Shown here in pieces: positions 1-64,000 of a DNA stretch of 64,000 nucleotides. This DNA is from Methylobacterium durans (GTDB lineage Bacteria > Pseudomonadota > Alphaproteobacteria > Rhizobiales > Beijerinckiaceae). How positions within the stretch are numbered: the stretch's first letter is position 1; the number at the start of each line of letters is the position of its first letter. The stretch is from positions 6,712,001-6,776,000 of the forward strand of contig NZ_CP029550.1 of NCBI RefSeq assembly GCF_003173715.1. Direction: 5' to 3'. The notes beneath the pieces were generated by a model. That model saw nothing but the letters and a program-made list of their open reading frames with translations, did not search any database and was not told where the DNA came from. The translations under genes were made by a program, and so were the position numbers.

Positions 1-2
1 AC

Positions 3-257
3 TTCGTGCAGCGCCTGCGCGACGAGGCCCACCGCTTCGCGATCGGCACGCACCGGGCCAAGCGCAAGCGCGAGATGGTCAGGAACCCGCTGGACGAGAT
101 CGCCGGCATCGGGCCGACCCGCAAGCGCGCCCTCCTCCATCATTTCGGGACCGTGAAGGCGATCCAGCGGGCGGCCCTCGAGGATCTCGCCAAGACCCCG
201 GGCGTCAACGCCGCCACGGCACGGGCCGTCTACGACTTCTTCCATGCCGGCGCCTGA
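3..257 (+). CDS. uvrC: UvrABC excinuclease subunit C, C-terminal end (partial)
   Basis: The gene enters from before the window; 84 C-terminal residues are visible, beginning [18 protein letters not shown]. UvrC makes the dual incisions in nucleotide excision repair. The visible part has the RDEAHRFAI segment that closes the RNase H-like nuclease domain and then a C-terminal tandem helix-hairpin-helix DNA-binding domain, with IPGIG-like turns at [19 protein letters not shown] and [12 protein letters not shown]. It is followed closely by pgsA on the same strand, an order that recurs in alphaproteobacteria. Identification is firm although the N-terminal GIY-YIG domain lies outside the window. 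Confidence 0.95.
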
Positions 258-330
258 CTCCGTGGGACGGGAAGCCGGGGATGAAACCGGACGGTTGACG
301 CGTTCACCGCCCCGTGATTTCACCGCGCCG

Positions 331-930
331 ATGAACGCCGTCCTCCCCCGACGTCGGTCGCAGGCTTGGACGCTCGCGAACTGCCTGACCTACGGCCGCC
401 TCGCCGCCGTGCCCGTCGTGGTCGGCCTGCTCTTCTGGCCGGACGAGATCGGCGCCCGCTTCGCGGCCTTCGCGGTGTTCGTGCTCGCCGGCATCACCGA
501 CTATCTCGACGGCTACGTCGCCCGCACCTACGCGCAGAGTTCGGCGCTCGGGCGCATGCTCGACCCGATCGCCGACAAGCTTCTCGTCGCCGCCTGCCTG
601 CTGATGCTCGCGGCCGACAACACGATCGCGGGCTGGAGCCTGTGGGCGGCCATCGTGATCCTGTGCCGGGAGGTGCTGGTCTCGGGGCTTCGCGAGTATC
701 TCGCCGAGCTGAAGGTGAGCGTGCCGGTGAGCCGCATCGCCAAGTGGAAGACGACGGTGCAGCTCGTCGCGATCGGCTTCCTCGTGGCGGGTCCGGCCGG
801 CGAGACGGTGCTGCCCGGCACCGAGCGCATCGGCATCGTGCTCCTCTGGGTCGCGGCGGCCCTCACCATCTGGACCGGCTGGGACTACATGAGAGCCGGG
901 ATCAAGCACGTGATCGACGATCCGCGCTGA
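331..930 (+). CDS. pgsA: CDP-diacylglycerol--glycerol-3-phosphate 3-phosphatidyltransferase
   Basis: Inner-membrane enzyme that joins CDP-diacylglycerol and glycerol-3-phosphate to give phosphatidylglycerol phosphate, the committed step to phosphatidylglycerol and cardiolipin. The 199-residue protein has several hydrophobic segments and the complete CDP-alcohol phosphotransferase motif: D60-G61, A64-R65, G74, D78 and D82 in DGYVAR...GRMLDPIAD. I chose the ATG at 331. The frame is open back to an ATG at 244 inside uvrC, but the extra 29 residues are polar and not family-like. It lies between uvrC and moaD and was probably transcribed with them. Confidence 0.93.
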   Translation: MNAVLPRRRSQAWTLANCLTYGRLAAVPVVVGLLFWPDEIGARFAAFAVFVLAGITDYLDGYVARTYAQSSALGRMLDPIADKLLVAACLLMLAADNTIAGWSLWAAIVILCREVLVSGLREYLAELKVSVPVSRIAKWKTTVQLVAIGFLVAGPAGETVLPGTERIGIVLLWVAAALTIWTGWDYMRAGIKHVIDDPR

Positions 931-939
931 GGCCGGAGG

Positions 940-1200
940 ATGTTTTCGGTGAAGCTCATCTATTTCGCCTGGGTGCGCGAGCGCGTCGGCAAGGCCGAGG
1001 AGAGCGTCGACCTGCCGCCCGGCATCGGCACCGTCTCCGACCTGGTGGCGTGGCTGAAGGGCCGGGGCGAGGAATACGCTTACGCCTTCGAGAACGCGGG
1101 CGTGGTGCGCGCCGCGATCGACCGGGTCCACGCCAAGCCCGACGCGCCGATCACGGGCGCGGCGGAGATCGCCTTCTTCCCGCCGATGACCGGGGGATAG
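940..1200 (+). CDS. moaD: Molybdopterin synthase small subunit MoaD
   Basis: Ubiquitin-fold sulfur carrier of 86 residues. After thiocarboxylation of its C-terminal Gly-Gly it supplies sulfur to MoaE to convert cPMP into molybdopterin. The sequence has the KLIYFAWVRE first strand, the family LVAWLKGRG segment and ends PPMTGG, the di-glycine tail needed for activity. It starts 9 bases after pgsA with AGGATG overlapping a Shine-Dalgarno-like GGAGG. The partner moaE, which often follows moaD in related genomes, is not present here; the next gene is convergent. Confidence 0.93.
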   Translation: MFSVKLIYFAWVRERVGKAEESVDLPPGIGTVSDLVAWLKGRGEEYAYAFENAGVVRAAIDRVHAKPDAPITGAAEIAFFPPMTGG

Positions 1201-1215
1201 GGTCAGGCCGCGCCA

Positions 1216-1233
1216 CTCTCCCGAACGGGAGAG
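1216..1233. terminator. Hairpin between convergent moaD and znuA-like gene
   Basis: An 8-base perfect inverted repeat, CTCTCCCG and CGGGAGAG separated by AA, lies in the 40 bases between the two convergent stop codons. The closing pairs next to the loop would have to open. There is no T tract on either side, so a bidirectional terminator is only an inference from position and symmetry. Confidence 0.45.
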
Positions 1234-1240
1234 GCGGGGT

Positions 1241-2197
1241 TCAGCCGCGGCCGAGCGCCGCCGAGAACTCACGCAGGTTGCTGCGCATCATGTCGAGATA
1301 GGTCGGGGCCGGGCCGGAGGGGCCAGACAGGGCGTCCGAATAGACCCGGCCGCCGATCTTCGCGCCGCTCTCGCGGGCGATCTGCTCCATCAGGCGCGGA
1401 TCCGCGATCGTCTCCAGGAAGACGGCCGGCACCTGCTCCTGGCGGATCTGGCGGATGATCCGCGCCACGCTGCGCGGGCTCGCCTCGCTCTCGTTGGCGA
1501 CGCCCTGCGGCGCGATGAAGCGCAGGCCGTAGGCCGCGCCGAAATAGCCGAAGGCGTCGTGGGTGGTGATCACCCGGCGGTGCTCGGGCGGGATCGCGGC
1601 GATGGCGGCGCGCACCTCGCCGTCGAGGGCGTCGAGCTTCGCAAGATACGCGGCGGCGTTGCGCGAGAAATCCTCCGCGTGGGCCGGATCGACCTTCGCG
1701 AGGCCGTCGCGGATGTTGGCGACGTAGACCTTGGCGTTGGCGATGCTCTGCCAGGCATGGGGATCGGCATGCGGGGCGGCCCCCGCTTCCGCCTCGCCCG
1801 CATGCGCGTGGCCGTGATCGCCCGCGTGGTCGTGCGGGGTCGCGATGGTCCGGACGCCGTTTGCCGCGACGATCACGGGCGCCTTCGCGCCGGAGGCCCG
1901 GATCAGCCGGTCGAGCCAGCCCTCGAAGCCGAGCCCGTTCACGAAGACGATCTCGGCCCTGGACAGGATCCGGCCGTCGCCCGGAGCCGGGCTGTAGCCG
2001 TGGGCGTCCGCGTCCGGCCCGACCAGGGTCGCGACCTCGACGCGCTCGCCGCCCACCTGCCGCACGAGATCGCCGAGGATCGAGAAGGTCGCGACGGCGC
2101 GCAGGCGCTCGGCCGCCTCCGCCCGTCCCGCCAGCCCCAGCACGGCCAGCGCGAGCGCGAGCCCCGCCCCGAAATGCCGCGCGCCGTATCCCCGCAT
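1241..2197 (-). CDS. znuA: Zinc ABC transporter substrate-binding protein (ZnuA-like)
   Basis: Periplasmic metal-binding protein of the cluster A-I family, 318 residues. It starts with a signal peptide (MRGYGARHF then a hydrophobic run ending GRAEAAE). Metal ligands are provided by YSPAPGD-type and DPHAWQ segments, TTHDAFGYF and the late ETIADP segment. Between residues about 117 and 142 lies a His/Asp/Glu-rich loop (HDHAGDHGHAHAGEAEAG), the hallmark of zinc rather than manganese members. The ATG at 2197 was preferred over an upstream in-frame start because it places the signal peptide at the N terminus and leaves the Zur-like operator upstream. The permease and ATPase genes (znuB, znuC) are not adjacent, so they must be elsewhere. 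Confidence 0.88.
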   Translation of the reverse strand: MRGYGARHFGAGLALALAVLGLAGRAEAAERLRAVATFSILGDLVRQVGGERVEVATLVGPDADAHGYSPAPGDGRILSRAEIVFVNGLGFEGWLDRLIRASGAKAPVIVAANGVRTIATPHDHAGDHGHAHAGEAEAGAAPHADPHAWQSIANAKVYVANIRDGLAKVDPAHAEDFSRNAAAYLAKLDALDGEVRAAIAAIPPEHRRVITTHDAFGYFGAAYGLRFIAPQGVANESEASPRSVARIIRQIRQEQVPAVFLETIADPRLMEQIARESGAKIGGRVYSDALSGPSGPAPTYLDMMRSNLREFSAALGRG

Positions 2198-2229
2198 CGT
2201 CCCGCTCCCGCTCGTCCCGCCGCGGAAAT

Positions 2230-2248
2230 AATGTAATAGTGTTACATT
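2230..2248. promoter_or_regulatory. Zur-type operator upstream of znuA-like gene
   Basis: A 19-base imperfect palindrome, AATGTAATAGTGTTACATT, sits 32 bases upstream of the znuA start. The outer seven bases of each arm (AATGTAA/TTACATT) match perfectly. It stands out as AT-rich in a G+C-rich region and resembles the AATGTAAT...ATTACATT zinc uptake regulator sites described for alphaproteobacteria. Repression of zinc uptake when zinc is plentiful is inferred. Confidence 0.72.
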
Positions 2249-2426
2249 GCCAACCCTGGCGGCCGCGCTGCCGGGCACGGGCCATGGCCGAACATGACGA
2301 AGCTTTCATGCGCGCGACAGGGTGCGGCCATTCGACCTTGGCCATTCTGGGCCCCGCGTCCCGCGTCGCGATCCGGCGGCGCGGGCCCGCGAGGAGGCCC
2401 CGCAGGTGTTTCCCAAGGAGAGAGCC

Positions 2427-2921
2427 ATGCGCAGATTCGTGACCGTCGGCTTGATTCTCGTCGGCCTCGGCGTCGTCGGCGGTGCCGTCGCCAAGGACGA
2501 CCCGTTCTCCCGCCCGCCCGGGCGCTGGAATGCCTTCTCGCCGGAGGACCGCGAGGCCTTCGCGGATGCCCGCATCGCCGCGCTCCACGCCGGGCTGCGC
2601 CTCAAGCCCGAGCAGGAGACCTTGTGGCCGCCGGTCGAGGCGGCGATCCGCGACCTCGCGCGCCTGCGCCGCGAGCAGCGCGCGGCCCGGGCCGAGCGCG
2701 GCCGCATGGTCGATGATGCGCCGGCCGCGATCCGCGCCATGGCGGAGGCCGCCACCGCCCGCGGCGAGGCGCTCCGCAAGCTCGCCGACGCCTCGACGCC
2801 CCTCTACGCTACCCTCGACCAGGACCAGAAGCGGCGCGCCCTCGTGCTGGCCCGGCCGATGCGCGGCGAGGGCCACGGCGGCTGGCGCCGGCATCATCGG
2901 GGCCCCGGCGAGGAGCGCTGA
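2427..2921 (+). CDS. Spy/CpxP-like periplasmic protein (LTXXQ family)
   Basis: A 164-residue secreted protein. An N-terminal signal segment (MRRFVTVGLILVGLGVVGGAVA) precedes a highly charged helical domain. Two LTXXQ-like turns are visible, LKPEQETLWPPV and YATLDQDQKRRAL, as in the Spy/CpxP chaperone and metal-sensing adaptor family. Start choice is supported by AAGGAGAG just upstream of the ATG at 2427. The gene stands alone between znuA (divergent) and an ABC exporter; the C terminus is His/Arg-rich (HGGWRRHHRGPG). A role in envelope stress or metal binding is inferred from the family only. Confidence 0.7.
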   Translation: MRRFVTVGLILVGLGVVGGAVAKDDPFSRPPGRWNAFSPEDREAFADARIAALHAGLRLKPEQETLWPPVEAAIRDLARLRREQRAARAERGRMVDDAPAAIRAMAEAATARGEALRKLADASTPLYATLDQDQKRRALVLARPMRGEGHGGWRRHHRGPGEER

Positions 2922-3038
2922 CCCGTCGCCCCCGAATCGTCGGGGAGCGGCCGCGCTTGATCCGCGGCGGCGGCGGCGGCAAACACCGCCCGAGCCGCCG
3001 CGGGGACATCGAGGGTCCCGCGGCGCCAGGAAGACAGA

Positions 3039-4832
3039 ATGGCGCGCCGCCCCCGCTTGAAGACCGACACGCTCCCGCTGATCTGGCGGGTCTGGCGCGA
3101 GTGGCTCTCGCCCCACCGGGGCACGCTCGCCGTCGTGCTGGTGCTGATCGCTCTCGTCGGCGCCGCGACGGGCCTCTACCCGATGCTGATCAAGAGCGCC
3201 TTCGACGCCTTCGACAACAAGGACATCGGGGCCCTGGCCTACGGGCCGCTCATCGTCATCGCCGTCACCTCGGTGCGGGGCTTCGCCCTGTTCGGCCAGA
3301 CGGTGCTGACGAACCGGGTCGTGACCCGGGTCGAGGCGGACATGCAGGCGGCGCTCTACGGGCACCTGATCGAGTCCGACCTCGCCCAGCTCGCCCGCGA
3401 GAGCCCGGCCGCCTTCACCCAGCGCTTCACCACCGACTTCGCCTTCATCAAGGAGGCGCTGACGCGCATCTCGACGGTGCTGCTGCGGGACGTCGCCATG
3501 CTGATCGGCCTCGTCGCGGCGCTGATCTGGATGGACCCGCTCCTGACCCTCATCGCCGCCGTGACGGTGCCGTTCGTGGCGGGGCCGATCGGCCGGATCG
3601 GCAAGAAGCTTCGCCGGGTCTCGACGACGACGCAGGAGCAGATGGGCGCCACCGCGAGCCTCATCAGCGAGAGCCTCGCCGGCGCCCGCGTCGCCAAGAC
3701 CTACGCGCTGGAGGGCTACCTGAAGGGCCGCGCCGCGGAGGCGCTGGAGAACGTGCGCCGCCTCAAGATGAAGACGGCGAATGCCCGCGGCCGGCTCGAC
3801 CCGCTTCTGGAGGTCGGCGGAGGCGTCGCGGTCGCGGCCGTCCTGATGCTCGTCGGGCAGCGGGTGATGTCGGGCGAGCGCACGGTCGGCGACTTCACGG
3901 GCTACACGGCGGCCCTGCTTCTCGCCGCCCAGCCGGCGCGGGCGCTCGGCACCCTCAACGCGATCCTGCAGGAGGCGGCCGCGGCGCTCCAGCGCTACTT
4001 CGCCCTGATGGACGAGGCGCCCCGCATCCGAGAGGCGCCGGGCGCGACGCCGCTGGCGGCGGGGCCCGGCGAGATCCGGTTCGAGGCGGTGCGGTTCCGC
4101 TACCGCGAGGACGTGCCGGCGCTCGAAGGGATCGACCTCACGGTGCCGGCGGGCCGCACCACGGCGCTGGTCGGGCGCTCGGGCTCCGGCAAGTCCTCGC
4201 TCCTCAACCTCGTGCCGCGCCTCTACGACGTGACCGGCGGGCGCGTGACGATCGACGGGCAGGACGTGCGCGCCGTCACGATCCCGTCCCTGCGGGCGGC
4301 GGTCGCGGTCGTCTCCCAGGAGGTCGTCCTGTTCGACGATACCATCGCGGCCAATATCGGCTTCGGCCGCCCGGGTGCGACCGAGGCCGAGATCGAGGCC
4401 GCCGCGCGGGCGGCCGCCGCCCACGACTTCATCGTCCGCCTCCCCGAAGGCTACGGCTTCCGCGTCGGCCCCGCCGGAGGCCGCCTCTCGGGGGGCGAAC
4501 GCCAGCGCATCTCGCTCGCCCGCGCCTTCCTCAAGGACGCCCCGATCCTGCTCCTCGACGAGGCGACCTCGGCCCTCGATTCCGAGTCCGAGCGGCTCGT
4601 GCAGGGGGCGCTGGAGCGGCTGATGCGGGGCCGCACCACCCTCGTCATCGCCCACCGCCTCTCGACCGTGCGGGAGGCGGACCAGATCGTGGTGATGGAG
4701 GCCGGCCGCGTCGTCGAGACGGGGACCCACGCCGCGCTGATGGCCGGGGCGGGCACCTACGCCCGCCTCCACCGGCTTCAGCTCTCGGACGGCGAGCCGG
4801 CCCACACCGAGTCGTTACCGGCCGTTCCCTGA
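3039..4832 (+). CDS. ABC transporter, fused permease-ATPase (MsbA-type exporter)
   Basis: A 597-residue half-transporter of the exporter type. An N-terminal six-helix membrane domain (residues about 25-310) is followed by a nucleotide-binding domain with Walker A GRSGSGKSS (near 379), signature LSGGERQR (near 483), Walker B ILLLDEATSALD and the H-loop IAHRLST. It would act as a homodimer in the inner membrane. MsbA-like members flip lipid A or other lipids, but substrate cannot be read from the sequence. It is followed 54 bases later by galM; a functional link is not evident. Confidence 0.85.
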   Translation: MARRPRLKTDTLPLIWRVWREWLSPHRGTLAVVLVLIALVGAATGLYPMLIKSAFDAFDNKDIGALAYGPLIVIAVTSVRGFALFGQTVLTNRVVTRVEADMQAALYGHLIESDLAQLARESPAAFTQRFTTDFAFIKEALTRISTVLLRDVAMLIGLVAALIWMDPLLTLIAAVTVPFVAGPIGRIGKKLRRVSTTTQEQMGATASLISESLAGARVAKTYALEGYLKGRAAEALENVRRLKMKTANARGRLDPLLEVGGGVAVAAVLMLVGQRVMSGERTVGDFTGYTAALLLAAQPARALGTLNAILQEAAAALQRYFALMDEAPRIREAPGATPLAAGPGEIRFEAVRFRYREDVPALEGIDLTVPAGRTTALVGRSGSGKSSLLNLVPRLYDVTGGRVTIDGQDVRAVTIPSLRAAVAVVSQEVVLFDDTIAANIGFGRPGATEAEIEAAARAAAAHDFIVRLPEGYGFRVGPAGGRLSGGERQRISLARAFLKDAPILLLDEATSALDSESERLVQGALERLMRGRTTLVIAHRLSTVREADQIVVMEAGRVVETGTHAALMAGAGTYARLHRLQLSDGEPAHTESLPAVP

Positions 4833-4886
4833 GCGGGGATCGGGCGGGATGCTATATGCCGGCCCTCATCCGAGGAGGCTCCGGCG

Positions 4887-5927
4887 ATGGCAGGCGAACC
4901 CTTCGGCCGCACCCGCGACGGGCGCGGCGTCACCCGCTACGCCCTCGCCCGCGGGCGGCTCCAGGCCGAGATCATCGATTACGGCGGCATCCTTACCCGG
5001 CTCGACGTGCCGGACCGGGCGGGCCGGCCCGCCAACGTGGTGCTCGGCTTCTCGGACTTCGCCGATTACGAGGCCCGCAATCCGCATTTCGGGGCGCTGA
5101 CGGGCCGCTACGCCAACCGCATCGCGGGGGGAGCTTTCAGCCTCGACGGGCAGGAATACCGCCTGCCGGTCAATGACGGCCCGAACACGCTCCACGGCGG
5201 CCCGAACGGGTTCGACAAGCGGGTCTGGCGAGTGGCGGCAGCCGAGCCCGCCCGCCTCGTCCTGCATTACCGCTCCTGCGACGGCGAGGAGGGATTCCCC
5301 GGCAACCTCGACGTGAGCGTCACCTACGCGCTGACCGGGGACGATGCGCTGCGGATCGACTACGCCGCCTGGACCGACCGGCCGACGGTCGTGAACCTGA
5401 CGAACCACAGCTACTTCAACCTCGCGGGCGAGGGCTCGGGCGACGCGCTCGGCCACGTCGTCGCGATCGCGGCGGATTCCTACACGCCGACCGACGCCTC
5501 GCAGATCCCGACCGGAGAGATCGCGCCCGTCGCCGGTACGCCTTTCGACTTCCGGGAGCCGGCGGCGCTCGGGTCGCGCATCCGGGAGGCGGTGCCGCAA
5601 TTGGCATTTGCCAAGGGCTACGACCACAATTTCGTGCTGCGCGGCGGCCGCACGCGCCTGCGCCCCGTCGCGACCTGCCTCGACCCGGGCAGTGGCCGGC
5701 GCCTGGAGGTTTCGACCACGGAGCCGGGATTGCAGCTCTACACGGCCAACAACCTCGACGGGACGCTCGCCGGCCCGAGCCGGCGCCTCTACCGCTCGGG
5801 CGACGCGGTCTGCTTCGAGACGCAAGGGTTCCCCGACGCCCCGAACCGGCCGGACTTCCCCTCCTCCGTGCTGCGGCCCGGCACCCGCTTCACCGCGACG
5901 ACGCAGTACCGGTTCGACATCGGGTGA
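4887..5927 (+). CDS. galM: Aldose 1-epimerase (galactose mutarotase)
   Basis: Cytoplasmic mutarotase that interconverts alpha and beta anomers of hexoses such as galactose or glucose. The 346-residue protein has the family landmarks GRYANRIAGG, NTLHGGPNGFDKRVW, the catalytic NLTNHSYFNLAG histidine segment and the late YTANNLDG and ETQGFPDAPN segments. A Shine-Dalgarno GAGGAGGC-like tract precedes the ATG. No other galactose or sugar catabolic genes flank it, so it is probably a stand-alone housekeeping mutarotase. Confidence 0.92.
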   Translation: MAGEPFGRTRDGRGVTRYALARGRLQAEIIDYGGILTRLDVPDRAGRPANVVLGFSDFADYEARNPHFGALTGRYANRIAGGAFSLDGQEYRLPVNDGPNTLHGGPNGFDKRVWRVAAAEPARLVLHYRSCDGEEGFPGNLDVSVTYALTGDDALRIDYAAWTDRPTVVNLTNHSYFNLAGEGSGDALGHVVAIAADSYTPTDASQIPTGEIAPVAGTPFDFREPAALGSRIREAVPQLAFAKGYDHNFVLRGGRTRLRPVATCLDPGSGRRLEVSTTEPGLQLYTANNLDGTLAGPSRRLYRSGDAVCFETQGFPDAPNRPDFPSSVLRPGTRFTATTQYRFDIG

Positions 5928-5982
5928 GGGGGCGGAGCGATGATCGCGATCTACGTCCGCACGTCCGAAACGTGATCGCGCG

Positions 5983-8646
5983 TCACATCCCCTGCCCCTC
6001 GGTCTCGACCAGGATCTCGCGCTTGCCGGCGTGGTTGGCCGGGCCGACGATCCCGTCGATCTCCATCTTCTCCATCAGCGAGGCGGCGCGGTTGTAGCCG
6101 ATCTGGAGACGGCGCTGGATGTAGCTGGTCGACGCCTTCTTGTCCCGCAGCACCACCTGCACCGCCTGCTCGTAGAGGTCGCCGCCGGCCTCGCCGAAGG
6201 AGCCCTGGTCGAACACGGCGCCGTCCATCTCGATCTCGGCGGCAGCGCCCTTGGCCCCCTTGGCCCCCTCCTCCGACGCGTCGTCGGCGGTGACGGCGTC
6301 GAGGTAGGCGGGCCGGCCCTGGCGCTTCAGATGCGCCACCACGCTCTCCACCTCCGAGTCCGAGCAGAACGGCCCGTGCACCCGCGTCGTGCGCCCGCCG
6401 CCGGCCATGAACAGCATGTCGCCCTGACCCAGCAGCTGCTCGGCGCCCATCTCGCCCAGGATCGTGCGCGAGTCGATCTTGCTCGTCACCTGGAAGGAGA
6501 TCCGGGTCGGGAAGTTCGCCTTGATCGTGCCCGTGATCACGTCCACGCTCGGACGTTGCGTGGCCATGATCAGGTGGATGCCCGCCGCCCGCGCCATCTG
6601 GGCGAGCCGCTGGATCGCGCCCTCGATCTCCTTGCCCGCCACCATCATCAGGTCGGCCATCTCGTCGACCACGATCACGATGTAGGGCAGCGCCGACAGG
6701 TCCATCTCCTCCTGCTCGTACACCGCCTCGCCCGTCTCCCGGTCGAAGCCCGTCTGCACGGTGCGGGTCAGGATCTCGCCGCGGGCCCGCGCCTCGTCGA
6801 GCCGGGCATTGAACCCGTCGATGTTGCGCACGCCGATCTTGGACATCTTCTTGTAGCGCTCCTCCATCTCGCGCACGGCCCATTTGAGGGCGATGACCGC
6901 CTTCTTCGGGTCGATGACGACGGGGGAGAGCAGGTGCGGGATGCCGTCGTAGACGGACAGTTCCAGCATCTTCGGGTCGACCATGATCAGGCGGCACTCC
7001 TCGGGCTTGAGCCGGTAGAGCAGGCTGAGGATCATGGTGTTGATGGCCACCGACTTGCCCGAGCCGGTGGTGCCGGCGACCAAGAGGTGGGGCATGCGGG
7101 CGAGGTCCGCGATGATCGGCTCGCCGCCGATGTTCTTGCCCAGGCACAGGGCGAGCTTGTGTTTCGTCTCGGCGAAATCCGCGGAGGCGAGCAGCTCGCG
7201 CAGGTAGACCGTCTCGCGCTTGGCGTTCGGCAACTCGATGCCGATGGCGTTGCGGCCGGGCACCACCGCGACGCGGGCGGAGACGGCCGACATCGAGCGG
7301 GCGATGTCGTCGGCGAGCGAGATCACGCGGCTCGACTTGGTGCCGGGGGCGGGCTCGAGTTCGTAGAGGGTGACGACGGGGCCCGGCCGCACGGCCAGGA
7401 TGTCGCCACGCACCCCGAAATCACTGAGCGTGGCTTCGAGCAGCGTGGCGTTCTGCTCCAGCGCGTCGGCCGAGACGAGGCTCGCCGGCGAGGGCCCGCG
7501 CGGCTCGGCGAGGAGTTCGAGGGCGGGGTGGTCGTAATCCTCCGGGTCCATCGCCGGCGGCGGGGGCGGTCGCCGGGCCGGAACCGGGGCCGCGACGGGC
7601 GCCGACACGCGCGAGCGCTGGGGCTCCTCCGGCGCGACGGCGGCGCGCGCCGCCGGCCGGTCGTCGGCCTCCTCGTCGAGATCGTCGTGCAGGGGCTCGC
7701 TCGGCGGCGCGGGACGCCTTGCCGGGCGCGGCTCGTCGTCGAAGACGGGCTCGCGCCGGGCGGCCGGGGGAGCCGCGGGCGCGTGGGCGGCCCAGGGGGC
7801 CTCCTCCGCCTCGAAGGCGCGGCGGGCGGCGAGGTTCGGCGAGGCGCCCGCGTAGGCGAGCCCGTCCGCGGCTTCCCGCCCGTTCCGCCAGGCGTCGAGG
7901 CGGGCGCCCAGCGCCGCCCGGCCCTGCATGACGGCCTGCGCCACGGCGCCGAGGGAGACGATGCCGAGGCTCGGCTCGTCCGTGTCGTGGCGCATGTCCG
8001 CTCGGCCGGGGAGCGCGCGGCGGGCGGGCTCGCGGGCGGCCATGTAGGGAAGTGCGTCCTCGTCGTCCTCGTCGGCACTGCCACCGGCCCGGCAGGCGCC
8101 CGTGAGGCTGAGGATGGCGATGCCCGCGTAGACGAAGCCGACCAGGGCCGCACCGGGACCGGAGATCGCGCCGACGATGGTGCGCGCGGCCGACATCAGC
8201 GCATCGCCCGTGACGCCGCCGAGGCCCGTCGGCAGTGGCCAGCGGGCAGTGGGCGGCAGGGCGCTCGCCATTGCGCTCGCCGCGCAGAAGCCGATGATCC
8301 AGAGAGCGATGCGCAGCCCGCCCTTCGGCAGGTCGCGGCTGCGCATCAGCCGCAGGCCCCAGAGGGCCGGCGGCAGCGCGAAGGCGAGCGCCCCGAGGCC
8401 GAGGAGCTGCATGGCGAGGTCCGAGACGACGGCACCGGGCGCCCCCAGCACGTTGTGAGCCCGCTCGTCGGTGGCGTGGTTCAGGCTCGGATCGTCGATC
8501 GACCACGTGGCCAGTGCCACAGTGAGGGCGATGGCCGCCCCGAACAGCAGGAAGCCTCCGAGCTCCGTCATCCGCCGGGCCAGGAACGGCCGAAGCGTGT
8601 CGACGAAGGTGTCGTAGGGCGATGCGGAGCGGCGAAGCGAGCGCAT
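5983..8646 (-). CDS. ftsK: DNA translocase FtsK
   Basis: Septal DNA pump that clears the chromosome dimer-resolution region during division. The 887-residue protein has an N-terminal domain with about four membrane helices (residues 25-190), a Pro/Arg-rich linker (about 230-380), and the RecA-like motor with Walker [15 protein letters not shown] (near 525) and Walker [15 protein letters not shown] (near 655). The C-terminal winged-helix gamma domain ([25 protein letters not shown]) recognises KOPS sequences. The linker is shorter than in Escherichia coli FtsK, as is usual outside Enterobacteria. A perfect CtrA-type site lies about 50 bases upstream. Confidence 0.95.
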
Positions 8647-8697
8647 GCGGGACCGGGCACAGAGAGGGAACGCTGCCCCGACGCTACGGCCATTCCG

Positions 8698-8712
8698 TTA
8701 ACGGCCATTTAA
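8698..8712. promoter_or_regulatory. Perfect CtrA-type box between ftsK and mtnA
   Basis: The 15 bases read TTAACGGCCATTTAA, an exact TTAA-N7-TTAA match to the binding site of the alphaproteobacterial cell-cycle regulator CtrA. It lies 52 bases upstream of the ftsK start codon and 122 bases upstream of mtnA, so ftsK is the likelier target. TTAA is rare in this G+C-rich sequence. Confidence 0.7.
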
Positions 8713-8833
8713 GGTTGAAGAAGCCTGACCATGTGCCGGTTCAAGGGCTTATGCCGGTTCCTCCGGCGTCCGGCCCCGCCACCGTCCTCCGGGACGGGTG
8801 CATTCGCGCGCCGGATATGCGAGACCGTGGCCC

Positions 8834-9931
8834 ATGAAGATTGACGGCAAGCCCTATCGCACCATCTGGCCCGCCCCGGACGGCGTCAGCGTCGCGGTGA
8901 TCGACCAGACCCGCCTGCCCTTCGCCTTCGAGGTGCGGCGCCTCGCGTCCCTCGCGGAGGCCGCGGAGGCGATTCGCGTCATGGTGGTGCGGGGCGCGCC
9001 CCTGATCGGCGTCACGGCGGCCTACGGCCTCGCCCTCGCCATGCGCGAGGATGCCTCGAACGACGGCCTCGACCGGGCGGTGGCGGCGCTCGCCGCGACG
9101 CGTCCCACCGCGATCAACCTGCGCTGGGCCCTCGACCGGGTCTCGGCGAACCTGCGGCAGGTCCAGGCGCCCGAGCGCTTCGCCCACGCCTTCGCCGAGG
9201 CCGGGCGGATCGCCGAGGAGGATGTCGCGAGCTGCCACGCCATCGGCAACCACGGGGCCCGCATCCTCGCCGACCTTGCAGCCGCGAAGGGACGGCCGAT
9301 CAACGTGCTCACCCATTGCAACGCGGGCTGGCTCGCCACCGTAGACTGGGGCACGGCGCTCGCGCCGATCTACGTGGCGCACGACCAGGGCGTGCCGCTC
9401 CACGTTTACGTGGACGAGACGCGTCCCCGGAACCAGGGCGCGGCGCTGACCGCCTTCGAGCTCAACGCGCACGGCGTGCCTCACACCGTCATCGCCGACA
9501 ACGCGGGCGGCCACCTGATGCAGCATGGCGGCATCGACGTCTGCATCGTCGGCTCGGACCGGACTACGGCCACGGGCGACGTCTGCAACAAGATCGGCAC
9601 CTACCTGAAGGCGCTGGCGGCCCACGACAACCGCGTGCCCTTCTACGCGGCGCTCCCCTTCTCGACGATCGACTGGACGCTCGCCGACGGCGTCGCCGAG
9701 ATCCCGATCGAGGAGCGCGACGGGCGCGAGGTCAGCCACCTCACCGGCCGCCTGCCCGATGGCGGCTTCGCCACGATCGAGGTGGTCTCCCCCGGCAGCC
9801 CCGTGGCGAATCCGGCCTTCGACGTGACCCCTGCCCGCCTCGTCACCGGCATCATCACCGAGCGTGGCGTGGCGGAGCCGAGCGCCGCGGGCCTGCTCGC
9901 CCTCTACCCGGAGCGGCGCCGGGCGGCGTGA
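8834..9931 (+). CDS. mtnA: Methylthioribose-1-phosphate isomerase
   Basis: Cytoplasmic enzyme of the methionine salvage pathway, converting 5-methylthioribose-1-phosphate to methylthioribulose-1-phosphate. The 365-residue protein has [28 protein letters not shown] (active-site Cys region at THCNAG) and [20 protein letters not shown] (catalytic Asp), all diagnostic of MtnA rather than eIF2B proteins. The ATG at 8834 was chosen because it gives [12 protein letters not shown], the usual family N terminus. No other mtn genes are adjacent. Confidence 0.93.
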
Positions 9932-9941
9932 GACGGGCGCC

Positions 9942-10931
9942 TCACGGCGCCCACTGCCAGAACACCATCCCGGTGAAGGCAAAGACCTCCACCCCATGCT
10001 GGTTACGGGCGCTGCTGCGCATCGTGGCGAGGCCCCAGCCGGGGCGGCTCTCGGAGGCGCGCTTGTCGATGAGCGTCGTCGCGTAGGAGAGCGTGTCGCC
10101 TGCGTAGACGGGGGCAAGCCAGCGCAGGTCGCGGAAGCCCGGCGAGGGGCCTGCCATCGGCACGGGGCCGCGCTCCGCCGTGTAGGCGGCGTCGCGGGCG
10201 CGGGTGGCGATCGTGCGCCGCATCCACACCGCCGCCGTGTGCCAGCCCGAAGCGCAGAGCGCGCCGAAATGGGTGTTCCGCGCGGCCTGAGCGTCGAGGT
10301 GGAAGGCCTGCGGGTCGTAGGCGCGGGCGAAGTCCGTGATGGCGTCCGCCGTGAAGACGTGGCGGCCGAGCGCCCGGGTCGCGCCGAGTTCGGCATCGCG
10401 CAGGAAGGGCAGGATCTCCGCGTCCTCAGGCTCGGCGGCCGGTCTCGGCTCGGCGAGGACGACGGCGCGGGACGGCAGCAGCTCCGCGCCTCGCCGGGCG
10501 AAGATTACCGTGAAGCTCTGCGTCATCACGGTCTCGTCGCGCTGGTTCAGCATGTGCAGGGCGAAGCGCACGAAGCCCCGGTCCGGCCGCGAGCCGGAGC
10601 GCCGGCAATCCGCCACCGTCACGACGATCCGGACGGCGTCGCCCGGCAGGACGGGCTTCACCCAGCCGAGTTCCGTGATGCCGGGCGAGCCCATCGAGGT
10701 GGCGCCACGGAAGACATGGGCCTGCAGGAGCCGCATCCCGAGGCCGGCCGAGTGCCAGCCGGACGCGATCAGCGTGCCGACGAAGCTGCGCTTGGCCGCC
10801 GCCTCGTCCACGTGGAAGGGCTGCGGGTCGAACGCGCGGGCGAAGGCGACGATCTCGTCGCGGTCGACCGTGAGGGCCGGACTCTCGATGACCTGCCCCG
10901 GCGCGAAGTCCTCGAAATGGATTTCGGCCAT
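9942..10931 (-). CDS. MaoC-like hydratase with two tandem hot-dog domains
   Basis: A 329-residue protein made of two MaoC (R-specific enoyl-CoA hydratase-like) units. Each half carries the same active-site pattern: FARAFDPQPFHVDE with SGWHSAGLGMR near residues 35-75, and FARAYDPQAFHLDA with SGWHTAAVWMR near 205-245. The conserved Asp and His are present in both halves, so both could be active. Fused double hot-dog hydratases usually arise by duplication and act on acyl-CoA substrates. It is 3 nt-close to ychF and convergent with mtnA (10 bases between stops); substrate is unknown. Confidence 0.78.
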   Translation of the reverse strand: MAEIHFEDFAPGQVIESPALTVDRDEIVAFARAFDPQPFHVDEAAAKRSFVGTLIASGWHSAGLGMRLLQAHVFRGATSMGSPGITELGWVKPVLPGDAVRIVVTVADCRRSGSRPDRGFVRFALHMLNQRDETVMTQSFTVIFARRGAELLPSRAVVLAEPRPAAEPEDAEILPFLRDAELGATRALGRHVFTADAITDFARAYDPQAFHLDAQAARNTHFGALCASGWHTAAVWMRRTIATRARDAAYTAERGPVPMAGPSPGFRDLRWLAPVYAGDTLSYATTLIDKRASESRPGWGLATMRSSARNQHGVEVFAFTGMVFWQWAP

Positions 10932-10938
10932 CGCCGCC

Positions 10939-12036
10939 TCAGTTGGCGAAGCGGAAATGCAGCACGTCGCCGTCCTGCACCACGTAGTCCTTGCCCTCGA
11001 GCCGGAGCTTGCCGGCGTCCCGGGCGCCCGCCTCGCCCTTCAGCGCCGTGTAATCGGGATAGGCGATGGTCTCGGATCGGATGAAGCCCTTCTCGAAATC
11101 CGAGTGGATCACGCCGGCCGCCGCCGGCGCCCGGGTGCCCTTCGTGATGGTCCAGGCCCGGGCTTCCTTCGGTCCGACCGTGAAGTAGGTGATGAGGCCG
11201 AGGAGGTCGTAGCCTGCCCGGATCACCCGGTTGAGGCCGGGCTCCGCGAGCCCCACCGCCTCCAGGAACTCCGCCTGATCGGCCTGAGCCATCACCGCGA
11301 TCTCGCTCTCGATCTTGGCCGAGACCACCACCGCGACCGCGCCCTCCGCCTTGGCCCGGGCCATCACGGCGTCCGAATGGGCGTTGCCCTTGTCGGCGTC
11401 GCCCTCATCCACGTTGCAGACGTAGAGCACGGGCTTGGCCGTCATCAGGCCGAGCTGCTGGAACAGGCGCTCCTCCTCGGCCTTCCGCTCGACGAGGCGC
11501 GCCGGCTTGCCGTCGCGCAGGAGCGGCAGCGCGCGGTTGACGAGGTCGAGGAATTCCTTGGCCTCCTTGTCGGAGCCCTTGGCCTTCTTCTCCAGCGCCA
11601 CGACGCGCTTCTCCAGGCTCTCCAGGTCGGCGAGCATCAGCTCGGTCTCGATCGTCTCGATGTCGGCGGCCGGATCGACCTTGCCCTCGACGTGGGTGAC
11701 GTCGCCGTCCTCGAAGCAGCGCACCACGTGGGCGATGGCGTCGACCTCGCGGATGTTGGCCAGGAACTGGTTGCCGAGCCCCTCCCCCTTCGAGGCGCCG
11801 CGCACGAGCCCCGCGATGTCCACGAAAGTCAGCCGCGTCGGAATGATCTCCTTGGAGCTCGCGATCGCCGCAAGGGCGTCGAGGCGCTCGTCCGGCACCG
11901 CCACCTCGCCGACATTCGGCTCGATCGTGCAGAACGGGTAGTTCGCCGCCTGCGCGGCCGCGGTCTGCGTCAGCGCGTTGAAGAGGGTCGACTTGCCGAC
12001 GTTCGGCAGGCCGACGATGCCGCATTTGAAGCCCAT
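10939..12036 (-). CDS. ychF: Redox-regulated ATPase YchF (Obg-related)
   Basis: Universally conserved ribosome-associated P-loop NTPase of 365 residues. It has Walker A GLPNVGKST, switch segment PTRLTFVDIAGLV, and YVCNVDEGD, where NxxE replaces the usual NKxD and explains ATP rather than GTP preference in this family. The C-terminal TGS domain includes ITYFTVGPKEARAW and ends HFRFAN. The ATG at 12036 gives MGFKCGIVGLPNVGKS, the standard N terminus; the frame is open further upstream but that part is not YchF-like. It follows the PIN/antitoxin pair and pth on the same strand. Confidence 0.95.
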   Translation of the reverse strand: MGFKCGIVGLPNVGKSTLFNALTQTAAAQAANYPFCTIEPNVGEVAVPDERLDALAAIASSKEIIPTRLTFVDIAGLVRGASKGEGLGNQFLANIREVDAIAHVVRCFEDGDVTHVEGKVDPAADIETIETELMLADLESLEKRVVALEKKAKGSDKEAKEFLDLVNRALPLLRDGKPARLVERKAEEERLFQQLGLMTAKPVLYVCNVDEGDADKGNAHSDAVMARAKAEGAVAVVVSAKIESEIAVMAQADQAEFLEAVGLAEPGLNRVIRAGYDLLGLITYFTVGPKEARAWTITKGTRAPAAAGVIHSDFEKGFIRSETIAYPDYTALKGEAGARDAGKLRLEGKDYVVQDGDVLHFRFAN

Positions 12037-12053
12037 GATCGGTCCTAGTGATT

Positions 12054-12494
12054 TCATAGGAGAGTTTCGGGGCCGGCCCGAAACGGGTTCACGATCGTGA
12101 GGCCTTCGACCTCGCGACCGTGCTGATAGTCGTCCGACAGCAGGAACCGGCACCCGGCGCGGATGGCTGCGGCGAGGATCACGCAATCCCACCACTGGAA
12201 GCCGGTCCTGCCGCGCAACGACCACGCGGCAGCGATCAGTTCCACGTCGGTCGCCCCGGATGACCAGGGCTCCAGCGCGCGGGTCGTCCGGCGCGCCTCG
12301 TCGGAAGCGATGGGCAGGCGACCGCGCAGGGCCACGCTGTGGATCTCGCCCAGAACCTGCGGGCTCACGACGGCCGCCTCGCGCGCGGCGAGCGCCGCGA
12401 GCCAGAGCTGCGCGGTGGCCTGCTTCTCCGGAAATCGGTCGTCGCGTGCGTAGAGGAACACGTTCGTGTCGACGAAGACGCGATCACCCATCAT
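12054..12494 (-). CDS. PIN-domain toxin (VapC-like ribonuclease)
   Basis: A 146-residue PIN-fold protein, probably an Mg-dependent RNase acting as the toxin of a type II module. The first acidic ligand is in VFVDTNVFLYARDD, a conserved Glu in VLGEIHSV, then WWDCVILAAAIRAGCRFLLSDD supplies the last two Asp ligands. Its start overlaps the end of the upstream antitoxin gene by 11 bases (ATGATGGGTGA), a typical translational coupling. Two in-frame ATGs (12494 and 12491) are equally possible. The pair interrupts the otherwise common pth-ychF neighbourhood. Confidence 0.85.
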   Translation of the reverse strand: MMGDRVFVDTNVFLYARDDRFPEKQATAQLWLAALAAREAAVVSPQVLGEIHSVALRGRLPIASDEARRTTRALEPWSSGATDVELIAAAWSLRGRTGFQWWDCVILAAAIRAGCRFLLSDDYQHGREVEGLTIVNPFRAGPETLL

Positions 12495-12714
12495 AGATCT
12501 GGTCGCGGCTGGGCGCCTTTCCGCTCTCGTCGAGCAGGCGCATCGGCGGCCCGGCCAGGAACTGCTCCAACGCCTCGATCTGTGTCAGCGGCCGGCCGAC
12601 CCGCTGTTCCACCGCCTCGGCCACGAACTTCGACAGACTCTTGCCGTCGCGGGCGGCCGCCACGCGGGCGCGCTGCAGCAGCGCCTCGTCCATCGTCACG
12701 GTCACGTTCTTCAC
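12484..12714 (-). CDS. Antitoxin of the PIN-domain toxin (ribbon-helix-helix-like)
   Basis: A 76-residue protein directly upstream of and overlapping the PIN toxin. The N-terminal MKNVTVTMDEALLQRARVAA strand-helix pattern followed by GKSLSKFVAEAVEQRV resembles ribbon-helix-helix antitoxins of the CopG/DUF6364 type, which bind their own promoter. The C-terminal tail (FLAGPPMRLLDESGKAPSRD) would wrap the toxin. Identification depends on operon position as much as on sequence. Confidence 0.75.
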   Translation of the reverse strand: MKNVTVTMDEALLQRARVAAARDGKSLSKFVAEAVEQRVGRPLTQIEALEQFLAGPPMRLLDESGKAPSRDQIYDG

Positions 12715-12757
12715 TGGCGGTCTCCGGCGACCGATATCGTGTCCTCGTGTTTTCGTG

Positions 12758-13366
12758 TCAATTCCGGGCTCCGAGGGTCTTCACGTCGCCCCAGCCGCGG
12801 CCGTCCATGGCGAGATGGACCTTGTTCTGGAAGCTCGCATCCTCGCCCGCGGCGAGGAGAGCCGCGTGGTCGGCCACCGCCCGGCAGAGATCCTCCACCC
12901 AGGGCTCCTCGGCCCTGGCGAAGTCGTTGAGTACGTAGGCGTGCACGAGGGCCTTGTCGCCCGGGTGGCCGATGCCGAGGCGCACGCGCCGGTACTCGTT
13001 CCCGCACTGCGCCGTGATCGAGCGCAGGCCGTTGTGGCCGGCATTGCCGCCGCCGAGCTTCACGCGGAGCTTGGCGGGCGCGAGGTCGAGCTCGTCGTGC
13101 AGCACGATCACGTCGGAGAGTGCGATCTTGTAGAAGCGCTGCGCCTCCGACACCGCCCGGCCCGATTCGTTCATGAAGGTCTGCGGCTTGAGGAGCACGG
13201 CGCGCTCGGAGCCCAGCACCGCCTCCGCCACCTCGCCCTGGAACTTCCGCCGGAACGGGCTGGCGCGGTGCACGCGGGCGATCTCGTCGAGGGCGAGGAA
13301 GCCGATGTTGTGGCGGTTTCGCGCGTAGCGCGGTCCCGGATTGCCGAGGCCGACGATCAGGCGCAT
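12758..13366 (-). CDS. pth: Peptidyl-tRNA hydrolase
   Basis: Cytoplasmic esterase that releases tRNA from prematurely dropped peptidyl-tRNA. The 202-residue protein starts [23 protein letters not shown], with the catalytic His in NRHNIGF, the Asn in FMNESG, and VLHDELDL and [13 protein letters not shown] segments that form the substrate groove. It lies between rplY and the antitoxin gene on the same strand; rplY-pth-ychF is a recurrent alphaproteobacterial group. Confidence 0.95.
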
Positions 13367-13407
13367 CGCTGAAGACTCCGGATGTGCTGGGGCCCAGATA
13401 TGCGAAC

Positions 13408-13429
13408 GCCCCGGCCTTCCGGCCGGGGC
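13408..13429 (-). terminator. Strong hairpin between rplY and pth
   Basis: A perfect 9-base stem (GCCCCGGCC / GGCCGGGGC) with a TTCC loop lies 40 bases past the rplY stop and 42 bases before pth. No run of T follows on the minus strand, so it may attenuate or protect mRNA ends rather than terminate outright. Confidence 0.5.
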
Positions 13430-13468
13430 ATCCGCGAGAGGCTGAAGGACGGGCTCGCGCCCGGAGCC

Positions 13469-14158
13469 TCACGCCTCGGTCTTCTTCTCGCCCTCGGCCT
13501 CTTCGGCCTCGCCCTCGGCCTTCTCGTCGGCCGCCTCGGCCGACTGCGCCTCGGCGATCGCGGCCTCCTCGGCCTCGACCTCGGCGCCGAGCACCGTCGG
13601 CGGCACGATGTTGGCCACGGTGTCGGTCGGCTCGCCGGTGTAGGTGACGCCGGCGGGCAGCTTCACGTCGGTGATGTGGATCACGTCACCGATGTCGCGG
13701 CCGCTCAGGTCGATCTCGATCGCGTCCGGGATCTGGTCGGGGGCGACGTCCAGGGCCAGCGTGTGCAGCACGATGTTGAGCGTGCCGCCCTTCTGCTTGA
13801 TGCCCGGCGCCTTCTCATCGTTGAGGAAGTGCACGGGCACCGCGACGGTGACGGTCTGGCCGGCCACGACGCGCAGGAAATCGACGTGCAGCGGCACGCC
13901 GGTGACCGGGTCGAGCTGGAAGTCGCGCGGGATCACGCGGGTCTTGCGGCCGCCGGTCGTGACCTCGAACACGGTGGTCTTGAACCCGCCGGCGTAGATC
14001 AGGGTGCGGGCGCGGATGAGGTCGATGGCGATGGCCTGCGGGGCCTGGCCTCCGCCGTAGATGACGGCGGGAATCTGGCCCTGGCGACGAACGGCCCGGG
14101 CGGCCCCCTTGCCGACCCGGTCGCGTGCCACGGCCTCAAGCGGCTTAACGGCGCTCAT
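13469..14158 (-). CDS. rplY: 50S ribosomal protein L25/general stress protein Ctc
   Basis: A 229-residue long-form L25 that binds 5S rRNA. The N-terminal L25 domain has RDRVGKGAARAVRRQGQIPAV and VPLHVDFLRV; the C-terminal TL5-type beta domain has DIGDVIHITDVKLPAGV. The tail from about residue 195 is extremely Glu/Ala-rich (AEGEAEEAEGEKKTEA), as in many alphaproteobacterial Ctc proteins. The ATG at 14158 begins MSAVKPLEAVARD; longer readings give unlike sequence. It heads the rplY-pth-toxin/antitoxin-ychF strand. Confidence 0.94.
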   Translation of the reverse strand: MSAVKPLEAVARDRVGKGAARAVRRQGQIPAVIYGGGQAPQAIAIDLIRARTLIYAGGFKTTVFEVTTGGRKTRVIPRDFQLDPVTGVPLHVDFLRVVAGQTVTVAVPVHFLNDEKAPGIKQKGGTLNIVLHTLALDVAPDQIPDAIEIDLSGRDIGDVIHITDVKLPAGVTYTGEPTDTVANIVPPTVLGAEVEAEEAAIAEAQSAEAADEKAEGEAEEAEGEKKTEA

Positions 14159-14373
14159 GGCGTGATCCTTTCGATGTGATGAGGTGAGAAACGCCGAAGG
14201 CCGCCCGAAACGGACGGCCTCGAACCGATCCCACGCGCCCGTGCCTCCAAGGGTGTCCGGCGGGCGCGGCGCCTCCATACAGGCTCGGGCGCCCCGATGC
14301 AAACCTGCGAGCCCGGATCAGTCCTGCCGCCGCGTGAGCGGTTTAGGGTGCTCGGCGGATGCCGCCTCACAAT

Positions 14374-14411
14374 GGCTTGGCGCGCAATCTTCGGCTTGGC
14401 GCGCAATCCTC
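14374..14411. repeat. Two tandem copies of a 19-base unit
   Basis: GGCTTGGCGCGCAATCTTC is followed at once by GGCTTGGCGCGCAATCCTC, with one difference in 19. It lies just before the AT-rich block upstream of the chemoreceptor gene. It could be a duplicated regulator site or simple replication slippage. Confidence 0.8.
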
Positions 14412-14480
14412 ATTCCGCAACAGAGATTAAGAGTTTTTTCGTTATCTTATGTTAATAAACACAATAAGCTCATTGGAATT

Positions 14481-14505
14481 CTGAAGGACAAATTTTGTCC
14501 TTCAG
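14481..14505. promoter_or_regulatory. 25-base perfect palindrome in the chemoreceptor leader
   Basis: Arms CTGAAGGACAAA and TTTGTCCTTCAG are perfect inverted repeats around one central T. The palindrome ends six bases before the AGAGGGGG ribosome-binding tract of the gene starting at 14528. It could be a dimeric-regulator operator or, as RNA, a leader hairpin beside the ribosome-binding site. No gene ends upstream on this strand, so it is not a terminator. Confidence 0.7.
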
Positions 14506-14527
14506 CATCAAGAGGGGGTTGTTGCTC

Positions 14528-16522
14528 ATGAAAATCGGGATCCGGTCGCGGCTCTACTCCGGCTTCGGTGCCCTCATCGCGCTCGGAGCGTCGCTTGGTG
14601 GCATAACATACTATCAGACCGGCAATCTCATCGGTCAGCACAAGGAGTTGGTCCGCATCGAGTCGAATGCGCGCGATCTCCTGGCGATCAACCGCTCGGC
14701 GGATCGTCTCAGCGGTCTCGCCGATGAGTTCCGGACCTCGCAGAAGGCCGAGAACATCGCCGCGATGAACGACGGCGCGGTCAACATGGCGACCATCGCC
14801 GGAAAGCTCGCTGCCGTGACGAAGTCCGATGAGCGGCGCGTGCTCTACGGCGCGGTCGTGCGCATCGCGGGCGACATCAAGGGTGACATCTCCCGCCTCG
14901 GTGCCCTCGGTGACGCGATCCGCACGAGCAAGGCGAAACTGTTCACCGGCGGCGACACTCTGACGAAGGCAACGAACGCCCTCGTCGCAGAGGTTCGCGC
15001 GGGTGGTTCAGCGGACGCGGTGAGCCGCGCGGGCGCCGCCGAGAGCGCGATCCTGCTCGTTCGCGTTGCCAACTGGCGCTATCTCGCGGTGCAGGACGCG
15101 AAAGGACCGGCGACCTTCACAACCAATATCGGGAAGGCCGAGGCTGCCCTCGGGGCGCTGGCCGAGCGGGTCGGCGATGGCCACGCGAAGGCGCTGGCGG
15201 CGGCGCGTGAGGCGCTCGGCGCCTACCGGGACAACTTCCAGGCCACTGCCGAGGCCATGACCCAGAGTGCCGACCTGTTCCAGCAAGGGTTCACGCCCAA
15301 GCTTCAGGCCATCATCGAGAGCGGCGCCCGCGCGCAGAAATCCATCGAGGGCTCCGTCGCCACGATCGACGAGGAGACGGCTGCCACGACAAGCGCCTTC
15401 CAGCTCACGCTGCTCGGCCTGGTCGGGCTCGTCGTGGTGCTTGGCACAGCCTTCGCCGCCCTGATCGCGCGCGGGATCATCCGGCCGATCCGCGGCATGA
15501 CGGCTGCGATGAGCCGGCTCGCGGCCGGAGACCTGCACGTCGACGTGCCTTCCCGGGACGCCGTCGACGAGATGGGCGAGATGGCCAAGGCCGTCGAGGT
15601 CTTTCGCGAGAACGCGGTCATCCGCGCCGAGATGGAGGCCCGGTCCGCCGCGGATCAATCCGCCCGCGAGCAACGCCTCGCGCGGCGCGACCACCTGCTG
15701 CAGGAATTCGAGCGGGGGGTCACTGGCTCGCTCCAGATCGTGACCTCCGCGGCCAACGAACTCGACGCAACCGCGCACTCGATGACCGGTGTCGCGCAGG
15801 ACACCAATCAGCGCGCCGTCGCCTCGAGTGCGGCCGCCGAGCAGACCTCCTCGAACGTCCAGACCGTCGCTGCGGCGACCGAGGAGATGGTGGCCTCGCT
15901 CGGCGAGATCGAGCGCAGCGTCGCCCGCTCGGCCGAGGTCGCGGGCGCGGCGCTCCGCGAGGCCGAGGCGACGAGCGGCTCCATGGACGCGCTGACCCGC
16001 GCCGCCGAGGAGATCGGCACCGCCGTCACCATGATCTCGGCAATCGCCGCGCAGACGAACCTGCTGGCGCTGAACGCAACGATCGAGGCGGCGCGCGCCG
16101 GCGAGGCGGGGCGCGGCTTCGCGGTCGTGGCGAGCGAGGTCAAGGAACTCGCGAGCCAGACCGCCCGCGCAACGGACGAGATCGCCTCGAAGATCGCGGC
16201 GATCCAGGCGGCGTCAGGCAGCGCCGCTACGGCGATCCGCCAGATCGGCCGGACCATCGTCTCGGTCAACGAGATCTCCAGCGTGATCGCGGCGACCATC
16301 GTCGAGCAGACGGCGACGACGAACGAGATCGCCCGCAACGTCGGCGAGGCCGCCCGCGGCACCGTGGACGTCTCCAACAACATCGCCCAGGTCTCGGCCT
16401 CGGCGAGCGAGACGGGCAGCGCCGCCGCACAGGTACTCGGTTCCGCTCAGGACCTCTCGACCCAGTCGCTCGCGCTCAAGCAGCAGGTCGACAGTTTCCT
16501 AGCCCAGATCCGCGCGGCCTGA
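14528..16522 (+). CDS. Methyl-accepting chemotaxis protein (HAMP and signalling domain)
   Basis: A 664-residue transmembrane chemoreceptor. TM1 lies near residues 10-30, a helical ligand-binding domain of about 260 residues follows, TM2 near 294-316, HAMP at about 317-370 ([20 protein letters not shown]), and a signalling coiled coil to the end. The hairpin tip holds [20 protein letters not shown] and [15 protein letters not shown] near 504-540, the CheA/CheW contact. The periplasmic part looks like a four-helix or HBM-type sensor, ligand unknown. The ATG at 14528 follows AGAGGGGG; an earlier TTG lies inside the palindrome. A rho-independent terminator follows the gene. Confidence 0.9.
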
Positions 16523-16540
16523 ACCCGGCACGCAGGCTCA

Positions 16541-16588
16541 GGCTTCGCCGCGGGCAGCCCCGGCCCTCCGCGGCGAAGCTTTTCCTTT
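16541..16588 (+). terminator. Rho-independent terminator of the chemoreceptor gene
   Basis: A 12-base perfect stem (GCTTCGCCGCGG at 16542-16553, CCGCGGCGAAGC at 16568-16579) with a 14-base loop is followed directly by TTTTCCTTTCC. It lies 20 bases after the chemoreceptor stop and before the phosphomannomutase gene. It is the clearest intrinsic terminator in the window. Confidence 0.8.
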
Positions 16589-16644
16589 CCCTGCCCTTCG
16601 GCTATGCCGCTCTCGATCCCTTCCATCGCCGTCGAGGGCCCGCG

Positions 16645-18147
16645 ATGTTTCCCAAGCCGCACGCTTCGCTCACGCCCAACACCTTCGCGTTCGAGCAGCT
16701 GCCCCTCGTCAAGCCGACCGGCTTCCGGGAATACGACGCGCGCTGGCTCTTTCCCAAAGAGATCAACCTGATGGGCGTGCAGGCGCTCGGCCTCGGCATC
16801 GGCACGCTGGTGCACGAGATGGGCGTGCGCCCCGACATCGTGACGGGGCACGATTTCCGCTCCTATTCCTCCTCGATCAAGCTCGCGCTGATCGCCGGCA
16901 TGATGGCGGCGGGCCTGCGCGTTAAGGATGTCGGCCTCGCCCTCTCGCCGATGGCCTATTTCGGGCAGTTCGCCCTCGACTGCCCCTGCGTCGCGATGGT
17001 CACGGCATCCCACAACGACAACGGCTGGACCGGGGTGAAGATGGGCGCCAACCGCCCGATGACCTTCGGCCCCGAGGAGATGGGCCGGCTGAAGGAGATC
17101 GTGCTCGGCGGGACCTACCGATACCGGGACGGCGGCAATTACGAGTTCATCGAGGGCTTCGCGGAGACCTACCTCGCGGACCTGAAGTCCCGCGCCAAGC
17201 CGATCTCGCGCAAGCTCAAGGTGGTGGCCGCCTGCGGCAACGGCACCGCCGGTGCCTTCGCGCCGAAGCTCCTGGAGAGCCTCGGCGTCGAGGTCGTGCC
17301 CCTCGATATCGAGCCGGACTACACCTTCCCGCGCTACAACCCGAACCCCGAAGACCTGGAGATGCTCCACGCGATCGCCGCCAAGGTGAAGGAGACGGGC
17401 GCCGATGTCGGCCTCGGTTTCGACGGCGATGGCGACCGGTGCGGCGTGGTCGACAACGAGGGCGAGGAGATCTTCGCCGACAAGATCGGCGTCATGCTGG
17501 CCCGAGACCTCTCGAAGCTGCATCCGGGCGCGACCTTCGTCGTCGACGTGAAGTCGACCGGCCTCTACAACACCGACCCGGAACTGCAGGCCCAGGCCGT
17601 CAAGGCCGATTACTGGAAGACCGGCCATTCCTACATCAAGCGCCGCGTGAACGAGCTCGGGGCGCTCGCGGGCTTCGAGAAGTCCGGACACTTCTTCTTC
17701 AACGAGCCGATCGGCCGCGGCTACGACGATGGGCTGCTGACCGCCATCGCCGTGCTGGAGATGCTCGACCGCAATCCCGGGACGACGATGGCCGAGCTCT
17801 ACCGGGCCCTGCCGAAGACCTGGGGCTCGCCGACCATGTCGCCCCACTGCGACGACGAGGTGAAGTACGGCATCGTCGACAAGGTGACGGCGCGCTTCAA
17901 GGCGATGAAGGAGGCTGGCGAGACGGTCGCGGACGCCCGGATCACCGACCTCGTGACGGTCAACGGGGTGCGCGTCTCGACCGAGGACGGCACCTGGGGC
18001 TTGGTGCGCGCCTCCTCGAACAAGCCCGAACTCGTCGTGGTCGTGGAGAGCCCGGTCTCCGAAGAACGCCTTCGCGCCATGTTCAAGGCAGTCGACGGCG
18101 TGCTGCGGGAGAATCCGGAGGTCGGGGCTTACAACCAGTCCCTGTAA
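16645..18147 (+). CDS. Phosphomannomutase/phosphoglucomutase
   Basis: A 500-residue alpha-D-phosphohexomutase that moves phosphate between C6 and C1 of mannose or glucose, supplying precursors for nucleotide sugars. The catalytic phosphoserine loop is TASHNDNGWTGVKMG, the Mg loop is GFDGDGDRCGVVD, the sugar-specificity loop is GFEKSGHFFFNEP and the phosphate-binding loop is RASSNKPELVVVVES. GEKSGH- and RASNT-like forms such as these fit the ManB/AlgC group. Convergent with the pilus gene downstream, with 18 bases between stops. Confidence 0.9.
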   Translation: MFPKPHASLTPNTFAFEQLPLVKPTGFREYDARWLFPKEINLMGVQALGLGIGTLVHEMGVRPDIVTGHDFRSYSSSIKLALIAGMMAAGLRVKDVGLALSPMAYFGQFALDCPCVAMVTASHNDNGWTGVKMGANRPMTFGPEEMGRLKEIVLGGTYRYRDGGNYEFIEGFAETYLADLKSRAKPISRKLKVVAACGNGTAGAFAPKLLESLGVEVVPLDIEPDYTFPRYNPNPEDLEMLHAIAAKVKETGADVGLGFDGDGDRCGVVDNEGEEIFADKIGVMLARDLSKLHPGATFVVDVKSTGLYNTDPELQAQAVKADYWKTGHSYIKRRVNELGALAGFEKSGHFFFNEPIGRGYDDGLLTAIAVLEMLDRNPGTTMAELYRALPKTWGSPTMSPHCDDEVKYGIVDKVTARFKAMKEAGETVADARITDLVTVNGVRVSTEDGTWGLVRASSNKPELVVVVESPVSEERLRAMFKAVDGVLRENPEVGAYNQSL

Positions 18148-18165
18148 TCGACCCGGCGCCGGCCC

Positions 18166-18858
18166 TCAGGTCGGCGCCACGGTCGGGCAGGCCACGCCCT
18201 GCGGCAGGACGACCTCGTCGTCCGTGCGCTGCGGCCATGCGATGACCTCCTGCAGGGTGCTCGACATCGACAGACCGGTGACGCGCAGGAGCGTCGAGCC
18301 GAGCATCGGCGTGAATGTCCCGGTCACCTCCGCCAGGATGTAACGGTTCTCGAGGGCCTCGTTCGCCAGCGTCATCTTCTCCTTGAACGTGTCCGGGAAG
18401 GTGTTCCCGTGGCTCTTGTCCGACGCGACGGCGGAGCCGACCTTGCGCACGCTCGTGCCCTTGTTGCGCGAGGTCGAGCACACGATGGCCGAGTAGACGC
18501 CACCCTTCTTGTAGACGCCGACGGTGCTGATCTGCGCGTCGATGGTTGCGCTGTCGAAGGGGCGGGCCACGAGATTGGCGGCCTCGTAGATCGGCTTCAT
18601 GTCCGAAGGCGTGCCGCGCCCCGTCAGGTCCGCGATGGTGCGGGCGTATTGCGCGAGGCTGCGCTTCGCCTGGATGCCTCGGCCGAGCTCGGCGAGCCCC
18701 AGATAGACGAGGAGCATCAGGGGCAGGAGCAGCGCGAACTCCACCGCCGTCGCGCCCTCGCGGGCCTTCGCCAGGGCGCGGCAACGGCGCCGGATCTCGA
18801 GTCCTGGCCCCTGCTCGCTGCGGTCGCGAGAGCGATGGGGAACGCGTGTCGTCAGCAT
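18166..18858 (-). CDS. TadE/TadG-like pilus minor subunit
   Basis: A 230-residue membrane-anchored pseudopilin-like protein of the Tad pilus system. After a basic N terminus it has REGATAVEFALLLPLMLLVY, the TadE-type segment with G-x4-E-F processed by the prepilin peptidase, and then one hydrophobic helix. The rest is a periplasmic domain with two distant Cys. Its ATG overlaps the stop of the preceding tadE-like gene (ATGCTGA). It would join a paralogue in initiating or decorating the Flp pilus. Confidence 0.82.
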   Translation of the reverse strand: MLTTRVPHRSRDRSEQGPGLEIRRRCRALAKAREGATAVEFALLLPLMLLVYLGLAELGRGIQAKRSLAQYARTIADLTGRGTPSDMKPIYEAANLVARPFDSATIDAQISTVGVYKKGGVYSAIVCSTSRNKGTSVRKVGSAVASDKSHGNTFPDTFKEKMTLANEALENRYILAEVTGTFTPMLGSTLLRVTGLSMSSTLQEVIAWPQRTDDEVVLPQGVACPTVAPT

Positions 18859-19493
18859 GGATCGTTGTTCAAGGGCTCGATCCGGAACGCGGTCGCCGCC
18901 TGGATGACGCGCCGCCCATTCGCGAGAAGGGTTGCGGGTGCATAGAGCTGCGAGAGGAAGACGGGGTATTCGACGGCGGCCTGGACCACCATGATCTCGT
19001 TGCCGCGCCCGCAGGAATACTGCTTGCCGAAGGTCGGATTCCAGACGAGCTTCTTGCTGCCGGGATCGATGGTGGTCGGACTGGCGGCCGCGCTCGCGAA
19101 GCTCGAGACCGAGAGCACGTTCACCTTGACCGCGGTGCAGTCGAAGAAGGTCGACGCCGTCTTGCCGCCGTTCTGGCACAGGGCCGTCCTCAGATTCTTG
19201 AGGATCGTCGCCGCGTCGCCCGTCTTGTTGCCGGCCGTGTTCTGGAACTCGCCCGTGTAGATCAGCCGGCTCGCATTCGCGAGCTGCGTGTTCAGGTTCT
19301 GACTGACCAGGAACGTCAGTCCGACCTCGAAGATCGCGAACAGGAGGCCGAGAAACGGAATGCCGATCAGGGCGAACTCGACGGCGGAGGTGCCGCCCTG
19401 CGCTGACCCGAAGCTCGCCAGGTGGCGCGCCAAGAGGGACGGCAATCGGACGGGCGGGCGGCGCGGATAGGGCGACGCGGCGGGAATTGTCAT
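18852..19493 (-). CDS. TadE-like pilus minor subunit
   Basis: A 213-residue Tad pseudopilin. The prepilin-like region GGTSAVEFALIGIPFLGLLF starts near residue 33 and leads into one membrane helix, and the periplasmic part has four or more Cys that could form disulfides. It is the first of two overlapping paralogous genes. They are transcribed away from the main plus-strand Tad genes. Confidence 0.85.
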   Translation of the reverse strand: MTIPAASPYPRRPPVRLPSLLARHLASFGSAQGGTSAVEFALIGIPFLGLLFAIFEVGLTFLVSQNLNTQLANASRLIYTGEFQNTAGNKTGDAATILKNLRTALCQNGGKTASTFFDCTAVKVNVLSVSSFASAAASPTTIDPGSKKLVWNPTFGKQYSCGRGNEIMVVQAAVEYPVFLSQLYAPATLLANGRRVIQAATAFRIEPLNNDPC

Positions 19494-19655
19494 GGCTCGA
19501 TCCGGTTCGCGCGGAAGCGGAACACCTCAGATGCGAGCGAGGCTATCGACCAAGAATTGCTGAAGCGTTGCAATGTTCGCGTGGAGCGTGCGGAGCGGTT
19601 GGCTTGACCCCAGCGCGTGACCCGATCGCTCACGAGAGGGTCATTGACCGCCCGA

Positions 19656-20144
19656 TCAGCGTTCGGTCGTGCCGATCGCGAGCTTGCGCCGATTCTCGGC
19701 CTGTTGCGCGACATCGCCGAAATACTTGACGGAATCCCCGAGCTGCACCGCCGGCTGGCAGTTCGGCGTGCAGGAATAGGATTCCCGTTCAAGGCCGCGC
19801 TGCACGGTGATGACGGCCGCCTGGGGTGCCTCGACGCGGATCTGCGACTCGGCGAGCATGGCGCCCGTGCCGTCGAGGGCGATGAGGTTCGTCGTGCCGA
19901 AGCTCTTGCCGGTCAGCACCAGGACGCCGTTCTTCTGGAGCGTCACGTCGGCGATGATCGGATTGCCGACGACCACGGTCTGGGTCCGCTCCGGAAGCCG
20001 CATCACCTTGGCATTGTCGACGAGGACGGTGACCACTGCGGCGTCGGTCTCGGCCCGCGCCGGCAGGGCGAGAGCGAGGAGCGTCAGCGCGATCGCGCCG
20101 GGAAGCGCGGTCCGCTTCGGCGATGGACTGGTTCGGCGGCGCAT
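19656..20144 (-). CDS. Pilus assembly protein with CpaC N-terminal-type domain
   Basis: A 162-residue secreted protein. A signal peptide (ALPGAIALTLLALALPARAE) precedes a domain that matches the N-terminal pilus-assembly domain of secretin CpaC: RTQTVVVGNPIIADVTLQKNGVLVLTGKSFGTTNLIALDG. The true CpaC here has the parallel ANPKVANAVVRSTRKVFVIGM. The end has two Cys (SYSCTPNC). It may stabilise or pilot the secretin. The ATG at 20144 was chosen because it starts the signal peptide. Confidence 0.8.
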   Translation of the reverse strand: MRRRTSPSPKRTALPGAIALTLLALALPARAETDAAVVTVLVDNAKVMRLPERTQTVVVGNPIIADVTLQKNGVLVLTGKSFGTTNLIALDGTGAMLAESQIRVEAPQAAVITVQRGLERESYSCTPNCQPAVQLGDSVKYFGDVAQQAENRRKLAIGTTER

Positions 20145-20561
20145 CGGACGGTGCCTCGAGGCGGGGGCTGACGCGCGGATCATCCCCGTCGGACGGACGA
20201 GCAGGCGGAACCGCGATAGGCGTCCACCAGACATCGGAATGGTGAAGGAACCCCTAAAGGCCGCCTGCTCTTGCTGCCTCCCTTCCTCGCCGCCGCGGCA
20301 TGGAGCGCCGTGGACATGAGATGCTCGAAGCTTTCCCAAATCAATTTCAGATTGTGTCGATGCAAACTCAATTGATCGGCCCGTCTCGACTGCGGTCACG
20401 ATTTCTTCACCACGACAGAACGTGTCTCGCGGCGCCCCGGTTTCTCGGCCGGATTTAACGCAATCGCAAGGCGTATCCGCGATGCTCCGTTCTGCCGCCG
20501 ATCGAGAGAAGAGATCTTCGACGGCTCACCGATCAGTCGTTGAATCTGAGGATCACTGACC
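20145..20561. other. Divergent control region upstream of flp
   Basis: A 417-base gap between the CpaC-N-like gene (minus) and flp (plus). It contains a locally AT-rich stretch with an inverted repeat (ATCAATT at 20340-20346, AATTGAT at 20370-20376) and a weak CtrA-like sequence TTAA-N7-GCAA at 20455-20469. No open gene of family-like composition is visible. The region should hold the flp promoter, but I cannot fix its -35/-10 boxes. Confidence 0.5.
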
Positions 20562-20726
20562 ATGAAGAACGTCTTCAATCGCTTCGCCGCCGACGAGTCC
20601 GGCGCCACCGCGATCGAGTACGGCATGATCGCCGCCCTCATCGCCGTGGTCATCATCGGCACGCTGAAGATCATCGGCACCAAGCTCAACACCGCCTTCA
20701 CCAATATCTCGAACCAGCTCCAGTAA
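20562..20726 (+). CDS. flp: Flp/Fap-type major pilin
   Basis: A 54-residue type IVb pilin, the main subunit of the Tad pilus. The leader MKNVFNRFAADESG ends in Gly14; cleavage there by the prepilin peptidase would leave ATAIEYGMIAALIAVV, with Glu at +5 and Tyr at +6 exactly as in the Flp motif. A single hydrophobic helix follows. The polar tail is short (TKLNTAFTNISNQLQ). Upstream GAGGA serves as ribosome-binding site. A long hairpin separates it from cpaA, consistent with higher pilin expression. Confidence 0.95.
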   Translation: MKNVFNRFAADESGATAIEYGMIAALIAVVIIGTLKIIGTKLNTAFTNISNQLQ

Positions 20727-20744
20727 TCGAGAGCTTCGGCGCAT

Positions 20745-20788
20745 CGGCCGGAAGCGGCGGGACGCGACGCGCCCGTTGCTTCCGGCCG
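20745..20788 (+). terminator. Long hairpin between flp and cpaA
   Basis: The outer stem pairs CGGCCGGAAGC with GCTTCCGGCCG (11 base pairs), and an inner CGGG/CCCG can extend it. It begins 18 bases after the flp stop. Lacking a T tract, it more likely stabilises the pilin mRNA or attenuates read-through into cpaA than stops transcription fully. Confidence 0.55.
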
Positions 20789-20873
20789 CCCGCGTCTCCG
20801 GATGCTCCGACGTTCGCTGCCCCTTGCGCGAGGGGGGCGACACGAATTCGGCCTCCACGGCAAGGCAAACCAG

Positions 20874-21380
20874 ATGGCAACCCTCGGCCTCCTCGTCGTC
20901 TTCCCGTTCTTCATGGCCTACGCCGCGGCCAACGACCTCCTGACCATGCTGATCCCGAACCGGATCTCGCTGGGGCTCGTGGCCGGGTTTGCCGTCGTGG
21001 CCGCCACCGGCATCCTGAGCTGGTCCGAACTCGGCATGCATGTGGGCGCCGGCCTCCTCGTCCTCTCCATCACCTTCACGCTCTTCGCGCTGGGCAAGAT
21101 CGGCGGCGGCGACGCCAAGCTCGCGGCGGCGACCGCCCTCTGGCTCGGCTTCGACCAACTCGTCGATTACGCCCTCGTGGCGGCCCTCGCCGGAGGCGCC
21201 CTCACGCTCGGGCTCCTCTTCGCGCGCTCTCATCCCCTGCCCTACCCGGTCGCCCGGCTGCCCTTCGCGCTGCATCTCCACGACGCCAAGACGGGCATCC
21301 CCTACGGCATCGCGCTCGCCTTCGCGGCGCTGATCGTCGTGCCGGACACGCTGCTCTGGGCCCGGGCCCTCGCCGGCTGA
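20874..21380 (+). CDS. cpaA: Tad prepilin peptidase CpaA/TadV
   Basis: A 168-residue inner-membrane aspartic protease that cuts the leader from Flp and TadE-type pseudopilins. The two catalytic Asp lie in AAANDLLTMLIPNR and GKIGGGDAKLAAA, the GxGD signature. About five membrane helices are predicted by eye. It is the short form without the N-methylase domain. The ATG at 20874 gives a membrane helix at once; the open frame further upstream lies in the intergenic hairpin. Confidence 0.93.
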   Translation: MATLGLLVVFPFFMAYAAANDLLTMLIPNRISLGLVAGFAVVAATGILSWSELGMHVGAGLLVLSITFTLFALGKIGGGDAKLAAATALWLGFDQLVDYALVAALAGGALTLGLLFARSHPLPYPVARLPFALHLHDAKTGIPYGIALAFAALIVVPDTLLWARALAG

Positions 21381-21437
21381 CACCAGGACGCCTGTGCCGA
21401 TTCCAGCCTGTGCAGGCGAACGATCGGTCACGTCTCC

Positions 21438-21452
21438 TTAACCGTAATTTGA
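21438..21452. promoter_or_regulatory. CtrA-like box upstream of cpaB (one mismatch)
   Basis: TTAACCGTAATTTGA matches TTAA-N7-TTAA in seven of eight fixed positions and lies 65 bases before the cpaB start. One-mismatch sites can occur by chance in a window this size; its position in a pilus operon is the supporting argument. Confidence 0.45.
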
Positions 21453-21517
21453 CGATTTCGGGTCCAGTCTCTCGGGACAGACGGTGATCGTGCCGTCGCC
21501 TCGGTTCCGGCCCGACG

Positions 21518-22318
21518 ATGAAACCAGCCCGTCTCGCCGTCCTCGCCATCGCCCTCGTTGCGGGCGGCGGGGCCGCGTACCTGATGAGCGGAGACGAGCC
21601 GCCCCCGCCGCCCGTCGCCCAGGCCGAGCCGACCCCTCCGCCGGTGCCCGTCGCCGAGGTGCTGGTCGCGGCGGTCGAGCTGCCGCTGGGCCAGACGCTC
21701 CAGGCCGCCGATCTGCGCTGGCAGAAATGGCCCCAGGACGCGGTCGCCGCCGGCTACATCACGCGCAGCGCCTCGCCGAAGGGCATCGAGGAAACCGCCG
21801 GCTCGGTCCTGCGAGGCGGCTTCCTGCCCGGCGAGCCGATCCGCCAGCAGAAGCTCGCCAAGGCCGGCAGCGGTTTCATGTCCTCGATCCTGCCCGCGGG
21901 CATGCGGGCGGTGGCGATCGTCACCGATACCCGCGGCTCGAACTCGGCCGGGGGCTTCATCCTGCCCAACGACCATGTGGACGTGATTCGAACTTTCCGG
22001 GACGAGGAGGCCTCGCGCGCCGGCGGCGGCGAGGTGCAGCGCTCCGAGATCATCCTGCAGGACGTGCGGGTGCTGGCGGTGGGCCAGCTCATCCAGGAGA
22101 AGAACGGCGCCAACGTCGTCACGGGCGAGACCGCGACCCTCGCGCTGACGCCCGCCCAGGCCGAGACCATCACCCTCGCCCAGAAGGTCGGCGCCCTGTC
22201 GCTCGCCCTGCGCAGCCTCGTGGATTCCGGGCGCGGCCCCGAGACCGAGGCGAAACCTCAGGCGGATGCCGGGCTCACCGTCGTGCGCTTCGGCATCTCC
22301 CGGCAGCAGAGCCGGTGA
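21518..22318 (+). CDS. cpaB: Tad pilus assembly protein CpaB/RcpC
   Basis: A 266-residue periplasmic assembly protein anchored by an N-terminal helix (LAVLAIALVAGGGAAYLM) and followed by a Pro-rich linker. A SAF-type domain (about residues 45-115, VLVAAVELPLGQTLQAADLRW) precedes the RcpC domain with the family segment RAVAIVTDTRGSNSAGGFIL and NDHVDVIRT. It is thought to gate or line the CpaC secretin channel. Its stop overlaps an ATG of the next gene (TGATG). Confidence 0.92.
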   Translation: MKPARLAVLAIALVAGGGAAYLMSGDEPPPPPVAQAEPTPPPVPVAEVLVAAVELPLGQTLQAADLRWQKWPQDAVAAGYITRSASPKGIEETAGSVLRGGFLPGEPIRQQKLAKAGSGFMSSILPAGMRAVAIVTDTRGSNSAGGFILPNDHVDVIRTFRDEEASRAGGGEVQRSEIILQDVRVLAVGQLIQEKNGANVVTGETATLALTPAQAETITLAQKVGALSLALRSLVDSGRGPETEAKPQADAGLTVVRFGISRQQSR

Positions 22319-22356
22319 TGACGATGTGGCGTTCTGGCCGAACGAAGGCTCTCGCG

Positions 22357-23837
22357 ATGACACCGACCCGTGGCCTCCGGACGGCCCTCGTTCTCCTCGG
22401 CCTTCTGGCCGCCTCCGGCGCGAGCGCGCAGGGCCGATCCGAACCCGGCCTCGGCGCCGCGCCGATCCTCACGGTGGGAGCCGCCGAGGCCTCGGCCTCC
22501 CGCAAGCTCGAGTTGACGGCCGGCCGCTCCGTGATCGTCGACCTGCCGCGCGACGCCAAGGAAGTGTTTGTGGCCAATCCCAAGGTCGCCAACGCGGTCG
22601 TGCGCTCGACCCGAAAGGTCTTCGTCATCGGCATGGAGAACGGCACCACGTCGATCTTCATCCTCGACGGGACGGGAGGGCAGATCGCCGCCCTCGACGT
22701 CACGGTGGCGCGCGACCTCAACCTCAGCATCCTGCGCCAGACGCTCAACCAGAGCATCCCGGGCGGCCGTTTCGACATCCGCTCGAACGGCGATTCAGTG
22801 CTGCTCTCGGGCACGGTGGGCTCGGCCGCCGAGGCGGCGCAGGCGATCGACATCGCCAACGCCTTCGTGGGCGTCGCCGGCACCGGGGCTGGCACGAGCC
22901 GCGGCACCGTCATCAACAATCTGACGATCCGCAACAAGGATCAGGTGATGCTGCGCGTCACCGTGGTCGAGGTGGCTCGCACCGTGCTCAAGCAGTTCGG
23001 CATCAACCTCAACGGCTCGTGGTCGAACCTCAACCTCGTCAACGCGACGCCGCTCTCCCTCTCGGGCGGCCAGTTTCCCTCGGGCAACCTCGCCTCGGCG
23101 ACCATCAACGGCAGCGGCGGCGCGAGCCTCACGGCGACGTTGCGCGCTTTCGAGCAGGCGGGCGTGTCCCGGGTTCTCGCCGAGCCGACGCTGACCGCGA
23201 TCTCGGGCGAGGCGGCCAAGTTCACGGCGGGCGGCGAGATCCCGGTGCCGTCGAGCCAGAGCTGCACGCCGAGCACGATCGTGGGGGGCAGCCCACCTGC
23301 GTCGTCGGCATCGCGTTCAAGAAGTACGGCGTCAGCCTCAACTTCACGCCGGTGGTGCTGGCCGAGAACCGCATCTCGATCCGCGTCGGGACCGAGGTCA
23401 GCGAGATCGACCCGCAGAACTCCTACACCTTCACGAGCGGCAACTCCACGACGGCCGTCCCCGGCCTCACCGTGCGCAACTCGGAGACGACAGTGGAACT
23501 CGCCTCCGGCGCCACCATGATGACCGCCGGCCTGATCCAGCAGAAGAACAAGGCGGCGATCAGCGGCCTGCCCGGCCTCATCAACCTGCCGATCCTCGGC
23601 GCCCTGTTCCGCTCCCGCGATTACCAGCGCCAGGAGACGGAGCTGATGATCATGGTCACCCCCTACATCGCCAAGGCGATGGAGCCGCGCCAGACGACGC
23701 GTCCCGACGACGGCTTCGTCGACGCGCAGGACGGGCAGGCGGTCCTCCTCGGCCGGATCAACCGGCTCTACGGCGTCGCCGGCGCCGCGCCGCTCGGGTC
23801 CGCCTATCGCGGCCGCGTCGGCTTCATCACCGACTGA
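22357..23837 (+). CDS. cpaC: Tad outer-membrane secretin CpaC/RcpA, frame broken at a G run
   Basis: Outer-membrane secretin through which the Flp pilus passes. A signal peptide (ALVLLGLLAASGASAQ), the pilus-assembly N domain (ANPKVANAVVRSTRKVFVIG), a BON-like segment and then the secretin domain are clear. After SQSCTPSTIVGG (about 23286) the frame is lost, and the rest (QPTCVVGIAFKKYGVSLNF to PYIAKAM) continues in the -1 frame from CAG at 23289. Adding one G to the six-G run 23283-23288 restores about 493 residues, the usual length. Both halves look fully conserved. The ATG at 22357 has GAAGG upstream; one at 22318 overlaps the cpaB stop. Confidence 0.87.
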
Positions 23838-23890
23838 CCGCCCGCCTTCCGGAAAGCTCGCGGCTCACGACCACAGGACTCGCGCGAACG

Positions 23891-24628
23891 ATGACGCTGC
23901 CCGCCCTCCCCCGCACGCCGCTCGCCCTCGCCGCGGTGACGGTGCTCGCCGCCCTGCTCGGCGCCTGCCGCGCCGAACGCGTGGCCACGACCGGCTCTCT
24001 CGCGCCGGTCGATTACCGGGCGCGCCACCCGATCGCCCTGACCGACGGGACCCGCAGCCTCGACGTCTTCCCGACCGGGATGGGCCATCTCGATCCGCGC
24101 CAGTCGGCCGATGTCGATGCCTTCCTGCTCGAGTTCCGGCGCTACGGGCGGGGCCGCCTCGTCGTCGATGTGCCGCGCGGCGTCTCGCCCGCCGCCGGGG
24201 CGTCGGTCGAGCGGACGGTCGCGTCGATCCGGCGTCTCGGTGCCGAGGGCGGCGTCCCGCCGGAGGCCGTCGTGATGACCGGCTACGCGGTCGCTGCCCC
24301 GCGTCTCGCCGCGCCGATCCGCCTCAGCTTCCAGCGGATGGAGGCCAAGGTGACGAGCCAGTGCGGGCTCTGGCCGCGCGACCTCGGGGTGAGCGACCCC
24401 GCCTACAGCCTCAGCAACGAGCCGAGCTGGAATCTCGGCTGCGCGACGCAATCGAACGTCGCCTCGCAGGTGGCCGACCCGGTCGACCTCGTGCGTGGGC
24501 GGACTGAGGGCCGCATCGACACGGTGCGCCGCGTCAAAGGCATCACCGACCTGCGCGACGGCAAGGATCCGTCAACCACATGGCGGCAGGATGGGCAGGC
24601 CAGCGTGAAGACGCAGCTCGGCAACTGA
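23891..24628 (+). CDS. cpaD: Tad pilus lipoprotein CpaD
   Basis: A 245-residue lipoprotein; the lipobox is LLGAC, with Cys near residue 26. The CpaD family segments VVDVPRGVSPAAGA, CGLWPRDLGV and SEPSWNLGCATQSNVASQVADPxDL-like sequence (here NEPSWNLGCATQSNVASQV) are present, including two conserved Cys. CpaD is thought to pilot the secretin to the outer membrane. It follows cpaC by 53 bases. Confidence 0.92.
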   Translation: MTLPALPRTPLALAAVTVLAALLGACRAERVATTGSLAPVDYRARHPIALTDGTRSLDVFPTGMGHLDPRQSADVDAFLLEFRRYGRGRLVVDVPRGVSPAAGASVERTVASIRRLGAEGGVPPEAVVMTGYAVAAPRLAAPIRLSFQRMEAKVTSQCGLWPRDLGVSDPAYSLSNEPSWNLGCATQSNVASQVADPVDLVRGRTEGRIDTVRRVKGITDLRDGKDPSTTWRQDGQASVKTQLGN

Positions 24629-24785
24629 GTGCTCCTCGCAGCGCTTCCGGCACGCGGGAGCGCCCCCTCCTCCGGCCGCGGCGTGGCGGGGGGCGCGGGG
24701 GACACTGAGCCCGCCGCGCGGGACGGCGCGAGCGCCGGCCTCGACAGAACTGATCGCAACAGGAATCCGGAGCCGGAACCCCGCC

Positions 24786-26042
24786 ATGTCGGACCATGCC
24801 GAGACGCCAGAGCGCATCATCGCCCCGGTGCCGCGGATCACGATCCAGGCCTTCTGCGAGACGGCCGAGACCGCCGCGCTCATCGAGAGCGTCGGTGGTG
24901 ATCGGCGCATGCAGAAGGCCCATGTGAAGGTCCAGATGGGCGGCGGGCCGGCCGCGGTCGAGGCGTACCGTCAGGCGCCGACCCCGAACGTGATCCTCAT
25001 CGAGACGCAAGGCTCCAAGTCGAAGCCGCTGGAATGCCTCGACGCCCTCGCCGAGGTCTGCGACCCGGGTACGAAGGTCCTCGTCGTCGGTCACGTGAAC
25101 GACGTGCTGCTCTACCGCCAGTTCATCCAGCGCGGCGTCAGCGACTACCTGATGGCGCCGGTCGATCCGCTCTCGCTGATCGCCGCGGTGTCGGACCTGT
25201 TCACGGCGCCGGGCGTCAAGCCGGTCGGGCGCACCATCGCGGTCTTCGGCGCCAAGGGCGGCATCGGCGCCTCCACGGTGGCGCACAACCTCGCGTGGTC
25301 GATCGCCCGCGGCCAGGGCACGCAGACCGTCATCGCCGATCTCGACATCGCCCACGGCACCGCGAGCCTCAACTTCAACCAGGATCCGCCCCAGGGCATC
25401 GCCGAGGCCGTCTTCGCGCCCGAGCGCCTGGATGCGGCCCTCGTCGAACGCCTCCTCTCGAAGTGCAGCGACAACCTCTCCCTGCTCTCCGCGCCCGCGA
25501 GCCTCGACAGGACGATCGACCTCGCCGAGACCGCCTTCGACGGGCTGATCGATCACCTGCGCGCCGCCGTGCCCTGCATCGTCCTCGACGTGCCCCATCT
25601 CTGGTCCGCATGGTCGCGCCGGATGCTCGTGGCGGCCGACGAGATCCTGATCGTGGCCGGACCCGACCTCGCCTCGTTGCGCAATGCCAAGAACCTCGTC
25701 GCGAGCCTTCAGCACGGCCGGCCGAACGACCGCCCTCCCCGCATCGTGCTCAACGGCGTCGGCATGCCGAAGCGGCCGGAGATCGGCGCACCGGAATTCG
25801 CCAAGGCCCTCGAGACGGCGCTCTTCGCGAGCATCCCGTTCGAGCCGGCCCTGTTCGGCGCGGCCGCCAACAACGGCCAGATGATCGCCGAGGTGCAGCC
25901 GGGCTCGAAGGCCGCCGAGATCTTCGCCGATCTCTCCGCTTCCATCCTCGGCCGGCCCGAGGTGCGTCGCGGGCGGCCCAACCTGTTCGAGCCCCTGCTC
26001 GTGCCGATCCGTGCCAAGCTCGCGCGCCGGAAGGCGTCCTGA
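24786..26042 (+). CDS. cpaE: Tad pilus localisation ATPase CpaE/TadZ
   Basis: A 418-residue cytoplasmic protein of the MinD/ParA group that places the pilus machine, often at a pole. The N-terminal 130 residues form a degenerate receiver-like domain (VNDVLLYRQFIQRGVSDYLMAPVDP), followed by the deviant Walker A AVFGAKGGIGASTVAHN near 150-166 and TVIADLDIAHG. The second Lys of the ParA deviant motif is replaced as in other TadZ proteins. It lies upstream of the cpaF ATPase. Confidence 0.92.
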   Translation: MSDHAETPERIIAPVPRITIQAFCETAETAALIESVGGDRRMQKAHVKVQMGGGPAAVEAYRQAPTPNVILIETQGSKSKPLECLDALAEVCDPGTKVLVVGHVNDVLLYRQFIQRGVSDYLMAPVDPLSLIAAVSDLFTAPGVKPVGRTIAVFGAKGGIGASTVAHNLAWSIARGQGTQTVIADLDIAHGTASLNFNQDPPQGIAEAVFAPERLDAALVERLLSKCSDNLSLLSAPASLDRTIDLAETAFDGLIDHLRAAVPCIVLDVPHLWSAWSRRMLVAADEILIVAGPDLASLRNAKNLVASLQHGRPNDRPPRIVLNGVGMPKRPEIGAPEFAKALETALFASIPFEPALFGAAANNGQMIAEVQPGSKAAEIFADLSASILGRPEVRRGRPNLFEPLLVPIRAKLARRKAS

Positions 26043-26092
26043 GGGCCGCCCCATGAGCCGGAACGCCTCCAGCGCAGACGGGAACGTGTCCC

Positions 26093-27526
26093 ATGTTCGG
26101 TAGACGGCACAGCGCCGCTGCTGCGCCGGCCGCCGCGCTGCCGCAGACCAAGGTGGCCCCGCTCCAGGTCTCGGAGCCCGCAGCGCCGCGCCGGGCCGAT
26201 CCGCCACCGCCGCCGCCCGCCGAGACGACGCGCTCCGAGGATTATTACCGCACGAAGAGCATGATCTTCGGCGCGCTGATCGAGGCGATCGACCTCGCTC
26301 AGCTCGCCCGCCTCGACACGGAGACGGCCCGCGAGGAGATCCGCGACATCGTCTCGGAGATCATCGGGCTCAAGAACATCGTCCTGTCGATCGCCGAGCA
26401 GGAGGAACTGCTCGACGACATCTGCAACGACGTCCTCGGTTACGGGCCGCTGGAGCCGCTGCTCGCCCGCGACGACATCGCCGACATCATGGTCAACGGC
26501 GCGAACCGGACCTTCATCGAGGTCAGCGGCAAGATCCAGCAGACGAACGTCCGCTTCCGCGACAACCAGCAACTGATGAACATCTGCCAGCGCATCGTGA
26601 GCCAGGTCGGCCGGCGCGTGGACGAGGCCTCCCCCATCTGCGACGCGCGCCTGCCCGACGGCTCGCGCGTCAACGTGATCGCCCCCCCGCTCTCGATCGA
26701 CGGGCCGGCGCTCACGATCCGCAAGTTCAAGAAGGACAAGCTCACCCTCGACCAGCTCGTGCGCTTCGGTGCGATCTCGCCCGAAGGTGCCCAGATCCTG
26801 AAGATCATCGGCAAGGTCCGCTGCAACATCGTGATCTCGGGCGGCACCGGCTCCGGCAAGACGACGCTGCTGAACTGCCTCACCGCCTTCATCGAGCACG
26901 ACGAGCGCGTGATCACCTGCGAGGACGCGGCGGAGCTGCAATTGCAGCAGCCCCATGTCGTGCGCCTGGAGACGCGGCCCGCGAACATGGAGGGCCAGGG
27001 CCAGATCACGATGCGCGACCTCGTCAAGAATTGCCTGCGCATGCGGCCGGAGCGGATCATCGTCGGCGAGGTGCGCGGACCGGAGGCGTTCGACCTCCTC
27101 CAGGCCATGAACACGGGTCATGACGGCTCGATGGGGACGCTGCACGCCAACTCCCCGCGCGAGTGCCTCTCGCGCATCGAGTCGATGATCACGATGGGCG
27201 GATTCACGCTGCCCTCGCGAACGTTGCGCGAGATGATCTGCGGCTCGGTCGACATCATCGTCCAGGCCACCCGCCTGCGCGACGGTTCCCGTCGCATCAC
27301 CCACATCACCGAGGTGCTCGGGATGGAAGGCGAGGTCATCACGACGCAGGACCTCTTCCTCTATGAGATCCTCGGCGAGGACGCGAACGGCAAGCTGATC
27401 GGGCGGCACCGCTCGACCGGGGTCGGCCGTCCGAAATTCTGGGATCGGGCCCGCTATTACGGCGAGGAGCGCGCTCTGGCGGCCGCTCTCGACGCCGCGG
27501 CGGAGCAGGCCGGACCCGCGACCTGA
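26093..27526 (+). CDS. cpaF: Tad pilus assembly ATPase CpaF/TadA
   Basis: Hexameric secretion ATPase of 477 residues that powers Flp pilus extension and probably retraction. The N terminus is Ala/Pro-rich. Walker A is ISGGTGSGKTTLLN near residue 249, followed by the Asp box ITCEDAAEL, the His box and Walker B RPERIIVGEVRGPEAFDLL, and GTLHANSPRECLSRIE. The common EDTAEL is EDAAEL here, a mild change. Its stop overlaps the start of tadB (TGATG). Confidence 0.95.
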   Translation: MFGRRHSAAAAPAAALPQTKVAPLQVSEPAAPRRADPPPPPPAETTRSEDYYRTKSMIFGALIEAIDLAQLARLDTETAREEIRDIVSEIIGLKNIVLSIAEQEELLDDICNDVLGYGPLEPLLARDDIADIMVNGANRTFIEVSGKIQQTNVRFRDNQQLMNICQRIVSQVGRRVDEASPICDARLPDGSRVNVIAPPLSIDGPALTIRKFKKDKLTLDQLVRFGAISPEGAQILKIIGKVRCNIVISGGTGSGKTTLLNCLTAFIEHDERVITCEDAAELQLQQPHVVRLETRPANMEGQGQITMRDLVKNCLRMRPERIIVGEVRGPEAFDLLQAMNTGHDGSMGTLHANSPRECLSRIESMITMGGFTLPSRTLREMICGSVDIIVQATRLRDGSRRITHITEVLGMEGEVITTQDLFLYEILGEDANGKLIGRHRSTGVGRPKFWDRARYYGEERALAAALDAAAEQAGPAT

Positions 27527-28497
27527 TGAGTGCCGTCAATCTTCCGGTCGCCGCCGGACTCGCCGCGCTCGCTGCGGGCGCCGTCGCCTACGCGGTCATC
27601 CTGCCGTTGTTCAGCACCGAGCGCCGGGCCGCTCAGCGCCTGAAGGCGGTCAGCGCCTCGGTCTCGGCCTCGGCGTCCCGAGGCGTTGCCGTCAACCGCC
27701 GCGAGCAGGTCGCCAAGACCCTCAACGACATCGAGGCAAAGAGCCGCGGCACCAAGGTGACGCTCGAGTTGAAGATCGCCCGGGCGGGCCTGACCTGGTC
27801 CAAGCGGACATATTACCTGGTCTCGGCGTTGCTGGGCCTCGTCCTCGGCTTCGCGCTCCTGACGATGACCGAGAACCCGATCGCAGGCCTCGGCGCCGCG
27901 TTCGCGGGCGGCATCGGGCTGCCACTCTGGCTCCTCAAGTACCTGCGCAAACGGCGCATCAACAAATTCATCCTGGAGCTGCCCAACGCCGTCGACGTGG
28001 TGGTGCGCGGCATCAAGACCGGCATCCCGGTCAATGACTGTTTCCGCATCGTCTCGCGAGAATCCGAGGAGCCGGTGCGCGGAGAGTTCAAGCAGATCAT
28101 CGAGGCGCAGACGATGGGCCTCTCGCTCAGTGAATCGGTATCGCGGCTCTTCGACCGCGTGCCGGTTCCCGAGGTGAACTTCTTCGCCATCGTGATCAAC
28201 ATCCAGCAGCAATCGGGCGGCAACCTCTCGGAGGCCCTGACCAACCTGTCGCGGGTGCTGCGCGAGCGCCGCAAGATGGCGGCGAAGGTTCAGGCCATGA
28301 GCACCGAGGCGAAGGCGTCCGGCGGCATCATCGCCTGCCTGCCGTTCCTCGTCGCCGGCATCACCTACATCACGAGCCCCGACTACATCTCGCTCCTCTG
28401 GACGACGGATATCGGCAAGATGGCGCTCGGCGGCTGCGCCCTGTGGATGTCGATGGGCGTCTTCACCATGAAGAAGATGATCCACTTCGACTTCTGA
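27526..28497 (+). CDS. tadB: Tad pilus inner-membrane platform protein TadB
   Basis: A 323-residue type II secretion F-domain protein and one half of the inner-membrane platform. It has an N-terminal helix, a middle pair of helices (residues about 90-130), the T2SSF domain with LPNAVDVVVRGIKTGIPVNDCF and QQQSGGNLSEALTNLSRVLRER, and C-terminal helices. It partners TadC and contacts CpaF. Translation is coupled to cpaF by a one-base overlap. Confidence 0.93.
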   Translation: MSAVNLPVAAGLAALAAGAVAYAVILPLFSTERRAAQRLKAVSASVSASASRGVAVNRREQVAKTLNDIEAKSRGTKVTLELKIARAGLTWSKRTYYLVSALLGLVLGFALLTMTENPIAGLGAAFAGGIGLPLWLLKYLRKRRINKFILELPNAVDVVVRGIKTGIPVNDCFRIVSRESEEPVRGEFKQIIEAQTMGLSLSESVSRLFDRVPVPEVNFFAIVINIQQQSGGNLSEALTNLSRVLRERRKMAAKVQAMSTEAKASGGIIACLPFLVAGITYITSPDYISLLWTTDIGKMALGGCALWMSMGVFTMKKMIHFDF

Positions 28498-28556
28498 CGT
28501 CAGCCGGTGCGCGCCTCGGCGCCGAGGAAAACGAGGCCGCGGGGAAAGGGCCGGAC

Positions 28557-29519
28557 ATGGTCGAGAACATCGTCGGCAAGCTGACGGATCCCCGCTTCAT
28601 CGGGGTGGCCCTCACCGGCGTCGCGGTGGCCGCCACCGCCTTCGCCGTGCTCCAGCCGTTCCTGGAGCCGGACGTCCTGGCGAAGCGGATGAAACTCGTC
28701 AGCGACGAGCGCGAGCTGATGCGCAAGCGCGAGCGGGAGAGGCTCTCGACGAAGGCGACCCTGCGGGTCGAGCCCAAAGCCTACATGAAGCGGGTCGTTG
28801 AGCAGTTCGACCTGCATCGCTGGCTCGGCACGGAGAGCGCCAAGCGCAAGCTGATGATGGCCGGCTACCGCGGTGTCGGAGCCGAGACGGGCTTCCTGTT
28901 CTTCCGCCTCGTGACTCCGATCGCGCTGGGTCTCGGGACGGCCTTCTACCTGTTCGTTCTGGAAGTTCTCGACCAGCCTGTCCTCGTGCAACTCGGCATC
29001 GTCATCCTGGCCGCCCTTCTCGGCATGAAGGCGCCCGAACTCTACCTGATGAACAAGGCCAAGAAGCGCCAGGCGGAGATCCGTCTCGCCTGGCCCGACG
29101 CCCTCGACCTTACCCTGATCTGCGTGGAATCCGGCATGGCGGTCGAGAACGCCTTCCGGCGCGTCAGCACGGAGATCGCGGCGCAATCGGTGGTGCTCGC
29201 CGAGGAACTCGCGCTGATGACGGCCGAGCTCTCCTACCTGCCGGACAGGCGCTCGGCTTACGAGAACCTCGCTGCCCGCGTCGGGATCGAGGCGGTGAAA
29301 TCGATCTGCACCGCCCTGATCCAGGCCGAGCGCTACGGCACGCCGGTGGGTCAGGCGCTGCGCGTCCTCTCCCAGGAGAGCCGCGACCAGCGGATGAACG
29401 AGGCGGAGAAGAAGGCGGCCGCCCTTCCCCCGAAGCTCACCGTGCCGATGATCCTGTTCTTCCTGCCGGTGCTGTTCGTCGTGATCCTGACGCCGGCGCT
29501 GATCCAGGTGTTTCGCTGA
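28557..29519 (+). CDS. tadC: Tad pilus inner-membrane platform protein TadC
   Basis: A 320-residue paralogue of TadB with a T2SSF domain: WPDALDLTLICVESGMAVENAF and ERYGTPVGQALRVLSQESRDQR are typical of TadC. It has one N-terminal membrane helix, two central ones and a final one (VPMILFFLPVLFVVILTPALI). I chose the ATG at 28557, preceded by GGGGAAAGGG. It is the last plus-strand gene of the main Tad operon. Confidence 0.92.
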   Translation: MVENIVGKLTDPRFIGVALTGVAVAATAFAVLQPFLEPDVLAKRMKLVSDERELMRKRERERLSTKATLRVEPKAYMKRVVEQFDLHRWLGTESAKRKLMMAGYRGVGAETGFLFFRLVTPIALGLGTAFYLFVLEVLDQPVLVQLGIVILAALLGMKAPELYLMNKAKKRQAEIRLAWPDALDLTLICVESGMAVENAFRRVSTEIAAQSVVLAEELALMTAELSYLPDRRSAYENLAARVGIEAVKSICTALIQAERYGTPVGQALRVLSQESRDQRMNEAEKKAAALPPKLTVPMILFFLPVLFVVILTPALIQVFR

Positions 29520-29761
29520 GACGGTGACGCGGGGCCCCATGCAGCCGACGCCACACGCGCCGGCGCTCAAGGCGAGCTTTCTGACCGAGGGGATACGCGG
29601 TGTCCGGACGTGGGATGATGCCCGGCATCCGCTCGGGCCGGACCTCGATCCGTCACCCGGTCCTTCGCGCGAAGAGGAGGGAGCCCGCGCTCGACGTTCT
29701 CGGCGTCGGGGGGCCTCCGGAGCGCTGTCAGTCCGCCAGCCCGACGCGTCATGCGGCCGCT

Positions 29762-30622
29762 TCAGCCCCGCGTGGCGGGCTTGCGGGCGACCTGCGCCGC
29801 CTTCGCGCCGGGCGGCGCCACGAGGGTGCGCAGAGCCTGCGCATTGGACGCCGCCTCGTCCGGGGTGAGATCGCGGCGCATCGCGGCCTCCGCATCGGGG
29901 ATGCGGCCTTTCAGGCCGAGCACGAGAGCGAGATTCTGACGCACGCGGGCGTCGGCTCCGGGCTGCTCGGCCGCGAGCCGGAGGGCCGTCTCAGCCCGAT
30001 CGAGCTGACGCGAGAGCGCGTAGGAGAGCCCGAGATTCGACAGCACGGCCGGCTCGTTCGGGCGGATCTTCAGAGCGGCCTCGTAGAAGGATTGTGCCCG
30101 GGCATGGTCGCCGAGCTGGTCGGCGACGGAGCCCTGCGCGGAGAGGACCCGCCAATCGGGCTGGGCCGGCGTATGAGCGTTCTGCAGGACCTCGGCCGCC
30201 TCCTCGAAGCGCCCGACTTCGGCGAGTGTCTTGCCGTAGGCGGCCAGCACCGCGACGTTCTTCGGATTGCGCAGCGCCGCCTGCTGCAGGACCGCGACGG
30301 CCTGCGTGCGCTGACCGACGGCGCGCAGCGCCTGTGCATAGCGCATGGCGTTGCCGAGATCGTTGGGGCTCGAGGCGTAGGATTCGCCGAGCGCCTCGAC
30401 CTCGCGGCGGGAGATCGTCCGCTCCGCCCGTGGGCTCGCGCCGAGGCCGAGGCTGGAGAGGCCCCCGCCGATGGAGCCTGTGGTCTCCGGCGATCTCGCC
30501 TGGCAGCCGGCTGCCAGGAGGCCGACGAGGATGGCTGCGGCGAGCGGCATCCGACGCGTCGGGCCCGCCGGCCCGCCCGTCACTGCCGAGACCTCTCCTG
30601 CAGTCGATCGCGCCGTGGTCAT
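29762..30622 (-). CDS. tadD: TadD-like tetratricopeptide lipoprotein
   Basis: A 286-residue lipoprotein; LVGLLAAGC forms the lipobox. From about residue 75 to 250 the sequence is made of tetratricopeptide repeats, for example AMRYAQALRAVGQRTQAVAVLQQA and LSNLGLSYALSRQLDRAETALRLA. TadD proteins are required for Flp pilus assembly, probably by helping secretin oligomerisation. The ATG at 30622 is used; an ATG at 30550 lies right before the hydrophobic signal and is a good alternative. It converges on the Tad operon with 242 bases between stops, which hold nothing recognisable. Confidence 0.83.
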   Translation of the reverse strand: MTTARSTAGEVSAVTGGPAGPTRRMPLAAAILVGLLAAGCQARSPETTGSIGGGLSSLGLGASPRAERTISRREVEALGESYASSPNDLGNAMRYAQALRAVGQRTQAVAVLQQAALRNPKNVAVLAAYGKTLAEVGRFEEAAEVLQNAHTPAQPDWRVLSAQGSVADQLGDHARAQSFYEAALKIRPNEPAVLSNLGLSYALSRQLDRAETALRLAAEQPGADARVRQNLALVLGLKGRIPDAEAAMRRDLTPDEAASNAQALRTLVAPPGAKAAQVARKPATRG

Positions 30623-30689
30623 GCTACGCTCCGGACAGGCTGACGGCCGCGCTTCACGCGCCCGCCCTCCGGGTGATAGACCGTTAACC

Positions 30690-30704
30690 CTAATCTCCGG
30701 TTAA
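30690..30704. promoter_or_regulatory. CtrA-like box between tadD and an aminopeptidase gene (one mismatch)
   Basis: CTAATCTCCGGTTAA matches TTAA-N7-TTAA in seven of eight fixed positions; a further TTAACC half-site lies just before it at 30684-30689. The site is 67 bases upstream of tadD on the minus strand and 23 bases upstream of the divergent plus-strand gene. A chance match cannot be excluded. Confidence 0.4.
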
Positions 30705-30727
30705 GGCTTGGGCCGCATTCCCCGCGC

Positions 30728-32122
30728 ATGACGACGATCCCATCCTCGCACGAACTCCTGCCCGCCGGCGGCGCCGGCATCCCGATTTGCTGTGTCGGAT
30801 CAGCCCTTTGGCCCGAGGTCGAAGCCACCCTATCGCCGTTTCAGAGAGCCTTCCTCAAGGCCACCGACTTCGCGCCCAAGGTCGGGCGTCTGGCGATGCT
30901 GCCAGGCGACGACGGGTCTCTCGCCCGGATCCTGTTCGGGCTCGGCGACGCCGAGGGCCCGGCCCGCGACCGGCTCGCCGCCGGCAAGCTTCCGTCCCTG
31001 CTGCCGCCGGGCAGCTACCGTTTCGAGCCGGCGGGAATCGATCCGGCCGAGGCGGCGCTCGCGTGGCTTCTCGGCAGCTACCGTTTCGGGCGCTACCGGG
31101 AGGCGAAGGGCGAGCGGCCGCGTCTCGTCGCGCCGGACGGCGTCGATTCTGCGGAGATCGAGCGGATCGCGGCCGCCGTCGCGATGGGCCGCGACCTCGT
31201 CAACACACCGGCGAACGATCTCGGTCCGGCCGAGATCGAAACGGCCGCGCGCGATCTCTCGCGGCACCACGGCGCGTTGATCGCGATCATCGCAGGCGAG
31301 CCGCTGGCGCGCGACTTTCCGCTCGTGCACGCGGTCGGCGCGGCCTCCGTGCGGGCACCCCGGCTGATCGACCTGACCTGGGGGGCGCCGGACGCGCCGC
31401 GCGTCACCCTCGTCGGCAAGGGCGTGGCCTTCGACACGGGCGGCCTCGACATCAAGCCCTCCGCCGGCATGCTCCTGATGAAGAAGGACATGGGCGGGGC
31501 CGCCGCCGCGCTCGCCGTCGCCGACATGGTGATGGGGGGCGGGCTGAACCTGCGGCTGCGCCTCGTCATCCCCGCCGTCGAGAACGCGGTCTCGGGCGCG
31601 GCCTTCCGGCCCGGCGACGTGCTGGCGAGCCGCGCGGGTCTCAAGGTCGAGATCGGCAACACCGACGCGGAAGGGCGCCTGATCCTCGCGGACGCGCTCG
31701 CCCTCGCAGACGCGGAGGAGCCGGAGCTCCTGATCGACTTCGCGACCCTGACCGGCGCGGCGCGGGTGGCGCTCGGGCCGGACCTGCCGGCCTTCTTCAC
31801 GGAGGACGACGACCTCGCCCGCGCCGTCGCGGAGGCGGGAGCGGAGGCGGCCGATCCAGTCTGGCGCCTGCCGCTCCACGCGCCCTACGCGAGCCTCCTC
31901 GACTCGAAGGTCGCCGATCTCAACAACGTCTCGGGCGGTCCCTTCGCGGGCGCGATCACGGCGGCCCTGTTCCTGCGCCGCTTCGCGCCGAAGACGCGGG
32001 CGCACGTGCATTTCGACCTCTACGGGTGGAATCCGTCCACGAAGCCGGGCCGACCCGAGGGCGGCGAGGTGCAGACGGCGCGGCTCGTCTACGGGCTGCT
32101 CAAGAGCCGCTACGGACGCTGA
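30728..32122 (+). CDS. M17 family leucyl aminopeptidase
   Basis: A 464-residue dizinc (or dimanganese) cytosolic aminopeptidase. The catalytic domain has the ligands in LVGKGVAFDTGGLDIKPSAG, MKKDMGGAAAAL and the signature NTDAEGRLILADAL near residue 312. The N-terminal domain is shorter and less conserved than in PepA. Highly similar length to the alphaproteobacterial M17 paralogues without DNA-binding role. It is convergent with the M20 hydrolase gene. Confidence 0.9.
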   Translation: MTTIPSSHELLPAGGAGIPICCVGSALWPEVEATLSPFQRAFLKATDFAPKVGRLAMLPGDDGSLARILFGLGDAEGPARDRLAAGKLPSLLPPGSYRFEPAGIDPAEAALAWLLGSYRFGRYREAKGERPRLVAPDGVDSAEIERIAAAVAMGRDLVNTPANDLGPAEIETAARDLSRHHGALIAIIAGEPLARDFPLVHAVGAASVRAPRLIDLTWGAPDAPRVTLVGKGVAFDTGGLDIKPSAGMLLMKKDMGGAAAALAVADMVMGGGLNLRLRLVIPAVENAVSGAAFRPGDVLASRAGLKVEIGNTDAEGRLILADALALADAEEPELLIDFATLTGAARVALGPDLPAFFTEDDDLARAVAEAGAEAADPVWRLPLHAPYASLLDSKVADLNNVSGGPFAGAITAALFLRRFAPKTRAHVHFDLYGWNPSTKPGRPEGGEVQTARLVYGLLKSRYGR

Positions 32123-32134
32123 CGGGGGGCGCCC

Positions 32135-33307
32135 TCATCTCGTCAGCGGCAGCCCCGTCTCGATGAGCCGGGCCCAGAGCGAGGCGCCGTAGGGGGCGGC
32201 TTCGTCGCAGAAATCGTATTCGGGGTGGTGCAGCCCCGCGCTCGGCCCGTTGCCCATGAAGATGTAGGCGCCGGGCCGGTGCTCGAGCATGTAGGAGAAA
32301 TCCTCGGCCGCCATCAGCGGCGCGACGGCCCGGTCGACCTGCGCCTCGCCCACGATCTGCGCCGCGACGTCGGCCATGAACCGGGTCTCGGCCGGGTGGT
32401 TCTCCGTCACCGGATAGCTGCCGCTGAAATCGATCTCGCCCGCGGCGCCGAAGGCCGCCGAGACGTTTCGGACGATCTCCCGCACCCTGTCCTTGATCGT
32501 GTCCCGCACCTCTTGCGAGAGGGCGCGCAGGGTGCCCCTCAGGGTGACGCAGTCGGGCAGCACGTTGAACGCCTCGCCGGCTTCGAGTGCGCAGACCGAG
32601 ACCACGGCCGAGTGCAGCGGATCGACCGAGCGGGCGGCGATCGATTGCAGGGCGACGATGACGTGGCTCGCCACCAGCACGCTGTCGACCGCGTGCTGCG
32701 GCAGGGCGGCGTGGCCGCCGCGGCCGCGGATCGTGATGGTGAAGCGGTCGGTCGAGGCCATGATCGGGCCGGGGCGGATCGCGAACCGCCCGACCGGCAG
32801 GTTCGGGATGTTGTGCAGGCCGTAGACCGCCTCGATGCCGAAGCGCTCCATCAGCCCGTCATGCACCATCGCCTCGCCGCCGCCGCCGCCCTCCTCGGCG
32901 GGCTGGAAGATTATCACGGCGGTTCCGTCGAAGCTTCGGGTCTCGGCGAGGTAGCGGGCGGCGCCGAGCAGCATCGCCGTGTGCCCGTCATGCCCGCAGG
33001 CGTGCATCCTGCCCGGCACGACCGAGCGGTAGGGCAGGTCCCGCACCTCCTGGATCGGCAGGGCGTCCATGTCGGCCCGCAGGCCGATCGCCCGGTTCGA
33101 GGCGGCGCCGCGCCCGCGGATGACGCCGACGACGCCGGTGCGGCCGATGCCGGTGACGACGGCATCGCATCCGAAACCGGTCAGCTTCTCGGCCACGAAG
33201 CCCGCCGTCCGCTCGACGTCGTAGAGCAGCTCCGGATGGGCGTGCAGGTCGTGGCGCCACGCGGTGATCTCGTCCGCGAAGGCGCCGATGCGGTCGACGA
33301 GGGGCAT
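32135..33307 (-). CDS. M20 family amidohydrolase (hippurate hydrolase-like)
   Basis: A 390-residue metal-dependent amidohydrolase that removes acyl groups from amino acids or similar amides. Metal ligands are in MHACGHDGHTAML, IIFQPAEEGGGGGEAM and the late MAAEDFSYML; the lid domain has GRGGHAALPQHAVD. These match the M20D hippurate hydrolase/IAA-amino acid hydrolase branch; substrate is not clear. The ATG at 33307 gives MPLVDRIGAFADEI, the usual start. Confidence 0.88.
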   Translation of the reverse strand: MPLVDRIGAFADEITAWRHDLHAHPELLYDVERTAGFVAEKLTGFGCDAVVTGIGRTGVVGVIRGRGAASNRAIGLRADMDALPIQEVRDLPYRSVVPGRMHACGHDGHTAMLLGAARYLAETRSFDGTAVIIFQPAEEGGGGGEAMVHDGLMERFGIEAVYGLHNIPNLPVGRFAIRPGPIMASTDRFTITIRGRGGHAALPQHAVDSVLVASHVIVALQSIAARSVDPLHSAVVSVCALEAGEAFNVLPDCVTLRGTLRALSQEVRDTIKDRVREIVRNVSAAFGAAGEIDFSGSYPVTENHPAETRFMADVAAQIVGEAQVDRAVAPLMAAEDFSYMLEHRPGAYIFMGNGPSAGLHHPEYDFCDEAAPYGASLWARLIETGLPLTR

Positions 33308-33426
33308 GGCTCTCGAAAGGTCTGTCAGAGCGGAGGGTGAGGCGGATCGTCCGGCCGGCCAAGCCCTCTCGCCGGGCTCGCCGGACTTGCCACCAGCAAA
33401 CAGGAGGCCAACCCCGGGGTCAACGG

Positions 33427-33869
33427 TCAGGCGCGGTGCGGCGCCGGGACCCTCTCGGGCGTTCGCTCCGCGAGGTCGTCGAGGATCGGGCAATCGGGCC
33501 TGTCGTCGCCGCAGCAGCGCTCCGCGAGGTCCGCGAGCGTCCCGGCCATGCCTTCGAGCTCCGCGATCCGGCGCCGGAGCGCCGCGACATGGTCGAGGGC
33601 GATGGCCTTCACCTGCGCGCTCGACCGGGTCCGGTCCCGCCACAGGGCGAGCAGATCGCCGATCGCGTCCATCGAGAAGCCGAGGTCGCGGGCCCGGCGC
33701 ACGAAGCGAAGGCTGTGCAGGTCGGCGGGACCGTAGGTCCGGTAGCCGCTCTCCGCTCGGACCGGCGCCGGCAGCAGGCCGATCGACTCGTAGTAGCGGA
33801 TCATCTTGGCCGAGACGCCGCTCAGCCGCGCCGCCTCCCCGATCGTGACCCGCTCCGGCGCCCGCACGC

Positions 33870-33873
<4 letters not shown>
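33427..33873 (-). CDS. cueR: Copper-responsive MerR-family regulator CueR
   Basis: A 148-residue MerR-family activator. The N-terminal winged helix reads TIGEAARLSGVSAKMIRYYE; after the dimerisation helix the metal loop reads RCCGDDRPDCPIL, with the C-x7-C spacing of Cu(I)/Ag(I) sensors. It is the second gene of the copA operon, its ATG overlapping the copA stop (ATGA), so it is produced with the pump it controls. The matching operator lies upstream of copA. Confidence 0.9.
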
Positions 33874-36368
<2,495 letters not shown>

Positions 36369-36407
36369 GGGAGCGGATCGGGCCTGTTCATCCATGCACC
36401 CCATGTG

Positions 36408-36432
36408 GGGCTTCCCATGATGGGAAGGTCAA
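36408..36432 (-). promoter_or_regulatory. CueR operator and -35 region of the copA-cueR operon
   Basis: On the minus strand TTGACC (36432-36427) runs into TTCCCATCATGGGAAGCC. The perfect dyad CTTCCC-N5-GGGAAG is at 36411-36427. A -35 of TTGACC overlapping an ACCTTCC...GGAAG dyad is the standard layout of CueR-controlled copper promoters with an over-long spacer. The -10 (CACATG after 19 bases) is poor, as expected for an activator-dependent promoter. Confidence 0.8.
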
Positions 36433-36464
36433 GGGCCGCTCGGTCGCATGCCCGGACATGCGCC

Positions 36465-36518
36465 GCCAAGCTGCGGCCGCCCGCCAAGCTGCGGCCGCCC
36501 GCCAAGCTGCGGCCGCCG
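36465..36518. repeat. Three tandem copies of an 18-base unit
   Basis: The unit GCCAAGCTGCGGCCGCCC occurs three times head to tail (36465-36482, 36483-36500, 36501-36518; the last ends in G). It lies between the copA promoter and the end of the phoR-like gene. It is not in a plausible coding frame. A possible role as transcription barrier or a simple slippage product cannot be decided. Confidence 0.85.
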
Positions 36519-36604
36519 TCGGCAGGGCGCCTGGCGGGCCCCCGTCGCGGCAGGCCTTCACCGCCCGATCGTTCGGGCTCCTGGGACGCCCGGGGCGAGA
36601 CGGC

Positions 36605-37864
36605 TCAGGAGGCGGCCCCTGTCCTGCCCGGCTCCCGCTCGGGCAACCGGACGCGAACGACGGTTCCGCGACCGATCTCGCTCTCGATCGTCAACCGCCC
36701 GCGGTGGCGGTTCAGGGTGTGCTTGACGATCGCGAGGCCGAGGCCCGTCCCGCCCTGCTGGCGGCTCGACGTCACGTCGACCCGGTAGAACCGCTCGGTG
36801 AGGCGGGGGATGTGCTCGGGCGCGATGCCGGCACCATCATTCGTGACGGCGAGTTCGATCTCGGGCTCGCCGAGCCGCCCGAGCGGGTCGCGGGCAAGCG
36901 AGACCGTCACGTGGGCGCCGCCATACTTCACCGCGTTCTCGATCAGGTTCTCCACCACGCGCAGAAGCTCGTCGCGGCTGCCGAGGACGGGATAATCCCC
37001 CTCCTCCGCCCGCAGCGTCACGGAAACGCCGCGCTCCGCCGCGAGCGGGCCCTGCGCGTCCACCATCTGGCGGGCGATCTGCCCGAGATCGACCGTCTCG
37101 GTCGGCGCGACGTGCTCGCGCAACTCGATCCGCGACAGGGAGAGCAGATCGTCGATGAGCCGCGTCATCCGCTGCGCCTGCGTGCGCATGATGGCGAGGA
37201 AGCGCTCGCGCGCAGCGACGTCGTTGCGGGCGGGGCCCTGCAGCGTCTCGATGAAGCCGAGGAGCGAGGCGAGCGGTGTCCGCAGCTCGTGGCTGGCATT
37301 GGCCACGAAATCGACCCGCATCGCCTCAAGCCGCTGGGCCGAGGTGAGGTCGCGCAGGAACAGCACCACGTTCGGCTGACCCCCCGCCTGCGGCATCGGC
37401 AGGGCGCCGATCTGCACCTCGAAGCTTCGCTCGGTCGGCACGCGTGTGGCGTAGCCGGTCTTCAGGGGCTGGCCGGTCCGCAGGACCGCCTCGATGCCGT
37501 CGAGGATCTCCGGCGCCCGCAGGGCGAAGGAGAGCGGGTGGCGCAGCTTCAGGTTCGGGAAGAGTGCTCGGGCGGCGGGGTTTGCCTCGATGACGACGGA
37601 GCGGCGATCGATCAGGATGACGGGATCGGGGATGTTGGCGAGCAGCGCCTCGGCGATGGCGTGGCGGGCCGGGCTCGCGGCCTCCAGCGGCGCGGCGACG
37701 GGGACACGTTGGCGTCCGCCGATCGCCCCTCCGAGGCCGGCGGCGGCGAGGGAAGCGGCAACGAGGGCGAGATCGAGGCTTCCGTCGAGCCAGGCGACGG
37801 CGAGCAGGAAGGCTGCCGCCACGCTCGCCCCCGTCCAGGCGGCCCGGCGTGCGCCCTCTTCCAT
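36605..37864 (-). CDS. phoR: PhoR-type sensor histidine kinase
   Basis: A 419-residue membrane kinase. Two close membrane helices (about 10-50) precede a PAS domain (LLANIPDPVILIDRRSVVIEANPAARALF), then HisKA with FVANASHELRTPLASL (phosphorylated His) and HATPase with N box ENLIENAVKY, NDGAGI and GTGLGLAIVKHTLNRH. This is the PhoR arrangement; it would phosphorylate PhoB under phosphate limitation. Neither phoB nor pst genes are adjacent, so the pathway is assigned from architecture only. It lies 51 bases after the flippase-like gene. Confidence 0.78.
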   Translation of the reverse strand: MEEGARRAAWTGASVAAAFLLAVAWLDGSLDLALVAASLAAAGLGGAIGGRQRVPVAAPLEAASPARHAIAEALLANIPDPVILIDRRSVVIEANPAARALFPNLKLRHPLSFALRAPEILDGIEAVLRTGQPLKTGYATRVPTERSFEVQIGALPMPQAGGQPNVVLFLRDLTSAQRLEAMRVDFVANASHELRTPLASLLGFIETLQGPARNDVAARERFLAIMRTQAQRMTRLIDDLLSLSRIELREHVAPTETVDLGQIARQMVDAQGPLAAERGVSVTLRAEEGDYPVLGSRDELLRVVENLIENAVKYGGAHVTVSLARDPLGRLGEPEIELAVTNDGAGIAPEHIPRLTERFYRVDVTSSRQQGGTGLGLAIVKHTLNRHRGRLTIESEIGRGTVVRVRLPEREPGRTGAAS

Positions 37865-37915
37865 CAGCGGATCGCGACCATCGAGAGAGGCGCCCTCAGC
37901 GACGGGCAGGAGGCG

Positions 37916-38983
37916 TCACGGCCGCCCGTCCGGATCGGCGCCGCGGCGCACCTGCTGCGCCCGCTTGAAGATCTCGTAGGCCCCGAGCATCGCGAGGGCG
38001 AGGATGAAGGGCACGAGGTAGTAGCAGACCCGGAACAGCAGCAGCGAGCCGAGCACCTGGTCCCGCGGCAGGCTGGACAGGGCGAGAAGGATCGTCGCCT
38101 CGAACACCCCGAGGCCGCCCGGCGCGTGGCTCGCGATGCCGAGCATGGCGGCGAGCACGTAGACGGCGAGGAATGTGGTGAAGCCGATCGTCAGGCCCGG
38201 CGGCAGCAGCACGTAGAGCACGGCCGCGGCGGCGCAGACGTCGCCGATGCCGACGAGCATCTGGCTGAAGGAGACCGAGGCGCCGGGCAGTTCCAGCCGC
38301 CAGCCCTTCACCTTCACGCTGCGCCGCTTGAGCGAGACCCAGGCGAGATAGCCGAGCACCGCGACGAGGGCGGCGAGGCCGACCCCCTGGTTCAGCCGGA
38401 TCGACGTGAAGGTCAGTCCCGCGAGCTGGCCCGCCTCGACGATGAGGCTGAGGCCCAGCACGACGCCCATGCCGAGCCAGAAGGTGAAGCCCGCGATCAC
38501 TGTGAGCGCGGCGATCTTCGGGGCTGACAGCCCTTCCCGGGAGTAGATCCAGTAGCGGATCGTTCCCGCCGTGAAGAGCGGGAAGCCTAGGGTGAAGCTC
38601 ACCGCGTAGCTCGTGAACGAGGCGAGCGCCGTGATGCGGTAACGGACCTTCACCTTGAGCTGGCGCAGCGCCAGCGCGTCGTAGCCGGTGAGGAACAGGT
38701 AGCTCACGCAGACGAACAGGAAGGCGAGGCCGAGCTGCTTCGAAGTCGCCGCCGTGAAGGCCGCGTGCAGCTCCGACCACGTGACGGTCTGGACGAGCTT
38801 CCACAGGACGCCGATCGACACCGCGAACAGGATCACGCTCGCGGCGGTGCCGATCCAGGCGTAGCGGCTCCGCATCCCCGAGGACCGGGCGACCTGCGGC
38901 ACGCCGGCGGCTTCCGCCGTCCGATCGGCCTCGATCGCCTCGGCGTCGTCGAGCGCCTTCTGATGCTGTCCGACAAAATTCAT
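37916..38983 (-). CDS. Lysylphosphatidylglycerol synthase-type membrane domain protein (UPF0104)
   Basis: A 355-residue integral membrane protein with about eight helices matching the flippase-like half of MprF: LGFPLFTAGTIRYWIYSREG, the family's central loop, and ASHAPGGLGVFEATILL. It has no lysyl-transferase domain. Family members move lipids or polyprenyl-linked material across the inner membrane; the substrate here is unknown. A G+C-rich hairpin separates it from the large inositol/YcaO operon upstream, so it is probably a separate unit leading into phoR. Confidence 0.82.
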   Translation of the reverse strand: MNFVGQHQKALDDAEAIEADRTAEAAGVPQVARSSGMRSRYAWIGTAASVILFAVSIGVLWKLVQTVTWSELHAAFTAATSKQLGLAFLFVCVSYLFLTGYDALALRQLKVKVRYRITALASFTSYAVSFTLGFPLFTAGTIRYWIYSREGLSAPKIAALTVIAGFTFWLGMGVVLGLSLIVEAGQLAGLTFTSIRLNQGVGLAALVAVLGYLAWVSLKRRSVKVKGWRLELPGASVSFSQMLVGIGDVCAAAAVLYVLLPPGLTIGFTTFLAVYVLAAMLGIASHAPGGLGVFEATILLALSSLPRDQVLGSLLLFRVCYYLVPFILALAMLGAYEIFKRAQQVRRGADPDGRP

Positions 38984-39012
38984 GAATTCGGCGTTCGCCT
39001 CCGCCGGGTGCG

Positions 39013-39033
39013 CCGCCCGGGAAAAGCGGGCGG
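39013..39033 (-). terminator. Hairpin after the inositol/YcaO operon
   Basis: Arms CCGCCCG and CGGGCGG with a 7-base loop lie about 140 bases beyond the last gene of the operon and 30 bases before the flippase-like gene. There is no T tract. A role in ending the long operon transcript is inferred from position. Confidence 0.35.
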
Positions 39034-39174
39034 TGGATCATTCCCCGAGCCTGTGCCGGACCGCGGTCCGTTGGCGAGGCATTTAGGGGCAATGGCGGGC
39101 AAAGGCCAGCGAGGCGGCTCCGATCCGGCGGTCTCGTCCCGGCCGGACCCGGTGATTCGGCGGTGCGGCGCGGA

Positions 39175-39813
39175 TCACCGTTGCATGAAGCGCAGGCCCG
39201 CGAGGTGAGCCGCGGCTTCGGACAGGCCCGTGCGGATGCGTTCGGCCACGCTCGGCGATGTGCAGACGTAGGTCGGGCTCGGATGCGGGATGGCGACGAC
39301 GGGCAGATCCGGCCGGAGCGCCGCGATCGCCGGCCGCGCCTCGCCGGCGAAGCGCCCGGCCAGGACCGCCACGGCGAGGTGCGGCAACAGGTCGAGGAGC
39401 GGCGCCAGATAGGCGGCCGCCGCCTTCGCTTCCACCCGGCGCGGTGCCCGGTTCAGGGCGCCCTCCGCGTGGATCACCCAGGGCACCGCGTTCCAGATCA
39501 GGGTGTCCCGGCGCGCGATGCCGGCCTCACGGAGGAAGCGGAACAGGTTGGCGGAGGTCCCCGTCGCGTTGTCGCGGGAGACGAAGCCGGTTCGGAAGAT
39601 CGCCGGGCCCGGCGTCTCGAGGAGCAGCAGCAGCCGCGCGCCGATGCCGCCGTCGAGTGGGTCGGGATCGGGCACCGGCGCCTGCCGCTCCGCCGCGATG
39701 GTGCGGGCCAGATCCCGCAGGGGCGCGAGATGGGGCGATCCGACGAGGGCGCGCCGCGCGGCGAGGATCGCCGGATCGGCGAGGCTCTTCGGCGCGTCGG
39801 GTTCAGTCGCCAT
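39175..39813 (-). CDS. Uracil-DNA glycosylase-like protein
   Basis: A 212-residue protein of the uracil-DNA glycosylase superfamily. The first motif is LLLLLETPGPAIFRTGFVSRDN (water-activating region), with NLFRFLREAGI and LIWNAVPW following, and the second motif AIPHPSPTYVC. No Fe-S Cys set of family 4 is visible. Its start overlaps the deacetylase gene by 11 bases, making it the last gene of the operon. A DNA repair role does not fit the operon; it could act on a related nucleobase-bearing substrate, but this is conjecture. Confidence 0.75.
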   Translation of the reverse strand: MATEPDAPKSLADPAILAARRALVGSPHLAPLRDLARTIAAERQAPVPDPDPLDGGIGARLLLLLETPGPAIFRTGFVSRDNATGTSANLFRFLREAGIARRDTLIWNAVPWVIHAEGALNRAPRRVEAKAAAAYLAPLLDLLPHLAVAVLAGRFAGEARPAIAALRPDLPVVAIPHPSPTYVCTSPSVAERIRTGLSEAAAHLAGLRFMQR

Positions 39814-40561
39814 CGTGCCCCGGGACGCCCGCCGGCAGGGTGCCGGAGACGCGGAAGCGCTCGACCCCACCCTCCTCGGAGAGCCGGCGGGACAGGCCCT
39901 CGCGCCCGCCGAACTGGAAGCCGATCTGCGTCCCGTAGGCCGCGCAGGCGGCCGCCTTGCGGACCTCGGCCGCCGGCGTCAGCCGGATCTCCCGCTCCCC
40001 GAGATCCGTGAAGCGGGCGCGCAGCGGCTCCTTCGGGGCGGCTTTGCGCACCGTGTAGGGGAAGTCGCGCCACCACAGGACCGGCAGCCTCGATCCGACG
40101 GCGTCGAGCGCCCGGACCATCTGGACGTGATCGACATGGCCACCGATCGCCTGAGGGCTCAGGAGAAGATCGGGCCGCACGGCCGCGACGAGATCGGCCA
40201 GGGCCCGAGCGAGATCCGGGACGATGGCATCGTCGTCCCGCGTCTCCTCGAACAGCTCGGGTGCCGAGCCGTAGCCGCGGTGCGGCGCCTCCCGGAACGG
40301 CAGGTGGGTCGGCGCGGCGATGCCGAGGGCCGCCGCCGCCGCCCGGTCCTCGTCGCGGCGAAGCGCCATGTAATCGACCTCCGCCGGCAGACCCTTGTCG
40401 AGCTGGCAGGCGAGCGCGAAGCCCTGCGGCTCGGGCACGCTGCCCGTGAACAGGGTCGCCATGACGACCTGCCAGCCGCCTTCAGCCAGCATCGCCAGCG
40501 TGCCGCCGCAGGAGAAGGCGGCATCGTCGAGATGGGGCGAGAGGGCGAGCGCAATGGGCAT
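39803..40561 (-). CDS. PIG-L/LmbE-family deacetylase
   Basis: A 252-residue zinc-dependent N-acetyl-sugar deacetylase. The metal motif is SPHLDDAAFSCGG near residues 9-21 and the third ligand lies in GGHVDHVQMVRAL near 140-150. MshB and GlcNAc-PI deacetylases of this family remove acetyl from GlcNAc bound to inositol. Here the gene follows a GT4 glycosyltransferase by 9 bases in an operon that starts with inositol-3-phosphate synthase, which strongly suggests a GlcNAc-inositol-like substrate. It overlaps the following gene. Confidence 0.85.
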   Translation of the reverse strand: MPIALALSPHLDDAAFSCGGTLAMLAEGGWQVVMATLFTGSVPEPQGFALACQLDKGLPAEVDYMALRRDEDRAAAAALGIAAPTHLPFREAPHRGYGSAPELFEETRDDDAIVPDLARALADLVAAVRPDLLLSPQAIGGHVDHVQMVRALDAVGSRLPVLWWRDFPYTVRKAAPKEPLRARFTDLGEREIRLTPAAEVRKAAACAAYGTQIGFQFGGREGLSRRLSEEGGVERFRVSGTLPAGVPGHDGD

Positions 40562-40570
40562 GGTGCCGGC

Positions 40571-41809
40571 CTAGAGGAGGTGCGGCTCCGCCCGGAACCG
40601 ACAGGACGGATCGACGGGCAGGTCCGGCGAGAAGCGCGTGTCCGGATGTGCACCCGCGATCTCGGCGTAGATCCCCATGATCTGGCGGCCGACCGTCTCC
40701 CAGGAATAGACCCGGCGGCACTCCTCCAGCCCCCCACCGGCGATGCGGCGGCGCAGCGCCGCGTCTTCGATCACGCGGGCGAGCGCGTCCGTGAGGGCGG
40801 CGACGTCGCCGGGCTCGGTCAGGAGCCCGTTCTCCCCGTCGCGCAGGCAATCGGAGACGCCGACCGAGTGGGTCGAGACCACGGCGAGCCCGGCCGCCAT
40901 CGCCTCCAGGATCGTGTTCGAGAAGCCCTCGGCGTAGGTCGGCGAGACGAAGACATCGGCCTGCCGGTAGAGGTCCGGCACGGTGGCGTAGTCGGCGTAG
41001 CCCGTGAAGCGAAGCCGCTCCTCGGGCAGGTCGCGCTCGGCGGCCCGCGCCTGCGCGGCCTCGACGTCGGGGCCGATGCCCGAGATCGTCGCGGCGAACG
41101 GCATGCCGCGATCGCGCAGGCGCCCGAGCGCGTCGACGAAATCGAGCACGCCTTTCCGCCGGTCGACGCGACCGTGATAGAGGAGACGAACCGGGCCGGC
41201 ATGCAGCTCGGGAAGCCCGTCCGCATGGGGCTGCGTGAAGCGCGCCGTGTCGACCGCGCCGGGCACGATGGTGAAGCGGCCCGGGTCGGTGCCGAGGCGC
41301 TCGCAGACCTCAGCCACGAAGGAGCGGCCGCCGATGAGGAGCGCGTTGGCGTGGTCGAGAACCGCGCACATGGCGCGCCGGTGCGTCTCGCAGCAGGAGC
41401 CGACCCAGTGGCCGTCTCCGCCCTGGATCGAGACCACGTTCGGCACGCCGAGCCGGCGGGAGGCCAGCAGGACCGCCCAGCCGGTCGGGTAGCCGTACTG
41501 CGCGTGCAGGACGTCGAAGGGCGCGCGCGCGTGCTCGGCCGCGATCGTCTCGACCATCGCCTCGACGTCGCGCTCGAAGTCGCCGCCCTCCTGCTCGCCG
41601 AGCTGCTCGAGGCCGATCACCCGAACGCCCGGCACGGGCGGGGGCGGGCCGCCGCCGTAGACGCGGGTGCCGAAGGCGTCGCCCCGGTACTGGCTGATCA
41701 TCGTCACGTCATGCCCGGCGCCGACGAGCTCGCGCAGGAGGTTCTGCGCGTAGACGCTCATGCCGGATATCGCCGGGAAGTAGCGCCGGCTGACGAAGCA
41801 GATCCTCAT
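40571..41809 (-). CDS. GT4-family glycosyltransferase
   Basis: A 412-residue GT-B retaining glycosyltransferase. The N-terminal domain has FPAISGMSVYAQNLLRELVG, and the nucleotide-sugar domain has YHGRVDRRKGVLDFVDAL and EGFSNTILEAMAAGLAVV (E-x7-E motif). The overall length and family are like MshA, which joins GlcNAc to inositol-3-phosphate, but acceptor specificity cannot be read directly. The ATG at 41809 overlaps the stop of the isomerase gene (ATGA). A Cys-rich spot (GSCCETHRRAMC) is unusual for GT4 proteins. Confidence 0.85.
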   Translation of the reverse strand: MRICFVSRRYFPAISGMSVYAQNLLRELVGAGHDVTMISQYRGDAFGTRVYGGGPPPPVPGVRVIGLEQLGEQEGGDFERDVEAMVETIAAEHARAPFDVLHAQYGYPTGWAVLLASRRLGVPNVVSIQGGDGHWVGSCCETHRRAMCAVLDHANALLIGGRSFVAEVCERLGTDPGRFTIVPGAVDTARFTQPHADGLPELHAGPVRLLYHGRVDRRKGVLDFVDALGRLRDRGMPFAATISGIGPDVEAAQARAAERDLPEERLRFTGYADYATVPDLYRQADVFVSPTYAEGFSNTILEAMAAGLAVVSTHSVGVSDCLRDGENGLLTEPGDVAALTDALARVIEDAALRRRIAGGGLEECRRVYSWETVGRQIMGIYAEIAGAHPDTRFSPDLPVDPSCRFRAEPHLL

Positions 41810-42684
41810 CGGACAGGGGTTTCCCGTACGGTCATGTCGGGCGGCGGCAAGTCCGGGCCCGGGCGTCGGCATTGCTTCAGGTATTCGATGGCGGCCGGAA
41901 TCATCGCGTCCGCCCGGTGGCTCTCGCGGGACAGCTCGACGCAGATGAGCTTGCCGAAATGGATCGCATCGAGGGCGTCGAGCACGCCCGGCACGTCCAT
42001 GTCACCCTCGCCGAAGGGCAGATGCACGTGGATGCCGCGCGCCATGTCCTCGATCGCCACGGTGCCGATGCGGGGCGCGAATTCGGCGACCGCCGCGGCG
42101 GGCTCGCGCTCGCCGGTGACGAGGCAGTGGCCGGTGTCGAGGGCGAGGCAGAGACCCTCCACCTGAAGCGCGGCGAAGTCGTCCAGGGTCTCGACCAGCA
42201 TGCCGGGCTCGGGCTCCAGGCAGGGCACGACGCCGTTCTCGCGGGCGTAGGCCACCACCTCCTGCAGCCCGTCCACCAGCCAGTGCCGCGCCTCCGCAGG
42301 GTCGATTCCGGGCTTCGGCACACCGGCCCAGAAGGACACGGCCTCGGATTTCAGGATCGCGCCGATCTCGATCGCCCGCTTCAGGAAGCCGATCCGGCGG
42401 GCGCGGCCCGTCGCGTCGGCCGTCACCAGGGTCGGCTCGTGCTTGGCCCGCGGATCGAGGAGGAAGCGGGCCCCGGTCTCGATCACCGAGCCGAGCCCAA
42501 GGCGCTCCAGGCGGCTCGCGACCCGCTCCGCCTCCCGCGCCCAGGTCTCGGCGAAGGGGTCGAGGTGGTGGATGTCGAGGGTGAGCGCGACGCCGTCGTA
42601 ACCGGCCCCGGCGATGAGGTCGATCGCGTCGTCGAGGCGGTGATTGGCCGCCCCGTTGGTGTTGTAGGCGAAGCGGAGACTCAT
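41806..42684 (-). CDS. Sugar phosphate isomerase/epimerase (TIM barrel, AP-endonuclease 2 fold)
   Basis: A 292-residue protein of the xylose isomerase-like TIM barrel group. Metal or substrate ligands are in GVALTLDIHHLD, CLEPEPGML, ALDTGHCLV, and GIHVHLPFGEGDMDV. Related folds include IolE/IolI inositol enzymes and EboE-type proteins. In this operon isomerisation or dehydration of an inositol-derived ketone is plausible. ATGA overlaps join it to the YcaO gene before and the glycosyltransferase gene after. Confidence 0.83.
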   Translation of the reverse strand: MSLRFAYNTNGAANHRLDDAIDLIAGAGYDGVALTLDIHHLDPFAETWAREAERVASRLERLGLGSVIETGARFLLDPRAKHEPTLVTADATGRARRIGFLKRAIEIGAILKSEAVSFWAGVPKPGIDPAEARHWLVDGLQEVVAYARENGVVPCLEPEPGMLVETLDDFAALQVEGLCLALDTGHCLVTGEREPAAAVAEFAPRIGTVAIEDMARGIHVHLPFGEGDMDVPGVLDALDAIHFGKLICVELSRESHRADAMIPAAIEYLKQCRRPGPDLPPPDMTVRETPVR

Positions 42685-44270
42685 GCGGCCCGTCCCCTCT
42701 GCTCCAGCCGGAACGGCGCGTGGTGCGATTCCGGCTCGCGGTAGAGGGGATAATGGCTGCCGACGATCTCCTCGGCCAGCGCCACGTCGAAGAGCGGCTG
42801 ACCGCCGAAGCGCTCGATCGCCTCGGGCGTCAGGCGGATCGGGCGCAGGGTCTCGCTCTGCGTGCCGAAGCGGACGAGGGGGTGATCGCGCTCGATGAGC
42901 TTCCGGGCGTTGCGCTCGCCGATCCGGTAATAGCTCATGGTCTCGACCTCGAGCCCCGGCACGATCGCCTTGACGACGCCCACCCCGCCGCGCGGCGGCG
43001 AGCAATCGACGTAGAGAACGTCGAACCCGGCCTCCAGAAGCCGCTCGCAGGCGATCGCGCCGCGGGCGTGCCCGTCGGCGGCGGGCGTCGTCGGCAGCTC
43101 CGCGAAGGCTTTCGTCGCGCGCTCGGAATAGACGGTGTCGGCGAGCACCGCGTGCAGATCCTCCGGCGGCAGCACGATCCATTCGAGCATGGCCTTCAGC
43201 GCCCGGCTCTCCTCCAGGTCTAGGCTCGGCAGGGCCTTCTCGATGAAGGCGTGGACGTAGCCCGGCGGCGTGACCCGCTCGGCGAAGGCGAGGGGCCCAT
43301 GGCCGAAGGCCTTGCGCACCCGCGCCGCCTGGAATTCGAGGAGCGCCTTGCGCAGGGCCCGCTCCCGGTCCGGGTCGCAGGCCTCGCCGCAGGCCGAGAG
43401 CGCGATCGGCGTCGGCGCGTCGGCGGGATTCCGGTCGTAGCCGACGACGTAGAGGTTCGTCAGGCCGAACTGGTCGGTGGCGAATTTCGGCAGGGCCCGG
43501 ATGCCGAGCGATTCCAGCCTTGCCAACATGCCTGAGGTCTCGGGCCCAAGCCCTTGCGAGAGATCGAGCATCACGCCCTGGTCGAGGGCGCGGAACAGGA
43601 GGCCGTTGCCGTCCCGCTGCAGCAGTTCCAGCACCCCGTGGCCGAGGGCGAAGGGCACGTCCGGCCCGGCGCCGAGCCCGTTCGTGATCAGGTTCGTGAA
43701 GGGCTTGTAACCCTCGGACAGCTCGAAATAATCCGTCGCCGCCACGTCGAGGGGCATCAGCACCGTCTCGCCGGTCGGGTGGCGGGTGGCGGCCGTCCAT
43801 TCGAGCACGGTGTCGCGGCCCACGGGCGAGCCCGCGGGCAGGCCGAGGGTGAGCGGGTCGGCGACGGAGCGGGCGCCGTGGACCCGCACGAGGTCGTTGT
43901 AGGACCCCCGCTCCTTCCTGCGCGGGATCAGCGCCAGCGAGGGCATCAGGTTCTCGGCGATCTCGGCCACCGCGCCGATAATCGCCTCGTCGTCGGTCGC
44001 CCCGTAGCCGATGCCGCTCGGCATGGCGCCGACGAAGTAGGGATCGTCGAGGAAGAGCGAGACGAACCAGACCGGGATCCCGGTCCGGTCGAGGGGCGCC
44101 AGGGGAAAGCCGACGATGCGCCCTTCCGGCAGCACGTCGAGATAGGCCCGCACGGGCTCCGGAAGGGATTGCGGCAGCCCGTCGATCCGGCGCTTCTGCC
44201 CGAACCGATAGGCGCGCGGCGCCTTCAGGCGGGCGTGGCGGGCGCGGTCGTCCTGATCAAGCTCGGTCAT
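42681..44270 (-). CDS. YcaO-domain protein
   Basis: A 529-residue protein with a YcaO ATP-binding domain in the N-terminal two thirds. Landmarks are SGIGYGATDDEAIIGAVAEI, TNGLGAGPDVPFALGHGVLEL and ERALRKALLEFQAARVRK, and near the end KAIVPGLEVETMS. YcaO enzymes activate an amide with ATP to form azolines, thioamides or amidines. No precursor peptide, TfuA, dehydrogenase or RiPP recognition protein is nearby, and the gap upstream is only 50 bases. A non-RiPP modification of a small amide is therefore inferred. Confidence 0.82.
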   Translation of the reverse strand: MTELDQDDRARHARLKAPRAYRFGQKRRIDGLPQSLPEPVRAYLDVLPEGRIVGFPLAPLDRTGIPVWFVSLFLDDPYFVGAMPSGIGYGATDDEAIIGAVAEIAENLMPSLALIPRRKERGSYNDLVRVHGARSVADPLTLGLPAGSPVGRDTVLEWTAATRHPTGETVLMPLDVAATDYFELSEGYKPFTNLITNGLGAGPDVPFALGHGVLELLQRDGNGLLFRALDQGVMLDLSQGLGPETSGMLARLESLGIRALPKFATDQFGLTNLYVVGYDRNPADAPTPIALSACGEACDPDRERALRKALLEFQAARVRKAFGHGPLAFAERVTPPGYVHAFIEKALPSLDLEESRALKAMLEWIVLPPEDLHAVLADTVYSERATKAFAELPTTPAADGHARGAIACERLLEAGFDVLYVDCSPPRGGVGVVKAIVPGLEVETMSYYRIGERNARKLIERDHPLVRFGTQSETLRPIRLTPEAIERFGGQPLFDVALAEEIVGSHYPLYREPESHHAPFRLEQRGRAA

Positions 44271-44320
44271 GGTCCTCGATAAACCCCGTTCCGCATCGCC
44301 GTACGGCCGTTGCCGTGCCC

Positions 44321-45352
44321 TCAGCGGCCCGCCAGCGGCCCTCCCCGGTGGCGCTCGCTCTCGTAGGCGTCCACCACGAGCCGCATCGTGTGCAGGTCGC
44401 GCTCGACCGAGTAGGCGCCGCGTTCCTCCGGGCGGCGCAGGGCCGAGCCGAAGGCGCGCACCTGCTCCAGGAAGGGCGAGGCCTGCGTGTCGAACGCGAT
44501 CTCCTCCGAGCGGCCGCCAGCGCCGTCCGTGAACGTCACCGTGCCGCCGGCCACCTGCCCCATCGTATCGATCGCGGTGAGCATGCCCCTGGTGCCCACC
44601 ACCTCCAGCCGGCGCCGGGGCAGCGCGTCGGGGCAATTGTAGGCGACGTGGAGGTTGGCGAGCACGCCCGCACCCGTGCGCCCGATCAGCAGGGCACCGT
44701 CGTCGACCGCGTAATCCTGCGCCCGGGCCTGGGTCAGGGCGACGATCTCGGCGATCGATTCGCCGGTGAGGAAGTCGACGAGGTCGATCCCGTGGGGGGC
44801 GAGGTCCATCAGCGCGCCGCCTCCCGCTTGGACGGGGTCGATGCGCCAGTTGTCGAGGCCCTCGACGGAGGTCCAGGCCCGATCCAGCCAGCAGGCATAG
44901 ACGATGCGCACCGCGGTCACGGTGCCGAGGCGGCCTGCCTCGATCAGGGCCCGCATGGCGCGGTGGCCGGGATGGTGGCGCTGGTCGAAGGCGGTGCCGT
45001 AGAAGATGCCGCTGCCGCGCACGGCTTCGGCCATCGCCTCGGCATCGCCGAGCCGCGCCGCCATCGGCTTCTCGCAGAGCACGGCCTTGCCGGCCCGGGA
45101 CAGCGCCACCACCGCCTCGCGATGCAGATGGTTCGGGGTGGCGACGTAGACGGCCTCGATCTCGGGGTCGGCCAGAAGCTCTGGAAGTGTCGCGTAAGCC
45201 CGCGCGCCCTCCGCGTCCGCCGCCTGGCGGGAACCCTCGCCCGGGTCGCAGACGGCGACGAGCCGATGCCCGGCAGCCCGGATGCCCGGCGCCATGTAGT
45301 CCCGGGCGACCCAGCCGTAGCCGACGATGCCCCAGCCGACGTTGTCGCCCAT
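44321..45352 (-). CDS. Gfo/Idh/MocA-family oxidoreductase
   Basis: A 343-residue NAD(P)-dependent oxidoreductase. The Rossmann motif is WGIVGYGWVARDYM near residues 6-19, followed by YVATPNHLHREAVVAL and CEKPMAARLGDAEAM with the catalytic Lys. GGGALMDLAPHGIDLVDFL gives the second domain's catalytic His. Family members include inositol 2-dehydrogenase and many amino-sugar enzymes. Its start shares a base with the stop of the methyltransferase gene (TGATG). Confidence 0.87.
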   Translation of the reverse strand: MGDNVGWGIVGYGWVARDYMAPGIRAAGHRLVAVCDPGEGSRQAADAEGARAYATLPELLADPEIEAVYVATPNHLHREAVVALSRAGKAVLCEKPMAARLGDAEAMAEAVRGSGIFYGTAFDQRHHPGHRAMRALIEAGRLGTVTAVRIVYACWLDRAWTSVEGLDNWRIDPVQAGGGALMDLAPHGIDLVDFLTGESIAEIVALTQARAQDYAVDDGALLIGRTGAGVLANLHVAYNCPDALPRRRLEVVGTRGMLTAIDTMGQVAGGTVTFTDGAGGRSEEIAFDTQASPFLEQVRAFGSALRRPEERGAYSVERDLHTMRLVVDAYESERHRGGPLAGR

Positions 45353-46547
45353 CACCAGCGCTCCGGCAGGTCGACGAATTCTCGCCGCCTCACGCGCTCG
45401 GCCTCGGGCGCGGTCGGAGGCCCGACCCAATCGAGCGCGTCCGGTCCCTCCGAGCGCATCGGGTAGGTGACGATGGCGGCGTATTCCTGCTCGTAGCGCT
45501 CCGACGGCCATCGGATCTCGTACGCGCCGGCCCCGTCCGGCGCGTAGAGCGGGTTCAGGCGCAGATGCGTGCCCTCCCGCGGCAGGGTCAGGCCGTCGAC
45601 GATCGCGCGCGGCGCCGGGCGCATCCCCGGACCCGCCACCACCGAGAAGGCCTCGCAGCCCCGGATCTCGGCCGGCAGGCGGGGCGCGGGGGCGCGGGTC
45701 TCCACGAGGGCCTGGGTCAGCTCGGCGTCGTCGTAGACGAGGGCGTCCGGGAACAGCTCCTCGATCTCCTCCGCCGAGACGGCCCGGCCCGCCGAGAAGC
45801 CCGGGCGGTCGCTGTTGTGGATGTGGCTCAAGGCCAGCCAGCCGTCATCGCCCGCGTTCTGGCGCAGGCATTCGAGCAGACCCGCCTTGTCGTCGAGGAA
45901 ATAGAAGGCGTCGTTGCAGACGACGAGATCGACCGGCGCGCCGCTGACGGGCCAGTGGGGCGAGGCCGCGTCGAAGCAGACGAGCTGCGCGCCCTCCCCA
46001 CCACCCAGTGGCGGGCGACCCAGAGCTTGGCGAAGACCACGTCCGCACCCGCGACCTTGGCGCCGTGGCGCCTCAATTCGCGCAGGTAATGCCCGATGCC
46101 GCAGGCGAACTCGAAGACGCAGGCCGGGCCGTTCCAGTGCGCCTCCAGCAGGGCGAGGCCGGCCAGGAAGGTCGGGTCGCTCCAGCGGTGCAGGAAGTAG
46201 TCGCCGACGCGGCCCCAGCCGAGGAGGCGGACCGCGTCCCGCAGGCTGGCCTCCTCGCGACCGTGCACGAGGGCCGCGAGATCGGCCGGGTCCGCCGGCG
46301 GGCCGTTCCACCAATCGTCCTGGTCGGCGAGCAGCGCCACGAGCGCCTTCTCGCGGCCGTTCTCCGCACCCGCATCGTCGAGATGCGCCAGGACCTCGGC
46401 GATGAGGCCGTCCCGGCCGATGCGCAGGTACGGTATGCCGTCGATCACCGGCCAGCGCGCGCCGGTCTCGGCGTCGCGCAGCGAGTGCGGCGTGTCGGAG
46501 CGGAGCGCGTTGCCGGTCTCGGGCGAGGTCAGGGTGAAGGGGATCAT
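45352..46547 (-). CDS. Class I SAM-dependent methyltransferase, frame broken at a G/C run
   Basis: The N-terminal 45 residues resemble a Trm112-like unit (PETGNALRSD...WPVIDGIPYLR) without its zinc Cys. The SAM motif I is VFEFACGIGHYL, then GADVVFAKLWVARHWVVG. After VVG (45996-45999, four C on the plus strand) the frame is lost and resumes as EGAQLVCFDAASPHWPV, then DLVVCNDAFYFLDDKAGLL. One more base in the run restores about 398 residues. The C-terminal 150 residues are unlike standard methyltransferases. The start is uncertain: a GTG at 46583 overlaps the upstream stop, while the ATG at 46547 starts the recognisable domain. Confidence 0.78.
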
Positions 46548-46579
46548 GCTCTCTCTACCCGCCCCCGTCGCGTTTGCGA

Positions 46580-47497
46580 TCACGGGATGCGCATATCCTT
46601 CAGCACCCGATCATGGAACCCCTTCACCGGCCCGGCATGGACGAGTTCCATCTCGCCGAGCACGGTCTCCATGGTGAGCGAGGCGGCGCGCAGGTGCTGG
46701 GCGATCTGGAGGACCCGGTCGATCGCATCCGCCGCGTGGAAGGCGCGGCCCTCCGCGGTGGCGTCGTCGGGCAGAACCGCCCGCGCCCGCTCGATCGTCG
46801 CGCGCAGGGGCGGCTCGAGCGCGTCGAGCGCCCATTGCGTGGTCCGCGCCATGATCGGCCCGAGATGGTCGCCGAGCAGCATCTCGCCGGTGAAGCCCGC
46901 ATCCGGCATCGCCGCGTTGTGGAAATGGTGCGCCATCGCCGCCAGGAACACGGTGGTGGGGTCGGCCCGGTAGAACGGGCTCAGCACCACGCCGTAGACC
47001 GCGACCATCAGGCAGTGCTCAGCGTGATTCTCCGGCGGCTCCAACAGGATGCGGGGCTTGCCCGGGCAGGTCACGCCCGCCCGCGGCTGCTGCGCCAGCG
47101 CCGCGACGAAACCCGGCAGCGGACCGGCCACCAAGTTGTCCCGCTCTCGGAGCCGTTCACGCAGCCGTCCGCGCAGATCGGCCTCGACCTCGGGCGTCAC
47201 CGCTTCGAAGCCCGCGACCAGCACGTCGCCGATCGCGGCCTCGGAGAGGCCCGCTGCCGCCAGGAAGGCGTCGTCGAGGTCGCAGAGTCGGCAGGCGGCG
47301 AGCGTCTTGGCGGTGATCTCCAGGGCCACGGCCTCGGGATCGGCCCCGCCTGTCAGAGCGCTCCAGCCCTGCGCGAAGAGACGCTCCGCGACCGAGCCCG
47401 TCCGTCCGGCCGAGCGGACGCGCTTGAGGTCGTTCAGCTCGACGAGAAGCTCGCGGAGCGCGACGGGTGCTGCGGCGCCCTCGAACGGGCCCGGCAT
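46580..47497 (-). CDS. HD-domain-like protein of unknown function
   Basis: A 305-residue protein with an HD-superfamily pattern. His residues occur in PPENHAEHCLM (near 165), AAMAHHFHNAAMPD (near 186-199) and AFHAADAIDRVLQIAQHL (near 260-277). The usual His-Asp dyad appears as HHFHN, so the metal site is altered or uses another Asp. Myo-inositol oxygenase is an HD-fold diiron enzyme, and this gene directly follows inositol-3-phosphate synthase, but there is no specific MIOX signature. The ATG overlaps the upstream stop (TGATG). Confidence 0.6.
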   Translation of the reverse strand: MPGPFEGAAAPVALRELLVELNDLKRVRSAGRTGSVAERLFAQGWSALTGGADPEAVALEITAKTLAACRLCDLDDAFLAAAGLSEAAIGDVLVAGFEAVTPEVEADLRGRLRERLRERDNLVAGPLPGFVAALAQQPRAGVTCPGKPRILLEPPENHAEHCLMVAVYGVVLSPFYRADPTTVFLAAMAHHFHNAAMPDAGFTGEMLLGDHLGPIMARTTQWALDALEPPLRATIERARAVLPDDATAEGRAFHAADAIDRVLQIAQHLRAASLTMETVLGEMELVHAGPVKGFHDRVLKDMRIP

Positions 47498-48687
47498 CAG
47501 TGCACGCCGAGCCAGTCGAGCAGCATCTGCTCCTGCTTGCCGAAGGCGTGCTCCGGCCCGTGGCCGTTCTTCACCATCGGCGCCTTGAAGAAGGTCGAGA
47601 GCTGTTCCTGCACGCCGCCGTCGCCGCGCTTCTTGGCGAGGTCCAGCACGCGGGCGATCTCGATGACGAGCGGCGCGGCCAGGATCGAGTCCTTGCAGAG
47701 GAAGTTCACCTTGATCTGCATCCGCTGGCCAAGGAAGCCGGTGACGTCGATGTTGTCCCAGGCTTCCTTGTCGTCGCCGCGGGGACGGTAATAGTGGATG
47801 TGCACGAGGTGGTCCTCGACCGGGTAGCCGAGGATCGAGTCGAGCACCGTGCCCTTGGTGTTGAGCTTCGATTGCAGCGAGCTCGGATCGTTGAGGGCGA
47901 GGCCGTCGCGGTTGCCCAGGATGTTCGTCGAGAACCAGCCGTCGACATGGAGGGCGCGGGCCTTCAGCGCCGGCGCCAGCACCGTCTTCATCATGGTCTG
48001 GCCCGTCTTGCCGTCCTTGCCGGCGACCGGGACGTTGAGCTCGCGCGCGAGTTCCAGGAGAGCGGGGACGTCGGCCGCGACGCTCGGGGTGAAATTCGCG
48101 TACGGCACGCCGCTCTTGATCGCCGCGTAGGCGTAGAGCATCGCCGGGCTGATCGACTCGTCGCTCGCATCGAGACCCTTCTCGAAGGCGGCCGAGGAGT
48201 TCAGCACCGGCTCGCTGAGATCGGGCCAGCGCTCGGTCGAGGCGAGGTTGACGACGACCACCTCGTCGAGGTTGCTCTCCTGGCGGAACCGACGCAGGTC
48301 GTTGGCGATGATCGAGACCGTTTCGCGGTGATCCTTGGCGACGATGCGGTTGCCACCGTCGATGTTCTTGCAGAACTTGGCGCTGCCGACCGCCGGCCAG
48401 GGCGTGATGCCCTTCAGGACCTGGGCGCCGTTCTCGATGTCCTGCTTGGTGAGCACGCCGTGGCCCGCCGCGGCGGAGGCGAGGTCGTCGCTGTTGAGGT
48501 CCCAGCCGCCGAAGACGAGATCCTTGTAGTCGGCCATGCCGGCGACGGGGACGTTCGCGAGCGGCAGGCCGTCGAGCCTGTTCGATCCCGATTTGATCAT
48601 CTCGATGCCGGCGATCGCTGTGGTGGCGACGGCGCCACCCATGCCAACGAACGCAACGCCGACGCGGCGACCGGTCTGCATGCTCAT
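47497..48687 (-). CDS. ino1: Inositol-3-phosphate synthase
   Basis: A 396-residue NAD-dependent enzyme that cyclises glucose-6-phosphate to 1D-myo-inositol-3-phosphate. The Rossmann loop is GVAFVGMGGAVATTAIAGIE, and the catalytic region has NFTPSVAADVP, AGKDGKTGQTMMKTVLAP (two catalytic Lys) and GWFSTNILGNRDGLAL. Its length fits the prokaryotic form. It heads the long operon, with 311 bases of non-coding sequence upstream containing a perfect CtrA-type box. Inositol synthesis is uncommon in alphaproteobacteria, which makes the downstream genes more telling. Confidence 0.93.
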   Translation of the reverse strand: MSMQTGRRVGVAFVGMGGAVATTAIAGIEMIKSGSNRLDGLPLANVPVAGMADYKDLVFGGWDLNSDDLASAAAGHGVLTKQDIENGAQVLKGITPWPAVGSAKFCKNIDGGNRIVAKDHRETVSIIANDLRRFRQESNLDEVVVVNLASTERWPDLSEPVLNSSAAFEKGLDASDESISPAMLYAYAAIKSGVPYANFTPSVAADVPALLELARELNVPVAGKDGKTGQTMMKTVLAPALKARALHVDGWFSTNILGNRDGLALNDPSSLQSKLNTKGTVLDSILGYPVEDHLVHIHYYRPRGDDKEAWDNIDVTGFLGQRMQIKVNFLCKDSILAAPLVIEIARVLDLAKKRGDGGVQEQLSTFFKAPMVKNGHGPEHAFGKQEQMLLDWLGVH

Positions 48688-48998
48688 CGGAACCGAACTT
48701 CCTTGCTGTGAAGACGCGGGGGCGTCGGACGGGCCAGGAGAGCCAGCCCCGCGTGGGACTAGGTAACTGGCTCCGCCAGGCTTCGTTCCAAGCCCCGCTC
48801 GGACAAATTTCTGCCTCCGTTCCCCTGAACCGCGCCCGAACGAGCCGTTAAAAATTCGTGAAAGCGCAGAGTTAACCGACTCTTAAGGGTGCCACGGTTG
48901 GATCACCCGGTCGTCCCATTGTGGACACAGCGGGCGGCGACATAGCCGCCACTTGATCGAAGCCGCGCCCAAGCAAGCCGCGGCACGACAAAGGAAGA
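48688..48998. other. Divergent control region between ino1 and a lytic transglycosylase gene
   Basis: This 311-base region contains an AT-richer block (about 48840-48890) with TTAAAAATTC and a perfect CtrA-type box at 48872-48886. The box is 112 bases upstream of the plus-strand gene and 184 bases upstream of ino1. No gene or RNA is recognisable in it. Confidence 0.55.
48872..48886. promoter_or_regulatory. Perfect CtrA-type box between ino1 and a lytic transglycosylase gene
   Basis: TTAACCGACTCTTAA is an exact TTAA-N7-TTAA match. It is closer to the transglycosylase gene, a cell-wall function that fits CtrA control, but could serve either direction. Confidence 0.68.
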
Positions 48999-50129
48999 AT
49001 GATGGGGGTTTTCCCGGAGCCGGCGCATTGCGCCGACGACGCGAGCCGTCTCGTGCCTGGCGAGACTGTGGATCAAGATCAGACCGTAGCGTGGCTGCTG
49101 CGGGCCGAGCCGAAAAGACAGGGCCGACGCCGTGCCAATATTCGCCGTCGTCTGCTGACGACTATGCTAGCCGGTCTCGTCGGCTTCAGTTTGCCGCAGA
49201 GCGCGCTGGCCCCGGCCTCCGCCCACGACCGCATCGACGAGCGCGCCTTCGCGGCCCGCGATCTCGCGAGCCGGACGGGCCCGGAGAGGCCGTCCGACTG
49301 GGGCGGCGTGCCACTGCTCGACCAGGAGCCGGCCACCACGGCCCTCATCGCGAGCGATCTCGCCGCCCTGCCCCAGCCCCGCACCGGAACCGGGGACGAG
49401 ATCCTTCGCTTCGGCGAGATGAGCGTGCCGCGCTCGATCGTCGAGACGATCCTGCGCGCCTCCGCCGAGGCCGGGGTCGACCCCGTCTACATGATGGCGC
49501 TCGCCGACAAGGAGTCGAGCTTCTCGACCCGGGCCAAGGCCGCGACCTCGTCCGCCGAGGGCCTGTTCCAGTTCGTCGCCGCGACCTGGCTGGAGATGAT
49601 CCGCGACTTCGGTGCCCGCTACGGCTACGAGGATGAGGCCGCCGCCGTCACCGGCCGGGGCGGCGCGATCACCGTCTCGGGCGAGGGCATGCGCGAGCGG
49701 GTGCTGCGCCTGCGCCGCGACCCCTACGTCGCCTGCCTGATGGCGGCCGAGCTGATCAAGCGCGATCGCGCCCGGATCGAGGCCCGGATCGGGCGCGACC
49801 TGAAGACATCGGAACTCTACCTCGCCCATTTCTTCGGCACGTCGAGCGCCGGCCGCTTCCTGGCGCTGAGCGCCGAGCAGCCGGGCATCGTCGCCTCGAA
49901 GGAGTTCCGCAGCGCGGCCCGGGCGAACCGCTCCCTGTTCACGGAGAAGGCCGGCAAGGGCCGCCGCGGCCTGACGGTCGCCGAGGTCTACGAGAAGATC
50001 GACGACATGATCGACCGCCGCCTCAACCAGTACGAGGGCGTCGCGGCCCTCGCCGAGACCTTGGTGAGAGATGTGCGTGAGGACGGCCGCGTGAAGATCA
50101 CCGACGCCTCGCTGCCCGAGATCCGCTGA
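48999..50129 (+). CDS. Lytic transglycosylase SLT domain protein
   Basis: A 376-residue protein with an SLT lysozyme-like fold that cuts peptidoglycan glycan strands. The catalytic Glu is in MALADKESSFSTRAKAATSS, then AEGLFQFVAATWLEMI near residues 180-205. A basic stretch and hydrophobic segment (LLTTMLAGLVGFSLPQSALA) near 52-72 act as membrane anchor or late signal. The ATGATG at 48999 follows AAAGGAAGA. The anchor is unusually far from the N terminus, so translation may begin downstream. Confidence 0.82.
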   Translation: MMGVFPEPAHCADDASRLVPGETVDQDQTVAWLLRAEPKRQGRRRANIRRRLLTTMLAGLVGFSLPQSALAPASAHDRIDERAFAARDLASRTGPERPSDWGGVPLLDQEPATTALIASDLAALPQPRTGTGDEILRFGEMSVPRSIVETILRASAEAGVDPVYMMALADKESSFSTRAKAATSSAEGLFQFVAATWLEMIRDFGARYGYEDEAAAVTGRGGAITVSGEGMRERVLRLRRDPYVACLMAAELIKRDRARIEARIGRDLKTSELYLAHFFGTSSAGRFLALSAEQPGIVASKEFRSAARANRSLFTEKAGKGRRGLTVAEVYEKIDDMIDRRLNQYEGVAALAETLVRDVREDGRVKITDASLPEIR

Positions 50130-50148
50130 GGCTCGTTCCAGCTGGCCG

Positions 50149-51780
50149 TCAGTGGCCGGCCGGCGCCTCGCCCTCGCGCTTGACCCGGCTCAGGATCATC
50201 GCGAGGGGCACGGCCGACGCCGAGACGAGGGCCAGCGCCCAGAACACGTCGATATAGGCTAAGAACGCGACCTGCTGGGCGAGCTGCTGGCCGATCCAGG
50301 CGGTGGCCTGCCCCTGCGCGTCGACGCCGGCCGCCCCGTGCTGCGCGAAGTAGCGCGTGGCCCGCGCGAGCGTCTCCTGGTAGGCGGGCTCGGTCGGCGT
50401 GATGTGCTCCACGAGCCGGCTCTGGTGGAATTGCTGGCGGTAGGCGAGGATGTTCTGCGCCAGCGAGACGCCCATCGAGCCGCCGACGTTGCGGGCGACG
50501 TTGATCAGCGCCGAGGCCTGATCCGTCTGCGAGGGGTCGATGCCCTCGTACGAGGCGGCCGTGATCGAGATGAAGATCATCGGCAGGCCGATGCCGATAT
50601 AGATGCGCGACCACGCGAAGAACCAGAACGTGCTGTCGCCGTAGAGGCGCGTGAGGTCGTACATCGCGAAGGCGACGATCGTGGCGCCCGCGGCGATCAG
50701 GTATTTCGGCTGTATCGTGCCCGAGACGCGCCCGATCACGAGCATCATGAACACCGTGACGAGGCCGCCCGGCGCCAGCGCGAGGCCGGCGAGCGTCGCC
50801 GTGTAGCCGAAGTAATCCTGCACGATCTGCGGGATGAACTGCGTCGTCGCGATCAGGATCGCGCCGGTGGCGAGCATCACGAGGAAGCAGGCGCCGAACT
50901 GGCGCTTGCCGAGAAGCCGCAGGTCGACGACCGGGTTCTTGCGGGTCAGCTCCCAGGGAATCATCAGGACGAAGGCGAGGACGCTCAGGATCGCGAAGGT
51001 GACGATCAGGTTCGAGCCGAACCAGTCCTTGCGCTGCCCCTCGTCGAGGACGACCTCAAGCGAGCCGAGGAAGGTCGCCACCAGCAGGAAGCCGATCAGG
51101 TCGAAGCGCACGCCCTCGCGCCGCAGCCGGCGACGCTCCCGCTTCGCCGAATCCGGATCCTCCAGCAGGACGTACATCAGGCCGAGGGCGAGCAGGCCGA
51201 TCGGCCCGTTGATCAGGAAGCACCAGTGCCAGGACACGTTGTCCGAGAGCCAGCCGCCGAGCGTCGGCCCGACCACGGGCGCCACCACCACCGCGAGCCC
51301 GTAGAGGGCGAAGGCCTGCCCCCGCTTCCGGGGCGGGAAGGAATCCGCCAGGATCGACTGCGCCAGCGGCGCCATGCCGCCGCCGCCCAGCCCCTGCAGC
51401 ACCCGGAAGACGAGGAGTGATCGCAGGTTCCAGGCGAAGCCGCACAGAACCGAAGCGACGGTGAAGAGCGCCACGCTCCACATGAAGAACGCCTTGCGGC
51501 CGTAGCGCTTGGCAAGGAAGCTCGAGGCGGTGAGGACGATGGCGTTGGCCACGAGGTAGCTTGTCACCACCCAGGCCGCCTCGTCGGGGCCGACCGCGAG
51601 GCCGCCGGAAATGTAGCGGAGCGCGACGTTCGCGATCGTCGTGTCGAGCACCTCCATGAAGGTCGCGAGCGACACGACGAGGGCGATGGCCCACGGGCTG
51701 TGCCCGCCCGCCGCCTTCGGCAACGCCCCGGATCTTGATCCCGACCGACCCCCGCCCGCCGCGGCGGCGCCCACGCTCAT
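50149..51780 (-). CDS. emrB: EmrB/QacA-family MFS multidrug transporter
   Basis: A 543-residue major facilitator with 14 membrane helices, exporting drugs with proton antiport. Motif C is LAVVVAPVVGPTLGGWLSD, motif D1-like LDTTIANVALRYISGGL near the N terminus and motif A FLAKRYGRKAFF. Its start overlaps the stop of the emrA gene (ATGA). Together with the EmrA adaptor it forms a three-part pump with an outer-membrane channel. No TolC gene is nearby. Convergent with the lytic transglycosylase gene. Confidence 0.9.
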   Translation of the reverse strand: MSVGAAAAGGGRSGSRSGALPKAAGGHSPWAIALVVSLATFMEVLDTTIANVALRYISGGLAVGPDEAAWVVTSYLVANAIVLTASSFLAKRYGRKAFFMWSVALFTVASVLCGFAWNLRSLLVFRVLQGLGGGGMAPLAQSILADSFPPRKRGQAFALYGLAVVVAPVVGPTLGGWLSDNVSWHWCFLINGPIGLLALGLMYVLLEDPDSAKRERRRLRREGVRFDLIGFLLVATFLGSLEVVLDEGQRKDWFGSNLIVTFAILSVLAFVLMIPWELTRKNPVVDLRLLGKRQFGACFLVMLATGAILIATTQFIPQIVQDYFGYTATLAGLALAPGGLVTVFMMLVIGRVSGTIQPKYLIAAGATIVAFAMYDLTRLYGDSTFWFFAWSRIYIGIGLPMIFISITAASYEGIDPSQTDQASALINVARNVGGSMGVSLAQNILAYRQQFHQSRLVEHITPTEPAYQETLARATRYFAQHGAAGVDAQGQATAWIGQQLAQQVAFLAYIDVFWALALVSASAVPLAMILSRVKREGEAPAGH

Positions 51781-53003
51781 CGCACCCGCACCGTAGGAAC
51801 GATCGACATGCCGGGTCCGATCGAGACGTCGCGGGGCCAGTCGTCGACGACGATCTTCACCGGGATGCGCTGGACGACCTTGACGTAATTGCCGGTGGCG
51901 TTCTGGGCCGGCAGCAGGCTGAAGGCGGTCCCCGAGCCAGGCTGCACCGAGTCGACCCGGCCGTGGATCTTGCGGTTCGGGTAGGCGTCGATCTCGATCT
52001 CGGCGCTCTGACCCGGCCGCATGTCGGTGATCTGCGTCTCCTTGTAGTTCGCCGTCACCCATTTCTCGTCGGGAACGAAGGTCGAGAGCGATTGACCGGC
52101 CTGCGCAAACTGGCCCTTGGCGCCGGAGAGCTGGACGATGCGGCCGGGCTGAGCGGCCATCACCGTCGTGTAGCCGAGGTTGAGTTCGGCCTGTGCGGCC
52201 TGGGCGCGGGCGGTGGCGAGGCTAGCCTCCGCGCTCGCCCGCTGCGCCTCCAGCGAACCGATCTGCTTCTGCGCCGAGATGACGCTCGCCCGCGCCCTCT
52301 GCAGCGAGGCTTCCTGCTGCTCCAAGTTCGAGGTCGATTGCTGCGATTGCTGAACCGTGCCGGCGCCGCGCGTAGCGAGGTCCTTGTAGCGGGCGGCATC
52401 CGCCTTGGCGAAGTCGAGGGCGGCCTGCGTCTGGGTCACCTGCACGCTCGCGACGTCGATCTGCGCCTTCTGCGCCTCGATCTGCGCGTCCACGTTCTGG
52501 ATCGAGGCCTCTGCCGAGGCGATCTGCGCCTGCGCCTGCCGGACGGCCACGTCGTAATCGCGCCGGTCGATCTGGAAGAGCGTGGTGCCGGCCTCGACGT
52601 GCTGATTGTCGGTGACCGGCACGTCGACGACGTACCCCGAGACCTTCGGAGCGATCGTGAACTGGCGCGCATCCACGAAGGCGTCGTCGGTCGATTCGTA
52701 GGGGTGCAGGGAGACGAGCCAGTAGAGGTAGCCCGCGACGCCGAGGGCGATCACGGCAAGCGCGCCGAGGCCGAACCAGATCGGGTGACGGCGGATCACG
52801 CTCGGGCGCTTCCCCTTCGCCCGTTCGTCATCGTCGTGACGTTTTCCGGCTTGGTCGCCCTCGGAATCGGAGGCCTGCCCGCCGTCGGATCCCTCGCGGG
52901 CCACCCCGGCCCCGTCGAGGTTCAGGACGTCGCGGGCGCTTGCGCGCGCAGCATCGTGGGGTCGAGCGCCGTCCTGCGGCGCGCCCTGCCGGTCATCAAG
53001 CAT
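51777..53003 (-). CDS. emrA: EmrA-type HlyD membrane fusion protein
   Basis: A 408-residue periplasmic adaptor with one N-terminal membrane helix (IWFGLGALAVIALGVAGYLYW near residues 72-92). The biotinyl-lipoyl halves are YESTDDAFVDARQFTIAPKVSG and LGYTTVMAAQPGRIV, flanking a long Ala/Gln-rich coiled coil. The first 60 residues are hydrophilic and acidic. It is cotranscribed with emrB. The ATG at 53003 gives MLDDRQGAP; other ATG or GTG starts upstream are possible. Confidence 0.88.
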   Translation of the reverse strand: MLDDRQGAPQDGARPHDAARASARDVLNLDGAGVAREGSDGGQASDSEGDQAGKRHDDDERAKGKRPSVIRRHPIWFGLGALAVIALGVAGYLYWLVSLHPYESTDDAFVDARQFTIAPKVSGYVVDVPVTDNQHVEAGTTLFQIDRRDYDVAVRQAQAQIASAEASIQNVDAQIEAQKAQIDVASVQVTQTQAALDFAKADAARYKDLATRGAGTVQQSQQSTSNLEQQEASLQRARASVISAQKQIGSLEAQRASAEASLATARAQAAQAELNLGYTTVMAAQPGRIVQLSGAKGQFAQAGQSLSTFVPDEKWVTANYKETQITDMRPGQSAEIEIDAYPNRKIHGRVDSVQPGSGTAFSLLPAQNATGNYVKVVQRIPVKIVVDDWPRDVSIGPGMSIVPTVRVR

Positions 53004-53212
53004 CGGTCCATCGTCCGCAAACGTTCCGAAGCCGCGCGAACGACCCGAAACCCTCGATAACCCGCCTCGTCCCTGCAAAGACTGACGGGCGCGCAAGGTT
53101 CCGCTCGGCCTCGACAGGGCTGGACTGCTGGAAACGCCGCCGCGTGCGATGCGGTCAGCGGCCGAGATCCGGCTTCGCGGTCCCTTTCCGCCCCCTCGGA
53201 GGAGCTTCTGCC

Positions 53213-53896
53213 ATGACGACCGGCAACCCCATCAACCCTCCCCACATTGCGGGCGCGACTCCGGCCGTGCCGCCCCTCGTCGGCGCCGCCCGCCTCGACG
53301 CGATGAGCATGGTGCTCGCGCGCAACTGGTGGCTGGTGGCACTTCGCGGACTCTGCGCCATCCTGTTCGGTGTGATCAGCCTCGTGGCGCCGCTCGCCAC
53401 GATCCTCACACTCGTGATCTTTTTCGCAGCCTACATGCTGGTCGACGGCGTGGTCGGCATCGTCGCCGCGGTGCGGGCGGCGCAGCGCCAGGAACGCTGG
53501 GGGCTGCTCCTGTTCGAGGGCCTGCTCGACATCGTCGTCGGCGTCGTCGCCTTCCTGATGCCGGCGGCCGCGGTCTGGGCCTTCGTCTACCTCGTGGCGC
53601 TGTGGGCGCTCGTCACCGGCGGCCTGATGCTCGCCGCCTCCTTCCGGCTGCACCTGAATTACGGCCGCTGGTGGCTGGCGCTCGGCGGCGTGATCTCGAT
53701 CCTGTTCGGGATCGCGCTGCTCATCAATCCGGGCATGTCGGCTGTGGTGCTGACGTGGTGGATGGGCGGCTACGCCGTCGCCTTCGGCATCATGCTGCTG
53801 ATCCTCGCCTTCCGCCTGCGCGGACGGCACGAGGAGGCCGGACGGCCGATGCCGAGCGCGCCCGGGGGCGCGACGCCGCCCGCCCCCGCCGCGTAG
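53213..53896 (+). CDS. HdeD-family acid-resistance membrane protein
   Basis: A 227-residue membrane protein with six helices arranged as repeated hairpins. NWWLVALRGLCAILFGVISLVAPL and RWWLALGGVISILFGIALLINP are typical HdeD segments. It ends with a Pro/Ala-rich tail. The ATG at 53213 is preceded by CGGAGGAGC. HdeD contributes to acid resistance at high density in Escherichia coli; the role here is unknown. Confidence 0.83.
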   Translation: MTTGNPINPPHIAGATPAVPPLVGAARLDAMSMVLARNWWLVALRGLCAILFGVISLVAPLATILTLVIFFAAYMLVDGVVGIVAAVRAAQRQERWGLLLFEGLLDIVVGVVAFLMPAAAVWAFVYLVALWALVTGGLMLAASFRLHLNYGRWWLALGGVISILFGIALLINPGMSAVVLTWWMGGYAVAFGIMLLILAFRLRGRHEEAGRPMPSAPGGATPPAPAA

Positions 53897-53960
53897 CGCC
53901 GCCCGCCTCATCCGGTCTAAAAGGGCGGCCCCGCACATTCTGGCCGGCGTCCCGCGCCGG

Positions 53961-56432
53961 GTGAACGATCAGCCGATGCCGCCTCACGAACCGGACCGCC
54001 CGCAGGACGGCCCCGCCCCGGACACCCGCGCCGCCGCCCGCGAGGCCGCGGCGGCGGCGCGCGTCCTCGGCCGCCAACTCGGCATCCTGGCGGCCGGCGC
54101 CGCCCGGGGCGCCGGGGCGCGGACGCGCGCCGCCGCGTCCGGTACCGGCCCGCTCCTGCGCGGTCTGTCGGAGCGCCTGCGCCGGCCCCGGCCCAGCCGC
54201 TTGGCGACGGGCGCGAGCGAAGCGGGCGAGGCGACGCGCGTCCCACGCCGCGGCTGGCGCGGGCGCATCGCCGGCAGTCCCCTCCTGGTGGCGCTCCTCG
54301 CTCTCGTGGCGCCACCGGTCCTCGCCCTGACGGGCCTCGTCGTCACGAGTTTTCTCACCCTGCCGCCCCTCGGCGGCGCGGCCCTCGACCCGGGGCAGCG
54401 GGCGCTCACCGTCGAGGCCGACGACGGGCGCGTCTTCGCGACCCGCGGCGCCTTCCGCGGGCAGCTCCTGACCGCGCCCGACCTGCCGCCGCACCTCGCC
54501 CAGGCGATCATCGCCATCGAGGACCGCCGCTTCTACAGCCATTGGGGCGTCGACCTGCGCGGACTCTTCCGCGCGGCCTGGCGCAACGCCGTCGGCGGCG
54601 GCGTGCGCGAGGGCGGCTCGACCATCACCCAGCAATATGTCCGACTGACCTCGCTGACCCAGGAGAAGACCCTGCGCCGCAAGGTCCAGGAGGCGTTCCT
54701 CGCTCTGCGCGTCGAGAGCGAGATGTCGAAGGACCAGATCCTGCTCGGCTATCTCAACACCGCCTATTTCGGGGCCGGCGCCTATGGGGTCGATGCGGCG
54801 GCCCGGCGCTACTTCGGCAAGCCCGCCAAGGCCCTGACGCTGCCCGAGGCGGCGATGCTGGCGGGCCTCGTGCGCGCGCCCTCGCAGCTTGCCCCGACCC
54901 GCAATTTCGGCGGCGCCAAGGAGCGTGCGGACGTCGTCCTGCAGACGATGGTCGAGACCGGCGCGATCACGGCGGAGGCCGCCGACAAGGCCCGCGCCCA
55001 GACGATCACGCTTCGCACGCCGCCCGAGACACCGCCCGGCACCAACTACTTCCTCGACATGGTGGCGGGCGACGCCAAGCGGCTCGCCGACACGCAAGGC
55101 GACGTGACCGTGCGCACGACGCTCAACCTCGACCTGCAGAGCCTCGCCGAGGGCGTCGTCGCCCGACGCCTTGATGCGGAGGGCACGAAGAAGAAGGCCG
55201 GTCAGGCCGCTCTCGTGGCGCTCTCGAAGGACGGCGCGATCCTCGCTCTGGTTGGCGGGCGCGACTACGAGGACAGCCAGTTCAACCGCGCGACGCAGGC
55301 CAAGCGCCAAGCGGGCTCGCTGTTCAAGCTGTTCGTCTACCTTACGGCCTACCAGAAGGGCTACACGCCGGAGAGCGTTCTCGTCGATCGCCCCGTCCAG
55401 ATCGGCGATTGGGAACCGCAGAACTCGAACAACCGCTTCCGCGGCGCGGTGCCCCTTTCGACGGCCTTCGCCCTCTCGATCAACACCATCGCGGCGCAAC
55501 TCGCCGACGAGGTCGGCGTGCCGGCGGTGATCGAGACGGCCCGCAGCCTCGGGGTCACGTCGGAGCTGCCGAACGTGCCGAGCCTGGCGCTCGGCTCGGC
55601 CGAGGTGACGCTCCTCGAGATGACCCGCGCCTATGCGGGGGTGCTCGCCAACCGCATGCCGCTCGAGGCCTACGGCGTCCACGCGATCCGGGGCGGAGCG
55701 CCCCAGCCGCTCTACGTCCATCCCGACCCCAAGGCGGGAGCGGCGCTGCCCGGCGACACCCGGGCGATGATGCTCGACTCGCTCCAGGCGGTGGTCGACG
55801 GCGGCACCGGCAAGGCGGCGCGGGTCTCCGGAATCCCGGTCGGCGGCAAGACTGGCACGACGCAGGAATATCGTGACGCGTGGTTCGTCGGGGTGACGCC
55901 CGATCTCGTGGTCGGAATCTGGGTCGGCAACGACGACAACAGCGCCATGAACCGGGTCAGCGGCGGCGATATGCCGGCCGCGATCTTCCGGGACTTCGTT
56001 CAGCGCGCCGCCGCCCAGATGGCGAAGGGCCGCGCCAAGCGCCCCTCCGCGGCGCGGGCCGAGCCCGCCCCGGCGGCGCCGGTCGCAGCATCTCCGGCGG
56101 CGGAGCTGCGCGGCGTGCCCGAGGTGATCGATACCGGCACCCTCGCCTTCCGGGGCCGGGTGGTACGGCTTCTCGGCGTCGAGGGCGAGGGCGGCGCGCT
56201 CGCCCGACAGCTCGCCCGTTATCTTCGCCGCCGCGAGGTCACCTGCGGACCCGGTGCCGAGGCACAACCAAGCAGCGCCGCGCTTCGCTGCCGGATCGAC
56301 GGAGACGACCTCGCCGCCCTGATCCTGGCGGCCGGGGGCGCTCGCGCCAGCGACGACGCGCCCTCCGACCTCCTTTCCGCCGAGGAGCAGGCCCGCTCCG
56401 AGCGGGTCGGCCTGTGGCGGCGCGAGCGCTGA
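53961..56432 (+). CDS. Class A penicillin-binding protein (PBP1A-like) with C-terminal nuclease-like domain
   Basis: An 823-residue bifunctional peptidoglycan synthase. A basic 100-residue cytoplasmic region precedes one membrane helix (about 113-133), then the GT51 glycosyltransferase (IEDRRFYSHWGVDLRG and REGGSTITQQYVR), and the transpeptidase with catalytic Ser in AGSLFKLF, SIN motif ALSINTIAA and KTGTTQEYRDAWFVG. From about residue 715 a domain like staphylococcal nuclease follows: VVRLLGVEGEGGALARQL, a Cys pair and SEEQ-like AEEQARSERVGLWRRE. The start may be this GTG or the ATG at 53976. Confidence 0.88.
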   Translation: MNDQPMPPHEPDRPQDGPAPDTRAAAREAAAAARVLGRQLGILAAGAARGAGARTRAAASGTGPLLRGLSERLRRPRPSRLATGASEAGEATRVPRRGWRGRIAGSPLLVALLALVAPPVLALTGLVVTSFLTLPPLGGAALDPGQRALTVEADDGRVFATRGAFRGQLLTAPDLPPHLAQAIIAIEDRRFYSHWGVDLRGLFRAAWRNAVGGGVREGGSTITQQYVRLTSLTQEKTLRRKVQEAFLALRVESEMSKDQILLGYLNTAYFGAGAYGVDAAARRYFGKPAKALTLPEAAMLAGLVRAPSQLAPTRNFGGAKERADVVLQTMVETGAITAEAADKARAQTITLRTPPETPPGTNYFLDMVAGDAKRLADTQGDVTVRTTLNLDLQSLAEGVVARRLDAEGTKKKAGQAALVALSKDGAILALVGGRDYEDSQFNRATQAKRQAGSLFKLFVYLTAYQKGYTPESVLVDRPVQIGDWEPQNSNNRFRGAVPLSTAFALSINTIAAQLADEVGVPAVIETARSLGVTSELPNVPSLALGSAEVTLLEMTRAYAGVLANRMPLEAYGVHAIRGGAPQPLYVHPDPKAGAALPGDTRAMMLDSLQAVVDGGTGKAARVSGIPVGGKTGTTQEYRDAWFVGVTPDLVVGIWVGNDDNSAMNRVSGGDMPAAIFRDFVQRAAAQMAKGRAKRPSAARAEPAPAAPVAASPAAELRGVPEVIDTGTLAFRGRVVRLLGVEGEGGALARQLARYLRRREVTCGPGAEAQPSSAALRCRIDGDDLAALILAAGGARASDDAPSDLLSAEEQARSERVGLWRRER

Positions 56433-56441
56433 GCGAACCGG

Positions 56442-58130
56442 TCAGGCCGCCCGCACCTCGTTGAGGAAGCGCCGGACCTCGGCGCCAAGATGGTCGGCCT
56501 GCACGGTGAGGCCCGAGGCGGAGGCGAGCACGCGGCCCGCCGCCTCGCCGGTCTCGCCCGCCGCCCCCGCGACGCGGGTGACGGTGCGGGTGACCTCGTC
56601 GGTGCCGGCGGCCGCCTGCCCGACATTGCGCACGATCTCCTGCGTCGCCGAGCTCTGCTCCTCCACGGCCGCCGCGATGGCGCCGGTCATGGCGTTCATC
56701 TCGCCGACCCGCCCGGCGATCGAGCGGATCGCCGTCACCGCCTGATCCGTGGCGCCCTGGATCTCGCCGATCTGGCGCGAGATCTCGTCGGTGGCGCGCG
56801 CGGTCTGCGAGGCAAGTTCCTTCACCTCGGCGGCCACGACGGCGAAGCCCCGCCCCGCCTCGCCGGCGCGAGCCGCCTCGATCGTCGCGTTCAGCGCCAG
56901 GAGGTTGGTCTGACCCGCGATGCTGGAGATGAGGTTGACGACGTCGCCGATCCGGGTTGCGCCCGCACTCAGGGCCTCGACCAGCCCGGCGGTCGTTCCC
57001 GCTTCCGCAGCGGCCGCAGCGGCCAGGCTCGCGGAGCCCTGGACCTGACGGCCGATCTCGTGGACGGAGCTGCCGAGTTCCTCCGCCGCGGCGGCGACCA
57101 TCGAGACGTTGGCGGCGGCCTCCTCGGCGGCGGCGGCGGCACCGGTCGACTGGTCGGCGGTGCAGGCCGCGTTCGCGCTCATCGCGTGGGCGGTCCCCGG
57201 AAGATCGTTCGCGGCCGTCGAGACCGCCTGCACGATGCCGCCGACCGCCCGCTCGAACCCGTCCGCGAGGTCGCGCATCGCCGCCTGCCGCTGCGCCTCG
57301 GCACCGGCGCGGGCGAGCGCGGCCTCATCCTCCAGGGCCCTGGCGCGGATGAGGCCGTCCTTGAACACCTGCACGGCGTCGGCCATCGCGCCGATCTCGT
57401 CCTTGCGCCCGAGGCCGGGCACGGCGGCGGCGAGGTCGCCGCCCGCGAGCCGGCCCATCGCCCCGTTCATGCCGCGGATCGGCCGGCTGATCCCAAGGTG
57501 CAGCAGAATGAGCGATCCCAGGGCGGCGGCGATCATCACGGCCAGACCGAAGCCGGTCGCGAAGCGCGAGGACGATGCGGCCGCCAGCGCCGCCGCGCTG
57601 CGCTCGCCGAGGAGGGAACGCTCGGCCGCCATCAGCTCGCCCGCAATGGCGCGCAGAGCGTCCATCGCGGACTTGCCCGCGCCGGACGCCTCGATCCGCC
57701 GCGCCTCGTCCCGGGTCTCGGAATTGCGCATCAGGGCGATCTCACGCTCGGCGACCTCCCGCCAGCGCTGCGCCTGAGCCTCGAGGTTCGAGAGGCGCTT
57801 CTGCTGAGCGGGATTGTCCGCCGTCATCCGCCGTGCCGTCGCTGCGGCCTCCGTGAAGCTGCTCACGCCCTCGCGGTACGGAGCCAGGAACGTCTCGTCG
57901 GCGGAGATGAGATAGCCGCGCAAGCCCGTCTCCTGGTTGATCATCGCGCCGACCGCGTCGTCGACCTGGCTGATCACCGCATGGGTGTGGGCGGTCCAAT
58001 GGTTGGTGTTCTCGATCGTGCCGAGGTTGCGCAGCGACACGAAGGAGATGCACAGCCCCACGACGAGAAGGACGGCAAGCGTCGCTCCGATCTTGGCGGC
58101 GATGGACAGGTTGGCAAGGCGCGACGACAT
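56442..58130 (-). CDS. Methyl-accepting chemotaxis protein with CHASE3 sensor
   Basis: A 562-residue chemoreceptor. TM1 lies near residues 12-34, a CHASE3 domain includes [23 protein letters not shown]2 near 190-212 ([21 protein letters not shown]), HAMP and a signalling coiled coil with [19 protein letters not shown] and [17 protein letters not shown]. It lacks a clear CheR-docking pentapeptide. The ATG at 58130 begins [15 protein letters not shown]; an in-frame ATG upstream at 58169 is possible. An AT-rich region (about 58196-58290) is the likely promoter. Confidence 0.92.
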
Positions 58131-58195
58131 CGAGATCCCGCAAAAGTTGTCGGGGATGTCGCTGGTCAACGTCCCCGCGTGAAAGCTTCGGGATA

Positions 58196-58290
58196 CTGAG
58201 GTGAAAATAATAATGATGATTTAATCGCCATATTTGAGCAAATTTCGTTCTTTTATACTTTCAAATGGCTGGTTTTGGTCAATTTTTGCT
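58196..58290 (-). promoter_or_regulatory. AT-rich promoter region of the CHASE3 chemoreceptor gene
   Basis: This stretch is far richer in A+T than its surroundings. On the minus strand TTGACC is followed after 19 bases by TATAAA, which could be a -35/-10 pair with a slightly long spacer. It ends about 65 bases before the gene start at 58130. Confidence 0.4.
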
Positions 58291-58354
58291 GCCGACCTAC
58301 ACCTCGACAGCGCGGGAAAGCACCTGCCAGGTCCCGCGCAATCCCCCGAGCCGA

Positions 58355-59848
58355 TCAGCGGAAGGGCGGCTCATCGAAGCTGCGCAGCTTTCGCGAGTGC
58401 AGGCCCGCGCGGTCGGCGCGGAGGGCGTCGAGGGCGGCGAGGCCGATCAGCAGGTGCTCGGCCACTGCCCGCTCGTAGAAGGCGTTGGCGGCGCCCGGCA
58501 GCTTGATCTCGCCGTGAAGCGGCTTGTCGGAGACGCAGAGCAGCGTGCCGTAGGGGACGCGCAGGCGATATCCCTGGGCGGCTATGGTGCCGCTCTCCAT
58601 GTCGACGCCAATCGCGCGGGACAGGTTGATGCGCCGCCGCTCCTGCGAAAAGCGCAACTCCCAATTGCGGTCGTCGTAGGTGACGACGGTGCCGGTGCGC
58701 AGGCGGCTCTTCAGCGTCTCGGCCTGCTCGCCGGTCACCTTTCCGGCGGCGGCCTGAAGCGCCAGCTGCACCTCGGCGAGCGCCGGAACCGGCACGTCCG
58801 GGGGCACCAGCTCATCGAGGATGCGGTCGCGGCGCAGGTAGCCGTGGGCAAGGACGTAGTCGCCGATGCGTTGCGACTGGCGCAGTCCCCCGCAATGCCC
58901 AACCATCAGCCAGCAATGGGGCCGCAGCACCGCGAGATGGTCGGTGATCGTCTTGGCGTTCGAGGGGCCGACCCCGATGTTGACGAGCGTGGTGCCCTCC
59001 ATCGACCCGTCCGGTCGCCGGGCGACGAGGTGGTAGGCCGGCATCTGGAAGCGGTGCCAGGGTGAGGCGGCGACGATCGCGGCCGGGTCGGCGCCGGCCG
59101 CCTCGGCACGGCTCACCGTGATGCCGCCCGGCAGGATCATCTGCTCCAAGCCGTCCTCGCCCGCGGCCAAGCGGTCCAGGCCGTGGCGCACGAAGCGGTC
59201 GACGTAGCGGTGGTAGTTTGTCAGCAGGATCCAGGGCTGCACGTGGCGCCAGTCGCAGCCCGTGTAGTGCACGAGCCGGCGCAGGGAGTAGTCGACGCGG
59301 ATCGCGTCGAAGAGGGCGAGCGGGCGCGGCGCGTCCGGGAGCTGCTGCCATGTCCCGTCCGCGATCTCGTCGCCGACGACGGAGAGGAGCGGGACGGGGA
59401 AGTAGGTCGCGAGTTCGGCCGGCCCGATCCCGCCGCGCGTCAGGTCGGCTCCGGGCTCCAAGACGTAGGGGTACGGGATCTCCTGACCGCTGAGCCCGAC
59501 CTCCAGGCTGACGCCGTAATCCTCGACGAGCGGCTGGAGCTGCGCCATCAGGTAAGTGCGGAAGTGGTCGGGCTGGGTCACGGTTGTGGCGTAGGTACCC
59601 GGCACCTGGAGCTTCGCCGTCGCCCGGCTGATCCGCGGCACGGGCCCGGACGGCCGGTAGGTGACGCGCAGTTCCGGGTAGCGGAAGCGGAGCCGCTCGG
59701 CGGCATCCGGCGGCGTTCCGCCGTCGAGGAAGCGGTCGAGCGCTGCCCGCAGGGCGCCGGTCGCTCCGGCATGGAGCGCGACGAGCCGGTCGATCGCCGC
59801 AGAAGGGTCGGGCACCGATTCCATCGGTCGCAACTCGTCGTCGATCAC
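58355..59848 (-). CDS. amn: AMP nucleosidase
   Basis: A 497-residue enzyme that splits AMP to adenine and ribose-5-phosphate and helps set the purine pool. The N-terminal domain has RFRYPELRVTYRP and QPDHFRTYLMAQLQPLVEDY; the catalytic domain has NIGVGPSNAKTITDHLAVL, MVGHCGGLRQSQRIGDYVL and GVDMESGTIAAQGYR, typical for Amn. The GTG at 59848 was chosen because GGAGG lies 8 bases upstream and the length then matches Escherichia coli Amn; an ATG at 59824 is possible. Divergent from trmO. Confidence 0.92.
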   Translation of the reverse strand: MIDDELRPMESVPDPSAAIDRLVALHAGATGALRAALDRFLDGGTPPDAAERLRFRYPELRVTYRPSGPVPRISRATAKLQVPGTYATTVTQPDHFRTYLMAQLQPLVEDYGVSLEVGLSGQEIPYPYVLEPGADLTRGGIGPAELATYFPVPLLSVVGDEIADGTWQQLPDAPRPLALFDAIRVDYSLRRLVHYTGCDWRHVQPWILLTNYHRYVDRFVRHGLDRLAAGEDGLEQMILPGGITVSRAEAAGADPAAIVAASPWHRFQMPAYHLVARRPDGSMEGTTLVNIGVGPSNAKTITDHLAVLRPHCWLMVGHCGGLRQSQRIGDYVLAHGYLRRDRILDELVPPDVPVPALAEVQLALQAAAGKVTGEQAETLKSRLRTGTVVTYDDRNWELRFSQERRRINLSRAIGVDMESGTIAAQGYRLRVPYGTLLCVSDKPLHGEIKLPGAANAFYERAVAEHLLIGLAALDALRADRAGLHSRKLRSFDEPPFR

Positions 59849-59993
59849 GCGGCGGCCTCCGTACACGATGGGAATCCCGCCTCCGGCTCTACACCGCCGG
59901 GCGTCCCGGCGCGACGCCCCGCCGTGGTCGACGCTTGCACCGGAGGTCGGGCTGCCCGAAAGCGGGGGATCGGCACGAACGGGGACGGTCGGC

Positions 59994-60506
59994 ATGAGCG
60001 AGGTGGACGGCGCATCGGCGGAGGACGGGTTCGAGCGCCGGCCCGGCGAGGAGTGGACCGCGCTTCCGACCGAGTTCGATGCCGGCCTGTACTTCATCGG
60101 CCGGATCTCGACGCCCTGGACCCGCCGCTCCGAGTGCCCGAAGAACGGACGCCAGACGAACGCAGTCTGCACCGTGCGGGTCGACCCGGCCTTCGTGCCG
60201 GCCCTCCAGAACGTCGAGGGCGCGAGCCACCTGATCCTGCTCTACTGGATGGACAGGGCCGCGCGGAACCTCGTGCGGCAGCGGCCGCGCCACGCCGACG
60301 GAAGCCGGGGCACTTTCTCGCTGCGCTCGCCCGCCCGGCCGAACCCGGTCGCCCTCTCTGTCGTCGAGCTCATCCGGCGCGACGGGGATACGCTTGTGGT
60401 GCAGGGCCTCGACTGTCTCGACGGGACGCCGCTCCTCGACATCAAGCCCTACTACGCCAGCACCGATTCGCGGCCCGAGGCCACGGTGGAGCGGTCGGGA
60501 CGCTGA
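59994..60506 (+). CDS. trmO: tRNA (N6-threonylcarbamoyladenosine(37)-N6)-methyltransferase TrmO-like
   Basis: A 170-residue TsaA/YaeB-type SAM-dependent enzyme that methylates t6A37 in some tRNAs. Landmarks are FIGRISTPW at the start of the barrel, ASHLILLYWMDRA, RSPARPNPVALSVVELI and GTPLLDIKPYYAS, the last two diagnostic. The ATG at 59994 was chosen; earlier codons in the same frame overlap the amn leader. Known members are 150-250 residues long. The IS1380-like element lies 113 bases downstream. Confidence 0.88.
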   Translation: MSEVDGASAEDGFERRPGEEWTALPTEFDAGLYFIGRISTPWTRRSECPKNGRQTNAVCTVRVDPAFVPALQNVEGASHLILLYWMDRAARNLVRQRPRHADGSRGTFSLRSPARPNPVALSVVELIRRDGDTLVVQGLDCLDGTPLLDIKPYYASTDSRPEATVERSGR

Positions 60507-60619
60507 GCACGTCCGGCCCGGCAATCTCCGCCCGCCGAGGCCACCCAAATTGACACTTTTTGCGGGATGCCCCCGCTGTGCCCGGAATGTCGCAGCGCTA
60601 TGAACAAAATGTGCTCTAG

Positions 60620-62220
60620 CCCGTCTTATTCACCGGGCAGTGGCTTGCGGCGTGTTTTGGGCTGATGGCGCGCGGGATCGGGCGTCTGTTCTGACGCGTG
60701 TGGACCTGGATCGTTCTGTCAGCACTGGAGGGACGGGAGCGGGTTTGTGGGCATCACGGCCCCTTGGTTTAGCCAGGTGCTGGGCGAGCGTGTCCGCGAG
60801 ATGGCTCAGTAGGTCGCCTCAGGACAGGCGGCGGCGAAGGCGAGGCGAACCCGGCTGGCGGTCTCGCGGATGCGGGCGCCAAGCTTCAGGAGGCGCAGCC
60901 GGAGCGTGGCGAACTCGGCCGTGGCGAGGCGGTGCGCCTTCGGATGGCCTCACGCACGCTCAGCATCAGCCAGTAGGCCGCCGTGTGCAGGACGAGCCGC
61001 ATCTGGTTGGCGGCGGATGCCGGCACGAGGTACGGTCGGAGGCGAGCTGGCTCTTGTGCAAGCTTGATCAGGTTCTCGGCCTGTCCGCGGCACAGTACAG
61101 GTCGGCATAGAGCCATTCCGGCGTGCCGGTCGTGATGTTGTGACGACATAGCGGATGTCGAGGCCGAGCCGGGTCGCCTCGATACGGGCGGCGACGCGCC
61201 GCTCTTGCCGCCAGGATTTGCCGCGTGCGTGGTCTCGCAAAGCCCCGCACCGCATCCTCGTTGTCGATGGCTCGCACAACTCTGATGTGATCGGCCGTCT
61301 GTTCCACCTTGGCCGCCAGCGCTTTGGTGCCGGTCAACCGAAGACGTAAGCGACGCGGTTGTCCTCGCACCAGTCCATTGCCTCGGGCCGGCCGTAGTGG
61401 CCGTCGCCCCGGATGGTGATCGCGGTGTTGGGCCAGTGGCGGCGGATCGCCCGGACGAGGCGGCGCAGATGTCCACGCACTTCGCGGCCCGAGGGCGTCT
61501 TGCCCGGCCGCAGGATCATCGCGACCGGCGGCTGGTGCGGTGTCGTAGACGTGGATCGGCAGAAAGCAGCGCCATCGTGATGGGCGTTGAACAGCGACAG
61601 TTGCTGCTGGCCGTGCACCACGTCGCACGTGTCGTCGATGTCCAGGGTGACGGCGTCGGGCGGGACGGGGTAGCTGGCGCAGTAGAGGTCGACAGCACCC
61701 GCCCGAGCCGGATGAGGTCGCGCAGACCCGGCGTGTTCTCCAGCCGCGAGACGGTGGGCTGGCTCATCAGGTCGTGCCCGCTCTCGGGCAGGCGGCCGCA
61801 GGCGAGCTTGAAGGCGGGGTCGGCGCGCAGGTGGTCGAGGTCGTCCGATCCTCATACCCGCAGGCAATCGCCAGGATGCGCGCCAGCAGGATCTCGGGCA
61901 ACGGATGCAGAACCCGGCTGGGGTCACGACGGTCCGGGATCACAGCAGCGAGCTTGTCGGCAATGTCCAACCGCCGGGCGGCCTGGGCGAGCAGCAGGAC
62001 GCCGCCATCCGAGGTCAGGCGTCCGCCATCGAAGGCGGCTGTGAGCTTCTTGCCCCGAACGGATGGAAACGCGAACGGGAGACACGTAGGATCGGACATG
62101 GCGGCGTGGCAGGCTCGGTGCGATCTGAAGGCTTGGCGTCAGCACCCAATCCCTAAGCTACATCAATGCTTTATGCTACGCTCGCCACCCCAGATCCACC
62201 GTCCTCGTGAATAAGACGGG
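60620..62220. mobile_element. IS1380-family insertion sequence with perfect terminal repeats
   Basis: A 1601-base element with 14-base terminal inverted repeats CCCGTCTTATTCAC (60620-60633) and GTGAATAAGACGGG (62207-62220); outside these the symmetry extends by TAG/CTA. The flanks are CTAG (60616-60619) and CTAA (62221-62224), a likely 4-base target duplication with one change. The ends start with CCC as in IS1380 and the related piggyBac group. The only gene inside is a transposase with many frame breaks. The element sits 20 bases before a marR-type gene. Confidence 0.85.
60806..62099 (-). pseudogene. IS1380-family transposase, frame broken many times
   Basis: Reassembling frames gives a near complete DDE transposase of about 430 residues: N terminus KKLTAAFDGGRLTSDGGVLLL, then EILLARILAIACGYED, MSQPTVSRLENTPGLRDL, VTLDIDDTCDVVHGQQQLSL, IRGDGHYGRPEAMDWCEDNR, TGTPEWLYADLYC and LVLHTAAYWLMLSVREAI, ending AFAAACPEATY before a stop at 60806. 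At least seven single- or double-base losses break it, for example near 61847, 61693, 61562, 61530 and 61337. Protein between the breaks is well conserved and almost free of stops. Confidence 0.85.
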
Positions 62221-62239
62221 CTAATATGTTCTGATCAGG

Positions 62240-62881
62240 ATGAATCCGACGCTGCGGCGTGCGGCCGCGAGGGCATCGATGGGTCGAACGACGAAGGCAT
62301 TGCGCGAGGCCGGGAGCGCCGCGGTCCGGCACGAGACGATCGATCCGGATATCTACGTGCCGGCCCTGCTGACGACCCTCTCGAACAACCTGACGCGGAG
62401 CGCCTCGACCTTCTACCGGCGGCATTTCGGGGTCGGCATCACCGACTGGCGGATCATGTACCGGCTCGCCTCCGAGCCCTGGGTGACGGCGCACCACATC
62501 TGCAACGCGGCCCAGCTCGACAAGGGCGTGGTGAGCCGGAGCCTCGCCTGGATGGAGAAGCGCGGGCTGGTGCTGGTGCGCGGCGACGAGACCGACGCGC
62601 GCCGCCGCCTCGTCGCCCTGTCGCCCGCGGGCCACGACCTGCACGACCGGATCACGGTGGTGGCGCTGGAGCGCGAGCGCAATTTCCTCGCGACGCTGAC
62701 GACCGAGGAGACCGACGCTGCCATCCACCTCCTGCGCAAGCTGATCGGAAACCTGCGGGCCTTCCAGAAGCCGGTGGCGATCCCGCCGCCCCGGGACGTC
62801 CCCGCCGCTACGACGGTCGAGGCGGCGGGCGAGGTCCTCGCCGCCGCGGTCAGGCCGCGCGCCCGCGCGGCGGCGCCTTGA
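62240..62881 (+). CDS. MarR-family transcriptional regulator
   Basis: A 213-residue winged-helix regulator. The DNA-binding part reads FGVGITDWRIMYRLASEPW, VTAHHICNAAQLDKGVVSRSL (recognition helix) and GLVLVRGDETDARRRLVAL (wing). N-terminal 40 residues are extra and variable; an ATG at 62279 may be the true start. Its 3' end overlaps the convergent RND pump gene by 32 bases. The IS lies immediately upstream and may have replaced its promoter. Confidence 0.88.
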   Translation: MNPTLRRAAARASMGRTTKALREAGSAAVRHETIDPDIYVPALLTTLSNNLTRSASTFYRRHFGVGITDWRIMYRLASEPWVTAHHICNAAQLDKGVVSRSLAWMEKRGLVLVRGDETDARRRLVALSPAGHDLHDRITVVALERERNFLATLTTEETDAAIHLLRKLIGNLRAFQKPVAIPPPRDVPAATTVEAAGEVLAAAVRPRARAAAP

Positions 62882-64000
62882 TCCGGTACCAGCCGACATA
62901 GAGGGCCGGCAGGAAGAACAGGGTCAGGAAGGTGGCGGCGATGATGCCGCCGATCATGGCGTAGGCCATCGGGCCCCAGAACACCTCGCGGGCGATCGGG
63001 ATCATGCCGAGGCTGGCGGCCGCCGCGGTGAGCAGGATCGGCCTCATGCGGTGGCGGGTCGCCTCGACCACGGCGTCCCAGGGCCCGAGCCCCTCCGCCT
63101 CGCATTCCTCGATCTGAGCGATCAGGATCACGGCATTGCGGATGATGATCCCGATCAAGGCCAGAATCCCGAGAATCGCCACGAATCCCATGGGCTTACC
63201 CGAGCTGAGGAGCGCCGCGACGACGCCGATGATCCCCAGCGGCGCGACGCTGGAGACGAGGAACAGCTTCTGCACGCTCTGGAGCTGGATCATCAGGAAG
63301 ACCGCCATCGTCAGCAGCATGACCGGCACCACCGCCGCGATCGGCCCCTGGCCCTTGGCGGCCTCCTCGACGGCGCCGCCGGTCGCCAGCGTGTAGCCCT
63401 CGGGCAGCGCGCGCGCGTAGGCATCGATCTCGGCCTGGAGATCCGCCACGATGGTCGGCGGCTGCGTCGCGTCGATGATCGGCGCCTTGACGGTGAGCGT
63501 CGGCACCCGGTCGCGGCGCCAGACGATCGGCTGTTCGAGGTCGTAGTCGATCTTCGCGAAGGCGAGGAGCGGCACCACGGCGCCGTTCGAGAGCGTGACC
63601 TGCAGGCTCTGGAGCGTATCGAGGGAGGTGCGCTCGATGGTGCGGGCGCGGCCCACGACGTTCACGAGGTAGATCGAGTCGCGCACCTGCGTGATCGCGG
63701 AGCCGCCGACGACGCTGTTGAGGATCGAGGCGATGTCCTGGCTGGTCACGCCGAGCTGGCGGGCCTTGTCCTGCAGGATCTCGACGCGCAGCACCTTGCC
63801 GGGCTCGTTCCAGTCGAAGGTCGGCACGCCGACATGGGGTTTCGCGCGACGATGTCGGCGAGCTTCAGGGCGTTCTCGCGCACCACCTGCAGGTCCGGCC
63901 CGCTGAGCCGGTACTGGATCGGCCGGCCGACCGGGGGGCCGAGGGAGAGCGGGTTCACGAAGACGTCGGTGCCGACGAAGTCGCGCTTCCCGAACGCGTC
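62850..64000 (-). CDS. RND-family efflux permease, 3' part, frame broken at a G/C run
   Basis: C-terminal third of an AcrB/HAE-type or CusA-like inner-membrane pump running off the window end. The periplasmic part (NPLSLGPPVGRPIQYRLSG, VRENALKLADIVARNP) is followed after a frame loss at 63836-63839 (four G on the plus strand) by HVGVPTFDWNEPGKVLRV. One added base would join them. The membrane half has FLMIQLQSVQKLFLVSSVAP, GILALIGIIIRNAVILI and RMRPILLTAAAASLGMIPIA. It converges on the marR gene. Substrate is unknown. Confidence 0.82.
   Translation of the reverse strand, partial: RVREARLRRHRRLREPALPRPPGRPADPVPAQRAGPAGGARERPEARRHRRAKPHVGVPTFDWNEPGKVLRVEILQDKARQLGVTSQDIASILNSVVGGSAITQVRDSIYLVNVVGRARTIERTSLDTLQSLQVTLSNGAVVPLLAFAKIDYDLEQPIVWRRDRVPTLTVKAPIIDATQPPTIVADLQAEIDAYARALPEGYTLATGGAVEEAAKGQGPIAAVVPVMLLTMAVFLMIQLQSVQKLFLVSSVAPLGIIGVVAALLSSGKPMGFVAILGILALIGIIIRNAVILIAQIEECEAEGLGPWDAVVEATRHRMRPILLTAAAASLGMIPIAREVFWGPMAYAMIGGIIAATFLTLFFLPALYVGWYRIKAPPRGRAA

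Follow-up and report, generated by a model that had tools for sequence, protein, structure and literature searches.

The window, by which we mean the whole 64,000-nucleotide stretch of Methylobacterium durans DNA that was analysed, contains a nine-gene operon, and our working hypothesis, to which we give a probability of about 0.4, is that this operon makes an inositol-derived, glucosaminylated small molecule with a UV-protective role, plausibly the UVA absorber reported from Methylobacterium, by a chemistry that we infer from the protein families involved. In print, we found no genes assigned to that absorber. If the product is indeed a UVA screen, the operon would account genetically for a sunscreen reported from a common genus that lives on leaves, and would add a second biochemical way of making such compounds; its YcaO protein would be, to our knowledge, the first to act on a small molecule. 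The operon may also explain the purpose of de novo inositol in these bacteria. No account of the operon was found in the open-licence PMC literature among the matches listed, and searches of that literature found no paper pairing YcaO with spore photoproduct lyase and none pairing M. extorquens with inositol-3-phosphate synthase.

Operon layout and conservation

All nine genes that the preliminary description had placed on one strand are present on the minus strand of 39175-48687 (Table 1). Adjacent genes overlap by 1, 1, 4, 4 and 11 bases or are separated by 50 bases (before the YcaO gene) and 9 bases (before the PIG-L gene). With a start at GTG 46583, the methyltransferase gene would share a GTGA overlap with the HD gene, and with one at ATG 46547 the two would lie 32 bases apart; we prefer ATG 46547 as the predicted start, the corresponding gap at another locus, L007, being 31 bases. 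Seven of the nine proteins score above Pfam cut-offs, the HD protein and the methyltransferase being weaker: the methyltransferase pieces in the window reach at most 21.4 bits against a cut-off of 27, while the Roseomonas orthologue matches Methyltransf_11 at 35.7 bits (cut-off 21.2). The start of the contig repeats its end from window position 36328 onward with 99.8% identity, and the operon in the window is therefore a single locus seen twice. Comparison of the two copies over 39101-48800 gave six indels of 1-3 bases, the bases in every case missing from the start copy; one of them lies within the methyltransferase gene (45628) and none at the frameshift near 45990-46005 that breaks this gene in the present assembly; at L007 it is one open frame of 398 aa.

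Table 1 Genes of the operon and their profile matches
Feature	Position in window	Strand	Evidence
ino1, myo-inositol-3-phosphate synthase (MIPS), 396 aa	47497..48687	-	PF07994 221 bits, PF01658 119 bits
HD-like protein, 305 aa, HH replacing HD dyad	46580..47497	-	
SAM methyltransferase, frame broken near 45990-46005	45352..46547	-	two partial frames
Gfo/Idh/MocA NAD(P) oxidoreductase	44321..45352	-	PF01408/PF22725, 96 and 95 bits
YcaO protein, 529 aa	42681..44270	-	PF02624 147 bits
Xylose-isomerase-like TIM barrel, 292 aa	41806..42684	-	AP_endonuc_2 108 bits
GT4 glycosyltransferase	40571..41809	-	PF13692 115 bits
PIG-L deacetylase, HxDD and HxxH-like motifs (by eye)	39803..40561	-	PF02585 69 bits
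UDG-superfamily protein	39175..39813	-	PF03167 38 bits

We compared 99 loci, all picked via their YcaO gene and including two pairs with identical DNA. The order and strand of the core (ino1, HD, methyltransferase, Gfo/Idh, YcaO, TIM barrel, GT4, PIG-L) are kept in 87 of them; of the 12 that deviate, seven are cut by the end of a contig. This search for the same gene order in other genomes bears out the earlier claim of one co-conserved operon, and the co-conservation is more than chance. Among the losses, L110 lacks ino1 and L113 the PIG-L gene. The UDG-superfamily protein is linked to the operon as well, less constantly than the core: of the 99 loci, 78 have its gene, which shares the strand of the operon in 73 and is divergent in five of a second alphaproteobacterial family, which we take to be Skermanella-like. 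An EcfG-type promoter search upstream of the operon was negative (2 of 91, against 1.25 in shuffles).

YcaO carriers make up 16 of 149 genomes in the own-family sample, where the own genus supplies seven of the 16 and all seven of its genomes have operon-type YcaO together with Ino1. The phylum sample holds six carriers in 398 genomes, all of the own genus, and the class sample three in 385, followed by six in 82 genomes of the family of one of those three. A Roseomonas plasmid carries a near-complete copy, as does a Hymenobacter plasmid, whose copy has no methyltransferase gene, and relatives of the HD protein (best 120 of 913) include those of Rubrobacter marinus and Solirubrum puertoriconensis. 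Trees of YcaO and of Ino1 conflict on Roseomonas, whose YcaO groups with the second family and whose Ino1 is nearer to Methylobacterium. Apparently, an operon of eight or nine genes has passed between distant bacterial groups; the bacteria that carry it come from leaves, air and soil.

Association with inositol synthesis and UV-repair genes

Both MIPS Pfam domains of Ino1 lie above cut-off, and ino1 is the only MIPS locus found in a search of this genome, in which the contig-end repeat shows it twice. In the own-family sample, Ino1 is present in 15 of 16 genomes with the YcaO protein and in 1 of 133 without it, in agreement with the earlier view that the operon is inositol-linked. A search run without a positive control found no match to Ino1 in two Microvirga genomes.

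The operon is also linked to UV-repair genes, statistically and in some genomes physically. This link is new here and, like the MBL-fold gene, the broken methyltransferase frame and the altered HD site, goes beyond the preliminary description. In the same sample, UvdE is found in 13 of 16 YcaO-positive and 7 of 133 YcaO-negative genomes (Fisher 2e-11), and the SPL family TIGR03886 in 10 of 16 and 1 of 133 (Fisher 8e-11). Counted by genus, the figures are 4 of 5 versus 3 of 38 for UvdE (p 0.0013) and 3 of 5 versus 0 of 38 for the SPL family (p 0.0008). Because the own genus supplies 7 of the 16 carriers, the association is partly phylogenetic; with that genus removed, UvdE occurs in 6 of 9 versus 7 of 133 genomes and the SPL family in 3 of 9 versus 1 of 133. 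Ectoine synthase, taken as a control, was too rare to inform (3 of 149 genomes). As to physical linkage, UvdE or SPL relatives were found near the YcaO gene in only three of the 99 loci (L085, L086 and L088), with none in the window. At two Microvirga loci, a UvdE-like gene, an SPL-family gene and a YcaO gene stand in a row on the same strand, YcaO last, and this YcaO nests among the operon YcaO proteins in the tree; the UvdE-like protein is short (242 aa, covering profile positions 111-266 of 275) and scores 92.6 bits on TIGR00629, whose cut-off is 124.45. At the Roseomonas operon, two SPL-family genes adjoin, after an MdoH-like gene.

Candidate pathway and rival explanations

In the pathway that we propose, Ino1 would supply inositol phosphate, the Gfo/Idh protein would turn the ring (or the sugar) into a keto compound by oxidation, the TIM barrel would isomerise or dehydrate this compound, the methyltransferase would cap an enol or amine, YcaO would spend ATP on activating a carbonyl oxygen and would couple an amine, GT4 would attach a hexosamine, probably N-acetylated, and PIG-L would free the amine of that hexosamine.

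The YcaO protein belongs to its superfamily by a wide score (PF02624 cut-off 25.7 bits), and E101, E104, E213, R217 and E310 (alignment numbering) are invariant in 14 of 14 sequences; presumably these positions bind ATP-Mg. The YcaO chemistry known to us acts on peptides and proteins, and the protein shares with YcaO-dependent RiPP and McrA thioamidation systems the domain, the conserved Glu and Arg residues and an alignment to MJ1094, its sole solved relative at E<=0.001. Nevertheless, assignment to SagD-type or McrA-type YcaO was rejected, the scores falling far under the curated cut-offs (SagD family 74.8 bits against 219.25; McrA type, TIGR03266, 46 against 365). Nor was a precursor peptide found among the most shared small ORFs upstream of ino1, or a partner protein within the operon, with neither TfuA nor an E1-like protein among its Pfam families, and the setting is one of sugar and cyclitol genes. 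By these tests, the earlier conclusion that the system is not a standard RiPP is supported. We consider it very unlikely that this YcaO modifies a peptide or protein (a RiPP or a ribosomal protein) and that the remaining genes form a separate pathway. Some public names do call such proteins ribosomal protein S12 methylthiotransferase accessory factor, and the Microvirga loci L085 and L086 have YcaO without other core genes nearby; against this, the gene lies inside the metabolic core in 87 of the 99 loci, and each of the twelve most shared small ORFs upstream of ino1 proved to be the beginning of the divergently oriented gene next to it. Upstream of distant loci, some small ORFs are common to 2 to 5 loci.

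For the Gfo/Idh protein, the best of nine NCBIfam models was IolG (TIGR04380), at 111.5 bits under a cut-off of 355, and the nearest solved chain is 1,5-anhydro-D-fructose reductase. By fold, the TIM barrel is surrounded chiefly by ketose 3-epimerases and xylose isomerases, and its matches include both the keto-glucoside epimerase YcjR and the dehydratase AsbF; the fold does not decide the reaction. YcjS and YcjR epimerise a keto-sugar. A possible, if doubtful, variant of the route, compatible with the other readings, is that the two proteins epimerise a keto-sugar on the attached hexosamine and that no cyclohexenone is built from inositol; the epimerase-like folds and the anhydrofructose reductase would fit this variant, whereas the IolG model as best, though sub-threshold, match and the presence of AsbF argue against it.

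Mycothiol synthesis involves Ino1, GT4 and PIG-L steps and bacillithiol synthesis GT4 and PIG-L steps, all of which have family counterparts here. The preliminary description had likened GT4 and PIG-L to MshA and MshB, an analogy that the profile scores do not support in that form: GT4 scores 71.3 bits on TIGR03449 (cut-off 462.5) and PIG-L 22.4 on TIGR03445 (cut-off 224.35). The nearest solved GT4 relatives, at 58-82 bits, are Tll1590, PimA and MshA, and the four solved PIG-L relatives at E<=0.001 include 6iiy ('deacetylase') and the glycopeptide-type enzymes Dbv21 and teicoplanin Orf2, with MshB absent. Its conclusion that the product is not mycothiol held up in the tests made, as no mycothiol model reaches its cut-off (for Ino1, 42.2 bits on TIGR03450 against 638) and no MshC or MshD family occurs among the nine proteins in Pfam or NCBIfam. 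The bacillithiol models are likewise missed (BshA, TIGR03999, 69.4 against 273.7 bits; BshB1, TIGR04001, 30.4 against 182.5), and both thiol assignments were rejected. It is rather unlikely, in our estimate, that the operon yields a pseudodisaccharide of the glucosaminyl-inositol type, whose role would be redox, osmotic or in signalling, and that the UV genes co-occur through lifestyle only. The trio of Ino1, GT4 and PIG-L recalls mycothiol synthesis, and the weak relatives of GT4 include both MshA and BshA, but the profile scores, the absence of MshB from the solved PIG-L relatives and of MshC and MshD families from the nine proteins, and the additional YcaO, Gfo/Idh, TIM barrel and methyltransferase, for which we know of no role in the thiol pathways, all speak against it.

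Dbv21 and Orf2 are, by their entry titles, glycopeptide pseudoaglycone deacetylases, which deacetylate a sugar, GlcNAc, on a natural product. Their kinship to PIG-L is distant, at about 62 bits over 226 residues, and the operon has no glycopeptide genes. Decoration of a surface polysaccharide, glycolipid or glucan, in which GT4, PIG-L and a linked MdoH-like GT2 would act on a polymer or lipid, appears quite unlikely: eight of the 99 loci have an MdoH-like GT2 gene close to the operon (those of Roseomonas, L107 and the six of the second alphaproteobacterial family), but the remaining 91 gave none, the core proteins hold no polymerase or lipid-linked transferase family in Pfam, and YcaO and Ino1 would be left unexplained.

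Comparison with sunscreen pathways, and the HD and MBL-fold proteins

In the mycosporine-like amino acid (MAA) pathway, an enzyme that forms a cyclitol, a methyltransferase and a step that joins an amine at the expense of ATP lead to a polar UV absorber. Its likeness to the operon is in logic only: a DHQ-synthase-type sugar phosphate cyclase and an ATP-grasp protein are both absent from the Pfam matches of the nine proteins, and MIPS and YcaO would replace them. Under an inositol-based counterpart of the mycosporines, inositol would be converted by oxidation and dehydration to a cyclohexenone and methylated, the stand-alone YcaO, with a small molecule and not a peptide as substrate, would O-phosphorylate a vinylogous acid or amide and join an amine, and GT4 and PIG-L would add glucosamine; the product would be a UVA-absorbing vinylogous amidine and the UVA compound of Methylobacterium and other sun-exposed bacteria. 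We judge this particular scheme unlikely. Published work refers to a UVA-absorbing, avobenzone-like Methylobacterium compound (PMC7821382, PMC7769811) and methylobamine (PMC9664959), which the operon product plausibly matches, by taxon and role only.

The ebo operon of many bacterial groups combines an enzyme that forms a cyclitol with a TIM barrel of the xylose-isomerase type and a phosphate-substrate hydrolase, and is discussed with the sunscreen scytonemin, in which its authors thought a direct role unlikely (PMC5133447). It differs in having a sugar phosphate cyclase (EboD) and a UbiA prenyltransferase (EboC), families that Pfam does not find among the nine proteins, and the six families described for it are without YcaO, GT4 or PIG-L (PMC5133447).

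The HD protein of the window has no Pfam or NCBIfam match (its Roseomonas orthologue reaches 21.7 bits on HD_3, cut-off 22.5), and its predicted structure resembles HD domains. In place of the His-Asp dyad, H190-H191 stands in 38 of 38 sequences; in a weak profile alignment with the HDLAE motif of PH0347, H191 falls opposite the Asp and N194 opposite the Glu. A MIOX-like oxygenase was rejected, a second-look alignment placing HDDC2- and YfbR-type HD proteins first; Foldseek with the model gave no match at E<=0.001 (PhnZ, E 1.9). Because the dyad is altered, we do not call the protein a phosphatase either. An anti-phage role was likewise rejected, a scan of the nine proteins giving the L007 methyltransferase as sole match (mads_2, 38 bits). 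Finally, 11 of the 99 loci have an MBL-fold gene, which lies between the Gfo/Idh and YcaO genes in nine of them and next to the operon in two.

Conservation and layout of the operon

The analysis confirms the operon, which is well conserved and occurs in distant groups. Its nine genes occupy positions 39175-48687 on the - strand and encode the families listed in the preliminary description. To examine its conservation, we compared 99 loci, comprising the best 80 of 150 YcaO relatives from a scan of named genomes, two annotated plasmid regions, ten stretches from the same GTDB family, six from another alphaproteobacterial family, and the window. The proposal of a co-conserved operon is borne out: the core of the first eight genes is complete, ordered and on a single strand in 87 of the 99 loci, a figure that describes linkage to YcaO and not frequency, as every locus was chosen through YcaO and most come from one genus. 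Two pairs of loci (L084/L114 and L036/L115) are identical DNA. Seven of the 12 exceptions are contig ends (L009, L050, L051, L084, L111, L112, L114). Among the others, Microvirga L085 and L086 have YcaO alone of the core, Hymenobacter L087 has the core without the methyltransferase gene (MT), L110 lacks ino1, and L113 lacks PIG-L, which was looked for there and not found. The UDG-like gene is present in 78 of the 99 loci; in 73 it shares the strand of the operon, and in five it is divergent.

Genes of the operon, with starts set by comparison with relatives
Gene	Position	Strand
ino1	47497-48687	-
HD	46580-47497	-
MT	about 45352-46547	-
Gfo/Idh	44321-45352	-
YcaO	42681-44270	-
TIM barrel	41806-42684	-
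GT4	40571-41809	-
PIG-L	39803-40561	-
UDG-like	about 39175-39813	-

The preliminary description had most junctions overlapping and 50 and 9 bases as the largest gaps; with the chosen starts we recovered the overlaps and both of these gaps, but HD and MT are separated by 32 bases unless MT begins at an upstream GTG. In the window, MT is split over two frames that meet near 45990-46005, and in the closest relative, Methylobacterium segetis (L007; YcaO 97% identical), it is one 398-aa frame; the break is compatible with a sequencing error as well as with a recent mutation. Because the start of the contig (G000:C1:1-38414, ~38 kb) duplicates its end (window 36328-64000) at 99.8% with dozens of indels, the chromosome is not circularised, and the genes of this stretch therefore count twice in genome searches. 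The two operon copies are six small indels apart, and in each case it is the start copy that lacks the bases; one indel lies inside MT and none at the frame break. The end copy also contains a 1.6-kb segment (60617-62223) that the start copy does not have; bounded by perfect 17-bp terminal inverted repeats and containing short transposase-like frames, it resembles a polymorphic IS1380-type element. In one comparison, most Methylobacterium loci have after the operon a gene (37916-38983 in the window) for a membrane protein presumably of the lysylphosphatidylglycerol-synthase/UPF0104 type; in a second comparison (11 loci), it was present only in the Methylobacterium locus.

Distribution, transfer and linked genes

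In the GTDB family, YcaO was detected at E<=1e-40 in 16 of 149 genomes, including 7/7 of the window's genus. Among named strains, Methylorubrum populi BJ001 is listed with this YcaO. Because Ino1 (PF07994; likewise 16/149) was found in 15 of these 16 carriers and in one of the 133 other genomes, de novo inositol synthesis is almost confined to operon carriers in this sample; we found no second MIPS locus in the window's genome. The cassette occurs in two phyla and partly on plasmids, which points to transfer between groups. In midpoint-rooted trees of YcaO and Ino1, read without considering supports, Hymenobacter groups with the second alphaproteobacterial family; Roseomonas lies with that family in the YcaO tree and nearer Methylobacterium in the Ino1 tree. 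A single transfer event for the complete cassette is not evident from the two trees. Among the matches listed, relatives of the HD protein are named from Hymenobacter, Solirubrum puertoriconensis and Rubrobacter marinus. The MAG contig L084 is titled Methylorubrum extorquens, with a YcaO only 63% identical to that of the window; this title is probably wrong because the same DNA recurs (L114) in a genome assigned to another genus.

In nine of the 99 loci (L087, L088, L108, L120, L126-L130), Gfo/Idh and YcaO are separated by an MBL-fold gene, which in two others (L107, L110) adjoins the operon. Its product has a cysteine-rich start, rubredoxin-like but under the cut-off (16.1 of 26.5 bits), scores for the MBL fold of 26 (of 22.7) bits in Roseomonas and 20 in Hymenobacter, and no solved relative at E<=0.01. 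The genome of the window contains, at C1:881047-881882 (L131-L133), a 41% match that is far from the operon and has one internal stop in the assembly.

A putative biosynthetic route

Ino1 enzymes convert glucose 6-phosphate to inositol phosphate, and this would be the first step. The phosphate would then be removed, perhaps by the HD protein, whose model (pLDDT 91) has a domain at residues 122-280 resembling HDDC2, YfbR and OxsA. However, a phosphatase role is doubtful because the dyad is altered to HH, as found in 38/38 aligned relatives; in a weak alignment, PH0347 has His, His and Asp opposite H161, H190 and D257, and its dyad Asp and the Glu that follows opposite H191 and N194. Gfo/Idh, for which the top NCBIfam model is IolG (under cut-off) and the nearest structure anhydrofructose reductase, may oxidise the dephosphorylated inositol. 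The TIM barrel, which has a ketose-epimerase/xylose-isomerase fold, would isomerise or dehydrate the oxidised intermediate by analogy with inositol breakdown, where IolG and IolE carry out steps of the oxidation and isomerisation/dehydration type; its E157, D183, H219 and E250 are invariant (23/23) and could be metal ligands. MT, with no solved relative at E<=0.001, would methylate the intermediate, and YcaO (solved relative MJ1094) may join an amine in an ATP-driven reaction, in analogy to RiPP YcaOs, whose reactions include amidine formation. Finally, GT4, for which profile and solved-structure comparisons gave no specific assignment, would transfer a hexosamine, and PIG-L (solved relatives: an unspecified deacetylase, Dbv21 and Orf2) would deacetylate it. 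We infer the order of the steps and all substrates. The earlier view that the product is neither mycothiol nor a standard RiPP held in the tests made, which covered the nine operon proteins and also spoke against bacillithiol. Searches of open-licence papers gave no account of a characterisation of the operon.

UV-repair genes and the proposed product

In the mycosporine chromophore, an amine is joined to a methylated keto-cyclitol. Because the proposed product is of this type and because a UVA absorber is reported in Methylobacterium (in passages of PMC7821382, PMC7769811 and PMC12573535; a passage of PMC9664959 mentions methylobamine), a sunscreen reading is attractive. An inositol-derived, UV-protective product is the best-supported reading, which we hold with moderate confidence, somewhat below even odds.

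Genome-wide in the GTDB family, UvdE is present in 13/16 YcaO carriers vs 7/133 others and TIGR03886 (SPL family) in 10/16 vs 1/133 (Fisher tests, which account for phylogeny only in part). Counted by genus, UvdE is in 4/5 vs 3/38 and TIGR03886 in 3/5 vs 0/38. With the window's genus removed, the genome counts are 6/9 vs 7/133 and 3/9 vs 1/133, respectively. Ectoine synthase, used as a control, occurs in three of 149 genomes and in no YcaO carrier, too rare to inform. The co-occurrence of the UV-repair genes with YcaO can also come from a common sunlit habitat, and that too would fit a protective product.

Near YcaO itself, UvdE or SPL relatives occur in only three of the 99 loci. In the two Microvirga loci, a UvdE-like gene, an SPL-family gene and YcaO follow each other on one strand (7844-11497 in L085), with an additional SPL gene some kilobases off and the remaining operon genes not nearby. 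Family scans of L085 gave 617.9 (of 437.55) for TIGR03886 in the SPL-family protein; the UvdE-like protein (242 aa) matches PF03851 with 105 bits over profile positions 111-266 of 275 and is short and under the cut-off for TIGR00629 (92.6 of 124.45). The Microvirga YcaO nests among operon YcaOs in the tree, and an Ino1 search run without a positive control gave 0/2 matches in the Microvirga genomes. In Roseomonas, the third locus, an MdoH-like gene comes after the operon, and beyond it lie two SPL-family genes on the opposite strand. Such MdoH-like GT2 glucosyltransferase genes lie near the operon in eight of the 99 loci, none from Methylobacterium (L088 at 14266-15828, L107, L120, L126-L130).
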